From: Thermodesulfobacteriota bacterium | GTDB taxonomy: Bacteria; Desulfobacterota; WTBG01; CAIYCZ01; CAIRTM01 | Reading direction: 5' to 3' | Assembly: GCA_028278025.1 (NCBI GenBank) | Contig: JANQFE010000045.1 | Coordinates: forward strand, 1-64,000 | Length of the DNA stretch: 64,000 bases | Shown here: positions 1-64,000 of the stretch, piece by piece | How positions within the stretch are numbered: position 1 is the stretch's first letter | Layout of the letters: every line of letters begins with the position of its first letter | Notes under the pieces: generated by a model | Told to the model about the DNA's origin: nothing | Database searches by the model: none | What the model saw: only the letters and a program-made list of their open reading frames with translations | Position numbers and translations under genes: made by a program

Positions 1-18
1 CTGCTCAATTTTGATGCA

Positions 19-90
19 GTCCCAATTGCCAGGCGCATATCAACGATGGCGTAACGGCACGCTAACAGAAAATTTTGCCGGAATTGGGAC
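19..90. repeat. Imperfect palindromic segment, unassigned
   Basis: GTCCCAATT at 19-27 is mirrored by AATTGGGAC at 82-90, with a GC-rich irregular middle. It could be a small palindromic repeat or the edge of a mobile element that continues left of the window. No gene is visible in 1-261. Confidence 0.25.
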
Positions 91-261
91 ACGCTCTAGA
101 TAATCTGTTACCCCCATAGCCATGACAGTATTTCGGCATTATCCTTAATATGTTTGAACCTTTGATAATTCAGTGTTCAGGTTTGCGGGCATCAGATGTT
201 TACCCCTTTTGTATTTCAAAAATTTCACCAGTAAGTGCACATTTTGCACAAACTGAATTAA

Positions 262-780
262 TCATTTCTTTATAATATCATTCAGCAACAGCTTACCTTT
301 TTCTGTCGTAATATATTGCTGTTTAGGGCTGCTTGGCTTTTCCGGGATTGTCAGAGCTAATAGTGCTTCTTCAACCAGTGGTTTTAAAATTGTTTGCCGA
401 AAATGTTTCCTGTCTTTCAAACCAAGATGTTTTTGAATGTCATCTCTCTTGCGCTGAACTTTACAGAATTCAAGTACTATTCCAACTTGAGGGGTACTTG
501 GGGGGTCCTTGAGGGGTGATCCACTTTATCCTTCCGCATGAGAACGGTTACAAAACTTAAACCATCTTCCCGGTATTCGGGTTCCGGCAGTCCGTACTCC
601 AGCATCCATTCCTTCATGTTCCTGATACCGGTTCCCCAGTGCTCAATATATCCGGCAAGATAAAGAAGTTCGGCAAGGGCGGCATTTCGCAGCACGGAAG
701 CGTGATCTCTTTGTAAGATTTCAAGAGTCATTCCGGTCGGCGAAGTGCCCGGTGTCCATATTTTAGAAGTTTCTGATTCT
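262..780 (-). pseudogene. Remnant of an AlbA_2/ATP-binding (RecG-like C-terminal) DNA-binding regulator
   Basis: Two blocks in different frames make up the C-terminal half of a widespread regulator family with an AlbA_2 DNA-binding domain, an HATPase-like part and a winged helix. The upstream block (about 780 down to 477) reads WTPGTSPTGMTLEILQRDH followed by a RN...GYIEHWGTGIRNM stretch and a GLPEPEY motif, which are family hallmarks. It stops at 477-479. The winged-helix block continues one frame over (VLEFCKVQRKRDDIQ, then LVEEALLALTIPEKPSSPKQ) to a stop at 262-264. The N-terminal half is absent. A truncated, frameshifted relic is the simplest reading. It is the last minus-strand unit of the cassette-like region. 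Confidence 0.7.
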
Positions 781-920
781 TTAAATTGTCCTGATAAGTA
801 GTTAATCTGACAATTCCGAAATCAAAACTTTATTTGACACTACCCATATTAGATGACCATAAAAATCAAAAATGGAAAAATTCTGCTATTATCAGAAGTA
901 ATATTAACACCGGCCATACT

Positions 921-981
921 CAAGAGTCTGGCACGTAATATTGATTTTAAGGTTTGTTAATATTGATAATGGTTATGTAAC
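921..981 (-). repeat. Shared cassette-head leader, copy A
   Basis: Read on the minus strand it starts at a GTTACAT box and ends in CGTGCCAGACTCTT. The same layout (GTTA box, an AT-rich TAATCAT/AGTAATATT-like stretch, about 25 variable bases, CGTGCCA) recurs at 1814-1872, 2957-3014, 4463-4524 and 6020-6078. It lies upstream of the broken gene at 262-780, at the edge of the attC-like site at 975-1035. Confidence 0.55.
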
Positions 982-1035
982 ACATTGCTCAAGGGCATGC
1001 GAGTATCGTGCGTTTCTTGCAACAGGATGTTATGC
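975..1035 (-). other. attC-like recombination site (degenerate)
   Basis: The plus strand shows ATGTAAC at 975-981 and GTTATGC at 1029-1035, the AAC...GTT arrangement of an attC site. Between them is an imperfect hairpin (TTGC-TC-AAG against CTT-GCAA, with the TC unpaired). The stop codon of the 1030-1611 gene lies inside the outer box, as is common in gene cassettes. The boxes match RYYYAAC/GTTRRRY imperfectly. Confidence 0.45.
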
Positions 1036-1611
1036 ACCGGAATCTTCTTCAAGGAATTCCTTTAACCATGGTTCAAAGAAATAGCTAATTTCAAGTGAAT
1101 CTTTCCTGAATTTTTCTAAACCCTTGGGAGTAAAAACATTAACCCCTTTATATGTTCGCTTAGATTTTTTCAGATCAGAAAGAAAAAATGCATGGGCAAC
1201 TCCGTTTCTAAGGTCATTTATTGCAGTTATTTTGCTAGTTATTGATCTTGGTATATTCTTAAAGGTTTTGACAATTGACAATTTTTGTAACAAGTACATG
1301 TTTTGCAGTATCATATGAAATGTGCGGAAGCGTTTTGTTCTTCTCACATTACGCAGCTTATTGCCAGATCCAAACACGTGCTCAATTAACAAGAAATCTA
1401 GATGGGAGTCTATCATTGTGTATTCTAAAATAATTTCACTTCTTACCACCTGATCAATCATTGTTCTAAGAACTGGGACTACGGCATCAGACTCTTCATC
1501 TGCAATATGAAATATGCGATCAGGATTCAATGCACATTTTTCAAGTATTTTTTCATAGTCGAGTAGGATGCGAGATTGATAATTCGTGAGTTTCTGTTTT
1601 CCTTTGGCCAT
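1030..1611 (-). CDS. HEPN-like protein of unknown function
   Basis: This is a 193-residue soluble protein, predicted largely helical. Near residue 135 it carries LRNGVAHAF, an R-X4-H motif typical of HEPN-superfamily RNases and HEPN-like helical bundles. There is no signal peptide or membrane segment. It stands alone between attC-like sites (975-1035 and 1911-1969), so it looks like a single-gene cassette. HEPN proteins often act as RNase toxins or phage-defence effectors. No antitoxin such as an MNT nucleotidyltransferase is next to it, so a toxin role is not shown. The motif assignment rests on a short match. It could instead be one of the non-catalytic helical HEPN relatives. Confidence 0.55.
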   Translation of the reverse strand: MAKGKQKLTNYQSRILLDYEKILEKCALNPDRIFHIADEESDAVVPVLRTMIDQVVRSEIILEYTMIDSHLDFLLIEHVFGSGNKLRNVRRTKRFRTFHMILQNMYLLQKLSIVKTFKNIPRSITSKITAINDLRNGVAHAFFLSDLKKSKRTYKGVNVFTPKGLEKFRKDSLEISYFFEPWLKEFLEEDSGA

Positions 1612-1668
1612 TTATTTATCTCGCTGTTATTTCAAATATTAAAAAAGGGTACAGATTTATTTTTGTTT

Positions 1669-1740
1669 TCTATGTCAACATAACTCCCGATACACTGAAC
1701 ATTTAAACAGCCTTCAATAGTCAAACATAGCGATAACACC
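1669..1740 (-). repeat. Cassette upstream repeat, copy 1
   Basis: About 70 bp here match 7254-7323 at roughly three positions in four (for example TCTATGTCAA-ATAAC and CACTGAACATTT). Both lie just upstream of a minus-strand gene start and contain TTGACA on the minus strand, so they may be shared promoter regions. The rest of 1612-1910 shows no gene. Confidence 0.45.
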
Positions 1741-1813
1741 GCCAAAAAAGTACTTCACGAAATTGTTATCATAATCAGGAGTAACAGGAAATGAATTTTT
1801 GTGAAATAAAATC

Positions 1814-1872
1814 AAGATGCTGGCACGTTATCTAAACTCGGAATTCTTTTATGTTACTAATGATTATGTAAC
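1814..1872 (-). repeat. Shared cassette-head leader, copy B
   Basis: On the minus strand it runs from GTTACATAATCATTAGTAAC to CGTGCCAGCATCTT, the same frame as the other leader copies. Unlike the others it is about 40 bp away from the nearest well-formed attC site (1911-1969). Confidence 0.55.
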
Positions 1873-1910
1873 GCCCTTGCTCACGTGCACATCCAATCTT
1901 GAATTTTATA

Positions 1911-1969
1911 CATAACGTTGCTAATCAGCAGCGCGGCTTTTTGCGTCGGCTGAATTAGCCTTGTTAGGC
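1911..1969 (-). other. attC site (best formed in the region)
   Basis: This 59-bp site begins 7 bases beyond the stop codon of the DUF2971 gene. On the plus strand the outer boxes are CATAAC and a perfect GTTAGGC. The inner arms GCTAATCAGC and GCTGAATTAGC pair except for one extra A, the extrahelical base expected in integron attC sites. The apical part pairs CGC with GCG around a T-rich loop. Length, boxes, extrahelical base and position right after a gene all fit a 59-base element. Confidence 0.75.
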
Positions 1970-1976
1970 CTTGTCT

Positions 1977-2810
1977 TCATATAACTCGATAGGATGTTTC
2001 TGAAAGCACTATTTCCCATGCTCTAATCCTCCCAAGAAATTCATCTACAGAAATACGATTCAATTCTTGTTTACTGGAAGGACCCACCACAATTAATCCA
2101 CTCAACCATTCCCCTATACATTTCCTGTCCGTTAAAGGGGGAGTTTTATCGTTTGGTAATGAGAAAGGAAGCTTAGCAAATGGAATTATTGCATCTGTTG
2201 AAACTCGGAAATCTGTGGTGCCCGCATAAGAGACTATACGCCATTCCTTCTCCTCCTTGAATGATGGATGTTTTATAATTGGCTCAATATTCGTGAGATT
2301 CTCGCACATTTCATTGCATATTTTTGCTATAGCATCGGGGTCACCTTGATGTTCATTTTTATGAAAGCTTTGAAGTGCAGGGTCACAAATAGGTTTGAGA
2401 AGATGTAATTGAGACTGATTGTCATATAGACAGCGTTTTAAATTGTAATTTTGCACTTTGCATATTTCATCTATCTCTGATTTTTTGAAACCTAATGCAA
2501 ATCCACCAGATTTAGGGCAGTAGGCGCGCCACTGGCTCAATAAGTCTCCATCTTCTGATAAAGAGAAGACAAAAGGATAAAATTTAACGGAAAGTTCGTG
2601 TTTAAGAATATCAAGAATGAGGTATAGGTCTTGATGTCCTTTAAGAGACTTTTCAAATAAGGACAACACAAGTCTTGATGAGAAATGTATTTCCTCAGAA
2701 TCGTTTAAGAATCTTGAGTCGGTAGCCCAAACAGTTTGATCTTTGAATATTCCATATAATCCCTCTGCTGATGTATAGTGAAATAAATATTCAGGGTCTT
2801 CATGATTCAT
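1977..2810 (-). CDS. DUF2971-family protein
   Basis: This is a 277-residue soluble protein. The N-terminus has YLFHYTSAEGLYGIF, a downstream RFLNDSEEI and a central LLSQWRAYC...GGFALGF, which together are the DUF2971 signature. The family is common in defence islands and integron cassettes. A relation to the ADP-ribosyltransferase fold has been suggested, but I cannot show that here. The ATG at 2810 opens a full-length domain, and there is no convincing SD. The gene is followed directly by an attC site (1911-1969), so it forms one cassette. Function is unknown, with a nucleic-acid- or phage-related role a guess from context. Confidence 0.8.
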   Translation of the reverse strand: MNHEDPEYLFHYTSAEGLYGIFKDQTVWATDSRFLNDSEEIHFSSRLVLSLFEKSLKGHQDLYLILDILKHELSVKFYPFVFSLSEDGDLLSQWRAYCPKSGGFALGFKKSEIDEICKVQNYNLKRCLYDNQSQLHLLKPICDPALQSFHKNEHQGDPDAIAKICNEMCENLTNIEPIIKHPSFKEEKEWRIVSYAGTTDFRVSTDAIIPFAKLPFSLPNDKTPPLTDRKCIGEWLSGLIVVGPSSKQELNRISVDEFLGRIRAWEIVLSETSYRVI

Positions 2811-2956
2811 AATATCCTATCCGATTAAGCTTTATAATTCCAGTTATCGAATTGACTGTCAATTAACCTAAATGGTCTCTGCCTAAGCTCAGATGGCGAT
2901 GCGTCACCTGGATCGTTTTGTTGTGCTTTAATCTTTTCCTGCAAAAGACGTGTTTC

Positions 2957-3014
2957 GAGTCTGGCACGAAATTGTGACTTTGGTGTTTGTCAATATTACT
3001 CATGATTATTTAAC
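2957..3014 (-). repeat. Shared cassette-head leader, copy C
   Basis: On the minus strand it starts exactly at the GTTAAAT box of the attC-like site at 3008-3095 and ends in TTTCGTGCCAGACTC. It contains TTGACA, so promoter activity for the DUF2971 gene is possible. The stretch 2811-2956 shows nothing else. Confidence 0.55.
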
Positions 3015-3095
3015 GTTAAGCTCACAAGCTGCGCCACTCAACTTTCGGAAAATTGAACGGCGTTTCTCGCAGTCTGGTGCAGTGTCTAGTTCGGT
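3008..3095 (-). other. attC-like recombination site
   Basis: It has a perfect ATTTAAC at 3008-3014 (plus strand) and GTTCGGT at 3089-3095. Internal arms CTGCG/CGCAG and CGCC-N2-TCAA/TTGA-N2-GGCG form an imperfect hairpin with an unpaired TTTCT. It sits 14 bp after the stop of the gene at 3109-4182. Length 88 bp, within the attC range. Confidence 0.6.
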
Positions 3096-3108
3096 GATTT
3101 TCTCTGTA

Positions 3109-4182
3109 TTAATAAAAGTTATCCATTGCAGTTCTCGTGATTTCAATAATTGCAACAAGCACAGGGAGATTAGCAGATATTCCAAATTTAGAAATAGTTG
3201 ACGTGTTAAATGGCCAAGTCGGCAATTGCTTTGTTTCATTATAGATTTTCAATACGTTATCTTTCTGTTCAATGATTTCGTCAATATCTTTAGAAAATGA
3301 ATCAAAACCCCCTGCAAGTTTATCAATGAGCACATCATTAATGGACTTCTGCATAAGTGAAAGATGTTCCATTAGATTTATTTTTTTTGTCAACATTGCT
3401 TTGTGAGGTTGAGATAGCGGCAGAAAGAATACAACATACAATGCCATAATTTGAATAAATACTCCGCCCGCAAATGGCATGGTGACTCCATGTGTATGAT
3501 ATAGGGCAAAGGAGTTTAAAAATGTAAACAAAACGCCCCCATTAAACCTTAATGACATTTTACCAAGATTCCCCATTCCGCCTGCTCCATCTGGATGTAA
3601 CGGTTGTAGGTTTAACATGTCATTTTTTTCTACAACTTTAAATACATGACGCAGCCACGCAATAATAATTACTAAGCGATAAAATATGTAAGGAAAAACT
3701 ATGCCCCACCAAAATATAAAGAAAACTAGTTGACCACAATACCCCCAAGCGTGTTGAATCGAATCATAAACATCGTGCCCATATATTGGTATCGGATTAA
3801 TCCTGTTGATTGCATTGATTACAACACAACATAAACCTAAAGCTGTGAAAGAAATTCCAATAGAAAATCTAAATTTTTTGTTTGGATTATAGCCTTTTAG
3901 ATAATCTGGACTAACTGTTTTTCCTAATACATCTTTTCTATCAATTATGGAATCGAGGGAATTGACGAAAATTTTAAATAAATGAAATCCGCGAAGAAAA
4001 AAATGAAGTGTAAGTGGAAAGATAATAGTGTTTGCAATATTGCTATAATGTTCTAGAATTCCTACACTGTCCCCTTCAAGAAATAGACTATTGTCAATCC
4101 AAGCACACAAATATGGCAAAGCAGATAGCAAGAATGTAAAAGATATGATTCTACCTTCAGGTAGTTTTTCTTGGAAAATCAT
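3109..4182 (-). CDS. Multi-pass membrane protein of unknown function
   Basis: This is a 357-residue protein with about five to six hydrophobic segments (for example near residues 12-30, 50-65, 110-127, 152-180 and 232-258) and a soluble, mostly helical C-terminal third. A conserved-looking motif LHPDGAGGMGNLGKM lies near residue 196. Similar HPDGAGG motifs occur in uncharacterised bacterial membrane proteins. There is no recognised enzymatic domain. It forms a single-gene unit between attC-like sites at 3008-3095 and 4518-4658. A membrane-acting defence effector is possible but unsupported. Confidence 0.6.
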   Translation of the reverse strand: MIFQEKLPEGRIISFTFLLSALPYLCAWIDNSLFLEGDSVGILEHYSNIANTIIFPLTLHFFLRGFHLFKIFVNSLDSIIDRKDVLGKTVSPDYLKGYNPNKKFRFSIGISFTALGLCCVVINAINRINPIPIYGHDVYDSIQHAWGYCGQLVFFIFWWGIVFPYIFYRLVIIIAWLRHVFKVVEKNDMLNLQPLHPDGAGGMGNLGKMSLRFNGGVLFTFLNSFALYHTHGVTMPFAGGVFIQIMALYVVFFLPLSQPHKAMLTKKINLMEHLSLMQKSINDVLIDKLAGGFDSFSKDIDEIIEQKDNVLKIYNETKQLPTWPFNTSTISKFGISANLPVLVAIIEITRTAMDNFY

Positions 4183-4462
4183 TTGATAAGCACCACACTC
4201 TCATGTTTTGGGGCTATATTTTAGGTAACCGAACTTATATATATTGAACGGAATCTTGTTTTACCCCTTTTTTGACTGCTTTAACGACCCCGTATAAGAC
4301 GCTTATTTGATGGCAAAAACGGAAATTACAAAATGCGTGACAAATTACATCACTTAAAATAACCTTTGATAACATCAGCAAATCAACGACTCGCAAAAGT
4401 AAGGATTAGCGATAAGAATCCGAACTGTCACGGCCCATTAATCTCTGAACATCGGCCATATT

Positions 4463-4524
4463 TAAGATGCTGGCACGCAAACTTAACTCTGAAGAATCTT
4501 AGTATTACTCATTATAATAGTAAC
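4463..4524 (-). repeat. Shared cassette-head leader, copy D
   Basis: On the minus strand it runs from GTTACTATTATAATGAGTAA to GCGTGCCAGCATCTT. It heads the unit carrying the 3109-4182 gene, whose start is 280 bp downstream. The intervening 4183-4462 shows no gene. Confidence 0.55.
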
Positions 4525-4658
4525 GAATAGTAAAGGACTTGGTTTCAGCTGCCCTAGACAGAAGCAGTGAATTTCTAAAATAGAATGAATCTAGACTAAG
4601 GCCTAAAACCATAATAAGCCAGCCGCTGCCTCAGGTCAGCTAGAAATCTGGGTTAGAC
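4518..4658 (-). other. Long attC-like recombination site
   Basis: GTTAGAC at 4652-4658 is a perfect GTTRRRY, and the other end has GTAAC (4521-4524 region). Arms GGTTTCAGCTGCCC...GCAGTG and CCGCTGCC...CAGCTAGAAATC pair, with an extra T in one arm as an extrahelical base. A 50-nt variable middle contains its own small hairpin. At 141 bp it is at the upper limit known for attC sites. It lies 34 bp after the stop of the 4692-5393 gene. Confidence 0.55.
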
Positions 4659-4691
4659 GATAGCAACCTTATATAACTTAGAAATACATTC

Positions 4692-5393
4692 TTAACGTTG
4701 CCAATGCTCGGTTAATATTACAAATTCAGAAATATACTTAGAATTTTTTTCTAAAAACGGAAGAAATTTACTTATATATTGTTCAAGTATTTGTTGATCA
4801 AATTTAATGTATAGAATCCCAACTACTTTAGAATCTTTTTCAAAAGATATTATAACTTTATTAGAAATATCTTCTATAGTATGCGGCACATTTCGAAGTA
4901 CTGAAACTTTTTCCAGTTTGTTTTCTTGATCTTCTAATTTTGATAAGATGTCCATTCTAAAAAGATAACCTTGTTTAAGCGACATTCCTAAAGGGATATA
5001 ATGACCAATATTAATCTTTGCTTTACCATCCATAGAAATTTGAAAAATTCTATTAAATGACTTTCGCGTTGAAGATACAAATACAGAAATAGAAGAATTA
5101 ACATTGAATTTATGCTTTATACTACTTTGGATTTCTTTTGACCTATCAATAAAATGTCTTTTTTTAATATGATTTTTAAAGGAGTCCCGAATTAGTGATT
5201 CTCTAATTATTAAAGGAAAAATACCTATTAATAAGCCAGATAAATAAATATACCATTCGGAAAAATCAACACCTGAACGATTTATTATAAATGTTAATAA
5301 TATTGAAAGCCCTGAACTTATTGCTCCCCATCGTTTTCTTCCAGTTAGAAAACTTATGATAAAACTTTCATTGTTTTTTTCTTCATTAAACAT
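4692..5393 (-). CDS. Membrane-anchored protein of unknown function
   Basis: This is a 233-residue protein from the ATG at 5393, chosen because GGAGG lies 6 bases upstream. A longer in-frame start at 5432 would overlap the preceding gene without an SD. Two N-terminal hydrophobic segments (about residues 24-40 and 48-65) are followed by a roughly 165-residue cytoplasmic domain that could be a GAF- or PAS-like sensor fold. That fold is a guess from length and alternation only. The start lies 2 bp after the stop of the gene at 5396-5719, so the two are translationally coupled. Together they make a two-gene cassette ending at the attC-like site 4518-4658. Confidence 0.6.
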   Translation of the reverse strand: MFNEEKNNESFIISFLTGRKRWGAISSGLSILLTFIINRSGVDFSEWYIYLSGLLIGIFPLIIRESLIRDSFKNHIKKRHFIDRSKEIQSSIKHKFNVNSSISVFVSSTRKSFNRIFQISMDGKAKINIGHYIPLGMSLKQGYLFRMDILSKLEDQENKLEKVSVLRNVPHTIEDISNKVIISFEKDSKVVGILYIKFDQQILEQYISKFLPFLEKNSKYISEFVILTEHWQR

Positions 5394-5395
5394 TT

Positions 5396-5719
5396 TTAGC
5401 CCTCCAGACGGCTGCGGATCGCTGCTGTCCAAGTCATTCCCGCTAGAATGGCACCATATGATTCATCAGGTCGTATTAGAAATGCAGAAACCATCGCTCC
5501 GGCCAAAACTGATATTAAAAGTTTCAATATTATAATTAATAAAACACGCAAAACACTTGATAAATGATAAACATCTTCTGATTGATTTACCATGCTAGCT
5601 TGAATGTCTGGTAAAGCTCCATAAACTTGATACATCAATAATAAAAGTGCACCTAAACCTCCAAAAAAAAGATCCCTATGAAGGTTTGGTAATTCTGAAA
5701 GTAATTTAATGGGGTCCAT
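5396..5719 (-). CDS. Small membrane protein
   Basis: This is a 107-residue protein with two hydrophobic segments (about residues 17-34 and 58-82) and a short charged tail ending RSRLEG. It is not recognised. It precedes and nearly abuts the 4692-5393 gene, whose SD (GGAGG) lies within its last codons. The pair probably form one membrane complex or effector/partner pair, an inference from coupling only. Upstream DNA (5720-6019) has no gene. It contains a GC-richer hairpin-like stretch around 5766-5815 that does not convincingly fit an attC site. Confidence 0.55.
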   Translation of the reverse strand: MDPIKLLSELPNLHRDLFFGGLGALLLLMYQVYGALPDIQASMVNQSEDVYHLSSVLRVLLIIILKLLISVLAGAMVSAFLIRPDESYGAILAGMTWTAAIRSRLEG

Positions 5720-6019
5720 TTCTTAATTATTTTTTCTCTATTTGAAATACCAAGGCTCACCTGTGGCAGGAAGCGAAGCTGAAGGCCATCCACGTGCAAC
5801 CTCTGGTTATATTATAGGTGCTTTTCTAATTCCTTAAGTGCAATAATCTTGCTTGTCAATATTTTCAAATCTCTTCCTGAATGATGACCTATGGTAACAT
5901 TATTAAATCAGCACACCTGAAGAATCAATGTTAGCCATAAGACCTGCAAATAATTTCTTAACAAAATTGTTACCATAATCAAATGTACTTTTGAATTATT
6001 TTTAGCGAATGCCGGTTTT

Positions 6020-6078
6020 CTTGTTTGGCACGAAACTTTGATTTTGTATTTTGTTAAAGTTAATTCTGATTATTTAAA
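6020..6078 (-). repeat. Shared cassette-head leader, copy E
   Basis: On the minus strand TTTAAATAATCAGAATTAAC leads to TTTCGTGCCAAACAAG. The leading box has lost the GTT (TTTAAAT in place of GTTAAAT of copy C). The stop codon of the 6074-7093 gene lies inside it, with no attC hairpin between gene and leader. Confidence 0.5.
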
Positions 6079-7093
6079 TTATCTGGCTTAAAGATTCAAT
6101 CCATTCACTAACATTAAATGATTGGTAAACTCCCTTAGCTGTATCAAATAATTCCTTTGTCATCTTGACGTTACCAAGACAATTTTTTGCATTCTGAAGC
6201 CATTTTGATATTCGATTTGTATCGGGGCTTTCTTCGTCTTCAAGTTCACCTTTAACCTTTTCAAGTTCAACCACTGCTTTTTGAGCTGCCTGATTGTCTG
6301 AAGTTGTCTTTATCAGCTCAATTAACTTTGCCAGTTCGTCGATTTGATTTTTTCGTTCATTAAATGAGTTTGAGATACTAACAGAATTGTCATTAGATAT
6401 TTGGGTAAGCTGATTGTATTCACCCTGAACAACATTTTGCGCCCCAGGTGCATTATAAGATCGTGATTCCAATTGACCACCTGTTTGCACAATGACGGGA
6501 GGTGCAGAATGAAAACCACTTTGAAGGGGTGCAGCTTTTAACAGTTTTTCATAATATTCAATTGTATGTTTGGATAAATTGTAACTATGTTGCAAAAAAT
6601 TAACTCGATTTTTCAGACAAGTTAAAAGAAGGGCATGCTCTTCATCTGACACTATTACCGGTAAATCATCTAATGGCTCACCTGATTCTACTTTTCTTAA
6701 ATACTCATTAAAGTCATTTCGAACTCTATCCGTACTTACCGAAATACCAGAGTCAAGTATTGTGAATTTAAATTTAAACTCCGGCTCGTGTGACGAATCT
6801 ACAGAAAAAGAAACTTTATACCCTCGTATTTTGGCATAATCTTCGAACCCCTTTAAGAAATCGTGAAATAGGGATCTATGTTTTTCGGGAATATCTATTG
6901 TAATAAATCCCCCATAATTGTTCTGATTGTTTGTTTGATTTCCTATTTCTTCAAGGGTTCCTTTTTGAAGGGACAATTCACGTCTGTTACGTTGCAAGTC
7001 TCTTCTCCACATCATTAGGAAAAAAAATCCCAAAACAACTGCCATCATCAAGATGGTCGTATTCATAAGCTCAGTAAAAGTTGTATCATACAT
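6074..7093 (-). CDS. Single-pass membrane protein of unknown function
   Basis: This is a 339-residue protein. One N-terminal transmembrane helix (about residues 10-28) is followed by basic residues (RRDLQRNRR). Next come a globular region at 55-180, a low-complexity linker with Asn/Ser/Gln-rich stretches near 205-245, and a helical coiled-coil-like C-terminus. No catalytic motif is evident. The topology suggests a cytoplasmic domain tethered to the inner membrane. It is the first unit of the minus-strand series, and its end runs straight into leader copy E without an attC site. Either a deletion fused two cassettes or the gene is not a cassette. Confidence 0.55.
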   Translation of the reverse strand: MYDTTFTELMNTTILMMAVVLGFFFLMMWRRDLQRNRRELSLQKGTLEEIGNQTNNQNNYGGFITIDIPEKHRSLFHDFLKGFEDYAKIRGYKVSFSVDSSHEPEFKFKFTILDSGISVSTDRVRNDFNEYLRKVESGEPLDDLPVIVSDEEHALLLTCLKNRVNFLQHSYNLSKHTIEYYEKLLKAAPLQSGFHSAPPVIVQTGGQLESRSYNAPGAQNVVQGEYNQLTQISNDNSVSISNSFNERKNQIDELAKLIELIKTTSDNQAAQKAVVELEKVKGELEDEESPDTNRISKWLQNAKNCLGNVKMTKELFDTAKGVYQSFNVSEWIESLSQII

Positions 7094-7462
7094 TTTGTAT
7101 TTCCTTTGTTATGGAAACATATAATTATTATACGGAATGTCGTATTTTGTTATGCTCCCAACATTTTGCGACAAGTCGTATATTATAAACATATTAATGT
7201 TATGCAACACAGTTCAAAGGAAGTGCCAATTCAACAAATTTATAGAGTCAGTCTATGTCAATATAACACCCAGCACACTGAACATTTCAGCATCCTTTAA
7301 AAGTCAACAGTAGCGATAAACATCTGGCCTGGACACTACCCAAAAAGATTTTGATATTATCTATCGTACTATTAACAGGCGGGAATTTCAATGTTATCTT
7401 GAAAATCACAACTTGCATTAAAGTCACGTTCTGATTTTCACATTTTTAAATTTCATGATATC
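7094..7462. other. Non-coding upstream region of the cassette-like series
   Basis: This is AT-rich intergenic DNA with no gene. It includes the repeat copy at 7254-7323. No integron integrase gene or recognisable attI site is present between here and folK. Confidence 0.5.
7254..7323 (-). repeat. Cassette upstream repeat, copy 2
   Basis: This is the counterpart of 1669-1740, sharing TCTATGTCAA-ATAAC, CACTGAACATTT and AGCGATAA. On the minus strand it contains TTGACATAGA. It lies 160 bp upstream of the 6074-7093 gene. Confidence 0.45.
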
Positions 7463-7471
7463 GTGTTATTC

Positions 7472-7499
7472 AAAAAAAAAGCTGTCCGGAATTTCCGGA
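7472..7499 (-). terminator. Terminator-like hairpin on the minus strand
   Basis: TCCGGAA-T-TTCCGGA at 7485-7499 is a perfect palindrome. On the minus strand it is followed by a run of nine T (A9 at 7472-7480). No minus-strand gene ends here, so it may insulate the cassette region from folK-side antisense transcription or be a relic. Confidence 0.45.
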
Positions 7500-7767
7500 T
7501 AGTTCATTCAACATTTTTTACGCCTTCGTCTTGAACTGTTGCAAATTTTACAACAACTGACCTGTCCTGATTTAACTTGTCATCACCTTATTTAGCATTG
7601 TTTTGAAAAAGTTTTGTAGTGCTGATTTTTTTAAAGTACGAAGTATGGTACTATAAGATTTTTTTTCATTAAACAATCTATTTTAGTAATAATTTTATTT
7701 TTACTAAATAGTTATTACTTTTTCAATGAATTATTAAACCAATGACAACTTTTTAATATGATTTGCA

Positions 7768-7797
7768 TTGACAAGTCTATATTATGTATTTTATTGT
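7768..7797 (+). promoter_or_regulatory. Candidate sigma-70 promoter for the folate operon
   Basis: TTGACA at 7768-7773 and TATTGT at 7792-7797 are separated by 18 bp, about 45 bp before the folK start. The stretch 7500-7767 is AT-rich with no gene. Confidence 0.4.
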
Positions 7798-7843
7798 TCT
7801 ATTTTTTTAGAAAGCACATTATTAAACAAGTTACTATAGCAGG

Positions 7844-8341
7844 ATGAATGAACAAGAAACCGTATTCATCGGACTCGGCACCAACCTGGGAGACCGGGAA
7901 AAAAATCTGCGCCAGGCTCTTGAGCACATACAAGCATTTATAGACATAGAAAGAAGCTCATCTATCTATGAGACTGAACCGGTCGGCTATGAAGACCAGG
8001 ACTGGTTTTTAAATATGGTGGTTGAGGGGCACACAAGGCTTTCACCTCTGCAGCTGCTCAGAAAGCTCCAGGAAATAGAAAACAGGATAGGCCGCAAGCG
8101 TACAATCAAGAACGGCCCCCGAATAATTGATTTGGATATTCTGTTTTATTCTGATAAAGTATTAACCGCTGAGAATTTAATAATACCGCACCCGGCAATA
8201 CAAAATCGCAGCTTTGTGCTTACCCCCCTGCATGAAATTGAACCTGATTTTGTGCACCCGAAGCTTAACCGGGATATAAAAAGTCTGTTTGAAACACTCA
8301 GCCAGGATAAACATGTTAAAAAATGGATAAAAAAAGAGTAA
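7844..8341 (+). CDS. folK: 2-amino-4-hydroxy-6-hydroxymethyldihydropteridine pyrophosphokinase
   Basis: HPPK transfers pyrophosphate from ATP to 6-hydroxymethyl-7,8-dihydropterin in folate biosynthesis, in the cytoplasm. The 165 residues match the family length. Motifs seen are the start block GLGTNLGDRE, the YETEPVG loop, the LQEIENRIGR segment and the GPRIIDLDILFY and IPHP signatures that bind ATP/Mg and pterin. It is the first gene of a tight four-gene operon. The folE start lies inside its last codons (18-bp overlap). The start at 7844 is preceded only by a weak AGG. Confidence 0.95.
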   Translation: MNEQETVFIGLGTNLGDREKNLRQALEHIQAFIDIERSSSIYETEPVGYEDQDWFLNMVVEGHTRLSPLQLLRKLQEIENRIGRKRTIKNGPRIIDLDILFYSDKVLTAENLIIPHPAIQNRSFVLTPLHEIEPDFVHPKLNRDIKSLFETLSQDKHVKKWIKKE

Positions 8342-8874
8342 CAGAGTTAATCCGGGAATTAATCCAGGAAATTGACAAACACCCTGACCGGGAAGGACTG
8401 GAGGATACCCCTCAAAGGGTAGCCCAATCTTTTGAGAAGCTCTTTGGCGGTTATCATAAAGACTTAAACGGCCTGGTGACCAAATTTGAAGGCGAAGACT
8501 ATGATGAGATGATCATCTGCAAAAATATCGACTTCTACTCAACCTGCGAACATCATATGCTGCCCTTCTTCGGTAAAGCTCATATCGGCTACCTGCCCAA
8601 TAAAAAAATTATCGGCATCTCCAAACTTCCCCGAATCGTAGAAATATATGCCCGGCGGTTGCAAAATCAGGAACGTCTGACCATGCAGGTTGCCAAAACG
8701 ATCAATAAACTTGTGAAACCGAAGGGGGTCGGCGTGGTCATTGAAGCCCAGCACCTGTGCATGATGGCCCGCGGCGTGGAAAAGCAAAATACCATTATGA
8801 CAACATCTTCCTTTATCGATGCATTCAGGGCCAGTGAAAAAACCCGCAGTGAATTTTTGAAACTAATTGGATGA
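8323..8874 (+). CDS. folE: GTP cyclohydrolase I
   Basis: It converts GTP to 7,8-dihydroneopterin triphosphate, the first step of the pterin branch. The protein has 183 residues, normal for the family. Zinc-binding and catalytic residues are visible in CEHHMLPFFGKAHIGY (Cys and His ligands) and in QHLCMMARGV (second Cys). It overlaps folK by 18 bp and the next gene by 4 bp, so the four genes are translationally coupled. The cytoplasmic homodecamer is known for the family. Confidence 0.96.
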   Translation: MDKKRVTELIRELIQEIDKHPDREGLEDTPQRVAQSFEKLFGGYHKDLNGLVTKFEGEDYDEMIICKNIDFYSTCEHHMLPFFGKAHIGYLPNKKIIGISKLPRIVEIYARRLQNQERLTMQVAKTINKLVKPKGVGVVIEAQHLCMMARGVEKQNTIMTTSSFIDAFRASEKTRSEFLKLIG

Positions 8875-9431
8875 TCTTACTTATAGACAACTACGATTCC
8901 TTCACCTACAATCTCTACCAGCAGCTGGAATCCCTGGGGGCCGAAACAACGGTAGCGGCCCATGACAACATCACCATCAAGGAAATCAAAAAACTGAAAC
9001 CTGCCCGGATTGTTATCTCCCCAGGCCCCAAACGCCCTGCCGACAGCGGCATCAGCATGCCGGTTATTAAAAATTTTTACAAAACAATCCCCATCCTGGG
9101 TGTGTGCCTGGGGCATGAGTGTATCGGTGAGGTGTTCGGCTCCCGGGTGGTACATGCCAAAAAAATTCTTCACGGAAAAACCTCCAAAATTTATCACGGC
9201 GGCAACGGCATCTTCAAAGGATTGCCGAACCCCTTTGAGGCTGCCCGGTATCACTCCCTGGTGATTGACCGCGCACCGGACAATTTCACCTTAGCAGCCT
9301 GGGACCGCACCAAAGAAGTCATGGCCATCAGCCATAACACCTATCCCCTGCACGGTATTCAATTTCATCCCGAATCTTTTATGACAAGAACAGGTGATAC
9401 GATCATAAGAAATTTCTTACATGAAGATTAA
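8871..9431 (+). CDS. pabA: Aminodeoxychorismate synthase glutaminase component
   Basis: This class I glutamine amidotransferase of 186 residues releases ammonia from glutamine for the partner PabB. The triad is visible as the nucleophile Cys in GVCLGHECIGEVFG and His/Glu in HGIQFHPESF. The start block ILLIDNYDSFTYNLYQ is typical of PabA/TrpG. The assignment to PabA rather than TrpG rests on the operon with folK, folE and a PabB-type partner. Such glutaminases can serve both pathways. It overlaps the next gene by 11 bp. Confidence 0.9.
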   Translation: MILLIDNYDSFTYNLYQQLESLGAETTVAAHDNITIKEIKKLKPARIVISPGPKRPADSGISMPVIKNFYKTIPILGVCLGHECIGEVFGSRVVHAKKILHGKTSKIYHGGNGIFKGLPNPFEAARYHSLVIDRAPDNFTLAAWDRTKEVMAISHNTYPLHGIQFHPESFMTRTGDTIIRNFLHED

Positions 9432-10662
9432 AAAAATACAATTACATCCGATTGATTTTTTCCTGAAGCTGAGCAACGAAAAAAATATCTGCTTTTTTAA
9501 AAGCACAACTAAAGAGGGCTGGGGCACACTCATTGCCTTTAACCCCGCTGATACGTTTTCATCCAAAAACGGCAGCAGCAACAGGTTTAATGCATTTATA
9601 CAACGCAATACACAGCAAGGCCGCAAGCTGGTCGGCTATATTTCATATGATATCGGCTACGGGCTTCATCACATCAAAAAAACAGCCCGCGATGACCTGC
9701 AGCTTCCCGATATCTGCTTCTATGCATTTGAGAATTTTATACTCTTTAAAAATAAGATTGCAGAGATTCACTATACGGATCCCGGCTTCCCCGAAACCGT
9801 TACGGCAATCAGCCGGCGCAAAAAACAAAACACCTCTGCAGCAAAAAGTGAAAACTTCACACCTGCAATCACACAAGCCCGGTATGAACGGGCTTACAAA
9901 AAAATTAAAAAGTATATATTTGAAGGCGACATCTATCAGATCAACCTGACCCATCGGCTGGAAGCACGTACCAGCCTGCCTGCGCGTATCCTTTTCACTA
10001 AAGTAATTAAGGCAAACCCTGTTGATTTCCTGGCATATATTGAAGGGGACGGCTTTGAAATACTGAGCGCCTCCCCGGAACGGTTTGTTAAAGTGAAAAA
10101 CCGCACAATTGAGACCTGTCCCATCAAAGGCACCCGTCCCCGCGGCAGAACCCCGCACAGTGATCTGAAATACAAAAAAGAGCTGCTGGAAAATAAAAAG
10201 GAGGCGGCCGAGCTCAATATGATAACTGATCTGCTCAGAAATGATCTGGGTAAAGTCTGTGAAACCGATAGCGTAAAGGTAACCGGCAACAGGCTTTTGA
10301 GCAGGTGTCCCACCGTCTGGCACACCTATTCTAAAATTACCGGTAAAATTGCCAAGCAGTTCACCCCCGTTGATGCGCTTATCTCCATGCTGCCCGGGGG
10401 ATCAATAACGGGCTGCCCCAAGAAACATGCTATGGAGATCATAGATGAGCTGGAGCCGACCACCAGGTCTGTTTATACCGGGGTTATCGGCTGCATCGAG
10501 CCCAACCTGGATCTGGATTTCAGCATCGCAATCAGGACGATTATCAAAAAAGACGACCGGCTGTACCTGCAGGTCGGCGGCGGGATCGTGTATGACTCAC
10601 GGGAAAAGGCCGAGTTTAAAGAGACCCTGGATAAAGCCAAATCATTTATGAAAATATTGTAG
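9421..10662 (+). CDS. pabB: Aminodeoxychorismate synthase component I
   Basis: It aminates chorismate to 4-amino-4-deoxychorismate, the p-aminobenzoate precursor. The 413 residues carry the chorismate-binding domain in the C-terminal two thirds. Signatures include EGDIYQINLTHR, LSASPERF, PIKGTRPRG, LPGGSITGCPK and a GGGIVYDS block. The Lys of PIKGT is the residue that distinguishes PabB from anthranilate synthase TrpE (PIAGT), which supports this call. It is the last gene of the folate operon. A pabC lyase is not found nearby. Convergent with the gene ending at 10714, with no strong terminator between. Confidence 0.93.
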   Translation: MKIKKIQLHPIDFFLKLSNEKNICFFKSTTKEGWGTLIAFNPADTFSSKNGSSNRFNAFIQRNTQQGRKLVGYISYDIGYGLHHIKKTARDDLQLPDICFYAFENFILFKNKIAEIHYTDPGFPETVTAISRRKKQNTSAAKSENFTPAITQARYERAYKKIKKYIFEGDIYQINLTHRLEARTSLPARILFTKVIKANPVDFLAYIEGDGFEILSASPERFVKVKNRTIETCPIKGTRPRGRTPHSDLKYKKELLENKKEAAELNMITDLLRNDLGKVCETDSVKVTGNRLLSRCPTVWHTYSKITGKIAKQFTPVDALISMLPGGSITGCPKKHAMEIIDELEPTTRSVYTGVIGCIEPNLDLDFSIAIRTIIKKDDRLYLQVGGGIVYDSREKAEFKETLDKAKSFMKIL

Positions 10663-10713
10663 ATATCATCAAGGGGCTAAAAGATATCCACCACATCACG
10701 TTCCTCTACTCCT

Positions 10714-11199
10714 TTAATCTACAGGGGGCCTGCCTTTTTCCGGGGGGTAGTATTTACCTCCCTTTTTATGTTCCTTTCCGTCAAATTTCCTTCTAAATTT
10801 TTTAGACCTCGCCTTTATTTTTTCAATATTTAGATCAAATTGTTGCTGCTGGTCTTCATCCAGAAGCGCCCTGATTTCCCGGCGGGTCTGCTCAAATACT
10901 TTTTTCAGCTCGGGCTTTATCTTTTTCCTAAGCCCCCGCATTCTGTTTCGGGCCTGATCGAGAATCTGCTCTATCTGTATGCGCTGCTGCTCGCTTAAAT
11001 CAATATCCCTGGCAATTTTTTCCAGACGCAGCGGCGGACCGGGAGGCGGGGGGAAATGCTCGACATCCTTAAAAAACGGAACCGGTGGACCCTTTATATA
11101 CAGAAACGTGCCCAGGGCGCCGATACCTGCAAAAAAACCGATAACAAAAACCAGGATTATAACTATGCCCGCCTTAAGCATTGTTCTAGTAGTCTTCAT
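10714..11199 (-). CDS. Membrane-anchored Spy/CpxP-like protein
   Basis: This is a 161-residue protein. A single N-terminal transmembrane helix (about residues 9-35) is followed by a Pro-rich linker (PPPPGPP near 51) and a helical domain. The domain begins DIDLSEQQRIQIEQIL, the LTxxQ-like repeat pattern of periplasmic Spy/CpxP/ZraP/CnrX-type sensors and chaperones. The C-terminus is very basic, then Pro/Gly-rich. It overlaps the anti-sigma gene by 14 bp and is third in the operon sigma - anti-sigma - this gene. It may sense envelope or metal stress and feed back on the anti-sigma factor, as CnrX does. That role is inferred. Confidence 0.7.
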   Translation of the reverse strand: MKTTRTMLKAGIVIILVFVIGFFAGIGALGTFLYIKGPPVPFFKDVEHFPPPPGPPLRLEKIARDIDLSEQQRIQIEQILDQARNRMRGLRKKIKPELKKVFEQTRREIRALLDEDQQQQFDLNIEKIKARSKKFRRKFDGKEHKKGGKYYPPEKGRPPVD

Positions 11200-11668
11200 A
11201 GTGCACCTCTTCTATAAAAACCGATGACAAAACCAGATCAGTATGTACCTGCATATTTTCCTCAGAAAACATAATATCCTCGATAGTAAGCACTGCATTG
11301 CTTTGAGAAGTATCTTTGGAAACATATGCCAGAGTGCCTGTCAGAAAAAGCAATAGTGCCGCCATTATCGGCACCAGACGCACGCCTGCCTGCAGCAGCA
11401 CGTCTGAGATCATACTTTGTTTGTTCCCGGCTTCATGCGCTATAATTTTTTGCCGGATCCCTGAAAAAAACCTCTCTGAAGGCCCCGGCGTGTCAACATC
11501 ATAGGACTTTTGCAAGAGTGAGGACAAGTTGCCGGTGTATGCAAACTGCCGACAGACAGAACATGTTTTCAGATGCGCTTCTATCTCGTGCAGCTCCTTC
11601 CTGCTCAACAAAGCACCCTTCGCAGACGTTTCCCATTTCTTGCGTACATACGTGCATGTGCGTTTCAT
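11186..11668 (-). CDS. Zinc-finger anti-sigma factor
   Basis: This is a 160-residue protein with an N-terminal zf-HC2 motif (HEIEAHLKTCSVCRQF, the His-x3-Cys-x2-Cys signature of ZAS anti-sigma factors). One transmembrane helix lies near residues 93-112 and a short periplasmic tail follows. It should bind the ECF sigma factor encoded just upstream (4-bp overlap) and release it on an envelope signal. The tail carries no obvious ligand-binding motif. Confidence 0.8.
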   Translation of the reverse strand: MKRTCTYVRKKWETSAKGALLSRKELHEIEAHLKTCSVCRQFAYTGNLSSLLQKSYDVDTPGPSERFFSGIRQKIIAHEAGNKQSMISDVLLQAGVRLVPIMAALLLFLTGTLAYVSKDTSQSNAVLTIEDIMFSEENMQVHTDLVLSSVFIEEVHYEDY

Positions 11669-12285
11669 AGCGTAACAGCCTTTTTTAAATAAACAGATTC
11701 TTTTTTGCCGGATAAACCGGTTAGGGCTTTTACTGCCCGTTTGCGGGCACGAAAATTAGACACTTTGATATTAACTTGTGACAGCCCCATGGCCTGGGCC
11801 GCTTCTTTTATGCTCAGGCCCTCAACCGCTGTCAGCATCAAAACCATTCGCTCTTTGGGTGACAGCCTGTCCAGAACCTGGTCCATGATATCCCGCAACA
11901 GTAGTTTTTTTTCGGGGCTGCAGGAGTCCGGATTGTTGGGGGCCGCACATATAGTATCCAGCAGGGCATACTGTTTAGTTGAAAAATCACTTTCAGGATA
12001 ATCCCTGCGGCTTTTTTGTTTTTTAAGCTCGCGATAGCACATCCGCACTGCTATTACGGCAAGCCAGTTTGCAAAGGGGCTTGCCTGGCTGTATGTTCTT
12101 AAAGAGGTGTACGCTTTCATAAAAACATCCTGGGCTATATCTTCTACAGTCGGCCTGTCCCGAAAAAAGCGGCAGATAATCTGAAATACCTTCTGCCAGT
12201 GCCGTTTAACGAGCAGGTCAAATGCTTCCCGCTGGCCGGCAAGTGTTCTTTTTACCAAACCGATATCATCATCGTGCACATTCAT
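11665..12285 (-). CDS. ECF-family RNA polymerase sigma factor
   Basis: This is a 206-residue sigma-70 family protein of the extracytoplasmic-function group. Region 2 is visible as DIAQDVFMKAYTSLRTY with ANWLAVIAVRMCYRELKK. Region 4 is LSPKERMVLMLTAVEGLSIKEAAQAMGLS with a following NIKVSNFRARKRAVKAL helix. Regions 1.1 and 3 are missing, as expected. It is first in an operon with its anti-sigma factor and a Spy/CpxP-like membrane protein. The separately transcribed periplasmic gene at 12410-12883 is a plausible target. Confidence 0.9.
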   Translation of the reverse strand: MNVHDDDIGLVKRTLAGQREAFDLLVKRHWQKVFQIICRFFRDRPTVEDIAQDVFMKAYTSLRTYSQASPFANWLAVIAVRMCYRELKKQKSRRDYPESDFSTKQYALLDTICAAPNNPDSCSPEKKLLLRDIMDQVLDRLSPKERMVLMLTAVEGLSIKEAAQAMGLSQVNIKVSNFRARKRAVKALTGLSGKKESVYLKKAVTL

Positions 12286-12359
12286 ATTTTTTTAATTATA
12301 TATCGAATAGAGGTCAGTTCAACTACTTTATAGTGTAACGTACTCACAGGAGCGGGAGA

Positions 12360-12388
12360 AACAAAGGGGGGGTGCGCCCCCCTTTGTT
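12360..12388. terminator. Strong hairpin terminator
   Basis: AACAAAGGGGGG and CCCCCCTTTGTT pair perfectly (12 bp) around a 5-base loop. It lies 22 bp after the stop of the gene at 12410-12883 and upstream of the sigma factor operon. The T-run is weak. Confidence 0.7.
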
Positions 12389-12409
12389 ATAAGGCTACAC
12401 ACTGCATGG

Positions 12410-12883
12410 CTATCTTCGTCCGCGGCGGCCCTTGCCCCCGCTGCCCTGCTGCTTGCACTCCTCAATCTTATCGAGTAACAGCTGGCGCTGCTCAGGTGTT
12501 ACTATCTGGGAGACGGCCATTTGCGACTGCAACTTAATGGTCCCGATCCGGGATTTGAGCTCAACCACTTCTGCTATTTTAGCTGCAACTTCAGTTTCAT
12601 CAATCTCTTCAGCCAGGAGTGCTTTATAAAGCTCAACGGCTATAATCTGTTCTACAAGTGGTTCAATCTGATTGCAGGTTTCATTTTTAAGCTCTTCCAT
12701 GGCTGCCTGCTGATCGACTGACAGACCAAGCTCCTGCACGGCTTTCTGCATGCACTTGGGATTGGGCCTTTGACGCTCGAAATCACAAGGGGGCCCGTGA
12801 AATCCTTTTGCAAAACAGAGCTGACATAATGCCGGTCCTAAAAACAAAACTGCTGCTATTACTGATACTACCTTCTTTGACAT
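12410..12883 (-). CDS. Periplasmic Spy/CpxP-like protein
   Basis: This is a 157-residue exported protein with a signal peptide (VSVIAAVLFLGPALCQLCFA, cleavage near residue 25). A helical domain has two LTxxQ-like elements, LGLSVDQQAAMEELKNE and VTPEQRQLLLDKIEE, diagnostic of the Spy/CpxP family of periplasmic chaperones and metal-binding sensors. The C-terminus is GGKGRRGRR. Its Cys residues (CDFERQRPNPKC) could bind metal or form a disulfide. It is transcribed alone, upstream of the ECF sigma operon and separated from it by a terminator, so it is a likely regulon member. Confidence 0.75.
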   Translation of the reverse strand: MSKKVVSVIAAVLFLGPALCQLCFAKGFHGPPCDFERQRPNPKCMQKAVQELGLSVDQQAAMEELKNETCNQIEPLVEQIIAVELYKALLAEEIDETEVAAKIAEVVELKSRIGTIKLQSQMAVSQIVTPEQRQLLLDKIEECKQQGSGGKGRRGRR

Positions 12884-13176
12884 ACTGTAACCTCCTTCTA
12901 ATGTTTTATTATTTGTACCAGGTCGACCTTTTCATAAATAAAGACTTCAATCAGTACGAAAAGGTTACAACAAGGTTAATAATTCTCACATTTTTTTAAT
13001 TCAGATTGACCGCATCTGACAAAACCATAAGCTAAACTTATTGCTAAAAAAGAAACAATTTTATTGAAAAACATAACTACTGAAAAAATAGTTGTTTTTT
13101 AGGCAAAAGGTACGCTATATACATTCCCGAGGAGGGCCGCGCATGACCGGAAAGATTATCACACCTTGTATCACCA

Positions 13177-13421
13177 TTGCGGTGCAACACCACACTCGGG
13201 GAAGAACATCCCGGCAATTACAGCACCAACCCTTGCGGCAGCGATTCAATTGTCAACCCAGACAGTCCTGCGGAAAGCACCTACAACTCAAAAAGCACAG
13301 CAGATGCGGCAGCCTCTTATCACCCGGCAGTATCAACTACTCGTTCGACACCGGGAGGCCCTATCCTCCTGAGATTTCGAATAATCCGTACGGCAGTGGG
13401 CTGCAGATATATGGGAAATAA
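13177..13421 (+). pseudogene. Frameshifted remnant of a small NPYG-repeat protein
   Basis: Two overlapping frames together give a recognisable small protein type. The first part reads EEHPGNYSTNPCGSDSIVNP and continues to about 13330. The second, one frame over, reads GSINYSFDTGRPYPPEISNN, then NPYGSGLQIYGK, and stops at 13419-13421. Small bacterial proteins with repeated NPYG motifs and a terminal GLxIYGK are widespread and of unknown function. Here an indel breaks the frame. No other gene is seen in 12884-13633. Confidence 0.55.
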
Positions 13422-13519
13422 AAGAAAAGAAACGGTACGGCTAAAAGCTGACAGTTGGATATAGTTACAATATGCATTTAATAAATGCCTGACACCAAAT
13501 TGACCAAATGAGCACTGTT

Positions 13520-13581
13520 TTCTTTATATTATATAAAGAATTCCTTCAAAACCCCCTGATTCTTTATATGATATTAAGAAT
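13520..13581. promoter_or_regulatory. Twin palindromic operator candidates upstream of cas3
   Basis: TTCTTTATAT-T-ATATAAAGAA (13520-13540) is a perfect palindrome. ATTCTTTATAT-G-ATATTAAGAAT (13559-13581) is a near copy with one mismatched pair. Their centres are 40 bp apart, about four helical turns, ending 52 bp before the cas3 start. A dimeric repressor or activator controlling the cas operon is the natural reading. No regulator gene is next to it. Confidence 0.6.
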
Positions 13582-13633
13582 GTGCCGTTTCATTTTATAG
13601 GAAAAAACAAATAACCATATATTTAAAATTAAA

Positions 13634-15349
13634 ATGGATTCAACCAGCGTAACAATCGGGCCTCGTTTTGTAAAACAAAATGCTGCAGGGTTACGGCCTT
13701 TTCAGTCCGAGACATTACGTGCAGTTAAGGATTGCTTGCATAAATTAATATTTGTAGAAGCTCCTGTCGGTGCCGGCAAGAGCTTCGTTTTTAAACTCAT
13801 CGCAGAGGAACCTGCCTTTCAGAACATTCCGGTTATTTTGACATATCCAACGAAAATATTGCTGGATACACAAGTAGAATCTCTAAAGAAACATTTTAAT
13901 AACAGCGCTGTCTGGCCTGACGATTCTGATATTTTCCCGATTGATTCTAAGAATGCAATAAATATTTTAAAGTATTCCACAGATTCGCTGGTCCAATATA
14001 TTAAGGAATCACCGGAGAGATTTGAAGCCTTCAAAAACAAGGGTGAGTTGCTACGGTCAGGACTTTTTGCATTAACATATGGAAAAAGACAACTTTTTGT
14101 TACGACACCCGATGTATTGTGGCTGATTTATTCGATGAAATATCGTGGAGCAAAAATATTACAGGCCCAGCTAAATTCCGCGCTGGTTTTTTTTGATGAG
14201 TTTCACACATATGCCAACCTGTATAATTTTTATGGTTTGCTTGATAATCTACTGTTTAAATCGAAGGTAAACAAGATTGTTTTGCTGTCTGCAACGCCGT
14301 ATTTGAAACAGGAAGCATGGTCTGAGTTTGAAAAAAAAGTCAATCAAAAACAAATTCCTGTTAGGCATGTGGATTTCGGTAAATCCGAAGCAGATAATGA
14401 TGGAGCCGTGTTTAATTTTCCTCTTCATCTTAATCTGCGAAATTTTAAATATACCGATCGTCATCTTTTACTGAAAAATATCTCTGAGATACTCGATTGT
14501 ATTCAAACGCCCGCAGCGATTATATTCGATTCCATTTTCAGGTTGAAGCACCTTAAAAAAGAGATTGAAAAAGCACATTCAGGTTTCGTTTTTCGCGAAT
14601 GGAGCGGCATGCAAAAGGATACCGACATCCCTGACCTTATTGAACGCCAAGCAAAAGTTATTGTCCTTGGCACATCAGCAATTGAAGTGGGTGTCAATAT
14701 GAAATTCCGTTCCCTGATTACTGAATCGTCGACATGGGCAAGTGCTATTCAGAGAATCGGACGTGTCGGAAGAATCCCTTATTTGCCGGACGGCGGCATT
14801 ATGGCAAACGCAGGCCATGTGTATCTTTTTATCAACTCACGGGATACAATGCTGAGCTTAAAAAACGCTCAAGAATTGTCAAGAAACGAATTTGAAAGCA
14901 TTCTGCAGGATACGCTGCGAGATAGTGTGGGCGGCATGTCCGGGGGTGAGCTGTTTCGCGGTGACAGCTATCAGTTCATAATTATCGACTCATATCTTGA
15001 GAGGCCCCTGATCTATTCACAGACGCTTTTTTCCATGTACGAGATAGACGAATCACGTATCATGGAATTTTATGGAACAGAATCGGAAAAAATAGATATT
15101 ATAAAAAGGACTGGTGTTACGGATAAAGGAGTGATTGAAGAAATTATTCTAAGGGACAGGCTGGTTCCGATCTGGGGAATTATTAAGTCGGATGGTCTGA
15201 GACAAACATATGACCGTATAACGGACACTCACAAGAGCGGCGACCCTGAAGAAGTGACCATTTTCACGGAATCAAACCCTGCAGGATTTCGATTTAGGCG
15301 CAGTGGTTTGAAATCTTCAAATACATATCCTGAGGACAGTTTATGGTGA
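13634..15349 (+). CDS. cas3: CRISPR-associated helicase Cas3' (type I-D)
   Basis: This 571-residue superfamily 2 DExH helicase unwinds target DNA in type I interference. Visible motifs are Walker A APVGAGKS near residue 42, DEFHTYA (motif II) near 187, LLSATP (motif III) near 216, GTSAIEVGVNM near 347 and QRIGRVGR (motif VI) near 373. There is no HD nuclease domain. That is normal for type I-D, where the HD domain is on Cas10d (here 17109-19796). No SD precedes the ATG, and the twin palindromes upstream suggest regulated transcription. It is the first gene of the cas locus. Confidence 0.85.
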   Translation: MDSTSVTIGPRFVKQNAAGLRPFQSETLRAVKDCLHKLIFVEAPVGAGKSFVFKLIAEEPAFQNIPVILTYPTKILLDTQVESLKKHFNNSAVWPDDSDIFPIDSKNAINILKYSTDSLVQYIKESPERFEAFKNKGELLRSGLFALTYGKRQLFVTTPDVLWLIYSMKYRGAKILQAQLNSALVFFDEFHTYANLYNFYGLLDNLLFKSKVNKIVLLSATPYLKQEAWSEFEKKVNQKQIPVRHVDFGKSEADNDGAVFNFPLHLNLRNFKYTDRHLLLKNISEILDCIQTPAAIIFDSIFRLKHLKKEIEKAHSGFVFREWSGMQKDTDIPDLIERQAKVIVLGTSAIEVGVNMKFRSLITESSTWASAIQRIGRVGRIPYLPDGGIMANAGHVYLFINSRDTMLSLKNAQELSRNEFESILQDTLRDSVGGMSGGELFRGDSYQFIIIDSYLERPLIYSQTLFSMYEIDESRIMEFYGTESEKIDIIKRTGVTDKGVIEEIILRDRLVPIWGIIKSDGLRQTYDRITDTHKSGDPEEVTIFTESNPAGFRFRRSGLKSSNTYPEDSLW

Positions 15350-15377
15350 TATTAAGTCTTGACTTAATAGAAAAAAT

Positions 15378-15409
15378 AAATAAACTTATTTATAAATAAA
15401 CTTATTTAT
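15378..15409. promoter_or_regulatory. Tandem 16-bp dyad repeats
   Basis: AAATAAACTTATTTAT occurs twice back to back (15378-15393, 15394-15409). Each copy contains inverted arms AAATAA/TTATTT. They fill the 73-bp gap between cas3 and the AAA ATPase gene, 14 bp before its ATG, and may be an operator or an RNA structure for a second transcript start. Confidence 0.5.
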
Positions 15410-15422
15410 TTTCTGTATTAAA

Positions 15423-17105
15423 ATGATTCCGACCAGTTATCCTGTCAGCGGCGATGATTTTATAAACAGGCGAGAAATCATGGAAAAACTCTTCCTGGCA
15501 TTCAATTCTCGCCAGAATGTTGCCCTTGTTGGTTTGCGAAGAACGGGGAAAACATCCATAGCTAAAGAGCTGTTGAGGGACCTTTGTGAACGGGAGAAGA
15601 AGAAAACGGTAAAACTGATATTCGATGTTCAGGAAAACGCCGGCGCGCCCGGCAGGTTTGCATACCGCCTGCTTATCTCGTTCCTGCGGGCTTTTAAAGA
15701 GGAAATGTTTCCCCGCCATGTCCTTGAAACACAGCCGGGCGATTTGCTTGAAATTGCCTCGCACATAGACAGCACAAGCCTTGATCAGCTCTCAAGATTT
15801 TTAACAGCCTATTTCCCGCCTTCAAATGCAGATAATGAGCGCACTGTTTTCGAGAGGATATGGCGCTTTCTGGATGAGTTCGCCGTCGAACAGGATATTC
15901 AGGTAGCCCTCGTCCTTGATGAGTTCCAGTCAATCAAAGCACTGCAAGCCTACAGGCAATGCAAGGATATTTTAGGATTACTCCAGGGTATTATATCTTC
16001 ATCTCAGCGACACATATGGTATTTGTTCACCGGTTCGATGGTCAGTATGATGGATGAAATCATCGAGGGATCAAAATCACCCTTTTACGGCAGAGTACAG
16101 CGTCTTGATGTGGGAAGTTTTACAAAGGAAGACACAATCATTCTGGCAGAAAAAACCTCTCAAAAACAGTTCAGTGGTGAAGCCATTGAGCTGCTTTGGT
16201 TGTTATCGGGGGGTATACCCTATTACATATTGGCAATTGTAAATGAGGCTGTTCATATCAGCCAGCGGGCAAGATTCATATCCAGATCAGACATTGAAAA
16301 CTCTTTTGTTAAGAGCCTTACAAGAGGTGAACTGGGGTCGCATTGTAATTATCTCTTAAACATCTCTCTGGAACGATCTAAAAAATCAGCTTTACTAAAA
16401 GAGGTTATAAAGCTGCTCGCATTCGAGCCCCTTCCTCCCGGCGAGCTGGCAAAAAAACTTCGAAAAGAAATCGGCTATACATCCCTTCCTCTGAGAAATT
16501 TACAGAATATGGACTTGGTCAGGAAAGAGGGAAAAACATATAAAATTGTCGATTCCATTCTTGCCATGTGGCTGAAATATGTTTACTCCTTTGAGGAGCC
16601 TTTCCTTGACAAAATACAAAAAGATGTCGACCGAAACTACAATGAATATATTGCGAAGCTGAAAAAAGAGCGCGGTTTCCTTTTTGAAAGTTATGTACGG
16701 GAGCTGCTGGGAAAGTTCGATGGAACCCGTTTGGAAAAAAAGGTTTTGCCACGATTTGCGTCAGTCGATTCAATCAATATTTTTGATGACGCGGGAATGG
16801 TTTTCGACAAGCCGAGCAATGTTGAAATCGACGCATTGTGCATTGGGTATGAAAACTGGCTATGCGAATTCAGGTTTCGGGGAAAAACTGTGGGCAGCAA
16901 GGATATAAAAATCCTTTCCCGAAAAAAAGAGCTTGTCGAAAAAAAATTAAATCTAAAAATACAAAAGCAGGTGTTTGTCTCCATGTCCGGATTCAGCCAT
17001 AGTGTTTTGAAACAGCGCACTGTGTGGTGTGTTGGTCAAGCTGCATTGAACACTCTTTTAAAGAACTTCAGTATGCGCCGGTTGGATCGGCAGGAAGAGG
17101 AATAA
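15423..17105 (+). CDS. AAA ATPase with PD-(D/E)XK-like C-terminus, cas-operon accessory
   Basis: This is a 560-residue protein of the archaeal-ATPase/DUF234 type. The N-terminal NTPase has NRREIMEKL, Walker A GLRRTGKTS near residue 37 and Walker B VALVLDEFQS near 162, then an LFTGS sensor-like segment. A winged-helix region lies around 330-370. The C-terminal part has VEIDALCIGYENWLCEFRFRG, resembling the D...ExK core of PD-(D/E)XK nucleases but with E-x-R. It sits between cas3 and cas10d, 3 bp before the latter. It is not a standard type I-D subunit, so it may be a recruited accessory ATPase/nuclease or a defence protein sharing the promoter. The start has no SD. Confidence 0.7.
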   Translation: MIPTSYPVSGDDFINRREIMEKLFLAFNSRQNVALVGLRRTGKTSIAKELLRDLCEREKKKTVKLIFDVQENAGAPGRFAYRLLISFLRAFKEEMFPRHVLETQPGDLLEIASHIDSTSLDQLSRFLTAYFPPSNADNERTVFERIWRFLDEFAVEQDIQVALVLDEFQSIKALQAYRQCKDILGLLQGIISSSQRHIWYLFTGSMVSMMDEIIEGSKSPFYGRVQRLDVGSFTKEDTIILAEKTSQKQFSGEAIELLWLLSGGIPYYILAIVNEAVHISQRARFISRSDIENSFVKSLTRGELGSHCNYLLNISLERSKKSALLKEVIKLLAFEPLPPGELAKKLRKEIGYTSLPLRNLQNMDLVRKEGKTYKIVDSILAMWLKYVYSFEEPFLDKIQKDVDRNYNEYIAKLKKERGFLFESYVRELLGKFDGTRLEKKVLPRFASVDSINIFDDAGMVFDKPSNVEIDALCIGYENWLCEFRFRGKTVGSKDIKILSRKKELVEKKLNLKIQKQVFVSMSGFSHSVLKQRTVWCVGQAALNTLLKNFSMRRLDRQEEE

Positions 17106-17108
17106 ACG

Positions 17109-19796
17109 ATGGATCAGCAGCAGGCCGTTCAGATACTCAAGCCTCTTATGTGGAAAGTCGGCAAATCAAACGGCGAGCAGCTCTGGATGCATCAGTTCAC
17201 GGTCTGGCATGTTTTCAGACAGATGTCGGATATCGGCGCTTTCCCGGCCCTGGAGAAGGAAAAGAGAGAGCTTCTGGAGCTGGCCTGTCTCCTGCATGAT
17301 GTAAAAAAAAGCACTCCCTGGAACCAGATGGTGATTTCCGGTGAAACCGATGCAGACACATTGCTCGGCACCTATCTCAGCTGGTGGCACGGCAAAGGCG
17401 TTTCGATTGATGCGCGCGAGAAGGTTGCTGTTAAAGCCCTGTTTTCACGCGGCCGGACAGACCATCAGATTGAGACAGAGCGCGACCTCGAATTTTTTTT
17501 AAAAGACTATTTAAACCGGGTTAAAGCCTCTATTCCATTTGAACTGAATGACGGCCGGATCAGAACGGTTTTTGATCTTATCAAACATCATTTTCTCAAA
17601 GAGGAAGATATATCCACCTCGGATGTGCCGGGATTCGGCAGCAACCTGTATACCCTGAAGCTCTGTGATCGTTTGGCCTCCATGGAGTCAATTGATCCGG
17701 CCGTGATACATGAGTTAAGAAACATAAATCGGCTTGGACGCAGGATTTTCGATGTTACGTATTTCACCATATCACGGCCGTTCGGGCCATTTACCGCTCT
17801 TGTATCTGATGTAGTGTTTGAAAGTTACCGGCAGTGCGGCTGGCAGCCCCTCCTTTACTTCGAAGGCGGTGGTGTCCTGGTGGGAAAGGGAGAAACAGAG
17901 CTGCCTGATAAAACAGCGATACTCAAAAAATTAAATGAACAGTTTCTTGAGAAGTCTTTAGATGCGGCACCCCTGCAGTTCGGCAGAAAGTCTGTGCTTG
18001 AGGGAATGGCCGGGGACTATGTGCATACATTTTTAAAAGTCAAAAAAGACGAGCTTCTCAGGAAATTTAATGAAGCAGATGGTGGTATCGCCTTTTTTAA
18101 ACTGCTCACCGAGATAGTGGACAGATGCGGATACAACACCAGAACAGAACGGGAGAAACGGCCCGCTCTCGATGTGCTGTTCGGCTTGACGGGAGGAACC
18201 CGAGGCATTCCTCTGGCAGGCCCAAAATGGGAGCACTATAGAAACGAACATCTGCCTTATAAAGCCGATGGGTCAGGTAAGGTCGATAAGCAAGGGGCTA
18301 TCTCACATGTTTTTAATTGTTTAAATATTCAAGAGGCGATCCCGGAAAAGTTGTTTGAAGAATTGAATATTGCTGACGCGCCACTCAAAGACTGCACCTC
18401 GCGGGTACTTTTTGATGTTTTAGCAGGGTTGGCCGTCCAATATGAACGAGAGGGTGAAGCTGCGTTGCAGACCTATTTTGATGAGATCATCTCAATAGAG
18501 GAAGAGAAAAATTTTAGAAGCATTACCTTAAATCGTTTTGAGCAGTATAAAGCCTACAAACGGAATCCGTCTGACACAACAACAGGGGTGTGTGAGATAT
18601 GTGGCTGCACCATAACACAGAAACCGGGCGCCGACTTTGCAAAAGGGCAAATCCAGGCGTTTACCCAGATCAAAGCAAGACCGGACGTGCCTCGAAAAAT
18701 TTGCCCCTTCTGTGCATATGACAACAGCATCATGCGGCAAGGAGTCGGGAAGTGGATACCTGTTTATGTGAAGGTGTATACAAAAGTCCCGATGATTTTC
18801 CGGGAAGAAATCACTGAAATAATCAAGGTTCTTAAAGACGGCATCATCCGGCTCCAGAATATTGAAAGCATGGAGAAGCGCTGGGGACTCTTATTTCCGT
18901 CCGTTGACATCCCTGTGGCTTCAAGCGATTACGATGTCCTGGAATATGTGGCAACATCGGACAGGGGTGAAATGATCCTTCGGCTTGAATCCGTAGACGC
19001 TAAGAAATACAGCCCGAAGGATATGCAGGCAAAATATGAACCACTGTATCACCTTCTCAATCTGCTCGGTTTTCGGGTCAGCATCGGCAGGGAAGAGCAG
19101 GTTGGCCTTTTTGGTGAAACGATACTCGGCACAGAGAGCGACTATTTAAAATCACTTGCCGTTGTTCTGTTAAGCTCTGCTGTTGATAAAATGCGGAAAT
19201 ATCTTTTTGCAAAAGATCTCATTGCCAAATCACCAAGCGTTGCGGTTGCCTATGCAGGGCAGGAGGAAAAAGATCGAAAGGGGAATAGCTATTTTAGGCT
19301 TTCGGATGAATCCGCCGAAAAATTTTTTGAATATATATATACGTCGAATATTAATTTATTTAGATTGAATGGGGGAGGTGGCTATCTTATGAAAAATTTA
19401 CTTGAAGATGCGGTCTTTTTTGCTGAGGGGATTCCGAAGTTTTGCTGGAGATTCGATGATGAGTGGAAAAAGTGGCATCAAAGCAGCTCCAAACACCTTA
19501 TTACCAAGCCCCTCAGCCGGGCACTGAATGAAATTTTACAGGGAAGAAGTTTTGATGAGGCCTTTGCAAAGTTTCTTGAACAGCTTAGGGAAAATATTGC
19601 TAAAGAGCAATCAGATGAAGCCAAAACAGATGTAACAGAGTTGAATGCCTTTGTTAAGGAAGCAAAATCAAAATTGGAAAAATATTATGAACTGAAACAG
19701 AAAAACATTACTGAATTCATAAGGGTGAAAAACGCTCTCCTTTCAACAGTATATGTTTTTAAACGATATGACAATTTAAAGGAGGTAATACAATGA
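17109..19796 (+). CDS. cas10d: Type I-D large subunit Cas10d (Csc3)
   Basis: This 895-residue large subunit of the type I-D Cascade carries the HD nuclease used with Cas3'. An HD motif is visible as LACLLHDVKKS (His63-Asp64), with an upstream His near 28. A four-Cys zinc ribbon (CEIC near residue 496, CPFC near 531) lies in the middle, and the C-terminus is helical. No GGDD palm motif is seen, which argues against type III Cas10 and for Cas10d. It begins 3 bp after the ATPase gene and ends in an ATGA overlap with csc2. Somewhat short compared with many Csc3 proteins of about 1000 residues. Confidence 0.85.
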   Translation: MDQQQAVQILKPLMWKVGKSNGEQLWMHQFTVWHVFRQMSDIGAFPALEKEKRELLELACLLHDVKKSTPWNQMVISGETDADTLLGTYLSWWHGKGVSIDAREKVAVKALFSRGRTDHQIETERDLEFFLKDYLNRVKASIPFELNDGRIRTVFDLIKHHFLKEEDISTSDVPGFGSNLYTLKLCDRLASMESIDPAVIHELRNINRLGRRIFDVTYFTISRPFGPFTALVSDVVFESYRQCGWQPLLYFEGGGVLVGKGETELPDKTAILKKLNEQFLEKSLDAAPLQFGRKSVLEGMAGDYVHTFLKVKKDELLRKFNEADGGIAFFKLLTEIVDRCGYNTRTEREKRPALDVLFGLTGGTRGIPLAGPKWEHYRNEHLPYKADGSGKVDKQGAISHVFNCLNIQEAIPEKLFEELNIADAPLKDCTSRVLFDVLAGLAVQYEREGEAALQTYFDEIISIEEEKNFRSITLNRFEQYKAYKRNPSDTTTGVCEICGCTITQKPGADFAKGQIQAFTQIKARPDVPRKICPFCAYDNSIMRQGVGKWIPVYVKVYTKVPMIFREEITEIIKVLKDGIIRLQNIESMEKRWGLLFPSVDIPVASSDYDVLEYVATSDRGEMILRLESVDAKKYSPKDMQAKYEPLYHLLNLLGFRVSIGREEQVGLFGETILGTESDYLKSLAVVLLSSAVDKMRKYLFAKDLIAKSPSVAVAYAGQEEKDRKGNSYFRLSDESAEKFFEYIYTSNINLFRLNGGGGYLMKNLLEDAVFFAEGIPKFCWRFDDEWKKWHQSSSKHLITKPLSRALNEILQGRSFDEAFAKFLEQLRENIAKEQSDEAKTDVTELNAFVKEAKSKLEKYYELKQKNITEFIRVKNALLSTVYVFKRYDNLKEVIQ

Positions 19797-20569
19797 CCCT
19801 TTTAACAGAGCCGACGATATTGTCCAGGGGTGTTTATCTTCAGCTTGTGGTGAACATAAAACTGCTCGATGATGCGATCATCAGAAGCAATGAGCCGGAA
19901 GAAGTTTTGACCTGTAGTTACTCGTCTCTGGGTAATCGCTTTATTATTCCCTGGCGCAAGGTGAAAGGCAAGCTCAGGCGGCTTGTCATGGAGAAACAGC
20001 GTGGCTTTGATATTATGCCGGCTTGTCATCTGAAGGATGATTTATGCATGGAATGTCCCTCTTGTTTTTTATTCGGCGGTACAGGTGAAACCTCCAGTAA
20101 AAAAGCATCATATAACATTCTTTCCCGGGTTCTCGGAGAAAGTTTTATTTCAAAAACCAAGGTCGGGGAAGTACAGCCATATACCGCTAATGCAGTTGAT
20201 GAGGTTGATCTAACAACGGGTCAGGCATTGATGACTATCGTGACCGTTCCCAAAGAAACGGAGTTTCTGGGGGTCGTCACGCTTCGCGACCCCACCGCAG
20301 CAATGGTTTCTATTGTTGCAGACAACCTGCAACGCCTGACAAGAATCGGGGCAAGCACGCGCGAGTGGGGCCGTGTAAAAACGGAGATACTGGGATACAA
20401 AATATCAGACCGTGAAGACCTGACCGCATATGATCTGGTAAACAACGACACTTTGCCGGATGGTCTCGACAAAATCTCCGAATCGAATTTGCCCGATGTT
20501 AAAGATTCTTATACAAGTCTTGATCTCGAAGTAAAGAGACTTTTGAATGAACACGGATTAATAAAATGA
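19793..20569 (+). CDS. csc2: Type I-D Cas7 backbone subunit Csc2
   Basis: This 258-residue Cas7-family protein forms the crRNA-binding backbone of the type I-D complex. The segment CHLKDDLCMECPSCFLFGG (Cys pairs) followed by GEVQPYTANAVDEVDL resembles the conserved Cys-containing insertion and thumb region of Csc2. Later VVTLRDPTAAMVSIVADNLQ and GRVKTEILGY fit the C-terminal RAMP part. GGAGG 7 bases upstream and the 4-bp overlap with cas10d fix the start. It is shorter than typical Csc2 (about 320 residues). Confidence 0.8.
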   Translation: MTLLTEPTILSRGVYLQLVVNIKLLDDAIIRSNEPEEVLTCSYSSLGNRFIIPWRKVKGKLRRLVMEKQRGFDIMPACHLKDDLCMECPSCFLFGGTGETSSKKASYNILSRVLGESFISKTKVGEVQPYTANAVDEVDLTTGQALMTIVTVPKETEFLGVVTLRDPTAAMVSIVADNLQRLTRIGASTREWGRVKTEILGYKISDREDLTAYDLVNNDTLPDGLDKISESNLPDVKDSYTSLDLEVKRLLNEHGLIK

Positions 20570-21270
20570 TTCTGTTTAAATATACAATCAGACTGCTTGA
20601 CCCGCTGTTTTATTCCCGTGAGGGGTTGGGCGCGGCTGTTACGCCGCGGTATATACACGCAACAGCCGTCAACCATGCGGTAGCCTATGCAACCGGGGCG
20701 GGCGAGAACCAGCCGTATATAATGTCTGAAGAGAACGGCGGCCGTAATGTTCCCCGTTATAAAAGCTCGCACATAGCCCTTGATTTCTACTTTACGCCTG
20801 CCCGCATGAAGGGCAACCCGCGATACATGCCGGAAATTGTGAAGGGAGAACTTGACGGCTTTGTCTGTAAAGGCTATCCGGGTGCCGAAGTCCTGCGGGC
20901 TTCGCAAATTTTCTCCCTTGCGCCGGATACGGAATTCGAGGGTTTTGGATATTGTAATGATATGTCTTCTGTTCCTGAGATAATCAGGCTCGGCAGTTTC
21001 AGAGGTAAGGCTCGTCTTGCAATTCACTCTGGAAGATTCCTTGGGAAGGCAGAAAACCAAATTGTAGACCACCCGACAGATCCGCTGGTGACCGATACCA
21101 CACGGGGCACTATGGTCACTATGTTTCCCTATCCCATAATAGAAAACCCGGTATGCAGAACATGCTGTAAAATAAAATTAAAAGGTGAGCGATTCCCCTT
21201 TACCATAGCCGTGCCGGTCACCTTTTCTTTTGATGAAACACCCATCAAGGGAGATACTGCTGTGTTTTAA
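20566..21270 (+). CDS. csc1: Type I-D Cas5 subunit Csc1
   Basis: This 234-residue RAMP protein caps the 5' handle of crRNA in the type I-D complex. The N-terminal YTIRLLDPLFYSREGLG and PRYIHATAVNHAVAYA match the Csc1 pattern, and a Gly-containing segment GSFRGKARLAI follows near 145. It overlaps csc2 by 4 bp (ATGA). Its order after csc2 is the standard type I-D arrangement. Confidence 0.8.
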   Translation: MILFKYTIRLLDPLFYSREGLGAAVTPRYIHATAVNHAVAYATGAGENQPYIMSEENGGRNVPRYKSSHIALDFYFTPARMKGNPRYMPEIVKGELDGFVCKGYPGAEVLRASQIFSLAPDTEFEGFGYCNDMSSVPEIIRLGSFRGKARLAIHSGRFLGKAENQIVDHPTDPLVTDTTRGTMVTMFPYPIIENPVCRTCCKIKLKGERFPFTIAVPVTFSFDETPIKGDTAVF

Positions 21271-21284
21271 TACGGAGTTATGCG

Positions 21285-21959
21285 GTGGATGCAACCATGC
21301 TGATAACAACATTCAAAACCGACCGGACGGTTACCCAGTCAGCGTCTTTTTTTCGGGGCTTTGTTGCCGGCCGATTTCCCGAATCCGTACTCCTGCACCA
21401 GCATGACGGACAAAATCTTATATATGCTCATCCCTTGGTTCAATACAAGCTGCTTGATGATTTGATGATTGTTGGAATGTGCGATGGTGCTGAAGCTTTA
21501 CATAATATTTATAACCGGATTGACAGGATTGTATTAGGTGGGGAAATGTATAATGTAACCGAGAAAAGCATGCACGAAAAAACAGTTGATTTTTCACACT
21601 CACCATCATTTGTTTCCTACACCTTCCTCACCCCCTGGCTGGCCCTCAATGAAAACAACTACAAAAAATACCAGCGGCTCGGCACGTGGCAGAAGCGAAA
21701 AGAGCTGTTGTCTAAAATCCTGATCGGCAACATACTGTCCATGTCAAAGAGCCTGGGCTATACCGTGCCGGCACCGATCGAGGTAGAGCTGGGGAAACTG
21801 CGCGAAGTTCCCACAAAGCTCAAAGGCACGCCCATGATTGGGTTCCTCGGAAGTTTTTCGGTGAACTTCGAGATACCCGATCTGTGGGGCATCGGCAAAT
21901 CGGTTTCGCGCGGGTTCGGGACTGTGAAAAGAATAAGGAAAGCAGAAAAGCAGGAGTAA
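21285..21959 (+). CDS. cas6: CRISPR pre-crRNA endoribonuclease Cas6
   Basis: This 224-residue Cas6 protein should cleave repeats to leave the 8-nt ATTGAAAC handle present in the array repeats. The C-terminal glycine-rich loop WGIGKSVSRGFGTV (about residues 202-215) is the family hallmark, and the fold is RAMP-like. A catalytic His cannot be assigned from sequence alone. The GTG at 21285 is preferred because GGAG lies 7 bases upstream. ATG at 21297 is an in-frame alternative without SD. Confidence 0.85.
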   Translation: MDATMLITTFKTDRTVTQSASFFRGFVAGRFPESVLLHQHDGQNLIYAHPLVQYKLLDDLMIVGMCDGAEALHNIYNRIDRIVLGGEMYNVTEKSMHEKTVDFSHSPSFVSYTFLTPWLALNENNYKKYQRLGTWQKRKELLSKILIGNILSMSKSLGYTVPAPIEVELGKLREVPTKLKGTPMIGFLGSFSVNFEIPDLWGIGKSVSRGFGTVKRIRKAEKQE

Positions 21960-21975
21960 AAACGGAGGGGGAGCA

Positions 21976-22350
21976 ATGGGCTTGGCACACGAAGAGCTGA
22001 GCAGTGAAATAATCGGTGCTGCAATTGCCGTTCACAGGGAGTTGGGTCCTGGATTTCTGGAATCGATCTATGAAAATGCTATGGCGATCGAGTTGCAAAG
22101 AAAGGGGCTGTCCTTTACCAGGCAGAAGGAGGTGGTTATTTGCTATGATGGCTTTGACGTAGGCAGGCATCGGCTTGACCTTTTTGTTGAGAACACATTC
22201 GTGGTAGAACTCAAGGCCATTAAGAATCTGGAGGATATACATTTCGCAGTTGTGCGATCATATCTGAAAGCAATGGAAAGGGAGCACGGTCTTTTACTGA
22301 ATTTTGCAAAAGCGCCGCTCGAAATCAAAAGGGTCATTTTAACAATCTGA
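21976..22350 (+). CDS. GxxExxY-family protein
   Basis: This is a 124-residue protein with the signature GPGFLESIYENAMAIEL, then a C-terminal core RHRLDLFVENTFVVELKAI that matches the D...E-x-K pattern of PD-(D/E)XK nucleases. The family is widespread with no proven function. A strong SD (GGAGGGGGAG) precedes the ATG, 16 bp after cas6, so it is probably co-transcribed with the cas genes. Similar genes occur widely outside CRISPR loci, so it may simply be a passenger. Confidence 0.85.
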   Translation: MGLAHEELSSEIIGAAIAVHRELGPGFLESIYENAMAIELQRKGLSFTRQKEVVICYDGFDVGRHRLDLFVENTFVVELKAIKNLEDIHFAVVRSYLKAMEREHGLLLNFAKAPLEIKRVILTI

Positions 22351-22485
22351 CCGGATGTTTCCTTATTTCCTGCGTTCCTTATTGATTATAAACCGCTAAG
22401 TGGAGCAATATGAAGGACACTGCTGAGATATCAGCATGAGTCTTTATCGGTTGTTGAAGAGTATGGGAGCTGAGGAGTTGAATGC

Positions 22486-23030
22486 ATGCGTAAAAAAACA
22501 AAAAAGACACTTACCTCTGAATATCAGAACCTGTTAGGTGATATCAAGAATCGTATCCGCTCGGCACAATATGAAGCACTGCGTGTGGTGAACAAGGAGT
22601 TGATAGCCCTTTACTGAGATATCGGCCGCATGATTGCAGAGCGGCAGGGCAAAGGCAGTTGGGGGAAATCCGTGGTTGAACAACTGTCCAAAGACCTGCG
22701 GTTGGAGTTTCCGGGCATACGGGGTTTTTCTGCCCGAAATATATGGTACATACGAGAATTTTATCTCAACTATGCTGGTCACAAAAAACTGCAAACAATG
22801 GTTGCAGCAATTGGCTGGACACATAATGTTATCAGGTGAGTTTTGCATTTGCTATCCGCCGGACACTGTCTTGCAAATCTGATGCTAGCCAAGGAACAAT
22901 AATAATTTCCGAGACAATGACTCGGAAATTCAATACTCAGGAACTTTTTGAATATAAACTGCAATTGTCCGATGAAAAAACACTTGCAGATGAAATAAAT
23001 AAGGCCCGAAGGGCTATCGAAAACAATTAA
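22486..23030 (+). pseudogene. Broken DUF1016/YhcG-type PDDEXK nuclease gene
   Basis: The N-terminal domain begins MRKKTKKTLTSEYQNLLGDI and is interrupted by TGA at 22615-22617, where the family has Trp (ALY-W-DIGRMI). It continues in frame as DIGRMIAERQGKGSWGKSVV through a WTHNVI motif to a stop at 22837-22839. The catalytic middle is deleted. A C-terminal fragment, LFEYKLQLSDEKTLADEI, ends at 23030. The TGG-to-TGA change plus deletion mark it as a pseudogene. Confidence 0.7.
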
Positions 23031-23039
23031 GGGGTACAC

Positions 23040-23423
23040 ATGAAAATCAAACGCAAGAATCCATTAAAGAAAAAAGCTAAAAAAGGTTTTCGAGGGTATC
23101 CGATTGCCACCGTTGCATATTACGATCCTGATAATAAACGGGCCTCAAAGGTTACGGTAGGTATTGTAGTCGGTGAAAGTGAGGATGATATGGCCGCTCT
23201 CGAACGATGGTATTCTGAGGACGGCGATGTACGGTTGGATCGAAAAATTAATGAAGAGATTCTTGCATTTATCGAAAGCCATGCTCCCAAAAGCGTCATT
23301 ATGACCGACGGTATTATAGGCTGCCCGCACGAAGAAGGTATCGATTACCCCGAGGGTGAAAAATGTCCGGAATGTCCGTTTTGGGCACACAGAGACAGAT
23401 TTACGAATGAGATAACACATTAA
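23040..23423 (+). CDS. Conserved hypothetical protein with C-terminal Cys cluster
   Basis: This is a 127-residue protein with a basic N-terminus (KIKRKNPLKKKAKKGF). A globular part contains GYPIATVAYYDPDNKRA and SVIMTDGIIGCPHEEGIDYP. The tail GEKCPECPFWAHRDR could hold zinc through CPH...CPEC. I recognise it as a family seen in several proteobacterial genomes, without known function. It lies between the broken nuclease gene and cas1. Whether it has a CRISPR role is unknown. Confidence 0.7.
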   Translation: MKIKRKNPLKKKAKKGFRGYPIATVAYYDPDNKRASKVTVGIVVGESEDDMAALERWYSEDGDVRLDRKINEEILAFIESHAPKSVIMTDGIIGCPHEEGIDYPEGEKCPECPFWAHRDRFTNEITH

Positions 23424-23439
23424 CTCTTTAACTCATTTT

Positions 23440-24459
23440 ATGCAGCTTTTTATCAACACCCCCGGCACTATGGTCAGGCAGAAAGATGAATGTTTCTGCA
23501 TTATAAAGGATGACCGGAAGACTGAGATCACACCCCGCAAGGTGGAAAGCATCGTGTTTACCAACCAGGCATTTGTCTCCACGCAGGCGTTGGTGCTGGC
23601 ACTGGAACATAATATAGATGTCATCTTTCTTGACAGGTACGGTGATCCTGCAGGCCGTGTGTGGCATTCCAAGATGGGCAGCACCGCTCTTATCCGACGC
23701 AGGCAGCTCGAAGCGGCAGAAACAGAGACAGGATTTGATCTGGTTGCAGAAATGATTACCGCGAAACTCAACAACAAAATCAGATTTTTAAAAAAATTGA
23801 AAGCAGCAAGGCCCGGGTCAGACGACAGCTTCAATCAATATATAGAACGGATCGAGACCGCCTGCACATCCGTAAAAAATATGCAGGGAAGCCTTGAAGA
23901 AAAAAGGGGCTCTCTTATGGGGATCGAAGGGGCCGCCGGAAGGGCCTATTTTGAATGCCTGTCTTATATCATGCCTGAAAAATACCGGTTTTCAGGCAGA
24001 TCAAGGAGGCCGGCCCGCGATGAATTTAACGCCGTGCTTAACTATATGTACGGTATTCTTTATTCACATATAGAAAAGTCTTTGATTCTTTCCGGACTTG
24101 ATCCTTTTGTCGGGTTTCTGCACGTCGACAATTATAATAAAAAATCCCTGGTCTTTGATTTTATAGAACCGTTTCGTATTTCTGCTGAACAGTGCACTGT
24201 GTATCTTTTTACCGGCAAAAAAATCAAAGATGAATATTTTGACAGGGCTCAGGATGCCGTCAGCCTGAACCAGGATGGCAAACCTGTAGTCATAGAATCC
24301 ATTAACAATCATCTTGATGAAAGTATTCGCTATCGCCGCAGGAATGTGAAACGCAGGCATATCATGTTGCATGAAGCTCACAGAATAGCTAATATGCTGC
24401 TGGACGACACGGAAGAAAGAAAACGCCGACCGGCCTGGCTTGATATAAAGGAGCTGTGA
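23440..24459 (+). CDS. cas1: CRISPR integrase Cas1
   Basis: With Cas2 it inserts new spacers at the leader end of the array. The 339 residues have the Cas1 layout. An N-terminal beta-sandwich has FTNQAFVSTQALVLALEHNI and VIFLDRYGDPAGR. The helical catalytic domain has GIEGAAGRAYFECL (catalytic Glu), GFLHVDNYNKKSLVFDF (His) and FIEPFR (acidic ligand). The cas2 start overlaps its end by 4 bp. Confidence 0.95.
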   Translation: MQLFINTPGTMVRQKDECFCIIKDDRKTEITPRKVESIVFTNQAFVSTQALVLALEHNIDVIFLDRYGDPAGRVWHSKMGSTALIRRRQLEAAETETGFDLVAEMITAKLNNKIRFLKKLKAARPGSDDSFNQYIERIETACTSVKNMQGSLEEKRGSLMGIEGAAGRAYFECLSYIMPEKYRFSGRSRRPARDEFNAVLNYMYGILYSHIEKSLILSGLDPFVGFLHVDNYNKKSLVFDFIEPFRISAEQCTVYLFTGKKIKDEYFDRAQDAVSLNQDGKPVVIESINNHLDESIRYRRRNVKRRHIMLHEAHRIANMLLDDTEERKRRPAWLDIKEL

Positions 24460-24767
24460 TGACACGGGGAACCGATCTTCTTTTGTGGGTACTGTACGAT
24501 ATTGTTGAGGACAAGCCCAGAAACAAGGTAGCCGGTCTCTGCAAGAAGGCCGGTTTGACCAGGGTCCAAAAAAGTGCTTTTCTGGGCAGAATCGAACGCA
24601 ACCGTTACGATGAGCTGGCCGAGGCATGTCGTGATCTGATAAATGAAGAAACCGACAGTGTCTATCTTTTCCCTTTTTGTGAAGACGATTTTAAAAAGAT
24701 CAGGGTACATGGTCAGGGTTTTGACAAAAAACTGGTAAATGATGAAATCCTCCAGCAATTTTTTTAA
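24456..24767 (+). CDS. cas2: CRISPR adaptation protein Cas2
   Basis: A 103-residue ferredoxin-like Cas2. The first strand LLLWVLYDIVEDKPRNKVAG carries the Asp of the family, and the following helix/loop GLTRVQKSAFLGRI is typical. It forms the Cas1-Cas2 integrase complex. It overlaps cas1 by 4 bp and cas4 by 29 bp. Confidence 0.92.
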   Translation: MMTRGTDLLLWVLYDIVEDKPRNKVAGLCKKAGLTRVQKSAFLGRIERNRYDELAEACRDLINEETDSVYLFPFCEDDFKKIRVHGQGFDKKLVNDEILQQFF

Positions 24768-25371
24768 GAATGATTTTGAGACGTCACCGATCGAACTCAC
24801 CGCAACGGATTTGCTTGAGTATATCTTCTGTCCGCGCTTTACCTATTTTGAGCTGTATCTGAAAATTCCACAGCACGAGGAAAAACGCTACAAGGTTGAA
24901 AAAGGAAGGACGGTTCATGAACAAAAAAACAAAATCAACCCACAGTATCTGCGAAAAAAAATCGAGTGTACCGACCGGAAATTTTCTGTTTATATTGACG
25001 GGCTTGACGGCTGTAAGGGAATTGTTGATGAAGTTCTTACTCTGGCGGATGGCACGATGGCACCACTTGACTATAAATATGCCGAGTATAAGGAGACGAC
25101 ATTCAGGAATCATCGACTACAGCTTGTATATTATGCAAAGCTCATAAAGAGCCGCTATGGCAAACCTGTAAATCGTGGATTTATAATTTATACCCGCAGC
25201 AAAAACAAGATAGTCGAGGTGCCAATACATGAAAGGGACTTTAATAATCTTGAAAGTACAATTTCAGAAATGTTCAAAATTATAACAACAGGCAAATATC
25301 CTGAACCTACCGCATACAGAACCGCCTGCTTTGATTGTTGCTATAAAAATATTTGCGAAGGGCGAGTGTAG
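24739..25371 (+). CDS. cas4: CRISPR exonuclease Cas4
   Basis: This is a 210-residue RecB-like nuclease involved in prespacer trimming and PAM selection. Visible are LEYIFCPRF (first Fe-S Cys), RTVHEQ (His of the nuclease core), GIVDEV and APLDYKYAEYK (the D...ExK-like core), a QLVYYA motif and the C-terminal ACFDCCYKNIC Cys cluster. ATG at 24739 overlaps cas2. An alternative ATG at 24742 is adjacent. It is the last cas gene, 153 bp before the first repeat. The order cas1-cas2-cas4 differs from the common cas4-cas1-cas2. Confidence 0.9.
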   Translation: MMKSSSNFFKNDFETSPIELTATDLLEYIFCPRFTYFELYLKIPQHEEKRYKVEKGRTVHEQKNKINPQYLRKKIECTDRKFSVYIDGLDGCKGIVDEVLTLADGTMAPLDYKYAEYKETTFRNHRLQLVYYAKLIKSRYGKPVNRGFIIYTRSKNKIVEVPIHERDFNNLESTISEMFKIITTGKYPEPTAYRTACFDCCYKNICEGRV

Positions 25372-25524
25372 GTAAAAAAGTGGTTTTTTTTTAAATAGAT
25401 AACTATATTCTGATACAAGCAAAAACATTGTAAAACGAAGACAATAAGTGACTAAGAAGGACAATATTAACATTTCAAAAATAATGCAATTATCTTTAAA
25501 GTCTTGCAAATTTGGGCAAATGCT
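25372..25524 (+). promoter_or_regulatory. CRISPR leader
   Basis: These 153 bp of AT-rich, non-coding DNA lie between cas4 and the first repeat. Placement next to the adaptation genes and the degenerate repeat at the opposite end both mark this as the leader side. Confidence 0.7.
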
Positions 25525-26069
25525 GTTGAAATGCTAAATCCATTAAAACAAGGATTGAAACTAAGGGCATTAAAGAAAGCCGGAAAGGTGGCGTCATGTT
25601 GAAATGCTAAATCCATTAAAACAAGGATTGAAACTTCAACTGACGTGGAGGGCAATGACAAAAGTCGAACGTTGAAATGCTAAATCCATTAAAACAAGGA
25701 TTGAAACCGAAGAACTTCGTGACCGCTGTGATTTTGAAATTGTGTTGAAATGCTAAATCCATTAAAACAAGGATTGAAACAACTCAGGCAATTCTGTTAA
25801 TAAAGGCAATTTACAGTTGAAATGCTAAATCCATTAAAACAAGGATTGAAACAATCTCTCTATTGCCTCTGTCCATAAAGACAACCAGTTGAAATGCTAA
25901 ATCCATTAAAACAAGGATTGAAACTCTCCGTATCTTTCTTCCAAGATAAACATTGTCTTTGTTGAAATGCTAAATCCATTAAAACAAGGATTGAAACAAA
26001 TGCTTCAGCCACTGCGCACTGGATCGATCACCGTTGAAATGCTAAATCCATTAAAATAAGGATTGAAAA
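25525..26069 (+). CRISPR. CRISPR array, 8 repeats of 37 bp, 7 spacers
   Basis: Repeats start at 25525, 25598, 25671, 25744, 25816, 25888, 25961 and 26033. Each begins GTTGAAATGC and ends GGATTGAAAC. Internal AATCC/GGATT can form a 5-bp stem, leaving the 8-nt ATTGAAAC handle typical of Cas6 processing. Spacers are 36, 36, 36, 35, 35, 36 and 35 bp. The first seven repeats are identical. The last carries C-to-T (AAAATAAGG) and a changed terminal base, the usual decay at the leader-distal end. Direction is plus, away from cas4. Confidence 0.98.
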
Positions 26070-26147
26070 GGTTCAACACTTTTCTCTTGCCTTTTAGCAT
26101 TAATACCTATATTTTCAGGGAAAACCTCAATTTACAGGGAGCACACT

Positions 26148-26351
26148 ATGATTGGCGGCTTTGGATTACCTGAGTTGATAATAATTCTGGTAATTATACT
26201 TATAATTTTTGGTGCCGGCAAACTGCCCGAGATTGGCAAGGGATTAGGTAAAGCGATAGGAAACTTTAAAAAATCCGTTAAGGAAGACGATAGTGCGCAG
26301 TCTTCTTCGCAGCCGGAAGAACTGGACGACAAAGCTGCAAAGGACAAATAA
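26148..26351 (+). CDS. tatA: Twin-arginine translocase subunit TatA/TatE
   Basis: This 67-residue protein has the one-helix TatA layout. It comprises a hydrophobic helix ([15 protein letters not shown]), the hinge [14 protein letters not shown], the amphipathic helix [10 protein letters not shown] and a charged tail. It forms the pore for folded protein export. tatBC are not nearby. The stretch 26070-26147 after the array holds its promoter region and an AGGGAG SD. Confidence 0.93.
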
Positions 26352-26386
26352 AGCCATAAAGTATATTAGTGAACTGCTAACCCCCG

Positions 26387-27232
26387 TCAAGCATAGCTGT
26401 GCAGCCCTGAGAGCAAATAGTTCACCCCCAGAAAGGTGAAAAGCACCCCGCAAAAACCAATAATTGACAGAACCGCTGTTTTGGTGCCCCGCCAGCCCCT
26501 GGTTATCCGTGCATGCAGGAACACCGCATAAATAAGCCATGTTATCAGCGACCAGGTTTCTTTGGGATCCCAGCTCCAGTAACTGCCCCAGGCATAGTTT
26601 GCCCAGACCGCTCCTGTTATGATACCGACCCCCAGCAGTAAAAAGCCGACGGCGTTGGCTTTGTAGATAACTTCATCCAAAACATCTGTTGACGGAAGCA
26701 CACCGCCCGAGTCTTGAGATGCTTGTTTGCTTTTTTTGTTTTTCATCAAGAATGCAATGCTGGATCCAAAGGAAATCGCAAAAGCGGCATACGCAATAAA
26801 ACAGGTGAGCACATGGTAGGTAAGCCAGTTGCTTTGCAGGGCCGGAATCAGGGGTTCAATCTCATCTTGAATATTAGGTGAAAGAGAAGCAAATGCCATG
26901 GCAAGCGAAACAAGTGGAAAAATAAAAACTCCCAGGATATCGGTTTTATATTTTTTTTCCATTATGAAATAAACCAGCACCGTACACCATGACATCGACA
27001 TCAGAGTCTCATACATGTTAGATAACGGGATATGGCCGAAGCCTAATTCATATGATTCATACCAGCGAAGGCCCAATCCGGCTGTATGGGCTACCAGGCC
27101 TGCTATAACAACAAACTGCAGGATAAAACCCAGTTTTTTATTCCTGAAAAAAAGGTAGTAAAAACTAAGCGCCATTGCCAGCAGATAGGCAATTGTCGTA
27201 ATACCGAGAAAAAAGGAACTATTCATATGCAT
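26387..27232 (-). CDS. ccsA: System II cytochrome c biogenesis protein CcsA/CcsB-type haem handler
   Basis: This 281-residue integral membrane protein carries haem across the inner membrane with ResB/Ccs1 and attaches it to CxxCH. About eight transmembrane helices are visible, along with the haem-binding WWD motif WGSYWSWDPKETW. Conserved His residues lie in flanking helices (YHVLTC and LHARI). GGAG lies 8 bases upstream of the ATG. It is downstream of resB with 131 bp between. The many multihaem genes at 32-63 kb make it their probable maturation partner. Confidence 0.92.
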   Translation of the reverse strand: MHMNSSFFLGITTIAYLLAMALSFYYLFFRNKKLGFILQFVVIAGLVAHTAGLGLRWYESYELGFGHIPLSNMYETLMSMSWCTVLVYFIMEKKYKTDILGVFIFPLVSLAMAFASLSPNIQDEIEPLIPALQSNWLTYHVLTCFIAYAAFAISFGSSIAFLMKNKKSKQASQDSGGVLPSTDVLDEVIYKANAVGFLLLGVGIITGAVWANYAWGSYWSWDPKETWSLITWLIYAVFLHARITRGWRGTKTAVLSIIGFCGVLFTFLGVNYLLSGLHSYA

Positions 27233-27363
27233 ATCTCCATATAGTTAACAGTCTGTTGTATAAACACCGTGCCTTTGAAACGTATTCAATCCTGAATAAC
27301 CGCCGGACAGCCGGAAGCTAATCCCTCTTGGCTATTGGCCATTCGCTGCTCGGCTATTAAAGG

Positions 27364-28764
27364 CTATTTGTCTTTGCCGGCCTGTTTCAACTCCTGAAAA
27401 ATATTCTCAAACACACCTTTAAAAGACTGCAGGTGCTTATCTGCTGAGCCGGCCACGGTAACAAAAAGTCCGTCCTGTTCCGGCTCTGCTTTAACCCACA
27501 GTCTGCGATGACTCATAAAAAACATAAGATAGCAGCCCAGCGTCAACATAAAACATCCGACCCATACTACCCAGACGCCCGGATCCCTGGTCAACTGCAG
27601 CCCCGTATACTCCTTGCCGAAAAAGGCTTCAAAGGTAAACCGGTAGGCACCCTCCTTGGCGCCATGAAAATCAGGAAAGTTTGCAAATACCCATTTTTCA
27701 TAGAGTTTGTTGCCATCCAGTAAAAGAGCTATTTGTACTGCCGGATTTCGCAACTGCTCTGAGCGGCTAATGACCTGATTGTTTTGCCCCAGGGTAAAAT
27801 CGGGCACAAACCGTTGTATCTTAACCGCATAGCCGTTCTCAAGTTCAGCCTGTTCACCTATTTTGATCCTGTATTTAGTAACCTTCTGCGGCTCAGATTG
27901 GGGAGCAACCCCCAAAAGGACATCACCCGCTCCTGTAGCCGTACCGTAACTGGATTGATAGATATATATACCTTTATATTGCAGGGGATCATTGACCTCG
28001 ATAACTTTTGTCAGAACCTCCTGGCCCCCCTCAATAACAGTAAGACTGCTTTTATAATCCTTAGGCCGCTGTGAACCCTGGTAGTACGTGGCTTCAAAAT
28101 CATTACATCGAATCGAAAAATCAAGCTTGATGTGTTCCCCGGAACCCCTCAGTACCACCTTATCAGAAGCTTCACCCTCAACCAGTTTCATGAAGCCCTG
28201 AAAACCTAAGTTTCCAAGAATGCCGCCGACTATAATCAGGATGATGCCGATATGGGTAATATAAAAGCTCAGCCGGGAATAGCGACCCTTTTCTGCAAAC
28301 AGGCTGAAAGCGCCTGACTCGCTTTGCTGCACAACAGGGGCGCTCATGTTTTTCTGGACACCGCTGATGAAGGCTTTGCTGGTATTGTCGTCACTTTTTT
28401 TTATATGGAAGGTCTTTTTCAGCGGAAAAACCTCAATAGCCTTTTCATCCGGCTGCTTTTCTTTTTGCATCATGAGACGCAGGAACCCGGGTAAGCGCTT
28501 ACATGTGCAGCAGGCCAGATTAAGGGTAAATAATGACAGTGTTGCCACAAACCACCAGGCATGATACATGTCATCGAGCTTCAGGGTTTTTATTATAGTG
28601 TATATCGTTGGTGAGTAAAATTTGTGATAAAAATGAGGTGCTTCGTTCTGCGGTATAATCGTGCCGAAAATAGAAGTGGTAGCAATTATTATAAGGATAA
28701 CAATAGTCAGTTTAAGTGAGGTAAGAAAGGAAAAGAGCTCTTTAAAAAATGAATTTTTCAACAA
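27364..28764 (-). CDS. resB: System II cytochrome c biogenesis protein ResB/Ccs1
   Basis: This 466-residue protein has three N-terminal transmembrane helices (LKLTIVILIIIATTSIFG, WWFVATLSLFTLNLACC and ITHIGIILIIVGGILG). A large periplasmic domain and a final helix (VVWVGCFMLTLGCYLMFF) follow. This is the ResB/Ccs1 layout. It works with CcsA to deliver haem and keep apocytochrome thiols reduced. Upstream 28765-29038 is AT-rich and holds divergent promoters. Confidence 0.92.
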   Translation of the reverse strand: MLKNSFFKELFSFLTSLKLTIVILIIIATTSIFGTIIPQNEAPHFYHKFYSPTIYTIIKTLKLDDMYHAWWFVATLSLFTLNLACCTCKRLPGFLRLMMQKEKQPDEKAIEVFPLKKTFHIKKSDDNTSKAFISGVQKNMSAPVVQQSESGAFSLFAEKGRYSRLSFYITHIGIILIIVGGILGNLGFQGFMKLVEGEASDKVVLRGSGEHIKLDFSIRCNDFEATYYQGSQRPKDYKSSLTVIEGGQEVLTKVIEVNDPLQYKGIYIYQSSYGTATGAGDVLLGVAPQSEPQKVTKYRIKIGEQAELENGYAVKIQRFVPDFTLGQNNQVISRSEQLRNPAVQIALLLDGNKLYEKWVFANFPDFHGAKEGAYRFTFEAFFGKEYTGLQLTRDPGVWVVWVGCFMLTLGCYLMFFMSHRRLWVKAEPEQDGLFVTVAGSADKHLQSFKGVFENIFQELKQAGKDK

Positions 28765-29038
28765 TAAATCCTTTCAAATAGAAATTTATAATTAAATTGA
28801 ATTTTTATATTTAACACAATTATAATAAATTTTCAATAACATATCCAACCCTAATGGTGCTGCGAAACCTCTGTACCGCTTTTCGCCTGTGGTTATAGTA
28901 TTTAGGACTTTTTTTTCGATCTTGTTTGGAACAGTATATGCATTAATAGTTTACCGAACGTTTAAAACTGGTTTATGTAAAGAATCAATTCATTTCCTGG
29001 AAAAAGCATGTATAACTTACAGCAAGGATAATCTTCTT

Positions 29039-29818
29039 ATGAAAACATACTCTCACTTCACAATATTTATCATTATTCTTTTTCTTCTTGTGTCTGCATG
29101 TGAGCAGGAAGAGCCTGAAGATCCTGATGAACAGACAACAACGACGACAACAATATTTACTCTTGATTTGTCCTGGGTCACAATTCCGGAAGGCACCTAT
29201 GAGATGGGTTGTTTAGCCCACGATCACAGTTGCGCAGAGGACGCCCTTCCCGTCCATACCGTCACAATCCCGTTATTTGAAATGACCACAAACGAAATAA
29301 CCCTGTCGCAATATATCGCTGTTACCGGTGATAATGCCAGCTGGTTCTCCGGCTGTCCTGAGTGTCCTGTAGAGCGAGTCGGCTGGAGCGATGCTGCTAT
29401 GTTTTGTGAAGCTGTTGGAGGCCGACTGCCGACCGAAGCCGAGTGGGAGTATGCCGCCCGGGCCGAAACAGAATCACTGTTTACGTGCGGGGATGATGAA
29501 GGCTGTTTGGAAACAGTTGCCTGGTATGATGAAAATTCAGACAACCGTACACATCCAGTCGGACTGCTGGAACCTAACGCTTTCGGCCTCTATGATATGA
29601 GCGGCAATGTCTGGGAGTGGGTTGCAGACTGCCGGAACGATTCCTATATAGGGGCCCCGACCGACGGCAGCGTATGGGATGCCGGAACATGCTCTCAGCG
29701 CGTACTGCGCGGCGGCGCATGGAACAGTACTGTTGATGTACTGCCGGTCTGGTATCGGGACCACCGCAATTTTGCAGGTTTGAACAACACTATCGGATTT
29801 CGATGCGCCAGGGATTAG
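29039..29818 (+). CDS. FGE/SUMF1-fold lipoprotein
   Basis: This is a 259-residue protein from the ATG at 29039, preferred over 28889 because AAGGA lies upstream and a clean lipoprotein signal follows (IILFLLVSAC). A Thr-rich linker precedes a formylglycine-generating-enzyme-type domain. That domain has WVTIPEGTYEMGC, HTVTIPLFEMTTNEIT, GGRLPTEAEWEYAAR, FGLYDMSGNVWEWVADC and a final RGGAWNS...GFRCARD. The paired catalytic Cys of true FGE (in the RGGSW region) are absent, so it is probably a binding or scaffold domain. It is monocistronic. Two paralogues occur at 33871 and 57352. Confidence 0.85.
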   Translation: MKTYSHFTIFIIILFLLVSACEQEEPEDPDEQTTTTTTIFTLDLSWVTIPEGTYEMGCLAHDHSCAEDALPVHTVTIPLFEMTTNEITLSQYIAVTGDNASWFSGCPECPVERVGWSDAAMFCEAVGGRLPTEAEWEYAARAETESLFTCGDDEGCLETVAWYDENSDNRTHPVGLLEPNAFGLYDMSGNVWEWVADCRNDSYIGAPTDGSVWDAGTCSQRVLRGGAWNSTVDVLPVWYRDHRNFAGLNNTIGFRCARD

Positions 29819-29870
29819 GCTGCAGAGAGCATACCGGGGATGGTGTGAGGCATAGTATTAAATCCTGCGC

Positions 29871-30845
29871 TTAAAGAAATGAATCAATATAATTAAAAAG
29901 TTCTTCCAGGGCCTTTCCGGGAGTTTGAGGTGTTCTGTCCGAAAACATTCCATGAGCTCCCTGCTCAGCAACAAAAAACCGGTCTATGTTGCCGCCGTAA
30001 CTCACGACAAAATCCCGGGCATTATCCATAACCTCGCACATGGTAGCATTATCAACACCGGTTTCCGTCATATCGTTTTGGCCGCAGTACAGCCAGAAAC
30101 GGGCATCATCAAAAGCATTATACCGGTCGTTTTGGACAACCTCCTGCAGTGTGTCGGGAAGCGGTCCCTCCGCAGACCATGCTCCTGAATCTGCAACAAA
30201 AGCCGAAAACAGGTGCAACCCTTCAGCGGCCCTGTCATCCACTGCAATGGAAAATGTCAGGGTTGAACCGCGTGAGAACCCGTAGAGAAACTTTGGGAGT
30301 TCGGCAACCGGGCAATGCTCTGCAATCTCGGTTGTTATAGAAACCAGGTTTGCATAAACGCTCTGATCATCATCATACGCATCAAGCTGAAAGGGGCGTT
30401 CAGGATCCCAGTATTGCAGACTCACAATAGCATAGTCCCGGGGCACGGACATTTGCTGCGTCATGGTATACCAGTCTTCAAAAACATCTTCGGCGCAGCC
30501 GGCGGGCCCATGCAACGTGAACACTACGGACATGCCGTCAAACTGATCCCGGGAGGCCGGAAACCGGACAAGGTAATACATATTATCACCAGCGGGGAAA
30601 ATGCCGCCACCGGCTTCTATAATCTCATTGCGCCCCTTTTCGGATTCATCCGGGCATCTTGAGGAGGGTACTGTCGCGGGATATGCTGCACTGTGCGCAA
30701 TCCACTCCTGGCAGGTCTCCCACGTAGGAAGCTGGGCGGTATTGTTGTCATTATCATCATCATTGTCGCCACCTTCATCACAGCCGCCTATCAAAAGTAT
30801 TCCTATAAGTATTCCAAAAATCCAATACTGTTTTAAGCTTTGCAT
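29871..30845 (-). CDS. Alpha/beta-hydrolase lipoprotein (esterase-like)
   Basis: This is a 324-residue lipoprotein with signal and lipobox IGILLIGGC, then an acidic Asp/Asn-rich linker. The hydrolase fold shows VVFTLHGPAGC (oxyanion hole), the nucleophile elbow YGFSRGS (G-x-S-x-G), a likely acid in LYCGQNDMTE and the catalytic His in EQGAHGMF. It resembles polyhydroxybutyrate-depolymerase/feruloyl-esterase-like hydrolases, but the substrate is unknown. Convergent with the gene ending at 29818, and transcribed alone. Confidence 0.8.
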   Translation of the reverse strand: MQSLKQYWIFGILIGILLIGGCDEGGDNDDDNDNNTAQLPTWETCQEWIAHSAAYPATVPSSRCPDESEKGRNEIIEAGGGIFPAGDNMYYLVRFPASRDQFDGMSVVFTLHGPAGCAEDVFEDWYTMTQQMSVPRDYAIVSLQYWDPERPFQLDAYDDDQSVYANLVSITTEIAEHCPVAELPKFLYGFSRGSTLTFSIAVDDRAAEGLHLFSAFVADSGAWSAEGPLPDTLQEVVQNDRYNAFDDARFWLYCGQNDMTETGVDNATMCEVMDNARDFVVSYGGNIDRFFVAEQGAHGMFSDRTPQTPGKALEELFNYIDSFL

Positions 30846-31191
30846 GTCCGCCTTTCCGTTACGTGATTATAACATATCATGTTTATACCATACGCCTGAA
30901 CCGACTCAACTGCAATTGCGTTCCATGTTTCACCGTATACCATTACAGCTGCCGACCTGTTTTATAAAAAATCTTTTCCAGATGTCGTTATGTTATCAGT
31001 TAACACTAATACCCGACTAACTTAACATATATCATGCCAAAAGACCTCAAGTGTATGGTTATTTTTTTAAATTATTGTAATTACACATTTTTTTTACTAC
31101 AGGGTTGCACTCATCACAATTAAAAGTTATAATAGGGGCATTAACAAATTAGCTTTTTTAGTTAACAGACTTAACAGTTTAGGATGCACCC
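30846..31191. other. Regulatory intergenic region with GTTAAC sites
   Basis: There is no gene. GTTAAC palindromes occur at 30999-31004 and 31161-31166, the latter as TTAGTTAACAGACTTAACAG just before the activator gene start. The same hexamer is clustered before the 45962 gene, so these may be activator or autoregulatory sites. Confidence 0.35.
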
Positions 31192-32556
31192 ATGCAGGAA
31201 AAATTTTTACATGAGAAAAATTATGACTTTATTTTGGATAACATGGTCGATGGCCTTTTCACCGTAGATGAAAATTGTATTATTACCTACTGGAACAAGG
31301 CCGCTGAAAAAATCCTGGGATATAAACAGCAGGAAGTCGTAGGGAAAAAATGTGATTTTCTCAACAGCCCTACCTGTATGGGCGCAAAAGTTGCAAATGA
31401 TTATAACCGGTGTACACTTTTTTCTAAAGGTAAAATTGTGCGCAAGCGTTGTATTGTCACTGCTAAAGACGGCTCCACTAAATATGTGCTTAAAAATGCC
31501 CAAATCCTCAGAGATAAGCAGGGTAATGTTCATGGAGGAATTGAAAACATCGTTGATATCACCGAACAGGTTGAGAAAGAACAGCAGCTCTGTCTGTTAC
31601 AGCAGGAGTTGAAAGGCCGAAGCTCCTACTGTAAAATCATAGGGAACCATTTCTCCATGCAAAATATCTATTCCCTAATTGAGCTTGCCAAGGATAGTAA
31701 TTCTTCGGTTCTTATTTTTGGTGAAAGCGGTACCGGCAAAGAACTTGTTGCTCATGCCATTCATACATCAAGCTACCGAGAAAAAGGTCCTTTTATAAAG
31801 GTTAATTGTGCTGCACTTGCCGACACACTTCTTGAAAGTGAACTTTTTGGTCATGTCAAGGGCGCCTACACTGATGCCATTCGTGATCGCAAAGGCCGCT
31901 TTGAAGAGGCCGATGGCGGAACAATTTTTCTGGATGAGGTCGGTGATATCCCCCTTTCTGTTCAGATTAAGCTGCTCAGGGTGCTGCAGGAAAAAGAGGT
32001 GGAACGGGTAGGTGATAACAAAACAATAAAAGTGGACACCCGCATAATTGCGGCGTCCAATAAGGATCTGCGCAAACTTATAGCAGAGGGCCAGTTCAGG
32101 GAAGACTTTTTTTACCGCCTCAATGTAATCCCCATTAATGTACCGCCTTTGCACGAGCGCAAAACCGATATCCCCTTGCTCGTTGATCATTTTATTAAGA
32201 AATTTTGTCAAGAAACCGGAAAATATATCGTAAGCTGCGACCAGGACGTGATTGACATATTAATGAAATATGATTGGCCCGGTAATGTGCGCGAGCTTGA
32301 AAACGCAGTCGAATATGCGTTTGTTACCTGCCGCACAGATACAATCCAGCCTCACAATATTCCTGAACAGATATCAAACAGTGTGCTGTCCGGCAGCGAG
32401 ATCATAGAAAACCAAAAAGAGACTCTGGGTGAAAAATCACGCATATTGCGGGCGCTTGACTCTGCCCGCGGTAACAAAACCAGGGCTGCCCAGCTGCTCG
32501 GCTACAGCCGCGTAACACTCTGGAAAAAATTAAAAAAACACAATATCGAAGCCTAG
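31192..32556 (+). CDS. PAS-containing sigma-54-dependent activator
   Basis: This is a 454-residue enhancer-binding protein with a PAS domain (about residues 12-125), an AAA+ domain (about 150-385) and a Fis-type helix-turn-helix (RAAQLLGYSRVTLWKKL, about 430-450). The AAA+ part has Walker A GESGTGKE, Walker B GGTIFLDEVGD and GHVKGAYTDA, a variant of the sigma-54-contacting GAFTGA loop. The PAS domain carries four spaced Cys (CDFLNSPTC, RCTLF, KRCIV) that could bind a cofactor or sense redox. It sits directly upstream of cluster A, whose promoter region has a -24/-12 element, and is the prime candidate regulator of cluster A and the 45962-48562 unit. Confidence 0.9.
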   Translation: MQEKFLHEKNYDFILDNMVDGLFTVDENCIITYWNKAAEKILGYKQQEVVGKKCDFLNSPTCMGAKVANDYNRCTLFSKGKIVRKRCIVTAKDGSTKYVLKNAQILRDKQGNVHGGIENIVDITEQVEKEQQLCLLQQELKGRSSYCKIIGNHFSMQNIYSLIELAKDSNSSVLIFGESGTGKELVAHAIHTSSYREKGPFIKVNCAALADTLLESELFGHVKGAYTDAIRDRKGRFEEADGGTIFLDEVGDIPLSVQIKLLRVLQEKEVERVGDNKTIKVDTRIIAASNKDLRKLIAEGQFREDFFYRLNVIPINVPPLHERKTDIPLLVDHFIKKFCQETGKYIVSCDQDVIDILMKYDWPGNVRELENAVEYAFVTCRTDTIQPHNIPEQISNSVLSGSEIIENQKETLGEKSRILRALDSARGNKTRAAQLLGYSRVTLWKKLKKHNIEA

Positions 32557-32580
32557 CACCTGTGTTATATCTGACCCCCT

Positions 32581-32600
32581 GTGCCGGATCAATCCGGCAC
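32581..32600. terminator. Perfect inverted repeat after the activator gene
   Basis: GTGCCGGAT-CA-ATCCGGCAC pairs 9 bp. It lies 24 bp after the activator stop and 70-90 bp upstream of the -24 element. It may be a terminator (no T-run) or an activator binding site. Confidence 0.45.
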
Positions 32601-32668
32601 CCACATCATCTATAATTCTTTACCTTCACGGGACATCCATAACTATTTTTATTTTACTATAGACAGCT

Positions 32669-32684
32669 TTGGCACAATTCTTGT
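32669..32684 (+). promoter_or_regulatory. Candidate sigma-54 promoter of cluster A
   Basis: TTGGCACAATTCTTGT matches the -24 TGGCAC and gives GG-N10-GT, one base off the GG-N10-GC rule. It lies 22-55 bp before the possible starts of the first cluster A gene. Confidence 0.6.
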
Positions 32685-32705
32685 CTATACCAATAAGTAT
32701 AACCT

Positions 32706-33854
32706 ATGTCACGAAGTGCGAAACATGAGACGTGTATTATGTTGATGCTTGCTGAATCAATAAAAAATAGTTTTCTTATAGTCGTTCTTGCCTGTTTCAC
32801 AATAGCACTGCCGGGCACTCCTGCCGGTAGCCTGTACGCCCATGAGCTCCAAAATATAACTGTTCTAAATGCCGAGGGCTCGGAACAGACCGCGTTCACC
32901 CCTGGTGATACCATACAGTATCAGGCCATTTTCAGCTTTGAGGGGTTCAGAGGCAAAGCAGAGCTGCAGGGCACCATAACGGCAGAAAACTGGTCGGACA
33001 CCCTGGCGAAAAAGGTATTTTATCCATGGCAGGATAACAACACAGCAAACTGGGTAGAAACCATACCGTCACATGCCGCCGGGCCGGCTTCTGTTGAAAT
33101 TTCAGTAAGCGCTCCACTGCAGCAGGTGTCTGCACAATCAGCCTCTTTTACTGTCATGCCGCTGGAAGCCGAGTATAGCGGCTCCCTAATCTGCAGTTCG
33201 TGTCATCAGGATTTGTATACCGGCTGGCAGGCTTCCGGCCACGCACCCCATGTCGGCTGTGAAATCTGTCATGGCCCCGGCGGTGATCATATAAAAGATT
33301 TATCCAAAGATTCTATTATTGTTGATATAAAATCTGAATTATACAGCCGCTGTCATTCCCGCAATGATGGAACCGACCTTGAAGCTCAAAACGGGTTTAT
33401 CAAACCCTTGCAGCAATTTTACGAGGCAGAGAACTCTCCGCACCCACCGGCTGCTGATTGCCTTACCTGCCACAACCCCCATTTCAGCCCATCGCAGGAC
33501 AAGGGGCTGGCTATAAAAATTTCTTGCCGGGAGTGCCATGCCGACAAAACAGTCGGCCTTAACATGCAGCATCTTGATTGTGAGGACTGCCATATGCCTT
33601 TGGCCGTGCTCAAGGGAACATTCACCGGTCATGACATATATCGCAAGGCTGATGGCCGGTCACATATTTATCGGATTAAGGCAAAAGCAGGGCCTTATGA
33701 TATGTTTTCCGCTGACGGCACTATGGTCATTGAAGATTCACACGGCCTCTTTCTATCCCTGAACTTTGCCTGCCTGACCTGCCACAATGGAACAGAGGAG
33801 TTCATGATGGATATGGAAGCAGCCCGTCAAACGCATACATTGGTTCATGAATAA
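32706..33854 (+). CDS. Exported multihaem cytochrome c, six CxxCH (cluster A gene 1)
   Basis: This is a 382-residue protein. The N-terminal signal peptide (SFLIVVLACFTIALPG, cleavage near SLYA-HE) favours a start at 32739 or 32745, though 32706 is the longest. An Ig-like beta domain comes first (about 40-150). A haem domain follows with CSSCH, CEICH, CLTCH, CRECH, CEDCH and CLTCH. A seventh site present in the paralogue at 62300 (CGRCH) reads YSRCH here, so a haem is lost. It is probably a periplasmic or surface electron-transfer protein. It lies first behind the sigma-54-like promoter and 16 bp before the next gene. Confidence 0.85.
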   Translation: MSRSAKHETCIMLMLAESIKNSFLIVVLACFTIALPGTPAGSLYAHELQNITVLNAEGSEQTAFTPGDTIQYQAIFSFEGFRGKAELQGTITAENWSDTLAKKVFYPWQDNNTANWVETIPSHAAGPASVEISVSAPLQQVSAQSASFTVMPLEAEYSGSLICSSCHQDLYTGWQASGHAPHVGCEICHGPGGDHIKDLSKDSIIVDIKSELYSRCHSRNDGTDLEAQNGFIKPLQQFYEAENSPHPPAADCLTCHNPHFSPSQDKGLAIKISCRECHADKTVGLNMQHLDCEDCHMPLAVLKGTFTGHDIYRKADGRSHIYRIKAKAGPYDMFSADGTMVIEDSHGLFLSLNFACLTCHNGTEEFMMDMEAARQTHTLVHE

Positions 33855-33870
33855 AGGGAGTTACTAAACG

Positions 33871-34707
33871 GTGCAGGGCTTGATGCGTATATTAGCGGGG
33901 AAGTCACAGGTAGGACTGCTTATTGTTCTAAGCGCAGGTCTTCTGGGGGCGGCAGCCGGCTGCCGAATTCCTCCGGCCAGAGTCAATCCCGGCCAACTAA
34001 ACGGCAGTATTGACTTACCCGGCAAAATTATTCACGCAACAGATAATGCAACCATGGTCCTGATACCCGGTGGAACGACTACAGTCGGTTCAGATCATGG
34101 TGATCCTGATGAGCAGCCTGCGCACGCAGTGTATCTCGAACCATTTTATATAGATATCCATGAGACTACCAATAAACAGTACCGGGTGTTTTTAGAAGAA
34201 ACCTCACACGCAAGGCCTAAGTTCTGGAGTCCCGACCTCGATCGGCCTGATGAGCCTGTTATCGGTATCAGTTGGTATGACGCGGTTGCATACGCACAGT
34301 GGGCCGGCAAGCGGCTGCCGACCGAAGCAGAATGGGAACACGCAGCCCGCGGGGGGAACGGTGATGCTGTTTACCTCTGGGGCAAGGCAGACGCCCGCCG
34401 GTATGTTAACTATGACTCTTTTGGTTTGTTGTCTGTTATGCAGCTGCAGCCGAACGGGTATGGTGTGTATGATATGATCGGTAATGTCTGGGAATGGTGC
34501 GCCGACTGGTATGAAAATGAATACTACAGCATGAGTCCAAAAAAGAATCCCCAGGGACCGTTCACAGGCACCCATAAGGTTCTGCGGGGCGGCGCCTGGT
34601 ATTGTGATAAAAAACACCTTCGTACTGCTAATCGCTATTACGCTCTTCCTGATGCTCAAAGTTTCCATTACGGGTTCAGGTGCGTAAAAAGTGCACAAGC
34701 AGAATAA
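33871..34707 (+). CDS. FGE/SUMF1-fold lipoprotein (cluster A gene 2)
   Basis: This is a 278-residue protein starting at GTG 33871 (GGGAG 10 bases upstream). The signal ends in a lipobox-like GAAAGC. The domain shows MVLIPGGTTTVGSDHGDPDE, FYIDIHETTNKQY, GKRLPTEAEWEHAARG, GVYDMIGNVWEWCADWY and RGGAWYCDKKHLR...GFRCVK. Only one Cys is present where FGE has its catalytic pair, so oxidase activity is doubtful. Its place among cytochromes suggests a structural or assembly role. It is a paralogue of 57352-58161. Confidence 0.85.
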   Translation: MQGLMRILAGKSQVGLLIVLSAGLLGAAAGCRIPPARVNPGQLNGSIDLPGKIIHATDNATMVLIPGGTTTVGSDHGDPDEQPAHAVYLEPFYIDIHETTNKQYRVFLEETSHARPKFWSPDLDRPDEPVIGISWYDAVAYAQWAGKRLPTEAEWEHAARGGNGDAVYLWGKADARRYVNYDSFGLLSVMQLQPNGYGVYDMIGNVWEWCADWYENEYYSMSPKKNPQGPFTGTHKVLRGGAWYCDKKHLRTANRYYALPDAQSFHYGFRCVKSAQAE

Positions 34708-34746
34708 GTAAAATAAAAACCATGTAGAAAGAACAAAGGTCACCCT

Positions 34747-35853
34747 ATGCAGGTTGCAACACAAAAACAGCGTATGCATGCCAACCGATACAAAAAGAGT
34801 TTTCTGTTCATAGTAGCTCTGATGATTGCCGTGCTCTGTGTGTTTTCACACGTTCAGGCGGTTGATGAAGAAAATTGTCTGTTTTGCCATCAATACCGGG
34901 GGCTGAGCTATATTCATAAAAACGGCAGTTTCAGACTGCTCTACGTAACAGAAGACCTGTACCTGAACAGCCCGCACGGCAATTTGAAATGCAGCGACTG
35001 CCATACCGAAATAGACAAATTTCCTCATGGAGAGACAAAAAAGGTTGACTGTCTCACCATATGTCATATCGATGAACCTTCATCAGGTCTGCCGTTCTCA
35101 CACCAAAAGGTAGGAGATTTTTTAGCCCAAAGTGTACACAGCAAGACCGACCCGTCCGGCAATCTCAAACCCTATGCTGAAGATTATCCTGACTGTGTTA
35201 CCTGCCATATGGATCCGCTGTATCGTCCGCTGGCATTCTTAAAAAAAGACATGCCCGGTCTTGAAGAAAAAACAATTCAGCGCTGCTCAATTTGTCATGA
35301 AGAAAGCGCCTTCATGCGCAAATTCTTCAACCACTTCACCTCCCGGATGCAGAAGTTGCGCAAACCGCGCGAAGTTGTGGAAATGTGTTCGAGCTGTCAT
35401 GACAACATTGCAATGATGCAGCGACACAACCGCCCTAATGTCGTTAAGTCCTATATGGAAACATTTCACGGCAAGGCGGTCTATTTTGGTGATGAAAAAT
35501 CAGCCGACTGCACGGACTGTCACGTCATGCCGGGTGAATCAATCCACGCGATCCACTCTATGGACGATCCTGCATCTGCATCCTATAAGGATAACATATA
35601 CAAAACATGCTCCGACATTGACTGCCACCCTGATGCGCAGATGAATCTTGCCGGATACAAAGCCCATGTTGTGGTTTCATCAAAACGCAATCCTGCCGAA
35701 TTTGCATTCTGTGTTTTCTTTGTGGTTTTGACTCTGGGAAGCTTTATCCCTCTGATGATTTTTACTGTTCTAGATATGGCCCGCAGCGTGTTTCCCAATT
35801 TTACATTGATTAAGAAAAAGGTAAAAAAAGAAAAAGGTAAAAAGGCACAATGA
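34747..35853 (+). CDS. Membrane-tethered multihaem cytochrome c (cluster A gene 3)
   Basis: This is a 368-residue protein with an N-terminal signal/anchor (FLFIVALMIAVLCVFSHVQA) and a C-terminal transmembrane helix (FCVFFVVLTLGSFIPLMIF) with a Lys-rich cytoplasmic tail. The haem domain has six CxxCH (CLFCH, CSDCH, CVTCH, CSICH, CSSCH, CTDCH) plus variant sites CLTICH (CX3CH) and CSDIDCH (CX4CH). It overlaps the cytochrome b gene by 4 bp, so it probably accepts electrons from that membrane subunit. It is a paralogue of 51580-52758. Confidence 0.85.
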   Translation: MQVATQKQRMHANRYKKSFLFIVALMIAVLCVFSHVQAVDEENCLFCHQYRGLSYIHKNGSFRLLYVTEDLYLNSPHGNLKCSDCHTEIDKFPHGETKKVDCLTICHIDEPSSGLPFSHQKVGDFLAQSVHSKTDPSGNLKPYAEDYPDCVTCHMDPLYRPLAFLKKDMPGLEEKTIQRCSICHEESAFMRKFFNHFTSRMQKLRKPREVVEMCSSCHDNIAMMQRHNRPNVVKSYMETFHGKAVYFGDEKSADCTDCHVMPGESIHAIHSMDDPASASYKDNIYKTCSDIDCHPDAQMNLAGYKAHVVVSSKRNPAEFAFCVFFVVLTLGSFIPLMIFTVLDMARSVFPNFTLIKKKVKKEKGKKAQ

Positions 35854-37511
35854 AAAAAATCCGGATTGTTGTCAAGGATGGAGAGCTTTACTTTCAGCGG
35901 CTTACATTAAATCAGCGTATCCAGCATATTTTCCTGTTCGTTTCGTTTACCCTGCTGGCAGCTACCGGACTGCCGCTTAAGTTTCATCATACCTGGTGGG
36001 GCGAGGGGCTGTATACTCTTGTCGGCGGCATAACTATTGCACCGATTATACACCGCATAAGCGCTGTTGTTATGACTCTGACCTTTTTGTATCATCTCTG
36101 TTATGTGATTGTATGTGCTTGGAAATATTACATACTACCCTTGAAAAAAGACCGGGACCTGGATTTGAAAACCGTTCTGCAGGCCGTGCTCCAACTCCCT
36201 ATGGTGCCTAACGCAACCGATCTAAAGGAGCTTAAAACAACTCTCAAGTATTTTCTGTTTCTTTCCAGCCAGCGTCCGTCACTTGTTGCACACGGCTTAA
36301 AAGAAAAATTCGGTTACCTGGCGGTCTTCTGGGGTATTCCGGTAATCGGGATCTCAGGGTACCTGCTGTGGGGTGAAACGTTCTTTACCGGCTATTTCAG
36401 CGGAAATGTTCTAAATTTTGCCTACATTGCTCACAGCGATGAAGCCCTGCTTGCAAGCATCGTTATTTTTATCTGGCATTTATATAACGTGCACTGGGCT
36501 CCGGCGGTCTTTCCCATGGGTAAAGCTTGGCTGGACGGGTTCATGAGTGAAAAAGAAATGTCACTGTATCATTATGCGGACTACGTAAGGGCCATGGAAG
36601 ATGCCGGGCTGCAGGACCAGATCAAAAGCAACTGCTTGCAGGAACAGTTTAAGGGCGGTTTCCTTAAACAGGTTTTCCAAAAAATATATATGGGCGTTAT
36701 GATTGTGGCAATATGTTATGCCACAGTGGTAATTTGCCGTGTTATATACGAATCGGTGTTTGTTCTGGGATATCAAATTGTAACAACAGAACCGACTGCC
36801 GAGGTCAAACCGCTCGTTGAACCGCAATTTCTTGAGGAAATCATGCTGGAAGACGATGAGCAAAAAACTTTTTACCGCGGGTACCGCTTTGTAAAAGAAA
36901 AAGAAATCAAAAATCATTATCACCGGATTGAGCTGGAGGTCGGCCCTGATACGATCTCCCACTGCATAACCTGTCATGGAGACCTGCCTCACGGCAATTC
37001 AGTCCACATCAGATCGTTTCTGAATATGCATAATCTATACTTTGCATGTCAAACATGTCATGTACGTCCCGGAGAGAGTGCTGAACGTTTATACTATTAC
37101 TGGTACAAGCGTACAACCGGTGAGATTATTTCTAATCCGGACATCGGTAACCGGATGATTGATACTCTTGATATTAAACTGACGCCCTGTGAGACATGCA
37201 CAGCACCTCCTGAAAATTCTGATATCAAAAAAGAAAGAGCTGCGGTCAAAGACCTCATGGACAGGATTCAGGCGGCAACAACAAGTGTGCAGGAGAAAAA
37301 GCAGATTGTCGCAACACTCCACCAGAATGTTGCAGAGCGCCCCCTTGCGTGCAGCGAATGTCACAGCCGCAAAGAGCAGTTTTTACCCCTTCAGGAAATG
37401 GGTTTTTCTGAAGATCGGATTGCCCTGGTTGCGAGTGACCAGATAACGAAAATGATACAGGAGTATAAGGAGTTCCATACTCCGGAGTTCCTCGAACCCG
37501 GTACACAATAA
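35850..37511 (+). CDS. Cytochrome b-cytochrome c fusion protein (cluster A gene 4)
   Basis: This is a 553-residue protein. The N-terminal half is a four-helix cytochrome b of the hydrogenase/formate dehydrogenase gamma-like type, with His residues in helices (RIQHIFLF, IIHRISAVV, IWHLYNVHW). A further helix near residue 285 leads to a periplasmic domain with CITCH, CQTCH and CSECH, plus a CETCT site lacking His. It likely oxidises quinol and passes electrons to periplasmic haems. In cluster B the same two parts are separate genes (50876-51580 and 50077-50856). It overlaps gene 3 by 4 bp. Confidence 0.85.
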   Translation: MKKIRIVVKDGELYFQRLTLNQRIQHIFLFVSFTLLAATGLPLKFHHTWWGEGLYTLVGGITIAPIIHRISAVVMTLTFLYHLCYVIVCAWKYYILPLKKDRDLDLKTVLQAVLQLPMVPNATDLKELKTTLKYFLFLSSQRPSLVAHGLKEKFGYLAVFWGIPVIGISGYLLWGETFFTGYFSGNVLNFAYIAHSDEALLASIVIFIWHLYNVHWAPAVFPMGKAWLDGFMSEKEMSLYHYADYVRAMEDAGLQDQIKSNCLQEQFKGGFLKQVFQKIYMGVMIVAICYATVVICRVIYESVFVLGYQIVTTEPTAEVKPLVEPQFLEEIMLEDDEQKTFYRGYRFVKEKEIKNHYHRIELEVGPDTISHCITCHGDLPHGNSVHIRSFLNMHNLYFACQTCHVRPGESAERLYYYWYKRTTGEIISNPDIGNRMIDTLDIKLTPCETCTAPPENSDIKKERAAVKDLMDRIQAATTSVQEKKQIVATLHQNVAERPLACSECHSRKEQFLPLQEMGFSEDRIALVASDQITKMIQEYKEFHTPEFLEPGTQ

Positions 37512-37521
37512 AAAGTAGTCC

Positions 37522-38469
37522 ATGATGAAAAAGTTACTTTGTCGCTATCTTTCTATAGGCCTGTTTTTATTGCTATGCGTTGATAACACACCGGCATATT
37601 GTCAAACAAGCGCACTCCCTATCATTAAATCACGTCATCTTTTTACTATTGACGCCGGCTTGCTGCATCCCAGTGATGTGGCCGTAGGCCCCCAGGGCAG
37701 GATATATGTTGTTGACGGTGTTCATCATCAAATTAAAATCTATAATCGGGACGGTACCTTTATCTCTTCCTTCGGCTCCCAGGGTTCAGCCGGTGGCTCG
37801 TTCCATTACCCGTTAGGCTTGGATGTCAGCAGAGAAGGAAGCGTGTATGTAGCTGATGCGGGCAATCATCGTGTTCAGATTTTTGATGCTTCCGGTCTGT
37901 TCCTGCAGCAGTTTTCCCTCCCGCCCCCCAAGAATGCAAAAATGTCTGATCCCAGCGATGTTGCTGTTGATGACACTACCGGACGCTGCTATGTTGTTGA
38001 CAATGATAATCATAGAATCCTGGTCTATACCAAGGATGGTTCCCGTCTTATAAAAATATGGGGTGAAAGCGGCGAGAAACTGGGGCAATTTCAGTATCCG
38101 TTCCTGGTATCTATGGACAGGCATGCACACCTTTATGTCGTGGATGTGCTTAATACGCGCGTACAGGCGTTTAATCCCGAAGGTCGTGTTATGGCCTATA
38201 TCGGCAAATGGGGTGTTGACAGAGGACAGTTTTACCGGCCCAAAGGGGTTACCGTTGACCACAAAGACCGCATCTTTATCAGCGACAGCTATCTGGGGGT
38301 CATACAGATTTTTAAACGGTTTCGTAAATTTATCGGCATCCTCGGTGATCAGGCCGGTGAAATGCTGCGGTTTAAAACCCCTACGGGCATATATATCGAT
38401 ACTACGCTGAGGCTCTATGTTGTAGAAATGGCCCAAAACCGGGTCTCAGTCTATCAAATTCTGGAATAG
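37522..38469 (+). CDS. Exported NHL-repeat beta-propeller (cluster A gene 5)
   Basis: This is a 315-residue protein with a signal peptide (SIGLFLLLCVDNTPAYCQ) and about six NHL repeats. Examples are HPSDVAVGPQGRIYVVDGVH, YPLGLDVSREGSVYVADAGN, RPKGVTVDHKDRIFISDSYL and TPTGIYIDTTLRLYVVEM. It is probably a six-bladed periplasmic propeller acting as an interaction platform. No haem motif or catalytic site is seen. It is a paralogue of 48989-49954, where the gene is also the partner of the cytochrome b/c unit. Confidence 0.85.
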   Translation: MMKKLLCRYLSIGLFLLLCVDNTPAYCQTSALPIIKSRHLFTIDAGLLHPSDVAVGPQGRIYVVDGVHHQIKIYNRDGTFISSFGSQGSAGGSFHYPLGLDVSREGSVYVADAGNHRVQIFDASGLFLQQFSLPPPKNAKMSDPSDVAVDDTTGRCYVVDNDNHRILVYTKDGSRLIKIWGESGEKLGQFQYPFLVSMDRHAHLYVVDVLNTRVQAFNPEGRVMAYIGKWGVDRGQFYRPKGVTVDHKDRIFISDSYLGVIQIFKRFRKFIGILGDQAGEMLRFKTPTGIYIDTTLRLYVVEMAQNRVSVYQILE

Positions 38470-38502
38470 TTTGTGAATCAAGCAGTTTGTGAAGCGATTA
38501 CT

Positions 38503-40548
38503 ATGCAGAAATATGTTATTAAAACAATACTATCTATTTGGTATGCCGCCGCGATGCTGGCCGGCTCCTCGGCAGCTGCCCAGATGTTTCATGCCGATAA
38601 GCCTGACACGGCCAAACGATGTGCTGTTTGCCACTACCAATGGGTATATCCCTTTTATGCTGAGCAGCGTGACGGAGAGTTGGCACCGCGCCCACAGGCG
38701 AAGGCTGTTGCAAGCCCTGAGATGTGCCTGTCATGTCACGATGGCTCTGTTGCAGATTCACGCAAACGGGTTTTTCACAGTCCCGGACATCATACCGGCA
38801 TTGTGCCGTCGGACAAGGTTTCCATTCCTGAAGAATTTCCTCTTGACGAATCAGGGCAGATACAATGTGCCACGTGCCATTCCCCGCATGCCCTTCCCAG
38901 CGAGACTGATACCGGCTTTGGCCTTTTCTTACGGGCAGAAAACAAAAACTCTCAGTTCTGCAAGACCTGTCACACGAATAATGAGGGCGGCCCCGCGCAG
39001 GGTAATCATGCAATTGACATAAGTGCTACTGCAAAAACTTCGGATATCATTAAGAACGGCGGTCGCTTCGGTACGGACCGCGAAAAACAAATTATCTGCG
39101 AAACCTGTCACAGTGCTCACGGCGGCTTATCTGAAAAACTGTTAATACTTCCTGTTGCTGAAAACTCCCGGAGGTCTGCCCTGTGTGAAGCATGTCATTC
39201 ACAAAATCCGGGCACGGCAAACGGTCAACCCGATCCCGGCGGCAGCCACCCGGTAGGCACCCTGCCGCAAAAAACAAAAATTCCCTCTCAGTGGTCCAGC
39301 GGGGCAAAAATCGTTCTGAACCCTTCCGGTGCCCTACTGTGCAGGACCTGCCACACCCCTCACGGCGCAGCAGGGCAAAAAGCACTGCTTGTCGACCACA
39401 ATCATCAGGACTCCCTCTGCATGCAGTGCCATAAAAGTCAAAAAACAATTGTAGGTTCCAGCCATGATATGAAAATTACGGCGCCGGATGAAAAAAATAT
39501 CCGTGGACACCGCGCTGCTGAAACAGGCCCATGCAGTTCATGTCATCTTGCACATAAAAGCAACACCCTCTTGCTATGGGCACGACAACTTCATCCGACA
39601 TCTCAGAGCACCGTCCTGGAGGAGTTGTGTATCAGCTGTCATGCGCCGGGGCAATGCGGGGGAAAAGCACTACCGGGTGAGGCATCTCACCCTGTTAATG
39701 TACTATTTGAGCCCGACACCCCCCTGCCGTCGTTACCTTTATTTGATACAGATAACAGGCCAGCACCGCAAGGCACCCTAAGCTGCCTGACCTGTCACCG
39801 GGCACATGATCCCGCCCCGCTGTATATGCACGACCCGACCGCACCCGTTAAGCGGGGGGCATTTCTTAGACTAGCCCGGGCAGGAGTAACAAACCTGTGC
39901 ATCAGCTGTCATAAACAGCAAGCGTCGATTATCGGCACCGACCATGATTTAACCCTTTCCGCCCCTGATTTCATCAATGTGTTCGGGCAGAAAGTCGAAC
40001 AGAAAAATATATGCAGTTCCTGTCACGTTGCTCATAATGCATCACTGGAGAAATACTTATGGGCCGGGCCGCTGGGCAAAGTCTCCGCTAAAGAAGAGGA
40101 AGGCGAGCCAAAAGCTGAAGCAAACAGTATGGAAAGGACGTGCACCGGATGCCATTCCGGGGGCAATGCTGCGGCAGCTCAGATTCCACGATACGGACAA
40201 CACCCCCCAGGGGTACAAATCCAGGAGGACTTGTTGAAAGTCGCCCTGGATTCCTCTGATACCCCGCTCCCGGTTTTTAATGACCAAAACGAAGCACCAT
40301 CACATACAGGACCTATTATCGTATGCTCAACATGTCACAATCCGCACCAGTGGGACCCTAAAAAAAACATGCCGGGACCGGGTATCCCAATAGAAGGTGA
40401 TGCAACCAACAGTTTTTTGCGGCCGGGACTGCCTGTTATGTTTTGTGCAGGCTGCCATGGGCAAGAGGCCCTCTTCAAATTCAAATACTTTCACAGTCAT
40501 ATCGGCCGCAAACAAAACAACAATTCTTTCTCTTTTAAAAAGCACTGA
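38503..40548 (+). CDS. 16-haem cytochrome c (cluster A gene 6)
   Basis: This is a 681-residue protein from the ATG at 38503, chosen because the signal peptide (YVIKTILSIWYAAAMLAG) begins there. GTG at 38473 would add a non-signal extension. Sixteen CxxCH motifs are spread along the chain in recurring modules. Each module has a pair such as CSSCHLAH and CISCHAPGQC, then a CLTCHRAH-type site, then GTDHDL or a similar motif. The doubled CxxCH pattern is known from large periplasmic or extracellular cytochromes. It is a molecular-wire candidate. The paralogue 54754-57345 has one more four-haem module. Confidence 0.88.
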   Translation: MQKYVIKTILSIWYAAAMLAGSSAAAQMFHADKPDTAKRCAVCHYQWVYPFYAEQRDGELAPRPQAKAVASPEMCLSCHDGSVADSRKRVFHSPGHHTGIVPSDKVSIPEEFPLDESGQIQCATCHSPHALPSETDTGFGLFLRAENKNSQFCKTCHTNNEGGPAQGNHAIDISATAKTSDIIKNGGRFGTDREKQIICETCHSAHGGLSEKLLILPVAENSRRSALCEACHSQNPGTANGQPDPGGSHPVGTLPQKTKIPSQWSSGAKIVLNPSGALLCRTCHTPHGAAGQKALLVDHNHQDSLCMQCHKSQKTIVGSSHDMKITAPDEKNIRGHRAAETGPCSSCHLAHKSNTLLLWARQLHPTSQSTVLEELCISCHAPGQCGGKALPGEASHPVNVLFEPDTPLPSLPLFDTDNRPAPQGTLSCLTCHRAHDPAPLYMHDPTAPVKRGAFLRLARAGVTNLCISCHKQQASIIGTDHDLTLSAPDFINVFGQKVEQKNICSSCHVAHNASLEKYLWAGPLGKVSAKEEEGEPKAEANSMERTCTGCHSGGNAAAAQIPRYGQHPPGVQIQEDLLKVALDSSDTPLPVFNDQNEAPSHTGPIIVCSTCHNPHQWDPKKNMPGPGIPIEGDATNSFLRPGLPVMFCAGCHGQEALFKFKYFHSHIGRKQNNNSFSFKKH

Positions 40549-42074
40549 TGTTAAACCGCAATAATATACATTATTATCTTTATCTAAATCTACTTGGCCT
40601 CCTGATAGGCCTCGGCAATGCTGTAGCTGAAACTGAGGAGCCCGTAAACCCTCACTGGACTGATAAGCACTGCACGGAATGTCATGTCAAAGCAGAAAAG
40701 CCGGATTTACTCTTTGAAGGCGACAGTGTACAAATGTGCAATCGCTGCCATGCCGAATCTTTTGCCCGCACAGATATTCATCCGGTTGGGGTAAAACCGA
40801 CTGCAGATATGCAAAAAATCATGCCGGACACCTGGCCGCTGGAAAACGGAGCAATTACTTGTATTACCTGCCACGACGTCCTGGTTCAGATGAAAGAAAA
40901 TGCTGCTCAAAGACTGCTGAATCCCTCGTTCCTGCGGGGTGCCCCGTATGAACAGATATCGTCCTTTTGCTTCTCGTGTCATCAGCAGAATCAGTTTGCA
41001 AAAACCAACCCCCACGAGCAGCTGGACGCACAGGGTACCATCATTGCAGGACGCTGCCTTTTCTGTCACCAGTCGCTGCCGAATCCACAGCAGGCTCAAA
41101 GCATCAATGACGTTACGTTTAATAATGGCCGGACTGACATGTGTGTCAATTGTCACAGCGATAAACAAACTGCCCATCCCGCGCGCGCAGACCATCTGGT
41201 GGAACTGTCTGCAGACCGGCTCACGTCTTTGCAGTTTGAGGGCGGCAAGCAAGGCATCGAACTGCCGATCTTTCGCGGAAGCGTTGTGTGCGGCACCTGC
41301 CACAACCCGCACCAAAAAGGTGTCATGCACCGGCAGGAGATTGGTCACGGCGCCGGCACAGAAAATTTTCTTCGTCTTAACGGTGGATATGCATTGTGTG
41401 TTTTCTGTCATACGGACATGCGTATAACTGCAAAGCGATCTTTCAGCCGACCGAGTCGTAATGCGCTGAAAACTGCTCCCGAGGTTATGAGGAATCACAA
41501 ACCCTGGGCAGAAAACAAATGCAAAATGTGCCACACCATCACACCTAAAAACCGAACAAAACCTGCTGCGGTGTTGCTGTGCTTCAAGCAGGGCTGCCAT
41601 CAAACCGACATGCTTGAAAAAGAATTCGTGCATGCAAAAAGTGTCGGCGAAAACTGCTATTTTTGCCATGAGTCGCACAACGCCGGCTACAAGAAATTGC
41701 TGCGGATAAATGAAAAGCGCCTGTGCTACACCTGCCATCCGTTGATACAAAACGAAAACATGAGTGAGTCTGTACAACCGGCGTCAAAATGGCATGATGA
41801 GTACTTAGCCTATATACAGACTACCGACATACCGCAGGAGCGGGCCTGTGAATTTTGCCACAGCAGCAGTCACCAAAAAGAAATAAGCACCATCAAAACC
41901 GGCTCGTGTGCTGATTGTCATATTTATGTACGGCAACGCTTAGCTGAAGCGGCTATACAGCCGATAAACAGTCACCAGCAGTTTGAAAAACAATCATGCT
42001 CTGCATGTCATGACCCGCATGCAGCAGCATATCCGTTTCAACTAAAAAATCCTGTGGAGACCTATACGCAATGA
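40548..42074 (+). CDS. 14-haem cytochrome c (cluster A gene 7)
   Basis: This is a 508-residue exported protein with an N-terminal hydrophobic segment (YLYLNLLGLLIGLGNAVA). Fourteen CxxCH motifs run from CTECH near residue 42 to CSACH near 492. A CFKQGCH (CX4CH) site near 343 is conserved in the paralogue as CFVSDCH, so it may also bind haem or be structural. The start overlaps the previous stop by one base, and the next gene starts at an ATGA overlap. Confidence 0.87.
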   Translation: MLNRNNIHYYLYLNLLGLLIGLGNAVAETEEPVNPHWTDKHCTECHVKAEKPDLLFEGDSVQMCNRCHAESFARTDIHPVGVKPTADMQKIMPDTWPLENGAITCITCHDVLVQMKENAAQRLLNPSFLRGAPYEQISSFCFSCHQQNQFAKTNPHEQLDAQGTIIAGRCLFCHQSLPNPQQAQSINDVTFNNGRTDMCVNCHSDKQTAHPARADHLVELSADRLTSLQFEGGKQGIELPIFRGSVVCGTCHNPHQKGVMHRQEIGHGAGTENFLRLNGGYALCVFCHTDMRITAKRSFSRPSRNALKTAPEVMRNHKPWAENKCKMCHTITPKNRTKPAAVLLCFKQGCHQTDMLEKEFVHAKSVGENCYFCHESHNAGYKKLLRINEKRLCYTCHPLIQNENMSESVQPASKWHDEYLAYIQTTDIPQERACEFCHSSSHQKEISTIKTGSCADCHIYVRQRLAEAAIQPINSHQQFEKQSCSACHDPHAAAYPFQLKNPVETYTQ

Positions 42075-43009
42075 ACCGTAAGAACCTCTTCAAAGTTTTC
42101 AGGGGCGCTGCCCGTATTGTTGCCGTATGTGCTTTAGTCTTACTTCCGGCAGGTTGCAAAAATGCCCCTGTGCTTCAAAGCACATCCCCAGTGGTGCAGC
42201 TCCTTGAGGGCGCGTTCTACACGGGTACAGATTCATGTATCCCCTGCCACGATGATGTGTACGGTCAATATAAACAAACTATACATTACAGGCTGGCACC
42301 TCATGAATTAACAGATGCAACAAGAGGTTGTGAAACATGCCATGGGCCGGGAAGTCTTCATGTGCAGGCCAAGGGGGGCCTTGATAACATCATCAGCTTT
42401 TCAGAGCTTTCAGCCGAAGAGAGTTCAGAAATCTGTCTCTCCTGTCACCGTGGAGAACCGATAAGGGACTGGCGTGCCAGTGTGCACATCCTCAACGGCG
42501 TCGGCTGTAATGCCTGTCACAAGTCTCATAAAATTACCGCTCCCAAGATGGTGCATCTGGGAGACCCCGATATCTGCTTTACCTGTCACCAGGGCAAAAA
42601 AGCCCAGCATATGCTTCCTTCGCACCATCCGATTAAGGAAAAAAAGATGAAGTGCAGTGACTGTCATAACAACCATGGTTCCGAGAACAACAACCTGAAC
42701 AAGCCGACACTGAATGATGTCTGTTTTGAATGCCATGCTGAATACCAGGGCCCGTTTGTGTATGAGCACAAACCGGTCTTTGAAGACTGTTCCATATGCC
42801 ATGACCCCCATGGAACAATTGCAAACAACCTGCTGAAACAGAGCCAGCCCTTTCTCTGTCTGCGTTGTCACCGGGGGCATAAACGCAATCCAAAAATCGG
42901 CCCTCATCCAAGTGTTGCGGCTTTTCTGACATCCTGCACCCAGTGTCATGCACAGGTCCATGGCAGTGATATGCCGTCGCAACTCAATGGAACCGGACTA
43001 ACCAGGTAG
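42071..43009 (+). CDS. DmsE-family decahaem cytochrome c (cluster A gene 8)
   Basis: This is a 312-residue protein with a signal of lipoprotein type (IVAVCALVLLPAGC). Ten CxxCH motifs run CIPCH, CETCH, CLSCH, CNACH, CFTCH, CSDCH, CFECH, CSICH, CLRCH and CTQCH. Spacing and the C-terminal CTQCHAQVHGSDMPSQL are typical of the MtrA/DmsE group that inserts into an MtrB-type barrel. The barrel gene follows 10 bp later, the classic porin-cytochrome arrangement for moving electrons through the outer membrane. It is a close paralogue of 58411-59337. Confidence 0.93.
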   Translation: MNRKNLFKVFRGAARIVAVCALVLLPAGCKNAPVLQSTSPVVQLLEGAFYTGTDSCIPCHDDVYGQYKQTIHYRLAPHELTDATRGCETCHGPGSLHVQAKGGLDNIISFSELSAEESSEICLSCHRGEPIRDWRASVHILNGVGCNACHKSHKITAPKMVHLGDPDICFTCHQGKKAQHMLPSHHPIKEKKMKCSDCHNNHGSENNNLNKPTLNDVCFECHAEYQGPFVYEHKPVFEDCSICHDPHGTIANNLLKQSQPFLCLRCHRGHKRNPKIGPHPSVAAFLTSCTQCHAQVHGSDMPSQLNGTGLTR

Positions 43010-43019
43010 GACGAGATAA

Positions 43020-44861
43020 ATGAGCACGTATAGTCATAAAATCAAAGCTTTCCTTTTTGCAATTCTGTTTTTTCTTATGCCCCTGACGTCAAGAGCTCAG
43101 GAGCAAACTGAACAGCAACCCGATGTGAGCTATACTGCGGAGGCATCAATCGGATACCGCCACTATAATGTTAAAGGCTACCGGGGTAAAGTCGGCGAGT
43201 ATGACACCCTTGACAGCGGGGCCGAAGCCGGCTTTAATCTACAGGGACGTGCCGGTAGTAAGTATTTCGATTTTACTGGTGAAATATTCGACAAACGCGA
43301 CCAGTCGTATATGCTTAATGTCGATGTGGACCGCATCACCCAATTTGAGTTCTCCTACCGCCGCTTCCGTCACTTTCTGGACAACGATCCGCTCACCAAT
43401 CAGGACTTTTACACAAACTTTGACGCCGACATGGACAACGGTATAACTCTGGAAGAGATAAAGGCATACAACACTGTGCGTATTCCGGCAGTGCCCTTTC
43501 TAAAGTTTACCGCTGACTATCGCCGCTACAGCAAACGCGGCCATCGACAGGCAACTACGGTAGCGAAATGCTCGCAGTGCCATGTGAGCTCCCGCAATAA
43601 AAGAATTAATGCACACACCGATGATGTCACCCTGGGCCTTGAAGGACGTTTTGGACCTGCAACTATCAGCTATCAGCACCTGTGGCGAAGCTTTAAAGAG
43701 GATGGGGCCGCACCCCTAACCAACTATGGCAACGGGGCTCCTTCCTTCAGGGTACGGGGCCGGGCCCTCTACAGCCGTGTTCCCGACAGTAAAACCCGCA
43801 TACATAAAATTAATGTTAATTCAAAGCTCCCCTTTGCTTCTGCACTCTTTGCAAGCTACCAGTGGGGTGAACGATCAAACAGAGACACCCGCAATGAAAT
43901 AGATTTTAACAACTTTGCGGCACGCCTTTCAAAAATAATTTCCAGGTATTTTTCTGCCGATGTATTCTACAGCAGTTACCATATGGACAACAACGCCCCC
44001 GACGCGATGGATCGTGATATTGAACGCGGAGGATTTAATATTAAGGCCCGGCCGCTGAAGCGCACGGGACTTAAGTTCACGTATCAGTGGGAAATGGTTG
44101 ACAGAAATAATTATACAGAAACATCAACCTATAAAAAGATTTACCGCGTCAGCCTGAACCGGAGAGTCTCGCGCAGTTTTCGCCTTCACCTCAGATATCA
44201 GAAAACAAAGATTGATGACCCTTTTATTCTTAAGGATAAAACTTTTCGGCGCCTTGTCCAGACTGCGCTTCCCCGCAATGAAGATGAAATATATGTTGCT
44301 GCGAGCTGGAGCCCGCGCCCGAATTTTTCCCTTAATACAAATCTGCTCTATATCAACAGCCAACACAGCCACTATGATGTTGATGAAGACCGTTACGAAT
44401 TCGTCATCAGTCTCTGGTATATGCCGTTTGAACGTATGACCCTTACCGGAACATTCACACTCATTGATGCGAAAGTCGATACTCCCGCAACATTCAAGAC
44501 CTACCATGCACATGGCCTTGATAGTCTTTTTCTGTTTGATGAGGTACCCTATGATGATCGCAGCCGGTCATATTACATGGCAGTCAGCTATCAGCTCAAT
44601 CCGCGTCTTTCTCTCACAGGGGATATAGCCTATACCGCGAGCAATGCTGATTTTGATGTTCGGCTTGATTCTCAGAATGTCGGTGATCTATCTGATCTTG
44701 ATATTGATCAGCTGGAGACATCTCTGGGCATTATCTATCTCTACAACAAGCGTCTGGTCTTCTATGCAAAGTATATGTATCGCGAATATGACGACCGGGA
44801 AGTCTCCGATTTTGATGGGCAATTCAGCCTGATCAGCTTTGGGATGAGCTGGTCTTTTTAA
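43020..44861 (+). CDS. MtrB/PioB-family outer-membrane barrel (cluster A gene 9)
   Basis: This is a 613-residue protein with a signal peptide (AFLFAILFFLMPLTSRA). Many alternating amphipathic strands continue to a terminal aromatic (SFGMSWSF), as in outer-membrane barrels. The start YTAEASIGYRHYNVKGYRGK and the block DNDPLTNQDFY match the MtrB/PioB decahaem-associated family. One CxxCH (KCSQCHVSS, near residue 182) is embedded after RGHRQATTV and is conserved in the paralogue. The gene pair with the decahaem cytochrome implies a trans-outer-membrane conduit. The barrel-plus-next-gene order recalls ExtI-ExtJ of Geobacter, a weaker link. Confidence 0.9.
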   Translation: MSTYSHKIKAFLFAILFFLMPLTSRAQEQTEQQPDVSYTAEASIGYRHYNVKGYRGKVGEYDTLDSGAEAGFNLQGRAGSKYFDFTGEIFDKRDQSYMLNVDVDRITQFEFSYRRFRHFLDNDPLTNQDFYTNFDADMDNGITLEEIKAYNTVRIPAVPFLKFTADYRRYSKRGHRQATTVAKCSQCHVSSRNKRINAHTDDVTLGLEGRFGPATISYQHLWRSFKEDGAAPLTNYGNGAPSFRVRGRALYSRVPDSKTRIHKINVNSKLPFASALFASYQWGERSNRDTRNEIDFNNFAARLSKIISRYFSADVFYSSYHMDNNAPDAMDRDIERGGFNIKARPLKRTGLKFTYQWEMVDRNNYTETSTYKKIYRVSLNRRVSRSFRLHLRYQKTKIDDPFILKDKTFRRLVQTALPRNEDEIYVAASWSPRPNFSLNTNLLYINSQHSHYDVDEDRYEFVISLWYMPFERMTLTGTFTLIDAKVDTPATFKTYHAHGLDSLFLFDEVPYDDRSRSYYMAVSYQLNPRLSLTGDIAYTASNADFDVRLDSQNVGDLSDLDIDQLETSLGIIYLYNKRLVFYAKYMYREYDDREVSDFDGQFSLISFGMSWSF

Positions 44862-44931
44862 AGCAGACACCGTTAGAAGGGCAACCGGCCTAAACAGTTT
44901 TCTTATAACGTTTTTTACAGGGGGTAGCACA

Positions 44932-45516
44932 ATGACAAAAAAAATTTTTATGCTTTTAATTGTCTGGATCATGTGCCCGTCTTTACACGCAGGCGCGCTG
45001 CTCGTCGACCTTTCTGAGGAACAGATCAAATCGGCCCTAAGCTTTCATGAAAAACAAAAAGTAAACCCTGAAATGCTGCTCGCTAAAACCTATACAACAG
45101 GCAGTACGGATATGTTTGCCGACCATGTCATTGTCCGTACAAAATGGTATAAACTTGCCCATATCGCCAACATAAAAGCATCCCAGGGGCTGGAATTCCC
45201 CGTAAAAGAGCAGGCCCATATCCTTGATGATCCGTCACTTCAAATTGATATAATCGTGTATGGTTACACAATAGATTTTGCCGGCAATTATACCGTCATG
45301 ATGACTCAGGGCAGCTGCATGATAGCGCCTGAAAAACTGCACGCCGACCATTTCGACTATAAAAAAAAGTCCTTAAAGGGCTTCCCCACCTATCGGGCTA
45401 CTATCCGGGCCTATTTCAGTTACAGCCGGTTTGATCCCACGGGAAAAGCAACCCTGGTGCTGAAAAAGGATGGTGCCGAAAAAAAATTTACAATTGATTT
45501 TAGTCAGTTTAATTGA
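44932..45516 (+). CDS. Small exported protein of unknown function (cluster A gene 10)
   Basis: This is a 194-residue protein with a signal peptide (KKIFMLLIVWIMCPSLHAG). A globular, probably beta-rich domain has ALLVDLSEEQIKSAL, then YTTGSTDMFADHVIVRTKW and a C-terminal GFPTYRATIRAYFSYSRFDP. There is no haem or metal motif. GGGGG lies 8-12 bases before the ATG. It always follows the barrel gene in both clusters, so it may be a periplasmic or outer-membrane partner. By position it could correspond to ExtJ of the Geobacter ext cluster; that is unproven. Confidence 0.7.
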   Translation: MTKKIFMLLIVWIMCPSLHAGALLVDLSEEQIKSALSFHEKQKVNPEMLLAKTYTTGSTDMFADHVIVRTKWYKLAHIANIKASQGLEFPVKEQAHILDDPSLQIDIIVYGYTIDFAGNYTVMMTQGSCMIAPEKLHADHFDYKKKSLKGFPTYRATIRAYFSYSRFDPTGKATLVLKKDGAEKKFTIDFSQFN

Positions 45517-45520
45517 ACTA

Positions 45521-45658
45521 CCACCCCGCTCCAGCGGGGTGGATTGGTTCCCGACTAAAGCCGGCTAAAGTAAAAACAACATACCTTTGAAATTCTCACG
45601 AGGGGTATCTTTTTTCATAGCACCTTCGGTGCTTACTCAAGTCTTCGCCTACAGGCGA
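45521..45658. repeat. Cluster of stable hairpins, possible IS200/IS605-type remnant
   Basis: CCACCCCGCT-CC-AGCGGGGTGG (45521-45542) pairs 10 bp right after the gene 10 stop and may terminate cluster A. AGCACCTTCGGTGCT (45619-45633) and TCGCCTACAGGCGA (45645-45658) follow. A row of subterminal hairpins flanking a short non-coding core resembles the ends of IS200/IS605 derivatives. No transposase is present. Confidence 0.45.
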
Positions 45659-45762
45659 GGGTTTTGCTCCCCGAGTGCGACAATAGTTCCCGGCGATAGT
45701 GCATTTTCCTGACGGCACAGGCCCTCGCGACGGTTCTGCCGCCCATTGCCTTAACAACATAT

Positions 45763-45798
45763 GTTAACAATGTTAACGATTATGGTTAACATGTTAAC
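45763..45798. promoter_or_regulatory. Four clustered GTTAAC sites, candidate activator binding region
   Basis: GTTAAC occurs at 45763, 45772, 45785 and 45793, forming two closely spaced pairs. The cluster lies about 90-125 bp upstream of the -24 element at 45889, the normal place for sigma-54 activator sites. Confidence 0.5.
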
Positions 45799-45888
45799 CA
45801 AACCTTAACTTCCCCCAAAATGCCGCTCCTATTGGGTAAAAATATAAAGCTATTATAATGGCTTATATTTTTATTCAACGCTTCATTC

Positions 45889-45903
45889 TGGCACAAAAAA
45901 TGT
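45889..45903 (+). promoter_or_regulatory. Candidate sigma-54 promoter
   Basis: TGGCACAAAAAATGT has the -24 TGGCAC and GG-N10-GT spacing, the same form as the element at 32669-32684. It lies 59 bp before the selenocysteine-cytochrome start. Confidence 0.55.
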
Positions 45904-45961
45904 AATATAATACCAGTGTAAACACCTATATCATTAATGCCGTAATAAACAGGTAGTAAAC

Positions 45962-47356
45962 ATGTACTATACACAGCCGATTCATATTTACTCCCGGGGG
46001 CATCGTGTGCTGTTCATAGCACTGATACTGCTGTTGGCAAGCTGCGATGAATACGGTCTGTTGCAAAATGCGACAGAAGGTACCGATCAATGTGTTTCCT
46101 GCCACACGGATAAGGATTTGTTAAAAGAAATTGCCGACCCCATAGAGCACAGTGAAGGCAGCGGTGAAGGCTGAGGCGGCTCTGTGACTCCGTTGGAGCC
46201 ATGGAAAAGAGTCTTTGTGAGTGAAGAGTATCTGGAAACAGCCCACGGAAAGATGAGCTGCACCTGGTGTCATAACGGCAATCCGCAAAGCCCTGACAAG
46301 GAAGAGGGGCATAAAGGAATAATTGCATATCCCAGTGAAGACGCAGATTTTTACTGCGGCCCCTGTCATGCAGAGGAAGTAAAAAATAATAAAATCAGTA
46401 TCCACACAACCCAGGAAGGCTATTTTGAGCGTTTCAGAATACGTGCCGGTTATGACTGGCGCGATCCGGGGCGTGAGCATGAGCTGGAAGAGTTTAAAGC
46501 TGAATGCGGGGTCTGTCATGCCACCTGCGGGCAATGCCACATAAGCAGGCCCAGAACAGTCGGCGGCGGTTTTAACTGGGCCCATGAATTCAAAAAAACT
46601 CCTGATCTGCAGACCAACTGCACTGCCTGCCACGGCTCTCGCATAGGAGAGGAATACACCGGGGCTCATGAAGGGTTTAAAGCTGACGTGCACTATATCC
46701 CTCATGTCAAGAATTGCGAGTATTGTCATCCCGCCCATCAAATGCATGGCGGTGACGGTAAAAAGCTGACCTATCGTTATGATGAGCATAATACCGCGGC
46801 AATTCGCTGCGAAGACTGTCATGACGATACGATCGAAAGCAACCAGTATCACCTCATGCACTGGGCCGGCGAGGCCGGTGTGGTACATTCCTGTGAGGTG
46901 TGCCACTCACAGCCCTATAAAAACTGTAACGGCTGCCATGCCGGTGGTGGTATTACCGGGTCATCCTACCTCTCGTTTGAAATCGGCCGCAACTATCTTA
47001 AAGATAATAGACGTTATAAAGACTATGATTATATTACCGTACGCCATATTCCCATAGCACCCAATACTTATGAAGAGTGGGGCATTGAGGATTTGAAATA
47101 TTTTGAATTTTCAGAACCCACCTGGAAGTTTACCAGGCCGCATAACACCCTGCTGTGGACCCCCCAGACTGAGGTTGCAGAGGGACAATCATGCAATGCC
47201 AACTGCCATGACAGTGCCTACTTGCTGCGTCCGGAGGATATTGAATATTATGAAGATGCCAACTACAAGGAAGAAAACGGTGAGTTCGGCTATGGCTTTG
47301 ATGACCTTGAACGGGAACGTCTGGCAAATAAAGATGTGATTATTCCATATAAATGA
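45962..47356 (+). CDS. Multihaem lipoprotein cytochrome with in-frame TGA, probable selenoprotein
   Basis: One frame runs from ATG 45962 to 47356 with a single TGA at 46172-46174 (codon 71). Before it come a lipoprotein signal (LFIALILLLASC) and a first haem site CVSCH. After it the frame continues with CTWCH, CGPCH, CGVCHATCGQCH (two), CTACH, CEYCH, CEDCH, CEVCH and CNGCH, plus CNANCH (CX3CH). The total is about ten CxxCH. The context is GSGEG-U-GGSVTPLEPW. A SECIS-like hairpin follows at 46181-46205, so readthrough as selenocysteine is likely. Split into two at the TGA, neither part makes sense. The next gene is ExtH-like, suggesting a role in metal(loid) oxyanion reduction. A nonsense mutation is the alternative. 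Confidence 0.75.
46181..46205 (+). promoter_or_regulatory. Candidate bacterial SECIS element
   Basis: TCTGTGACTCC and GGAGCCATGGA pair at 10 of 11 positions (two G-U pairs, one A-C mismatch) around a GTT triloop. The loop begins 18 bases after the TGA at 46172-46174. A short stem with a G-U-containing apical loop at this distance is what bacterial SelB recognises. Confidence 0.6.
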
Positions 47357-47364
47357 TTGCTGTG

Positions 47365-47375
47365 GAAAGGAGGTG
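47365..47375 (+). promoter_or_regulatory. Orphan perfect Shine-Dalgarno sequence
   Basis: AAAGGAGGTGA is fully complementary to the 16S rRNA tail but no standard gene starts 5-10 bases later. A 32-codon frame from the overlapping GTG at 47372, or from ATT at 47381, ends at 47470. The region 47357-47557 may encode a leader peptide or stall ribosomes before the rhodanese gene. Confidence 0.35.
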
Positions 47376-47557
47376 AACCGTATTAGAGTAACATTTCTGT
47401 TCAGGAGACTGCACCAGTTATACTGCAGCCCCCTGAACACTGCTCTGTTTTCTGTTGTTTTGGGTCGATAATCCCAAAATGACTCAGCATGTTTGCTATA
47501 CGTACTCTTTAAGACAGAAACCTGAAAAATACTTATTTTGTTGGAGGATGAAACATC

Positions 47558-48562
47558 ATGAAACATAAAAACTTTTTTTTAACGGTTTGCCTGCTGGGTG
47601 CCCTTGCCGTAATGTGTGGCTGTGTTCAGCCACCGGAAGAAATAGACGAATTTGCAATACTGGCTGCGGCCGGTGATGCCTATTTCACCAACTATACAAC
47701 ACCGTCAACTGGTGTAAGCCCCAACATTGCCATCGCTGATCTTTTTCAATTACTGAATGACGGTGATGAAAGCAATGACCCTTATCTTATCGACTGGCGC
47801 TCTGCTGAAGACTTTGCGGCCGGCCATATACAGGGTGCTGTTAACATTGCATTGGGAGACCTTGGTTCTAAGATTAATGAGCTCCCTACTGATCAGATGA
47901 TTGTTAATGTCTGCTATACCGGTCAGACAGCCAGCTTTGCAACCGCTGTTATAAACCTGGTCGGTCAGCAGGACGAGTTTGCAGGACTGGAAGCCCGCAA
48001 TCTGAAATTCGGCATGTGCTCGGTAACAAACGATACCTCTATTGTTCCTAAAACCGATAAGTGGGTAAACGCGGTCGCCGAAGATGAATTCACCGACAGC
48101 CTGGAACAGACCGCCAATACGACCGATACTGAATATGAATTTCCGGCAATCAGCAGCGACGAAACAACCCTGGCCGGTATTATTGCCGCCCAGGTTGATG
48201 ATGCGGTTTCTGATTGGAGCATAGATGCCGCCACCGTATTTGCCAACACTGATGACTATTTCATCATCAACTACTGGCCTGAAGATCAGTACCTTGACCC
48301 GGGCCATATCCCCGGAGCTTATCAGTTCAGTCCCAAAGGGTCGTTGGCAACAGATGCCGATTTGAACCTGCTGCCCACGGACCAGACGATCGTGGTGTAC
48401 TGCTATACCGGTCAGACTTCCGCCCAGGTTGCACCTTATCTGAGGATGCTGGGCTATGATGCCAAAAGCCTGCTGTTTGGTGTTAACGGCTTTGCATTTG
48501 AGGTCTGCCCGGGAACTACGTATCATGGACCGGAAAATGATTATACCAGCATACTAGAATAA
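47558..48562 (+). CDS. extH: Double-rhodanese lipoprotein, ExtH-like
   Basis: This is a 334-residue lipoprotein with signal and lipobox (LLGALAVMCGC). Two rhodanese domains follow, each with a full active-site loop. The first has YLIDWRSAEDFAAGHIQGAV and VCYTGQTAS, the second INYWPEDQYLDPGHIPGA and YCYTGQTSA. The catalytic Cys is present in both. A periplasmic double rhodanese of this type is ExtH of the Geobacter ext cluster, which is linked to selenite and tellurite reduction. It could handle sulfur or selenium as persulfide or selenide. GGAGG lies 8 bases before the ATG. Probably transcribed with the selenocysteine cytochrome. Confidence 0.8.
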   Translation: MKHKNFFLTVCLLGALAVMCGCVQPPEEIDEFAILAAAGDAYFTNYTTPSTGVSPNIAIADLFQLLNDGDESNDPYLIDWRSAEDFAAGHIQGAVNIALGDLGSKINELPTDQMIVNVCYTGQTASFATAVINLVGQQDEFAGLEARNLKFGMCSVTNDTSIVPKTDKWVNAVAEDEFTDSLEQTANTTDTEYEFPAISSDETTLAGIIAAQVDDAVSDWSIDAATVFANTDDYFIINYWPEDQYLDPGHIPGAYQFSPKGSLATDADLNLLPTDQTIVVYCYTGQTSAQVAPYLRMLGYDAKSLLFGVNGFAFEVCPGTTYHGPENDYTSILE

Positions 48563-48596
48563 ACTGTTGAACTATTAGCCCCTCAATGTTCCCCTC

Positions 48597-48641
48597 GCCG
48601 GGCTGCAGATTTTTTACAGCCCCCTTTTACTGCAGCCCGGC
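48597..48641 (+). terminator. Hairpin terminator after the ExtH-like gene
   Basis: GCCGGGCTGCAG (48597-48608) and CTGCAGCCCGGC (48630-48641) pair perfectly over 12 bp with a 21-base loop. It lies 35 bp after the stop codon. Confidence 0.6.
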
Positions 48642-48712
48642 ATATCCTCTAAAACAATAACTACTGCACCCCTGAGCAGTGCTGTGGGACCGGCTAGCCC
48701 GCATTATTCATC

Positions 48713-48917
48713 AGCATGTAGTGAGCGCACTATCCCTGGTGTTTACTACAAAAAAACCTTCCGGCACGCCTGCAGCCGGTGGCATCGGATGGGGCTGCAA
48801 AGGCGGTGCGAGCGATGTCTGGTAATCAAGAAAACAGCTGTTTTTGCGAGCACATAGCCTGAAGCACGCAGTCCGATGCCGCAGGCTGGCCGCTAATAGT
48901 CATCAATAATGCGGGCT
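48713..48917. repeat. Palindromic element with core related to the MITE
   Basis: About 200 bp with internal GGCATCGGA/TCCGATGCC arms. Its core has GGCGGTGCGAGC and, about 40 bases on, GCGAGCACATAGCC. The latter is also found exactly in the MITE at 52888-53076 and as GCGAGCACAGAGCC at 62115-62302. The ends differ from those MITEs. There is no coding sequence. Confidence 0.45.
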
Positions 48918-48935
48918 AGTACTTTTGGACAAACT

Positions 48936-48968
48936 AAAAAGGCAGATCTTTTTAAGACCTGCCTTTTT
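48936..48968. terminator. Bidirectional terminator
   Basis: AAAAAGGCAGATC and GACCTGCCTTTTT pair at 12 of 13 positions with A- and T-runs on both flanks. It lies between the convergent ExtH-like and NHL genes and can end transcription from either side. Confidence 0.75.
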
Positions 48969-48988
48969 AATTTTTTTAAAAACTCTTG

Positions 48989-49954
48989 TTATCTTTTTAA
49001 GGCCAGGACCTTCACTCGGTCGGCCAGCATCTCTACTACATATAATCTGTTCTTATGCACGAAGAGACCGGTCGGTGATTTGAATTTCATGATAGTGCCC
49101 TGGCTGTCACCAACAACCGACAGAAACGTTCCCCTTTTATCAAACACCTGGACAACCCCCAGGTAGCTGTCACTTACATACACCCGGCCCTGGGCGTCGA
49201 CTGCAATACCTTTCGGGCGGTACAACTCACCCTTCTCTACTCCCCACCGGCCGATATTGGCAAGATAGGCGCCTTCAGGGTCCAGCACCTTAATACGGGT
49301 ATTGATTACTTCCACAATATAGATATTTCCGTCCTGATCAATATCGGCAAGGAATGGAAAACGAAATTCTTTCCGTTCCATGCCCATAATACCGTGTACC
49401 CGGAGGATTTCCTGCTTTACAAGATCATAGATAAGCACGCAGTGGTTATCGTTATCCACAACGTAACATTTCTGCTGAGAGCTGTTTACAACCACATCGG
49501 TCGGGTCGGAAGGCTTAAACCCTTTCCGGCCGGTGTCGGTTGAAAACTGGGACAGGTAGGTTCCCTCAGGGCTGAACACCTGCACCCGGTGATTGCCCGA
49601 ATCAGCCACGTATATTCGACCCTCCGCATCAATACCGATACCCAGGGGTGCTTTTAGTTTGCCGCGGCCCTGGCCGGCACCTCCAAATGAGGAAAGATAC
49701 TTGCCACTGCTGCTGAAGACTTTAACCCTGTTATTAACCCCGTCCAGCACATATATTCTGCCGTTTTTTCCGACAACGACATCACTGGGCTTGTCAAAGT
49801 CGGCTGTAAGGGTAAAAAGACTTTTGACCGGCAGGACAGGAACTGCATACTCCTGCCCATATGATACCGGAACATACATCAGTACCATGCCGATAGTTAT
49901 AAACCGAAATATGTTTTTGAAAAAACTCAATACAACCTCCGTAAATATTGTCAC
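48989..49954 (-). CDS. Exported NHL-repeat beta-propeller (cluster B)
   Basis: This is a 321-residue paralogue of the 37522-38469 protein with a signal peptide (FRFITIGMVLMYVPVSYGQ) and about six NHL repeats. Examples are KPSDVVVGKNGRIYVLDGVN, APLGIGIDAEGRIYVADSGN, RPKGIAVDAQGRVYVSDSYL and SPTGLFVHKNRLYVVEM. It is last in the minus-strand unit of cluster B, just after the cytochrome b/c genes, the same neighbourhood as in cluster A. The function is probably as a periplasmic interaction platform. Confidence 0.85.
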   Translation of the reverse strand: MTIFTEVVLSFFKNIFRFITIGMVLMYVPVSYGQEYAVPVLPVKSLFTLTADFDKPSDVVVGKNGRIYVLDGVNNRVKVFSSSGKYLSSFGGAGQGRGKLKAPLGIGIDAEGRIYVADSGNHRVQVFSPEGTYLSQFSTDTGRKGFKPSDPTDVVVNSSQQKCYVVDNDNHCVLIYDLVKQEILRVHGIMGMERKEFRFPFLADIDQDGNIYIVEVINTRIKVLDPEGAYLANIGRWGVEKGELYRPKGIAVDAQGRVYVSDSYLGVVQVFDKRGTFLSVVGDSQGTIMKFKSPTGLFVHKNRLYVVEMLADRVKVLALKR

Positions 49955-49984
49955 CAGTCAGTTGAATGTTGTCAGTAGTATAAT

Positions 49985-50070
49985 CAGTAACGAGCAATGA
50001 GTGCTGAGTAACGAGTATCCCCCTTAACAGCTTTTTCAGCATTTACTGTTTACGGTTCACGGTTTACTGT
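49985..50070. repeat. Degenerate heptanucleotide repeat tracts
   Basis: CAGTAAC-GAGCAAT-GAGTGCT-GAGTAAC-GAGTATC (49985-50019) and TTTACTG-TTTACGG-TTCACGG-TTTACTG (50042-50069) are two adjoining series of 7-bp units of different type, filling the gap between two cluster B genes. Confidence 0.7.
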
Positions 50071-50076
50071 TTTGCT

Positions 50077-50856
50077 TCAGTCGTTTTTTCTGCCTGCTTT
50101 GCTCGGATCAAACATAGTAGGTAGATAAAATTCCTTATACTCATCGATTAGCTGCATGATCTCCAGGCGTACCAGCCTGTTGATGTAGTTCTGTGTATAT
50201 CCCAGAGATGCAAGGTCGATATACCCGTCCTGCTGATGACATTCCTTGCATGTTACGGCTTCTTCGGAAATATGGGCCATAAGCTCTTCCTGGATTTTTT
50301 TCTTCTCGGCTTCACTATAGCCGGCCTCATTGGCCATGTATTCACGCGCTAAAGCTTCCTTGGGAAATACATCCAGCCGTTTGCCGTCTTTTACTGCTAC
50401 AATTTTAGCCCCGTAGCTGCCCTGCTGTCCGACGATTTGGGTAACCTGCTGCCCGCTTTTGTTATCAAACCATTTAAAACTGATGGCTTCACCTTCTTTC
50501 TTTCTGATGTGACAGGTCTCGCAGGCTACATAAAAAGTGTGCATGTTATAAAACGACCGGAGCTCCTTTGACTCAGTATGGCAGAAGTTGCCATGACATT
50601 GCAAACACAGGGGAGCATTATCGGCATCACTGTATACTTCTTCATCAAGTATGTGAAAATGTTCATTGGCCCTGACAGGGTGAACAATTGTTTTAGTAAA
50701 CTTATTGACCGGTTGCTCCTCAGGGACTGCCGTCGGCTTTGCGGGGAAATAGAGAAATTTCAAAAGCAGGAACACACAGATGGCCGTCACAACTGCAAAA
50801 ACCACCCCTAAGAAATTACCGATTAATCTCAGGAAAATATTTGTTGATCTACTCAT
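50077..50856 (-). CDS. Membrane-anchored trihaem cytochrome c (cluster B)
   Basis: This is a 259-residue protein. An N-terminal transmembrane helix (LGVVFAVVTAICVFLLLKF) is followed by a periplasmic domain with CLQCH, CETCH and CKECH. It matches the C-terminal domain of the cluster A fusion (35850-37511), including the end IDEYKEFYLPTMFDP against IQEYKEFHTPEFLEP. The cytochrome b partner is the gene 20 bp upstream (50876-51580). Probably takes electrons from cytochrome b in a complex. Confidence 0.85.
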   Translation of the reverse strand: MSRSTNIFLRLIGNFLGVVFAVVTAICVFLLLKFLYFPAKPTAVPEEQPVNKFTKTIVHPVRANEHFHILDEEVYSDADNAPLCLQCHGNFCHTESKELRSFYNMHTFYVACETCHIRKKEGEAISFKWFDNKSGQQVTQIVGQQGSYGAKIVAVKDGKRLDVFPKEALAREYMANEAGYSEAEKKKIQEELMAHISEEAVTCKECHQQDGYIDLASLGYTQNYINRLVRLEIMQLIDEYKEFYLPTMFDPSKAGRKND

Positions 50857-50875
50857 ATCTGATTCCTCAAAATAT

Positions 50876-51580
50876 TTATGCCTTGGAGGCGGCCGAAGCC
50901 TCTTCAGCCTGTTTTATACGCTGATACTGCAAAGGATGTTCTTCCTCGAGTTCATGTTCGGGTATTTTACCGTTCAGGAAAATTTTGGACATCGGAAACT
51001 TGCCCGGTTTCAGGTGCACCTCGTAAAAATGCCACACCATTATGGCACACGATGCCAGGATAGCCTCCATGGTATGCACCAGAATAGAAACATCAAAAAA
51101 GAATTTGGGAAACAGGTGCTCCAGCCACAGCACAAACCCGGTCAGGGTAATAATAATATTACCGATCCAGCCGGTCCAGTATTCCATTTTCTCTTTATAG
51201 TTAAAACGGTCAAATTGCGGCTTGTCTTTGGAGATCCTTAGATAATAAAGCATATTAAACAGCATGTCCTTGGCATCCTGGAGTGTGGGCAGCATGTCCA
51301 TAAAGTAACTGCGTCCATCCCTGGTAAACGCAAGATACCACGTCTGATAAAACAGGTTTGCTATCATAACAACTGCAGCAATCCGGTGCAGCAGGCCCCG
51401 CCAGTAAAAAACAGGTTCCCTGTATTGTCCGAAAACGGCAATCCACTCCTCAGGAAACTCCACCATGAAACCGGTAACGGCCAGGGTAATAAAGGTAGAC
51501 CAGACAAGATGGTGCTGAATTCTTTCATGTATGGTCATGCGAATATAGTGTTTTTCTTCAGCATGATTGGAACGCGCCAT
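50876..51580 (-). CDS. Cytochrome b membrane subunit (cluster B)
   Basis: This is a 234-residue four-helix membrane protein homologous to the N-terminal half of the 35850-37511 fusion. Potential haem b ligands are in RIQHHLVWSTF, LHRIAAVVMIANLFY and IMVWHFYEVH. TIHERIQHHLVW and KFPMSKIFLNGK recall thiosulfate reductase/hydrogenase-type cytochrome b subunits. It overlaps the upstream cytochrome gene by one base. It should mediate quinol oxidation at the inner membrane. Confidence 0.85.
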   Translation of the reverse strand: MARSNHAEEKHYIRMTIHERIQHHLVWSTFITLAVTGFMVEFPEEWIAVFGQYREPVFYWRGLLHRIAAVVMIANLFYQTWYLAFTRDGRSYFMDMLPTLQDAKDMLFNMLYYLRISKDKPQFDRFNYKEKMEYWTGWIGNIIITLTGFVLWLEHLFPKFFFDVSILVHTMEAILASCAIMVWHFYEVHLKPGKFPMSKIFLNGKIPEHELEEEHPLQYQRIKQAEEASAASKA

Positions 51581-52758
51581 CAGTGGTGACCCCCTTTCTT
51601 CATTTCTCTTCTGGTTGCAAAGAAGTCCAGAATTTGATGAATTATCATAAAAGAGATAAGTCCGGCGATAAGTATTTTATAAAAGTATTTTATAAGCAAA
51701 AGAATAAGACTTTGATAGTATTCCAGGGTGGTCATATCTTCCTGGGCCCGTTCCTGCATAAGGGATTTGAAAGGCCTGGCTTCTCCCTTCTTGATCAGTT
51801 CCTTCACCTCAAAGGTATCCAGCTTGGTATCAAAAACTTTGGCCTTGGCCCCGGACGGGTGGATTTTTCCCTGGGCGAATGCCGCTGTAGCATCCGGGTG
51901 GCACTGCTGCAGGCCGTTTATGTTGCTGCAGGTCTGCACCAGGTTATCCTGGTGGATTGCAGAACCGGGATCTGTTTTCGGTTTGATTTCATGGGCAAGG
52001 TAACCGACCGGTGCATGGCAGTCTATACAGTTAGGGGCATTGGGATCATTATACTTTATAGACTGCCAGTGAAACGTGTCACGGTAGGTGCCGGTGGCTT
52101 CCAATCCGTGCCTGCTCATCTTTTCCTGGTCTTCATGGCATGAAGCACACAGCGTTACGGTGTCGTATGATGATCGGCGCTCTTTCATCCGGTGAGTCAC
52201 ATGGCTGTAAAACGTCTGGGCCCAGCGCTCATCCTCATGGCATGCCAAACAGCGGTCAAGGAGCTCACAGGCAATAGTATTCGGTTTGCCCGGTTCGCAC
52301 AGCAACGGCTCAAAAATCCGGTTAGCGTGGCAATAGGTGCAGCCGGGCAGATCATCGGCATTATCTTTAAGCTTTTCGCCGTCATATTTGCTGTGAACAC
52401 TTTGTTCATATTTTTCAACATCCTTGGCGTGTGAGAATTTTTTTTCAACCGAAGGCTCAACTATATGACATTCGGTAGCACAATCAACTTTCTCCAAATC
52501 AACATGGGGAAACTTTTCAACATTGACATGACAGCCTTTGCATTTAACCCGGGCATGGACCGAGTGTGCATATAAATCTTCATTCACGTAAAAGAGCCGC
52601 TTCTTGCCGTCGTCATCTATCCTGCCGAGTCCACTGTATTTGTGACATAAAGCGCAGTTCTCTACATCGGCAGCCCGTACCTCCGGGGGGGCCTGCAGCC
52701 ACAGTGTCATTGACACTAAAATGACAAAAGTCCTTATTAAGAGAGTTTGCGGTTTCAT
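51580..52758 (-). CDS. Membrane-tethered multihaem cytochrome c (cluster B)
   Basis: This is a 392-residue paralogue of 34747-35853. A signal peptide (TFVILVSMTLWLQAPPEVRA) is followed by CALCH, CKGCH, CTYCH, CLACH, CASCH and CIDCH, with variant sites CATECH (CX3CH) and CSNINGLQQCH (CX8CH, where cluster A has CX4CH). A C-terminal helix (YFYKILIAGLISFMIIHQIL) anchors it. Its start is downstream of the MITE at 52888-53076, which separates it from the 14-haem gene. Confidence 0.85.
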   Translation of the reverse strand: MKPQTLLIRTFVILVSMTLWLQAPPEVRAADVENCALCHKYSGLGRIDDDGKKRLFYVNEDLYAHSVHARVKCKGCHVNVEKFPHVDLEKVDCATECHIVEPSVEKKFSHAKDVEKYEQSVHSKYDGEKLKDNADDLPGCTYCHANRIFEPLLCEPGKPNTIACELLDRCLACHEDERWAQTFYSHVTHRMKERRSSYDTVTLCASCHEDQEKMSRHGLEATGTYRDTFHWQSIKYNDPNAPNCIDCHAPVGYLAHEIKPKTDPGSAIHQDNLVQTCSNINGLQQCHPDATAAFAQGKIHPSGAKAKVFDTKLDTFEVKELIKKGEARPFKSLMQERAQEDMTTLEYYQSLILLLIKYFYKILIAGLISFMIIHQILDFFATRREMKKGGHH

Positions 52759-52887
52759 AAATTCTCCCTTGCATATGATAGAAATAATATTTCTAGGTCC
52801 AATGTGTATAAACCCTGCATTCTATTTAAATGATGCTGGTTGCTTGCTCCTTGATACCGGATAAGAAAACAACTATCATCCAGCATT

Positions 52888-53076
52888 TAGTACAGCGTCA
52901 CATGTGAATTTGTCTGTTCATCGGTGAGGGTCTTTGGTTTTTGGGCCGCCAGGGCGCTGCGAGCACTTGCCTATACTATAAGAGACGGTCATTCAAGCGA
53001 GCACATAGCCCGCTGCATTCAAAATCAAAGACCCTCGCTAAATCATACCCACACATTCAAATGTGGTGCTGTACTA
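52888..53076. mobile_element. MITE, copy 1 (189 bp)
   Basis: Ends TAGTACAGCG and GCTGTACTA are part of about 22-bp terminal inverted repeats. Further inverted pairs inside (GAGGGTCTTTGGTTTT against AAATCAAAGACCCTC) make the whole a long hairpin. It has no coding capacity. It is about 80 percent identical to 62115-62302. TA at both ends suggests a Tc1/mariner-IS630-type target. Located between the 14-haem gene and 51580-52758. Confidence 0.8.
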
Positions 53077-53094
53077 GTATCCAGAAGCCGGCAA

Positions 53095-54675
53095 CTATTT
53101 ATACGACTCCGGTTCCTCCCTCAGCAAAAATTCATACGGTGCGCTGTGAGGATTGTGACACACCGTGCAGTTGTTACCTGCAAACCGCGGCAGATTTTCG
53201 TGAATATTCTCTGTTCCTCCTCGCTCATCCTTCACCAGCTGCTCGATATAATTATGGCACTGATAGCAGACAATAATGCCCTTTTCCTTTACGAGCCCGC
53301 TATGGTCTTCTCCGTGACAATACCCGCAGGTCAGCTCCTGTTCAGGAACCGTTTCTTGAAACAGCCCGTAGTAGTAATCATGCAGATCCTGTTTCTGCTG
53401 CTGAGCTTCATCCTCCTCAATCGGCGGCAAGAGCGGATGGCAGGCCCTGCAGAGTTTCTGTTGGTCATTTACAATATGGGCACCAAACTGGCTGCCATGT
53501 TGACTGTGACACAAAAGACAGTTTCCTTCAGCAGCATCCTTATGGGTAAACCGTGCTCCCAGAAGGGCGGGGGTATCATGACAGTCCGACACAAAACACA
53601 TTTTAAAGACATTGGGCACACCGGGTTCTTCCCTGGTTACTGCGTGACAGGCCCGGCATTTTTTTTCCAGAAATGCTTTATGATACGAGGGTATACCCTC
53701 TCCCTTGGTAACCGGGATTAGATCCGTTCGCTGAATTTCTTCCAGGGGAATATCCCTGGCACTGACCTCCTCCTTATCGCTGTGGCAGGCAACACACATA
53801 TCCTTGGAGCGGTCAAGCCGCAGTTTATACTCTGCCTCTGCGCCCTTTGCAGCCGCTTCCCGTTGTATAATACCCTTGTCATGAGGATTGTGGCAGGTTC
53901 CACAAAACACATGTTCCTCAAACAACGGCAGGATGACATTATATTTTTCTTCGGATGCCTCAATTGCCGCAAGCATTTCCTCGGAAGGTTTGTGCATGTG
54001 ATTTGCTTTGGCCGGATGCAGGGTTTCCTCCTCGCCATGACACGCAGCACAAAAGGTTGACTGTTTGGTTTTGAAATTGACTCCGGTAATATCTGTGACT
54101 GCATCAGGATCAGGCAGCGATTCGTGACAGTACAGGCACTGTTTTTCATCAACGTTACCCTCATCGTCAACCTGTTCATGCGGATTAGTCTTGGCATACA
54201 CATCCCGGTTATGACAGCGAAAACAAAATTCGGTTACCTTTTTGTAAGGTGCCCCCCATAGAAAATTAATATTTTCAAACTGCGCTGCAGGCTCTGCCTG
54301 GCATTGCAGGTATACATCATGACAGGTCCTGCAGGTAACCTTACCGTCATACAGGGGAAGCTCTTTAGGAATTGTTACAGCTTCCCCCACTGAGGGAGCA
54401 ATCCCGACCGGGTGGAGCTCACCTTTGACATTCTCCTTTTCATGGCATGAATTGCACATGGCTATATCATCACCGCCAAACTTGAGCTTCAGATTTTTGT
54501 CACCCGGCTGCGGTGCCGACACGTGACATTCTTCGCAATGCTTTCCGGTGAAGTGCGGATTAATAACTTCCTCCTCATCCTTTGCCTGGACAAAAGCAGG
54601 ACACAACAAAAGGCAAAACGCAAAGATAATCATGTTCCTTATCACTGTATTTATATGTACTGCTTTCGTCCTCAT
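53095..54675 (-). CDS. 14-haem cytochrome c (cluster B)
   Basis: This is a 526-residue paralogue of 40548-42074 with a signal peptide (NMIIFAFCLLLCPAFVQA). Fourteen CxxCH motifs run from CEECH to CTVCH, with the conserved extra CFVSDCH (CX4CH). ATG 54675 is preferred to GTG 54678. The start codon is embedded in a heptanucleotide repeat tract (54672-54748) that supplies the only SD-like GAG bases. The MITE lies 18 bp after its stop. Confidence 0.87.
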   Translation of the reverse strand: MRTKAVHINTVIRNMIIFAFCLLLCPAFVQAKDEEEVINPHFTGKHCEECHVSAPQPGDKNLKLKFGGDDIAMCNSCHEKENVKGELHPVGIAPSVGEAVTIPKELPLYDGKVTCRTCHDVYLQCQAEPAAQFENINFLWGAPYKKVTEFCFRCHNRDVYAKTNPHEQVDDEGNVDEKQCLYCHESLPDPDAVTDITGVNFKTKQSTFCAACHGEEETLHPAKANHMHKPSEEMLAAIEASEEKYNVILPLFEEHVFCGTCHNPHDKGIIQREAAAKGAEAEYKLRLDRSKDMCVACHSDKEEVSARDIPLEEIQRTDLIPVTKGEGIPSYHKAFLEKKCRACHAVTREEPGVPNVFKMCFVSDCHDTPALLGARFTHKDAAEGNCLLCHSQHGSQFGAHIVNDQQKLCRACHPLLPPIEEDEAQQQKQDLHDYYYGLFQETVPEQELTCGYCHGEDHSGLVKEKGIIVCYQCHNYIEQLVKDERGGTENIHENLPRFAGNNCTVCHNPHSAPYEFLLREEPESYK

Positions 54676-54748
54676 CACTCGTTACTCATTGCTCATTACT
54701 TATTATTTGTTACTCAGCACTCATCACTCATTGCTCATTACTCATCAT
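54672..54748. repeat. Eleven-unit degenerate heptanucleotide repeat
   Basis: Plus-strand units are TCATCAC, TCGTTAC, TCATTGC, TCATTAC, TTATTAT, TTGTTAC, TCAGCAC, TCATCAC, TCATTGC, TCATTAC and TCATCAT. The tract fills the whole gap between two cluster B genes and includes the start codon of 53095-54675. Confidence 0.8.
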
Positions 54749-54753
54749 CACTT

Positions 54754-57345
54754 TTATTGTTCTTCCTCATCAACCTGTTCCAGCTTTATGCGTCCCTTAT
54801 GGATGTGAAAATATTTAAACATAAAGAGCGCGTCCTCCCCATGACAGCTGGCACAAAAACTAAAGGAAATATTTCTTCTTAGAAAACTGTTGGTAGCATT
54901 ACCCTCAATTTCTTTGCCTGGAACCTTGCCGGGTCTGCGAGCATCCCACAGGTGCACATCATGGCAGGTACTGCAGACAATATTGCCCTCAACAGATTTC
55001 TCACCCTCATCGGTGTAGATCGGAAAACGCTCAAGATACTCCTCATATTCTTCCGCATTCATGGAACCGGCCTTCTCCTGAAGCAGAGCCATATAGATCC
55101 GGTCAGGATGAAGACCATAGTCCGGTACTTTATCAGCAGCACAGTCACCCTCAACATGACAGCTGGTACACACCCCGATCATGGTGTTATTGGGCAAGGT
55201 AAATTCTTCATTCCAGTTTTCAACTACTGAAGGGCCCAAAGCGCGATTCCACAGAAACTCATCTGTCTGGGCATTATGCACTGCATGGCAGGCACCGCAT
55301 ACCCCTGACTGGTCCGGAGATACACCCTGACTGTTTTGCTCGGCAGGGGCGGTTATAGTAAGATCATGGTCGGTTCCGATTACAGTGGATTGATCCTCAT
55401 GGCATGCCTTGCACAGAGGGGCACTATCAGCACTTGTCAGACGCAGGAAACTATCTGCAGCAGTCCCCTCCTCTGCCTTATCCTGGGGATCCCGGGGATT
55501 CCACTGGTGCGGGTCGTGACAGGTTGAGCAAAAGACCTTCCCATCGGGCTCTTTGCGGCCCTCAGCACTGTACAGCGGAAGGGTGTTCTCGGTGTTCTCT
55601 TTCAGTTTTTCATCAATGGGATGAGAAAATTCACCGGTCAGCTTTTCTTCAGCGCAGCTGCCCTTGCTGTGACAGTCTACACAGAGCTTTGTCATAAGGG
55701 CTTCTTCACCCTGGGGAATCTGTCTGCTCCACATGTAGATATCGGCTCCGCCATGGGCCAGATGGCAGCTGCCGCACACGCCGGATTCTTGCGGCAGCTG
55801 ATCGCGGATGTTTTTTTCTTGCGGGGCTGTAACCGCAAGATCATGATCTGTTTTTTCAATTGCAGCCTGTTTCTTATGACACCCCAGACAAAGGTTTGAA
55901 CCCTCATGTGCGGTTCTCAGAAAACTGTTGGTAATGTCGCCCTGATCGTCCTTGGATCCTTTGTTCTGCGGGTTTAAAGGATCCCACTGATGGCTGTTAT
56001 GGCAGCTGGAGCAGTAGATAAATCCCTTGCTGCTTTTCTTGCCGGTTGCGGTAAAAAGCGGGAAGTCCATGACTTCTGTTTCATCTTCCGGTTTCACACC
56101 GACGGGGTGCCCGGTTTCAGGTATAAGCACCTCCTCGGCACTTTTACCTTCGGCATGACAGCTCTTGCATATACCAATAGCGGTTTCCTCTTGGCCTTCC
56201 CACCAGCGGGCCCACATGAACGGGCCTATCCCCTCATGCATAAGGTGGCAGCTGCTGCAGGGGCCTGATTGCGAAACCGTTTCGCCCCGTATGTTTTTTG
56301 CATCAGGGGCCATTTCCCTCAGATCATGTTTGGTTCCGCTGATAAGTTTCTCCTGGGAAGCATGACATTGCAGACAAGCTGAATCTTGTTTGTTCTGATC
56401 TAACAATAAAGATTCAGGGACAGGCGCTTCATGGGTTGCATGGCAGCTGACACAAATCAACTCCCCCTGTGAACCCAGTCTGATCTCTCTGCCGTTTTGC
56501 CAGTTTTTGGGAATCTCGGCCTTCTCCGGCTTTACATCAACGCTGTGAGAAAAGCGATTTCTGTTTTTATGCTCACTCAGACCGGGTGCTTTGCCATGGC
56601 ATTGTTCACAAAGCACGGGATAGACAGCCGGACGGTCAACCGGCAGTACCAGACGCTTATCACTGAAACCGCCATGGGCAACATGACAACTTTCACAAAT
56701 TACCTGGTTGGGTTTGCTGCCTGTATACCCGCCGTATAAAATAATCTTTTCAGAAACTTCCAGGGTGGTTTCATCAACAGGATGGTGCCCCTTCTCCGGA
56801 CCGCCGACCTGCCCCTCATGGCACATGGTACACATCTGCGAGTTTTCGTTTGAGGTGCGCAGGAAAATGGTTTTTTCTATGCCCGGTTCGGTTGAGACCC
56901 CATGAGCACTGTGACAGGTGGCACAATCCATCTTGCCCTCTTCGTCAAGGGGGAAGATTTCCGGCACGCTAATTTTTTCAGAAGGTTTAACACCTACCTG
57001 ATGCATCCTGTCATTAAACACCTGTTTGCGCGAATCAACTGTTGAGCCGTCATGACAGGAAAAACACATCTCGGCATCAGCCGCGGTGGGTTTTTCAGGC
57101 AAAGCGGCAAGCTCAGTGCCTCTGTGCTCCACAAAAAAGGTGTCCACCCAGCTATAGTGGCAGATGGCACATTCCTTGGCAGAATCGGGCTCCAGCTTAC
57201 TTGCCGGTGTCGCCGTATCAACCTGGGCAACCACAAACCCGGGACTACCTAAAAACAGCAGCACAAAAAGCAGTATGCGCACATCCGGTATTGAGCCGGT
57301 TACCTTTGAACTTTGAAATTCGAAATTCGAACTTTTTTCTGTCAT
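54754..57345 (-). CDS. 20-haem cytochrome c (cluster B)
   Basis: This is an 863-residue protein with a hydrophobic signal (ILLFVLLFLGSPGFVVAQ) preceded by an odd stretch SSNFEFQSSKV, encoded by TTTGAA/TTCGAA heptad repeats (57305-57332). Twenty CxxCH motifs were counted, from CAICH to CASCH, arranged in repeated four-haem modules. Each module ends in a CAEE/CAAD-HP segment and has a DHDL motif. It is a paralogue of the 16-haem protein 38503-40548 with one extra module. It probably forms a long periplasmic or outer-surface wire. The start nearly abuts the FGE-like gene. Confidence 0.88.
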   Translation of the reverse strand: MTEKSSNFEFQSSKVTGSIPDVRILLFVLLFLGSPGFVVAQVDTATPASKLEPDSAKECAICHYSWVDTFFVEHRGTELAALPEKPTAADAEMCFSCHDGSTVDSRKQVFNDRMHQVGVKPSEKISVPEIFPLDEEGKMDCATCHSAHGVSTEPGIEKTIFLRTSNENSQMCTMCHEGQVGGPEKGHHPVDETTLEVSEKIILYGGYTGSKPNQVICESCHVAHGGFSDKRLVLPVDRPAVYPVLCEQCHGKAPGLSEHKNRNRFSHSVDVKPEKAEIPKNWQNGREIRLGSQGELICVSCHATHEAPVPESLLLDQNKQDSACLQCHASQEKLISGTKHDLREMAPDAKNIRGETVSQSGPCSSCHLMHEGIGPFMWARWWEGQEETAIGICKSCHAEGKSAEEVLIPETGHPVGVKPEDETEVMDFPLFTATGKKSSKGFIYCSSCHNSHQWDPLNPQNKGSKDDQGDITNSFLRTAHEGSNLCLGCHKKQAAIEKTDHDLAVTAPQEKNIRDQLPQESGVCGSCHLAHGGADIYMWSRQIPQGEEALMTKLCVDCHSKGSCAEEKLTGEFSHPIDEKLKENTENTLPLYSAEGRKEPDGKVFCSTCHDPHQWNPRDPQDKAEEGTAADSFLRLTSADSAPLCKACHEDQSTVIGTDHDLTITAPAEQNSQGVSPDQSGVCGACHAVHNAQTDEFLWNRALGPSVVENWNEEFTLPNNTMIGVCTSCHVEGDCAADKVPDYGLHPDRIYMALLQEKAGSMNAEEYEEYLERFPIYTDEGEKSVEGNIVCSTCHDVHLWDARRPGKVPGKEIEGNATNSFLRRNISFSFCASCHGEDALFMFKYFHIHKGRIKLEQVDEEEQ
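57305..57332. repeat. Four-unit heptanucleotide repeat inside coding sequence
   Basis: TTTGAAC-TTTGAAA-TTCGAAA-TTCGAAC. It encodes residues 5-13 of the 20-haem protein, just before its signal peptide. Confidence 0.65.
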
Positions 57346-57351
57346 GCTTTG

Positions 57352-58161
57352 CTACTTTATATCTTTAACCGTGATCACGCACCGAAAGCCGATATTAAAG
57401 CTGCCCAGCGCAGGATCATTCTTATGCCGGTTTGCTATACGCAGTGCCACCTCATTTGAATACCAGGCACCGCCTTTTACAACTTTGCGCATGCCCTGCA
57501 AAGGGCCTTGAGGATTTCTACCGGAGCTTACACTATAGTAGTCACTGTCATACCAGTCCTGGCACCATTCCCACACATTCCCGGCCATGTCATACAGGCC
57601 AAAACCGTTGGGCGCATAACTCTTAACCGGCATGGTCCCGAATGAATTGTAGTTGGCCTGCTGCTGATGTATCCCCTCACCCCATGGATATAGTTTCTCT
57701 GCCAGGCCGCCACCGGCGGCCTTTTCCCACTCCGCCTCGGTAGGTAGCCTCTTGCCGGCCCACCGGGCAAAAGCTTCGGCATCATACCAGCTTACGCCGA
57801 CTACGGGTTCCTCCGGGCGGTCATATTTCGGATCCCATAAGGGATGGGGAGGATAACCGGTTGCTTCTAAAAAATGTGCATAGCGGGCGCAGGTAACCTC
57901 GGTTTCATCTATATAAAATGCATCAAGGTACACACTGTGCTGCGGTTGTTCATCATCATCCCCGGCGCTGCTGCCCATCACAAAAGAGCCGGCCGGCACC
58001 AGGACCATAGTAACGGAATCCGTGTTGCTGACAAGTGTTTTAGGATAGGGCTGCCCGCTATCAATAGTATCATGAGGGGCGGGAACAAATGAGCGGCATC
58101 CCCATAAAAAACATACTATAAAAGAGAGCACCCCAACAATGCGATATCGCTTCCTAAACAT
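57352..58161 (-). CDS. FGE/SUMF1-fold lipoprotein (cluster B)
   Basis: This is a 269-residue paralogue of 33871-34707. The signal and lipobox are SFIVCFLWGC. The domain shows MVLVPAGSFVMGSSAGDDDE, FYIDETEVTCARYAHFLEAT, GKRLPTEAEWEKAAGG, GLYDMAGNVWEWCQDWY and KGGAWYSNEVALR...GFRCVI. Neither catalytic Cys of FGE is present in the GGAW segment, so formylglycine formation is unlikely. It is first in the minus-strand unit of cluster B. Confidence 0.85.
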   Translation of the reverse strand: MFRKRYRIVGVLSFIVCFLWGCRSFVPAPHDTIDSGQPYPKTLVSNTDSVTMVLVPAGSFVMGSSAGDDDEQPQHSVYLDAFYIDETEVTCARYAHFLEATGYPPHPLWDPKYDRPEEPVVGVSWYDAEAFARWAGKRLPTEAEWEKAAGGGLAEKLYPWGEGIHQQQANYNSFGTMPVKSYAPNGFGLYDMAGNVWEWCQDWYDSDYYSVSSGRNPQGPLQGMRKVVKGGAWYSNEVALRIANRHKNDPALGSFNIGFRCVITVKDIK

Positions 58162-58410
58162 CTGATTTCTTTCTAACGGTTCCCCAAAATGCAGTACGAT
58201 GTGGAATTATCCTTGCCCCTTTTTTGTTATGAAGCCATGATAAAAAAAAGAACGGTGAAAAAAAATATTAGAATATGATATTTTTTTTTGCATTTATCAA
58301 AAGAATTTGATATTGAATGAGGTGTTTTTACAAAATAAAACTTTTTTATTATATGTAGCAGAATAAGTCAAGGCGTTATTTCAATAATTTATATAAACCT
58401 TGCTCATTAT
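58162..58410. promoter_or_regulatory. Divergent promoter region of cluster B
   Basis: These 249 bp of AT-rich DNA lie between divergent genes and must hold both promoters. I see no -24/-12 element of the type found before cluster A, so cluster B may be regulated differently. Confidence 0.45.
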
Positions 58411-59337
58411 ATGGCTTTTACCAAAAAAATTTTGCTAAAAATCCTCTCACCCGGCATTCTTGTGCTCATCATTGCCGCTGCATGTGTTCGCTATACAGAC
58501 CAGATTAAACTTGCAATTCCATTTCCCGATGCAACCTATGTTGGTTCTGAAGAATGCGCCGTATGCCACGAGGACGTGTTTGAATACTTTAAAAAAACAG
58601 TCCATTTTAAACTGCGTGACTTTGAAGTGCCCGGGCAGATGCGGGGGTGCGAATCCTGTCACGGCCCGGGCAGCGCGCATGTTGCCGAGCGGGGCAAGGT
58701 TGATCAAATACTTAGCTTTAGCAAACTGACTCCGGAGCAGGGTTCGGCAATCTGCCTGCAATGTCACCGGCAGGAACCGCTCATGGACTGGAACAACAAT
58801 CTACATGCCACCAGTGCAGTAGGGTGTAACGACTGTCACAAATCCCATAAAATTACTGCAAAAAAGATGGTTTACAAAGGTGACCCGGAGCTGTGCTATG
58901 ACTGTCACCAGCAGATGCGGGCACAGGCTGAATTTCCATCCCATCATCCTATCCGCGAAGGTAAGATGACATGTACAGACTGTCATAATACTCATGGTGC
59001 CGACCCCGGTGCTTTAAAGGTAGGCACCGTGAATGATCTCTGCTATGAGTGTCATACTGATAAGCAGGGACCTTTTATCTATGAACATCCGCCGGTTGAG
59101 GAAGGCTGCTCACTGTGCCATGACCCTCACGGCACTATTGCCAACAACCTGTTAAAACAAAATGAGCCGTTTCTTTGTTTGCGCTGTCACCGGGGACACC
59201 GGGGTAATCCGGTTCCGCGCGGTGGGCTAAGGCATCCGAGCATGCCGACCCTGCTGACATCCTGTTCTCAGTGTCATTCACAGGTCCATGGCAGCGATCT
59301 GCCTTCCCAGATGGGTGAAGGCAATTTGACAAGATAA
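58411..59337 (+). CDS. DmsE-family decahaem cytochrome c (cluster B)
   Basis: This is a 308-residue paralogue of 42071-43009. An N-terminal hydrophobic segment (ILVLIIAAACVR) could be a lipoprotein signal. Ten CxxCH motifs run CAVCH, CESCH, CLQCH, CNDCH, CYDCH, CTDCH, CYECH, CSLCH, CLRCH and CSQCH. The end HSQVHGSDLPSQMGEGNLTR matches the cluster A copy. It is followed 132 bp later by the MtrB-type barrel gene. Confidence 0.93.
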   Translation: MAFTKKILLKILSPGILVLIIAAACVRYTDQIKLAIPFPDATYVGSEECAVCHEDVFEYFKKTVHFKLRDFEVPGQMRGCESCHGPGSAHVAERGKVDQILSFSKLTPEQGSAICLQCHRQEPLMDWNNNLHATSAVGCNDCHKSHKITAKKMVYKGDPELCYDCHQQMRAQAEFPSHHPIREGKMTCTDCHNTHGADPGALKVGTVNDLCYECHTDKQGPFIYEHPPVEEGCSLCHDPHGTIANNLLKQNEPFLCLRCHRGHRGNPVPRGGLRHPSMPTLLTSCSQCHSQVHGSDLPSQMGEGNLTR

Positions 59338-59469
59338 TAACAGAACATTGCTGACTGCTGGCAGGTATCCAGAAGCTGGAATCCAGCATCACTTACCTAT
59401 AGCAGTACATTATTGATATATTAATTTTTTTTAAAATACTCACTGTTTGTATCTTGAAAGAATAATAAA

Positions 59470-61329
59470 ATGGCTATACCATGCCGATGCGTTCTTAGCT
59501 TTTTCCTTGCGGTTGTAATCGTTGCTTGCATCTGTGCCGGCACTTCCGCCTGGGCTGAGGAAGCGCAAAAGAAAGATTCCGCAAAAGCCGTTGAGTATTC
59601 TTTTGATGCCAGCATCGGGTATCATCATGCCAATGTAAACAGTTATCGCGGAAAAGTGGGCGAATATGAAGTGCTGGATCCGGGCATGGAGGCCGCATTC
59701 AGTTTTGAAGCCTATACGCGCAGCAAATACCTTGATATTATCGGTGACATTAAAGACAAACATGACCAGCGGTACCTGCTCGGCTTTGATAGTGACCGGA
59801 TTTTTCAAACCGAAACATCTTACAATCGTTTCAGGCACTACCTTGACCATGATCCTTTAAAAAATCAGGACTTTTATACCGATTTTGATGCAGGCAAAAC
59901 TAACTCCATTACCTGGGAAGAGGTAAAAAGCAAAAACACTTTTCGTGTTCCTTTTGTTCCGGGCCTGAAACTTACGGCAGATTACCGGCAGGTGAACAAG
60001 CGCGGCCACCGACAGGCTACTACTGTCAGCAAGTGCACCCAGTGTCACGTTAGCTCTCGAAACAGGCGCATTAACCAGACCATTAAGGATATTAAAGTGG
60101 GCGCTGAAATGGCGGTTGGCCCGCTTACGCTCAACTACAGTCACCTCCAGAGAAACTATAATGAGGGCGGCAGTGCGCCCATTGCGTATTACAGTAATGC
60201 CGCAACCTCCTTCCCCGTTAAAGGGTATAACCGCTACAATTCAGTGTCAGATTCACGCACCTATGTGAACCAAATTAAAGCTCGGGTGGACCTCCCCCTT
60301 CAGTCTACTTTTTATTTTGATTATGAGACCGGTAAAAACCACAACCGGGAAACCCGCAATGAACGGGAGTTCCAAAGCTATGCGGTTCGCTTGGCAACTG
60401 CCTGCTTAAAATATGTTTCTTTCAACTTTAATTATTATGATTATGACATGGAAAATGATGTTCCGAATGCTATGGAACGGGATGTTACCAGAAGCGGTTT
60501 TTCATTCAGGACAATTTCCTGGAAAAAAACGTTTTTACGGGGCAGCTACCGCGTGGAGGATATAGAACGGCGCAACAGCGCCGAGGAATCGACCCTGAAA
60601 CAGATTTTTACGCTGGCACTGTTTAGCAGGCCGCACCGTAAGCTGAATTTTAACATACAGTACCGTAATGAACAGATTGATGATCCCTTTATTTCTGAAC
60701 AGTGGGAATTGATCAGGTTCACGCAAACCAGTCTGCCTACCAGAAGAGATGAGCTGCAGCTTGCGCTGAACTGGACACCCCGCGGCAACCTGTCCTTTTC
60801 CTCTACCATCCGCTATGGAGATTCTGAAAGCAGCCGCTATGTAATAGATGAAGAAAGGCTGGAAATGATATTCAGCATGTGGTATGCACCCAATGACAGG
60901 CTCATGCTCACAGCTTCCTATAGCCTTATTGATACGGATATCGATACCCGCGCAATCTATAAAACCTATCACCGCAGCGGGAGCCTTTCGGATTATCTAT
61001 TTGACCGCAGTGTTCCCTATGATGACTCAAGCCACTGCTACAACCTGACGATTAACTATCGCCTCAGCAAAAGGGTGGCCTTGACAGGCAGTGCTACCTA
61101 TGTAGACTCCAGTGCTGATTATGACTCTTATATTAATACAAAAAATATCGGTAAATTCTCCGACCTTAACATTGAACGCCTTGATACGGCCCTCGGACTG
61201 GATTACCTCTACAAGCCCAACCTCTCTTTCTACACACGCTATAATTATCGGGACTATGATGACCGGGAAGTGAGTGACCTTGATGGGGAAGCCCACATTA
61301 TTAGTTTTGGTGTAAACTATTCATTTTGA
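59470..61329 (+). CDS. MtrB/PioB-family outer-membrane barrel (cluster B)
   Basis: This is a 619-residue paralogue of 43020-44861. A signal peptide (SFFLAVVIVACICAGTSAWA) is followed by YSFDASIGYHHANVNSYRGK, DHDPLKNQDFY, the single haem-type site KCTQCHVSS after RGHRQATTV, many beta strands and the terminal FGVNYSF. With the decahaem gene upstream it forms a second porin-cytochrome conduit. No clear terminator lies between it and the next gene. Confidence 0.9.
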   Translation: MAIPCRCVLSFFLAVVIVACICAGTSAWAEEAQKKDSAKAVEYSFDASIGYHHANVNSYRGKVGEYEVLDPGMEAAFSFEAYTRSKYLDIIGDIKDKHDQRYLLGFDSDRIFQTETSYNRFRHYLDHDPLKNQDFYTDFDAGKTNSITWEEVKSKNTFRVPFVPGLKLTADYRQVNKRGHRQATTVSKCTQCHVSSRNRRINQTIKDIKVGAEMAVGPLTLNYSHLQRNYNEGGSAPIAYYSNAATSFPVKGYNRYNSVSDSRTYVNQIKARVDLPLQSTFYFDYETGKNHNRETRNEREFQSYAVRLATACLKYVSFNFNYYDYDMENDVPNAMERDVTRSGFSFRTISWKKTFLRGSYRVEDIERRNSAEESTLKQIFTLALFSRPHRKLNFNIQYRNEQIDDPFISEQWELIRFTQTSLPTRRDELQLALNWTPRGNLSFSSTIRYGDSESSRYVIDEERLEMIFSMWYAPNDRLMLTASYSLIDTDIDTRAIYKTYHRSGSLSDYLFDRSVPYDDSSHCYNLTINYRLSKRVALTGSATYVDSSADYDSYINTKNIGKFSDLNIERLDTALGLDYLYKPNLSFYTRYNYRDYDDREVSDLDGEAHIISFGVNYSF

Positions 61330-61400
61330 TCCTGCATTCTTTCCATCTACTCTGATAAATATGCTATAACTATAGTAAAGTACCTATGGAGGCATCCGGC

Positions 61401-61997
61401 ATGAAAAAATTTGTGTATATTAGTTGTGTCTGTCTGCTGATATGTATACCCTGCCGGAATGCTGCGGCTGTCCGGGTAAACCTTACCAGTGAGTCTGTAA
61501 CGGAGGCCGTAGATACCGGAACAAAGCATGGGTCAAAAATTACCGCTTACCTTAAGCAACAATATAGTTTCGGCAATGAGGATATGTTTGAAGAATATGG
61601 AATTATAAGGAGCAAGTGGTCAAAACTTGCAATGCTGGCCGGCTTGTTAGCCGCCAGGGACAAACAACCCTCGGAACGGGAAATAAATCACATTACCGGT
61701 GACACCCATCTGCAAATAGATGTCGTTACTTATGGCAATACAATTGATTTTGCCGAAAAATGTAAGGTTCACCTGGTGCAGAACGGCACCATCATAGAGC
61801 CGGAAAAAACCTCTGCAACGCATTCCTCTCATATACCCGGTAAAAAAACAGCAGCCTCAGGTTTTCCGAAATATCGTGCCACCGTAGGATCATATTTTGC
61901 CTACGGCACGTTCTGCCCTGACTGCAAAGTTGAAATTGTTTTGACCAAAGATGGTAAAACAGTTACCTTTGCAGTCAATCTTGCTGATTATAAATAA
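61401..61997 (+). CDS. Small exported protein of unknown function (cluster B)
   Basis: This is a 198-residue paralogue of 44932-45516. The ATG at 61401 is chosen because GGAGG lies 8 bases upstream and the signal peptide begins there (KKFVYISCVCLLICIPC). An upstream ATG at 61386 would place the SD inside the gene. Conserved segments include SLTSESV-like start residues, FGNEDMFEEYGIIRSKWSKL and GFPKYRATVGSYFAYGTF. No known domain is recognised. Confidence 0.7.
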   Translation: MKKFVYISCVCLLICIPCRNAAAVRVNLTSESVTEAVDTGTKHGSKITAYLKQQYSFGNEDMFEEYGIIRSKWSKLAMLAGLLAARDKQPSEREINHITGDTHLQIDVVTYGNTIDFAEKCKVHLVQNGTIIEPEKTSATHSSHIPGKKTAASGFPKYRATVGSYFAYGTFCPDCKVEIVLTKDGKTVTFAVNLADYK

Positions 61998-62030
61998 GCA
62001 AGAGTACTCCAGCGCAGGTTAATAATAAAA

Positions 62031-62059
62031 AAACCACCCCGATATCGGGGTGGTTTTTT
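62031..62059 (+). terminator. Rho-independent terminator
   Basis: AAACCACCCCGAT and ATCGGGGTGGTTT form a perfect 13-bp stem followed by T-rich sequence, 34 bp after the 61997 stop. Confidence 0.85.
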
Positions 62060-62114
62060 ATTTTACATGTTCAGTTTGAGCTATATGGCAGATGGGGGTT
62101 TTCCGACAGCCTCC

Positions 62115-62302
62115 AGTACAGCGTCACACTTTAATTTGTCAGTTGATCGATGAAGGTCTTTGGTTTTGGGCAGCAAGGGCGGTGTGAGCAATTGCCTATA
62201 CTATAAGACACAGTCGTTCCAGCGAGCACAGAGCCCGCTGCAATCAACACCAAAGACCCTCGCTAAATCTTTACCCCCAAATTCAAAAGTGACTCTGTAC
62301 TA
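62115..62302. mobile_element. MITE, copy 2 (188 bp)
   Basis: About 80 percent identical to 52888-53076, with ends AGTACAGCGTCAC and GACTCTGTACTA in the same long-hairpin design. Its right end (CTA, TAG on the minus strand) forms the stop codon of the cytochrome gene 62300-63427. Confidence 0.8.
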
Positions 62303-63427
62303 GTCCGCATGTATCAATGTTGCCGCCTGCACTGCCCAGTCAAAATCATGCGCCCTGCCGAAACTGCCGTCATGGCATCCCAGACAGGTAAAATTCAGGG
62401 TGAGAAAACCATTGGTATAGGTTTTACCATCCTCCTGGAAAAACATTGCAGCAGGTTCTGCAGCCGTATCCACACTGTAGAGATGTGCACGTGTGTCGCC
62501 TTTCAGGTTATCTCCTGCACCGGTTGATGTCTGTTTCTTCACGGCCAACGGCATATGACAATCAATACAGTCAACTCCTGCTGCGATATGAAACTGATTT
62601 ATCGTCTCAGTGTGGCATGTAGTGCAATCAATAATAATGGCGTCCTGAGGATTGTTTTGCACACTGACGTGGGGATTGTGGCAGCGTACACACTTAAAGG
62701 CTGCTTTACCGCCGGTAAGCAGCTCATCAAACTGCTGGTTGTGTTTTATCAGGCCGTCCTCTGCCTCCACCCTGTTCTGGCTGTCCCCCCTGGTATGACA
62801 ACGCCCGCACAACTCGGCAGACGTATCGACAATGATGTTATCCTTTGAAGGAGAGCCAACATGGTTACTGCCGGGGCCATGACAGTTTTCACAATCTATA
62901 AATACATGCAGGGAGTCCTGCAGGTCCTCCGCGATATCTGCATGGCACAGCTTGCAAGTCTCTGAACCCACCGCGACCGGCGGCTCATCAGGGGTAGCCT
63001 CCGTAATACTGAAGGTGGCTTCACGAGTTGAAATTGCATCTATGATACCGACAAAGGATATCCGTGCTGTTGCCGTACCGCTTGCATTAGCAGGAATGCT
63101 CACATCCCAGGTGGTGGTATATGATCCGGCAGGCAGAAAGGCGTACTCTGCCGGAAGCGTTTCCTGAAAATTGGTTGCGCTGATTTCTCCCCATAAAAAA
63201 ACAGCCGTCATGCGACCGTCCACGCTAAAATCAACTTTAACCCGCATATCATCACCAGGTTCAAAAACTGTTGTGGCAGTGCCGCCCGGATCAGTAGTGA
63301 GTACTTCATCAACACTCATTGTCTCAGCACAGAAACCCGTTTGAACGGAGATCATAACCGGCACCAAACACACAGCTAGAACAACAGCCGGAAAAGCATA
63401 GCGTCTAAAAAAAATAGTAAGCATCAT
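62300..63427 (-). CDS. Exported seven-haem cytochrome c (cluster B)
   Basis: This is a 375-residue paralogue of 32706-33854. A signal peptide (AFPAVVLAVCLVPVMISVQTG) and an Ig-like domain (about 35-145) precede the haem domain with CKLCH, CENCH, CGRCH, CVRCH, CTTCH, CIDCH and CLGCH. It keeps the third haem site that the cluster A copy has lost. The stop codon comes from the terminal repeat of the adjacent MITE, but the protein ends at the same place as its paralogue (LIHAD against LVHE), so little was lost. It is preceded by a small exported protein gene (63501-63899). Confidence 0.87.
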   Translation of the reverse strand: MMLTIFFRRYAFPAVVLAVCLVPVMISVQTGFCAETMSVDEVLTTDPGGTATTVFEPGDDMRVKVDFSVDGRMTAVFLWGEISATNFQETLPAEYAFLPAGSYTTTWDVSIPANASGTATARISFVGIIDAISTREATFSITEATPDEPPVAVGSETCKLCHADIAEDLQDSLHVFIDCENCHGPGSNHVGSPSKDNIIVDTSAELCGRCHTRGDSQNRVEAEDGLIKHNQQFDELLTGGKAAFKCVRCHNPHVSVQNNPQDAIIIDCTTCHTETINQFHIAAGVDCIDCHMPLAVKKQTSTGAGDNLKGDTRAHLYSVDTAAEPAAMFFQEDGKTYTNGFLTLNFTCLGCHDGSFGRAHDFDWAVQAATLIHAD

Positions 63428-63500
63428 GAATTTCTGTCTCCTTTTAGTTGCTGGATCATGGTAAAGCTGAAAACAGCATTCTATATCTATAGATTATAAA

Positions 63501-63899
63501 TTATAACGAGCCCAACAGATACCCTGCAGCCAGAACGGTCTGGGTATCATCCCCGACATAGGCAATGCCGCTGGCCAGGAGGACAGGGTCAAGTGCAAAC
63601 CCGGTAAAAAACAGTGTTAGATCCCTTCCCGAAAAAAAGTCAGGTGCCCGATAAACGGCTACAAAGGCATTGCCGGCAGACAGGTATGTGCCGAAACCAT
63701 CCATACAGCCAATCACTAAAATATTATCTGGTCTGAAGGTTATGGCTGTGGGATTACACCCCGGCAACGGATTCAGCATAAACACTTGGTAGCGCTTGTT
63801 GGCAACATCTGTTGCTTCGGCGGCGGCTGCCGGCAGTGTACCGGCAGCGATAAGCAAAAGCACGAGACTTAAGATGATTAGTGGTTTTGTATGCTTCAT
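63501..63899 (-). CDS. Small exported protein of unknown function
   Basis: This is a 132-residue protein from the ATG at 63899 (GAGGG 8 bases upstream). GTG 63914 is a less likely start. The signal peptide PLIILSLVLLLIAAGTLPAA is cleaved near AAAEA. The mature part has beta-rich, Gly-containing segments (NPLPGCNPTAITFRPDNIL and VIGCMDGFGTYLSAGN) with two Cys that could form a disulfide. It may be a short beta-propeller fragment or lipid-binding fold; I do not recognise it. It lies 74 bp upstream of the seven-haem cytochrome gene on the same strand. Confidence 0.6.
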   Translation of the reverse strand: MKHTKPLIILSLVLLLIAAGTLPAAAAEATDVANKRYQVFMLNPLPGCNPTAITFRPDNILVIGCMDGFGTYLSAGNAFVAVYRAPDFFSGRDLTLFFTGFALDPVLLASGIAYVGDDTQTVLAAGYLLGSL

Positions 63900-64000
63900 A
63901 GGGCAGACCCTCACTTGTTATGAATTGATGCTCATGCGTGAAATACTATTACTTTTTTGGTCAGTAAATCAAAAAAAAAAAAATCCGTCAAGAAAAAAGA

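Follow-up and report, generated by a model that had tools for sequence, protein, structure and literature searches.

Why does a gene for a predicted ATPase-nuclease fusion lie inside a type I-D cas operon, between the helicase gene cas3' and cas10d? The question arose from a 64,000-nt stretch of DNA, referred to here as the window, in which the gene occupies a single open frame running from ATG to TAA and encoding 560 aa (P0001). The gene ends 3 bp (17106-17108) before the start of cas10d, and both this spacing and the position between a type I-D Cas3' upstream and a Cas10d downstream, as given in the initial annotation, proved correct. We do not regard the frame as a product of chance, because a 568-aa orthologue with 48% identity (P0003) holds the same place in another genome. 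The leader of the gene in the window is 73 bp long and contains all three of the palindromes listed in Table 1. A further AT-rich palindrome with 10-bp arms occurs upstream of cas3 (window 13520-13540), and a promoter scan came near to chance, with 29 promoters found against 24.4 expected.

Table 1. Features of the type I-D locus and of the ATPase-nuclease fusion gene, with positions in the window.
Feature	Position	Strand	Basis or remark
cas3' (type I-D helicase, 571 aa, short C-terminus)	13634..15349	+	TIGR03158 96.6 bits, cut-off 69.1, E 1.5e-27
Three AT-rich palindromes, cas3-ATPase gene interval	15350-15369, 15376-15393, 15392-15409	.	possible operator
AAA ATPase - winged helix - PD-(D/E)XK-like fusion (P0001)	15423..17105	+	560 aa
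AAA/P-loop domain (ATPase_2)	15459..16232	+	Walker A GLRRTGKTS, Walker B DEFQ
Winged-helix domain	16383..16553	+	placed via alignment to the L028 orthologue (P0003) and PDB winged-helix chains
Restriction-endonuclease-like tail (predicted)	16620..17102	+	E422, ExD (E468/D470), E482, R484 replacing K
Shine-Dalgarno-like AGGAAGAGGAA of cas10d	17092..17102	+	sequence reading; within ATPase frame
cas10d (895 aa), HD motif kept	17109..19796	+	TIGR03174 32.8 bits, under cut-off 60; position before Csc2; alignments
cas7d/csc2	19793..20569	+	TIGR03157 86.5 bits, cut-off 38
cas5d/csc1	20566..21270	+	TIGR03159 34 bits, under cut-off
cas6b	21285..21959	+	PF17262 and PF17955
cas1 (b-type by best PADLOC match)	23440..24459	+	
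cas2	24456..24767	+	
cas4 (b-type by best PADLOC match)	24739..25371	+	
CRISPR array, 8 repeats of 37 nt	25525..26069	+	Rfam CRISPR-DR7

The surrounding locus is of type I-D, as had been claimed from the sequence: Cas10d occurs together with Csc2 (Cas7d), Csc1 (Cas5d) and a separate Cas3', of which Cas3' and Csc2 score above their NCBIfam cut-offs, while Cas10d and Csc1 match under theirs. Since these proteins are accompanied by Cas6b and by b-type Cas1 and Cas4, the locus is best described as a divergent I-D effector combined with processing and adaptation genes of the b type. It resembles the canonical type I-D systems of cyanobacteria and haloarchaea in possessing cas3', cas10d, csc2 and csc1, but differs from them in its short Cas3' (571 aa), its 258-aa Csc2, its diverged Cas10d, its Cas6b, its b-type Cas1 and Cas4, and the added ATPase gene. 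Type I-D is rare in the phylum: of 395 genomes searched, 2 have Csc2, and one of these is the source of the window.

The identification of P0001 as an AAA ATPase stood, with a score against Pfam ATPase_2 of 46.1 bits (cut-off 33.2) and intact Walker A (GLRRTGKTS) and DEFQ motifs. The accompanying label of a DUF234-type protein did not, as Pfam DUF234 (PF03008) gave no match to P0001 at E 0.01 and none to its tail at E 1. A family alignment was prepared from 13 full-length proteins, namely P0001, P0003 and 11 other relatives; tail-less relatives of ~380 aa and cut-off frames were left out. DUF234 was matched by two of these 13 proteins. A profile of the 13 relatives matched the solved ATPases 2qen and 2fna as well as several winged-helix regulators, and P0003 matched winged-helix families, HTH_45 among them, at residues 325-381. 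The ATPase-plus-winged-helix stretch of the profile covers 2qen and 2fna nearly to their C-termini, so the winged helix is standard for the family.

The tail required more caution. It aligns end to end with those of the relatives, four of the 13 aligned proteins match Mrr_cat, E482 is invariant across the alignment, and the aspartate at position 470 is kept in 11 of 13 rows. The PD-(D/E)XK-like tail that had been proposed is therefore supported as a predicted domain by alignment to the Mrr_cat-matching relatives, but its own best profile match (PDDEXK_10, E 0.047) is under the cut-off and the lysine of its ExK motif is replaced by arginine. At that position the alignment has K in eight proteins and R in five (P0001 at R484, P0003 and three of the 11 other relatives), and a tailed relative left out of the alignment, L126, has K. 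Because of the arginine, the tail of P0001 may not cut. At the level of sequence the tail does not lack a nuclease fold, but the AlphaFold models, with mean pLDDT values of 45.0 for full-length P0001 and 41.2 for the tail, are too poor to confirm it, and the assignment of the fold rests on sequence.

Ten of the 13 aligned proteins match the PADLOC family PDC-S27 at E 0.01 or better. P0001 itself matches this profile weakly (27.9 bits, E 2.5e-7, residues 136-389 of 560 against profile positions 82-328 of 474; E 1.2e-5 in a whole-genome search) and is for that reason called a relative rather than a member; a whole-genome search of the genome carrying P0003 yielded no PDC-S27 match at E 0.001. 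In a tree of the 13 proteins, P0001 and P0003 formed a clade with full support. In a 2026 study, PDC-S01 and PDC-S27 are given as ATPase domains fused to PD-(D/E)XK members, and PDC-S27 is described there as being without experimental validation (PMC12988326). P0001 shares with these PADLOC candidate single-gene defence families the order of an AAA ATPase with a PD-(D/E)XK-type domain behind it (PMC12988326), but differs in sitting within a cas operon, in its weak match and in the arginine at the ExK lysine. The best reading of these likenesses makes P0001 a candidate defence protein related to the PDC-S27/PDC-S01 kind.

A scan of genome contigs with Csc2 provided 200 confirmed I-D loci, of which the best 80 were compared with the window. 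The two closest were L028, from a Deltaproteobacteria MAG (Csc2 67% identical), and L029, from an Endomicrobia MAG (59%). In L028 the gene for P0003 lies between cas3 and cas10d, and its stop overlaps the cas10d start by 8 nt, so that the ATPase gene is closely coupled to cas10d in both genomes. Between the window and L028, the identities amount to 48% for the ATPase, 51% for cas10d, 53% for csc1, 48% for cas6b, 54% for cas4 and 67% for csc2, with the remaining half of the L028 cas3 being 46% identical to that of the window. Since the value for the ATPase resembles those for cas10d, csc1, cas6b and cas4, the gene has travelled with its locus. In L029, cas3 lies directly against cas10d and the ATPase gene is absent, with cas3, csc2, csc1 and cas4 all present. 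The Cas10d of L029 is split in two frames (L029:5278-7812), reflecting either a sequencing error or decay. The palindromes of the ATPase-gene leader in the window were not found in the cas3-ATPase gap of L028.

In alignment, the Cas10d of the window keeps H63-D64, K67 and the following HH, predicting an HD nuclease; L028 and L029, like the window, have an intact HD motif. This removes the need for the P0001 tail to act in place of a lost nuclease, and such a replacement was ruled out. Also ruled out was compensation by the ATPase for the short Cas3', which is equally short in the carrier-free L029. A search for a CreTA-like ectopic repeat gave a best match outside the array of 22/37, equal to that in shuffled sequence, and this idea too was rejected. 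In the Cas10d of both carriers, 124 residues separate the HD motif from the conserved motif that follows, against 84 in L029 and 94-114 in 58 other I-D Cas10d proteins, a comparison from which 14 Cas10d without the second motif as written and three without the first were left out. Relative to L029, the carriers have ~40 extra residues after the HD motif (window 17310-17465, and the cas10d of L028). This extended region could be a docking site.

The linkage of the ATPase gene to cas genes is real but narrow. Among the best 80 of the 200 I-D loci, L028 alone carries the gene, the window being the second carrier; beyond L028 and L029, phmmer with three queries and the family profile revealed no orthologue in the other 78 loci, the one weak match being that in L102 described below. 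Matches were present in 12 of 297 and 12 of 394 genomes of the phylum (overlapping samples, each count including a carrier). With the carriers left out, none of 14 ATPase places in the phylum shared a contig with cas1, which was found somewhere in 9 of the 14 genomes; cas1 was sought in 16 matching phylum genomes, the matching genome G718 not being among them. The Chloroflexota gave 12 ATPase places in 7 of 251 genomes, none of the 12 on a contig with cas1, which was found in four of the seven. Many of the contigs behind these counts are short, and cas1 marks a cas locus imperfectly, as the L028 contig is also without it. The proposed survey of neighbourhoods thus had a divided outcome: the sole close orthologue holds the same operon position, but distant homologues do not lie near cas1. 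No close relatives of P0001 were found in phages, and viral contigs gave no match with P0001, Cas10d, Csc2 or the ATPase alignments. A single plasmid-borne relative (23% identity; Fusobacterium) had no recognisable cas gene within the 17 kb examined. In a Scytonema I-D locus, an AAA-like ATPase with a weak match to the family profile (E 1.5e-6) directly follows cas6 (L102:12843-14231).

The interval occupied by the ATPase gene is itself unusual. In 73 of the best 80 of 200 I-D loci, 76 of the 80 being cyanobacterial by record title, cas3 and cas10d could be placed on the same strand, and a gap of more than 150 bp separated them in 67 of these 73 scorable loci, L028 included (median 1465 bp). 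Gaps of this size in the best 80 loci occurred in 3/81 cases between csc2 and csc1, 24/80 between cas10d and csc2, 32/69 between csc1 and cas6, 16/61 between cas6 and cas4, and 14/59 between cas4 and cas1. Representative gap genes were identified as YhcG/PDC-S02, MNT-type nucleotidyltransferase, HepT-like HEPN, Uma2/PDC-S03 and DUF5615; two of ten slot proteins compared with Pfam were without a match. Labels were then assigned with phmmer using ten queries, consisting of seven Pfam-identified slot proteins, the neighbour of the Uma2 gene (without a Pfam check), P0001 and P0003. A labelled gene was present in the gap of 44 of the 73 scorable loci, the ATPase of L028 being counted, and the contents comprised MNT-type nucleotidyltransferases (30 loci), HepT-like HEPN proteins (24), YhcG/DUF1016 (20), DUF5615 (6) and Uma2 (3). 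Along the Csc2 tree, the presence of the five cargo kinds changes at least 17, 16, 7, 6 and 3 times, counts that lean high because unplaced loci were scored as gene-less and missed frames as losses. The interval resembles a general cargo slot of type I-D operons, of which the P0001 gene is a new occupant. In the literature searched, type I-D operons were nowhere said to contain such an ATPase, nor was the cas3-cas10d gap described as a cargo slot.

Three roles had been suggested for the protein. The best supported of them makes it a second defence system under cas control, given the overlap with PDC-S27 and the toxin-antitoxin and nuclease genes found in the slot, but a function in defence is itself put forward by inference. 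In the form that we prefer, and to which we give an even chance of being right, a PDC-S27-like defence gene was captured by a divergent type I-D lineage into the cas3-cas10d slot and would be co-expressed with Cas10d as a largely independent second layer. P0001 would be transcribed and translated together with cas10d, and would consequently be made whenever the CRISPR effector is made. Its AAA part may serve in ATP-dependent oligomerisation or sensing, its winged helix could contact DNA, and its tail, if active as a nuclease, would damage the DNA of the invader or of the host, presumably independently of Cascade. Against this reading, the orthologue has been retained through ~50% divergence, longer than expected of a mobile passenger, the match between P0001 and PDC-S27 is weak, the tail has R for K, and two carrier loci are known. 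Both other suggestions, of an effector that acts once the target is recognised and of a helper for Cas3', may yet hold in view of the tight coupling to cas10d in the two genomes. In a rival reading, the ATPase would be a dedicated accessory of this I-D variant, docking on Cas10d or Cascade after target recognition and remodelling or degrading DNA with Cas3'. Such a role would be consistent with the unchanged place of the gene and its tight coupling to cas10d in the two carriers, with the co-divergence of the ATPase and cas10d, and with the longer Cas10d HD region of the carriers. It is weakened by the sister locus L029, which lacks the ATPase although its cas3, csc2, csc1 and cas4 are in place, and by the absence of the gene from 79 (L029 included) of the best 80 of 200 loci; the two carriers are related and amount to one evolutionary event. 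The extended HD region is likewise a feature of one lineage, and its length varies in other lineages too, which is why we rate the independent layer as evenly balanced and the accessory as a doubtful, if serious, contender.

The remaining alternatives appear less probable. P0001 could be a regulator that, through its winged helix, binds the palindromes ahead of its own gene and ahead of cas3 and controls the operon with ATP or some other ligand as the signal, a proposal in keeping with the winged-helix matches and with the three palindromes in the 73-bp leader and the one upstream of cas3. We consider it improbable, however, as the winged helix belongs to the standard equipment of the family, as seen in 2qen and 2fna, the L028 leader is without such palindromes, and a nuclease-like tail is unusual in a regulator. 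Similarly low is our estimate for a passenger without benefit to CRISPR, that is, a selfish or addiction-type gene in a tolerant gap. The slot does hold toxin-antitoxin genes in other loci and its occupancy changes often along the Csc2 tree, but the gene has been retained in the same place at 48% identity with its ATPase motifs intact, and no antitoxin-like partner adjoins it in either carrier. A role in transposition, as the TnsC/TnsA-like ATPase of a CRISPR-associated transposon of type I-D, was also considered: an AAA domain combined with a PD-(D/E)XK domain resembles TnsC plus TnsA in outline, and P0003 has a weak TniB match (E 0.0025). This identity is disfavoured and very improbable: Pfam scans of 20 window proteins from the locus and its surroundings found no transposase, TniQ, TnsB or other Tns/Tni gene, the ATPase_2 and PDC-S27 profiles match better, and Cas3', Cas1, Cas2, Cas4 and the array are intact.

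Two further systems are among the nearest to the one described here. A HEPN-MNT pair adjoining type I-D in Aphanizomenon was already known (Songailiene et al., 2020, as cited in PMC11676413). It likewise places defence-type genes beside type I-D, but it is a two-gene toxin-antitoxin of unrelated folds without an ATPase-nuclease fusion; other loci of our set hold HEPN- and MNT-like genes within the cas3-cas10d gap. The I-E3 variant likewise brings a PD-(D/E)xK-type domain into a type I system in which Cas3 may be retained, but there the nuclease is fused to Cas11, a Cascade subunit (PMC12669027); P0001 is a separate protein with an AAA domain. More speculatively, and with a probability that we place clearly on the low side, the cas3-cas10d junction may be a conserved cargo bay in which mutually unrelated back-up weapons, among them HEPN-MNT, the YhcG and Uma2 nucleases and the ATPase-winged helix-nuclease fusion, stand just ahead of cas10d. 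They would be made with it and would act once the Cas10d effector has been lost, blocked or overwhelmed, and the ATPase fusion would count as a new type of CRISPR-coupled guard. The ancillary effectors that depend on cyclic oligoadenylate in its type III relatives have been lost from type I-D (PMC10212523). If the slot generally houses back-up effectors, immunity would here be layered by gene coupling instead of by second messengers. The two clean carriers, the carrier-free sister and the list of loci provide the material with which to ask whether the gene is a guard or a passenger.

Several other genes and rearrangements were noted in and around these loci. Between cas6b and cas1, the window has a GxxExxY/PDDEXK_3 gene (21976-22350), and the corresponding interval of L028 has DUF6922 and AbiEii genes, so the passengers at that place differ between the carriers. 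Near the contig end, the cas3 of L028 is without its 5' half (L028:1-930), and the break carries a repeated end sequence as well as a transposase-like frame; an insertion element seems to have cut the gene, with the ATPase, cas10d, csc2 and csc1 frames still open. The array of L028 (L028:9983-10459) has at least 7 repeats, the 3' half of which is identical to that of the window repeat and the 5' half different. In Pseudanabaena galeata, cas10d and cas7d have between them a gene annotated as an HsdR N-terminal domain protein (L026:7081-7692).

Follow-up and report, generated by a model that had tools for sequence, protein, structure and literature searches.

The window, a stretch of 64,000 nucleotides from a Thermodesulfobacteriota bacterium (contig JANQFE010000045.1), carries a gene for a multihaem cytochrome in which, judging from sequence comparison, the in-frame UGA at codon 71 is almost certainly read as selenocysteine (Sec). 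We further propose that Sec71 takes part in sulfur or selenium (chalcogen) chemistry together with a rhodanese encoded by the next gene, and we give the two together, recoding and chemistry, a probability of roughly 0.6. The features on which the argument is built are the following.

45962-47356, plus strand: predicted c-type cytochrome with 11 haems and Sec, 464 aa, running from ATG to a closing TGA (47354-47356), with an internal UGA at codon 71
45962-46045, plus strand: signal peptide with lipobox LLASC predicted from the sequence, Cys28 at 46043-46045
46091-46105, plus strand: haem site 1, CVSCH, residues 44-48, kept in 99% of 93 aligned rows
46172-46174, plus strand: UGA, predicted Sec71, in GEG-U-GG
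46181-46205, plus strand: predicted bacterial-type SECIS hairpin with GUU apical loop at 46192-46194, from folds and a synonymous-codon test
47192-47209, plus strand: 11th haem site, CX3CH (CNANCH), residues 411-416
47558-48562, plus strand: double-rhodanese lipoprotein (Pfam PF00581) with two CYTGQT active-site loops and a lipobox near residue 20

The UGA codon in a family of undecahaem cytochromes

The frame that a preliminary description of this DNA had drawn from 45962 to 47356, with its single internal TGA at codon 71, is present, as are the lipobox and the CVSCH haem site upstream of the TGA; the mature protein would begin after the lipobox. The nine CxxCH sites counted downstream are also there, and the total given as ten becomes eleven once the CX3CH site is added to the ten CxxCH sites. 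As this last haem site is CxxCH in most relatives, we regard the family as undecahaem. A lipobox-like sequence occurs in about 50 of 78 relatives and is therefore absent from some members. Some 40 frames in the window are joined by a TGA that has 45 or more codons to either side, and 45962-47356 is the only one with haem motifs on both sides of the TGA; what lifts it above chance is conservation at the level of the family.

A search of 147 related genomes returned the window gene and 15 full-length relatives, each with exactly one internal TGA, and in those fetched the TGA aligns at codon 71 within GxG-U-GG or GxG-U-AG, the relative in locus L018 being divergent at this site (AG-U-GV). Among the 15 is a paralogue in the host itself (contig 22), 63% identical to the window cytochrome. 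A scan of genome contigs with the single protein gave no relatives; a profile scan of named genomes gave 532 or more related stretches, and we analysed the best 80 of these further. In these best 80 the aligned codon is TGA in 74 and TGC or TGT in 6, and the records are labelled with about thirteen phyla, including Thermodesulfobacteriota, Chloroflexota, KSB1, Calditrichota, Planctomycetota, Gemmatimonadota and Krumholzibacteriota, with the proviso that metagenome bins can be mislabelled. A plasmid search for relatives of the window cytochrome gave no matches. In an alignment of 93 rows, 87 have TGA at codon 71, the remaining 6 have Cys and no further residue occurs, the column being invariant if U is written as C, and in the tree the Cys form represents two separate changes, each nested among Sec rows.

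The Sec machinery is encoded by the host, with selA at 610 bits, selB at 375 bits, the tRNA-Sec gene selC at 72.7 bits and selD in two pieces, one of them at a contig end. As one SelD fragment (G000 contig 33, bases 4-369, minus strand) has an internal TGA of its own, SelD is probably a selenoprotein as well. We also surveyed 50 genomes that hold relatives, 44 with the Sec form and 6 with the Cys form, at curated cut-offs. SelB or tRNA-Sec is found in 43 of the 44 Sec-form genomes (SelB in 38, tRNA-Sec in 35); both are missing from the four Cys-form genomes of Bacteroidota/Ignavibacteria, and the two KSB1-type Cys genomes still carry tRNA-Sec. As these genomes are incomplete, single absences mean little and it is the overall pattern that counts. 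The selenocysteine suggested in the preliminary description is thus supported on both points that it had named, homologues with Sec or Cys at codon 71 and selA, selB, selC and selD in the genome. It is extremely improbable that translation really ends at the TGA, or that the TGA reflects a sequencing error or pseudogene decay, with the downstream 390-aa frame (46184-47356), which has its own GTG start, as the real gene. The TGA recurs in a dozen or so phyla, Cys being the sole alternative, conservation extends upstream of it to the GEG motif and haem 1, and the shorter frame has no signal peptide. As standard gene calling ends the gene at the UGA, its annotation probably lacks the N-terminus, haem 1 and Sec.

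Codon choice and the hairpin 3' of the UGA

In the window hairpin the 11-nt arms pair at 10 positions and oppose A to C at the other, so that the GTT loop and the position 3' of the TGA in the preliminary description are retained and its 11-bp arms are not. Its stability alone is unremarkable (z of -0.71, with 46 of 200 shuffles as stable), and for this reason we place no weight on the window hairpin in isolation. Given all ungapped rows, RNAalifold found no consensus structure, probably because there are two loop types in different registers, a GUU-type and a GGA-type, the latter read from individual folds of a second set of rows; a synonymous-codon test was used in place of a consensus. The Leu of a P-L-E motif that follows the TGA is encoded by TTG in 59 of 78 rows, as against 19% of Leu codons elsewhere in the same genes; its Pro is CCG in 65 of 67 rows (39% overall) and its Glu GAG in 65 of 75 (about 45% overall), and in the 73 type-1 rows 7.1 of 8 hairpin pairs are formed where 4.7 are expected under synonymous recoding, counts that come from rows of shared ancestry and hence are not independent. 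All 88 rows taken together have a folding energy of -12.2 kcal/mol compared to -8.7 kcal/mol under synonymous recoding. Codon choice 3' of the TGA maintains a hairpin with a G-led loop to a degree that the protein does not require.

The Cys rows are of two sorts. In the Bacteroidota/Ignavibacteria clade only 1-4 of the 8 hairpin pairs are left, and in two members of the clade a different hairpin forms, which in both lacks the G-led loop. The Cys pair in loci L048 and L049 still has 6-8 of the 8 pairs, which is consistent with a recent change from Sec to Cys.

The rhodanese neighbour and the chemistry proposed

The next gene had been described as an ExtH-like double rhodanese; the double rhodanese holds, and the likeness to ExtH is one of analogy, as the protein gives no match to the ExtH model (NF040901) at E<=0.01. 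Among the 78 loci that could be tested, those whose contig continues past the cytochrome gene, a rhodanese gene adjoins the cytochrome in 75, including L049 where it is broken by a stop; the others are L086, L097, where it lies about 2.5 kb off on the other strand, and L048, where only a remnant is left. The rhodanese has 1, 2 or 4 domains across the family, and in L019 it is fused with the cytochrome in one protein. In L116 and L117 the pair is directly followed by an FeS protein and a formate-dehydrogenase-gamma-like cytochrome b, in KSB1/Calditrichota loci by a gene without family match, possibly a porin from its sequence, and two multihaem cytochromes, and in Chloroflexota loci an adjoining LysR gene scores 210-226 bits against a 'selenium metabolism-associated' model (cut-off 250). 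A chalcogen function is supported by the adjacency of the rhodanese, the fusion in L019, the FeS protein and cytochrome b of L116 and L117 and the LysR gene of Chloroflexota. Against it, no rhodanese gene lies close to the host paralogue (contig 22, L038/L136) or to a few further members, so a partner in cis is not universal.

Several neighbourhoods deserve mention in their own right. The host paralogue (L136, 5485-6860) adjoins genes resembling a cysteine desulfurase, a NifU-like scaffold and MinD/4Fe-4S ATPases. In the two Cys loci L048 (6829-8411) and L049 (1913-4171) the rhodanese is damaged too, as if Sec and rhodanese had been lost together. In the Phycisphaerae locus L086 (6426-7775) the next gene resembles an FAD-dependent CoA-disulfide/persulfide reductase, a sulfur-redox enzyme.

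We propose that the cytochrome, with UGA 71 recoded through the host SelABCD and the downstream hairpin, would be exported with its 11 haems and would work with the exported double rhodanese. The rhodanese would take sulfane sulfur from polysulfide, thiosulfate or a similar donor and hold it as a persulfide at the Cys of its active site, or alternatively would be loaded with selenium from selenite. Sec71, which sits between haems 1 and 2 in a Gly-rich loop of irregular structure, would then attack the persulfide bond, presumably in direct contact with the rhodanese, and electrons, if they run in this direction, would arrive through the haem chain, freeing sulfide (or reduced selenium) and restoring the selenol. 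Their source could be quinol, through the cytochrome b and FeS partners, or other cytochromes. The reductive use of sulfane sulfur is the version that we tentatively favour over selenite/tellurite reduction and over sulfur oxidation. With similar reserve, the pairs may represent a phylum-spanning class of respiratory enzyme, in which a Sec at one end of an 11-haem wire reduces or oxidises a chalcogen held on a dedicated exported rhodanese.

The nearest competitor, unlikely in our judgement, is that the pair reduces selenite or tellurite in the manner of ExtKL and ExtH, carrying out the function of the Geobacter ext operon via a different cytochrome. The two systems have parts in common, a Sec multihaem cytochrome and a rhodanese, the KSB1/Calditrichota loci add a possible porin and further cytochromes, Geobacter without extI is impaired in selenite/tellurite reduction (PMC5877670), and the rhodaneses of L145 and L150 have weak scores of 37 and 66 bits against the ExtH model, whose cut-off is 200; yet the window cytochrome is not homologous to ExtKL around Sec, and ExtKL is found in genomes and loci distinct from those of the window family. 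Oxidation of sulfide or thiosulfate by the pair, with electrons entering the haem chain, has a small probability. Rhodanese chemistry is reversible and multihaem cytochrome genes that could take electrons off adjoin some loci, but the FeS and cytochrome b partners in L116 and L117 suit delivery of electrons to the cytochrome at least as well, and sulfur-oxidation genes were not recognised in the neighbour clusters examined.

AlphaFold2 run on 93 sequences, without haems in the model, gave a pLDDT of 87.8 and a pTM of 0.86 (a run with 15 rows reached a pLDDT of 45 and was discarded). The model places Sec71 in a stretch that appears to have no regular structure between haems 1 and 2, in a block with a pLDDT of about 70. 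Foldseek comparison of this haem-free model with the PDB returned nothing at E<=0.001, the best entry being hydroxylamine oxidoreductase (E 0.38), and by sequence profile the best PDB match is the octahaem cytochrome 1sp3. In the family alignment about 10 conserved His outside the motifs are available for 11 haem motifs, hence one haem may lack a distal His. Sec71 could accordingly have a non-catalytic role as a haem ligand or as a tuner of potential in a protein that is an electron-transfer conduit, for which the multihaem cytochromes and possible porins among many neighbours would also speak. We consider this improbable, as the constant rhodanese linkage favours chalcogen chemistry and the loop that carries Sec is modelled at moderate confidence only; moreover, to our knowledge haem ligation by Sec has no established natural role.

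If the proposed chalcogen chemistry is correct, the family would represent a Sec-haem hybrid catalyst in extracytoplasmic sulfane-sulfur or selenium metabolism, likely annotated as truncated cytochromes. It would enlarge the bacterial selenoproteome by one family and link selenium use to multihaem respiration far outside Geobacter, in lineages of uncultured anaerobes (Chloroflexota, KSB1, Calditrichota, Planctomycetota and others) where the protein is common and conserved, and the cytochrome-rhodanese pair is a testable system.

Other predicted Sec cytochromes and related families

The window cytochrome apparently belongs to a new family of an existing kind, that of Sec-containing multihaem cytochromes, and on the comparisons below we place it in neither ExtKL nor the octahaem tetrathionate-reductase (OTR) family. 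No model in NCBIfam release 20 names the family, and the open-access literature gave no earlier description, one elsewhere being possible. In the portion of a May 2026 selenoproteome review that we consulted, the cytochrome-type entries include ExtKL, GSU2204 and an octahaem family, and no entry matching the window cytochrome was seen.

The proposal that ExtKL of Geobacter sulfurreducens (GSU2937-GSU2936, model NF040886) is a Sec cytochrome dates from 2007 (PMC1914089), and later work on the protein has been indirect (PMC5877670, PMC6148476). Like the window cytochrome, ExtKL is a predicted Sec multihaem cytochrome near a rhodanese lipoprotein, ExtH; it has about 5 haems instead of 11 and its Sec is C-terminal to the haems in GHxIPDG-U-P (L124, L126) rather than between haems 1 and 2. 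None of 15 members of the window family matches NF040886 at E<=1 (cut-off 250 bits), no ExtKL above cut-off was found in the host genome, and ExtKL genomes and loci are separate from those of the window family. Profile alignment of the two gives a 35-column haem match alone, at a probability of 34%, with no homology around Sec. ExtH resembles the window rhodanese in being a rhodanese lipoprotein beside a Sec cytochrome, and differs from the rhodaneses of the window family in that the latter vary from 1 to 4 domains.

The GSU2204 family CXXCH (seleno)protein (NF041027), listed in PMC13188914 as a predicted Sec protein of electron-transfer operons, is an outer-membrane beta-barrel, unlike the window cytochrome. 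The window itself encodes a related MtrB/PioB-type outer-membrane protein at 43020-44858 (310 bits, cut-off 350), which has no TGA. Its gene follows one decahaem gene that is GSU2203/DmsE-like and two for cytochromes of 14-16 haem sites, and the set likely forms an outer-membrane electron conduit. The GUxG motif selenoprotein NF049953 was considered for its motif, and its sole match in the host lies elsewhere and below cut-off.

The OTR family (TIGR04315), whose Sec form appears as GenBank-annotated in PMC13188914, likewise carries its Sec or Cys after haem 1 and before haem 2. Members of the window family score far below the 375-bit OTR cut-off, and OTR proteins have 8 haems and the Sec motif LNNY-U-...NWCRCTSCH, compared with 11 haems and another motif in the window family. 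A weak overall relationship between the families is suggested by an hhalign comparison, which gives 96.7% over 225 columns, a value that shared CxxCH repeats may inflate, and by the octahaem structure 1sp3 as best PDB sequence hit; the two Sec positions do not align. The host has a second type of Sec cytochrome, an OTR-family octahaem protein on contig 100 (47284-48636; L135, 2626-4260) with VLNNY-U-VATASNWCRCTSCH. In L097, around 6955-8710, a 13-haem member of the window family has a C-terminal transmembrane tail like that of the OTR family, which hints at a common ancestry of both types of Sec cytochrome.
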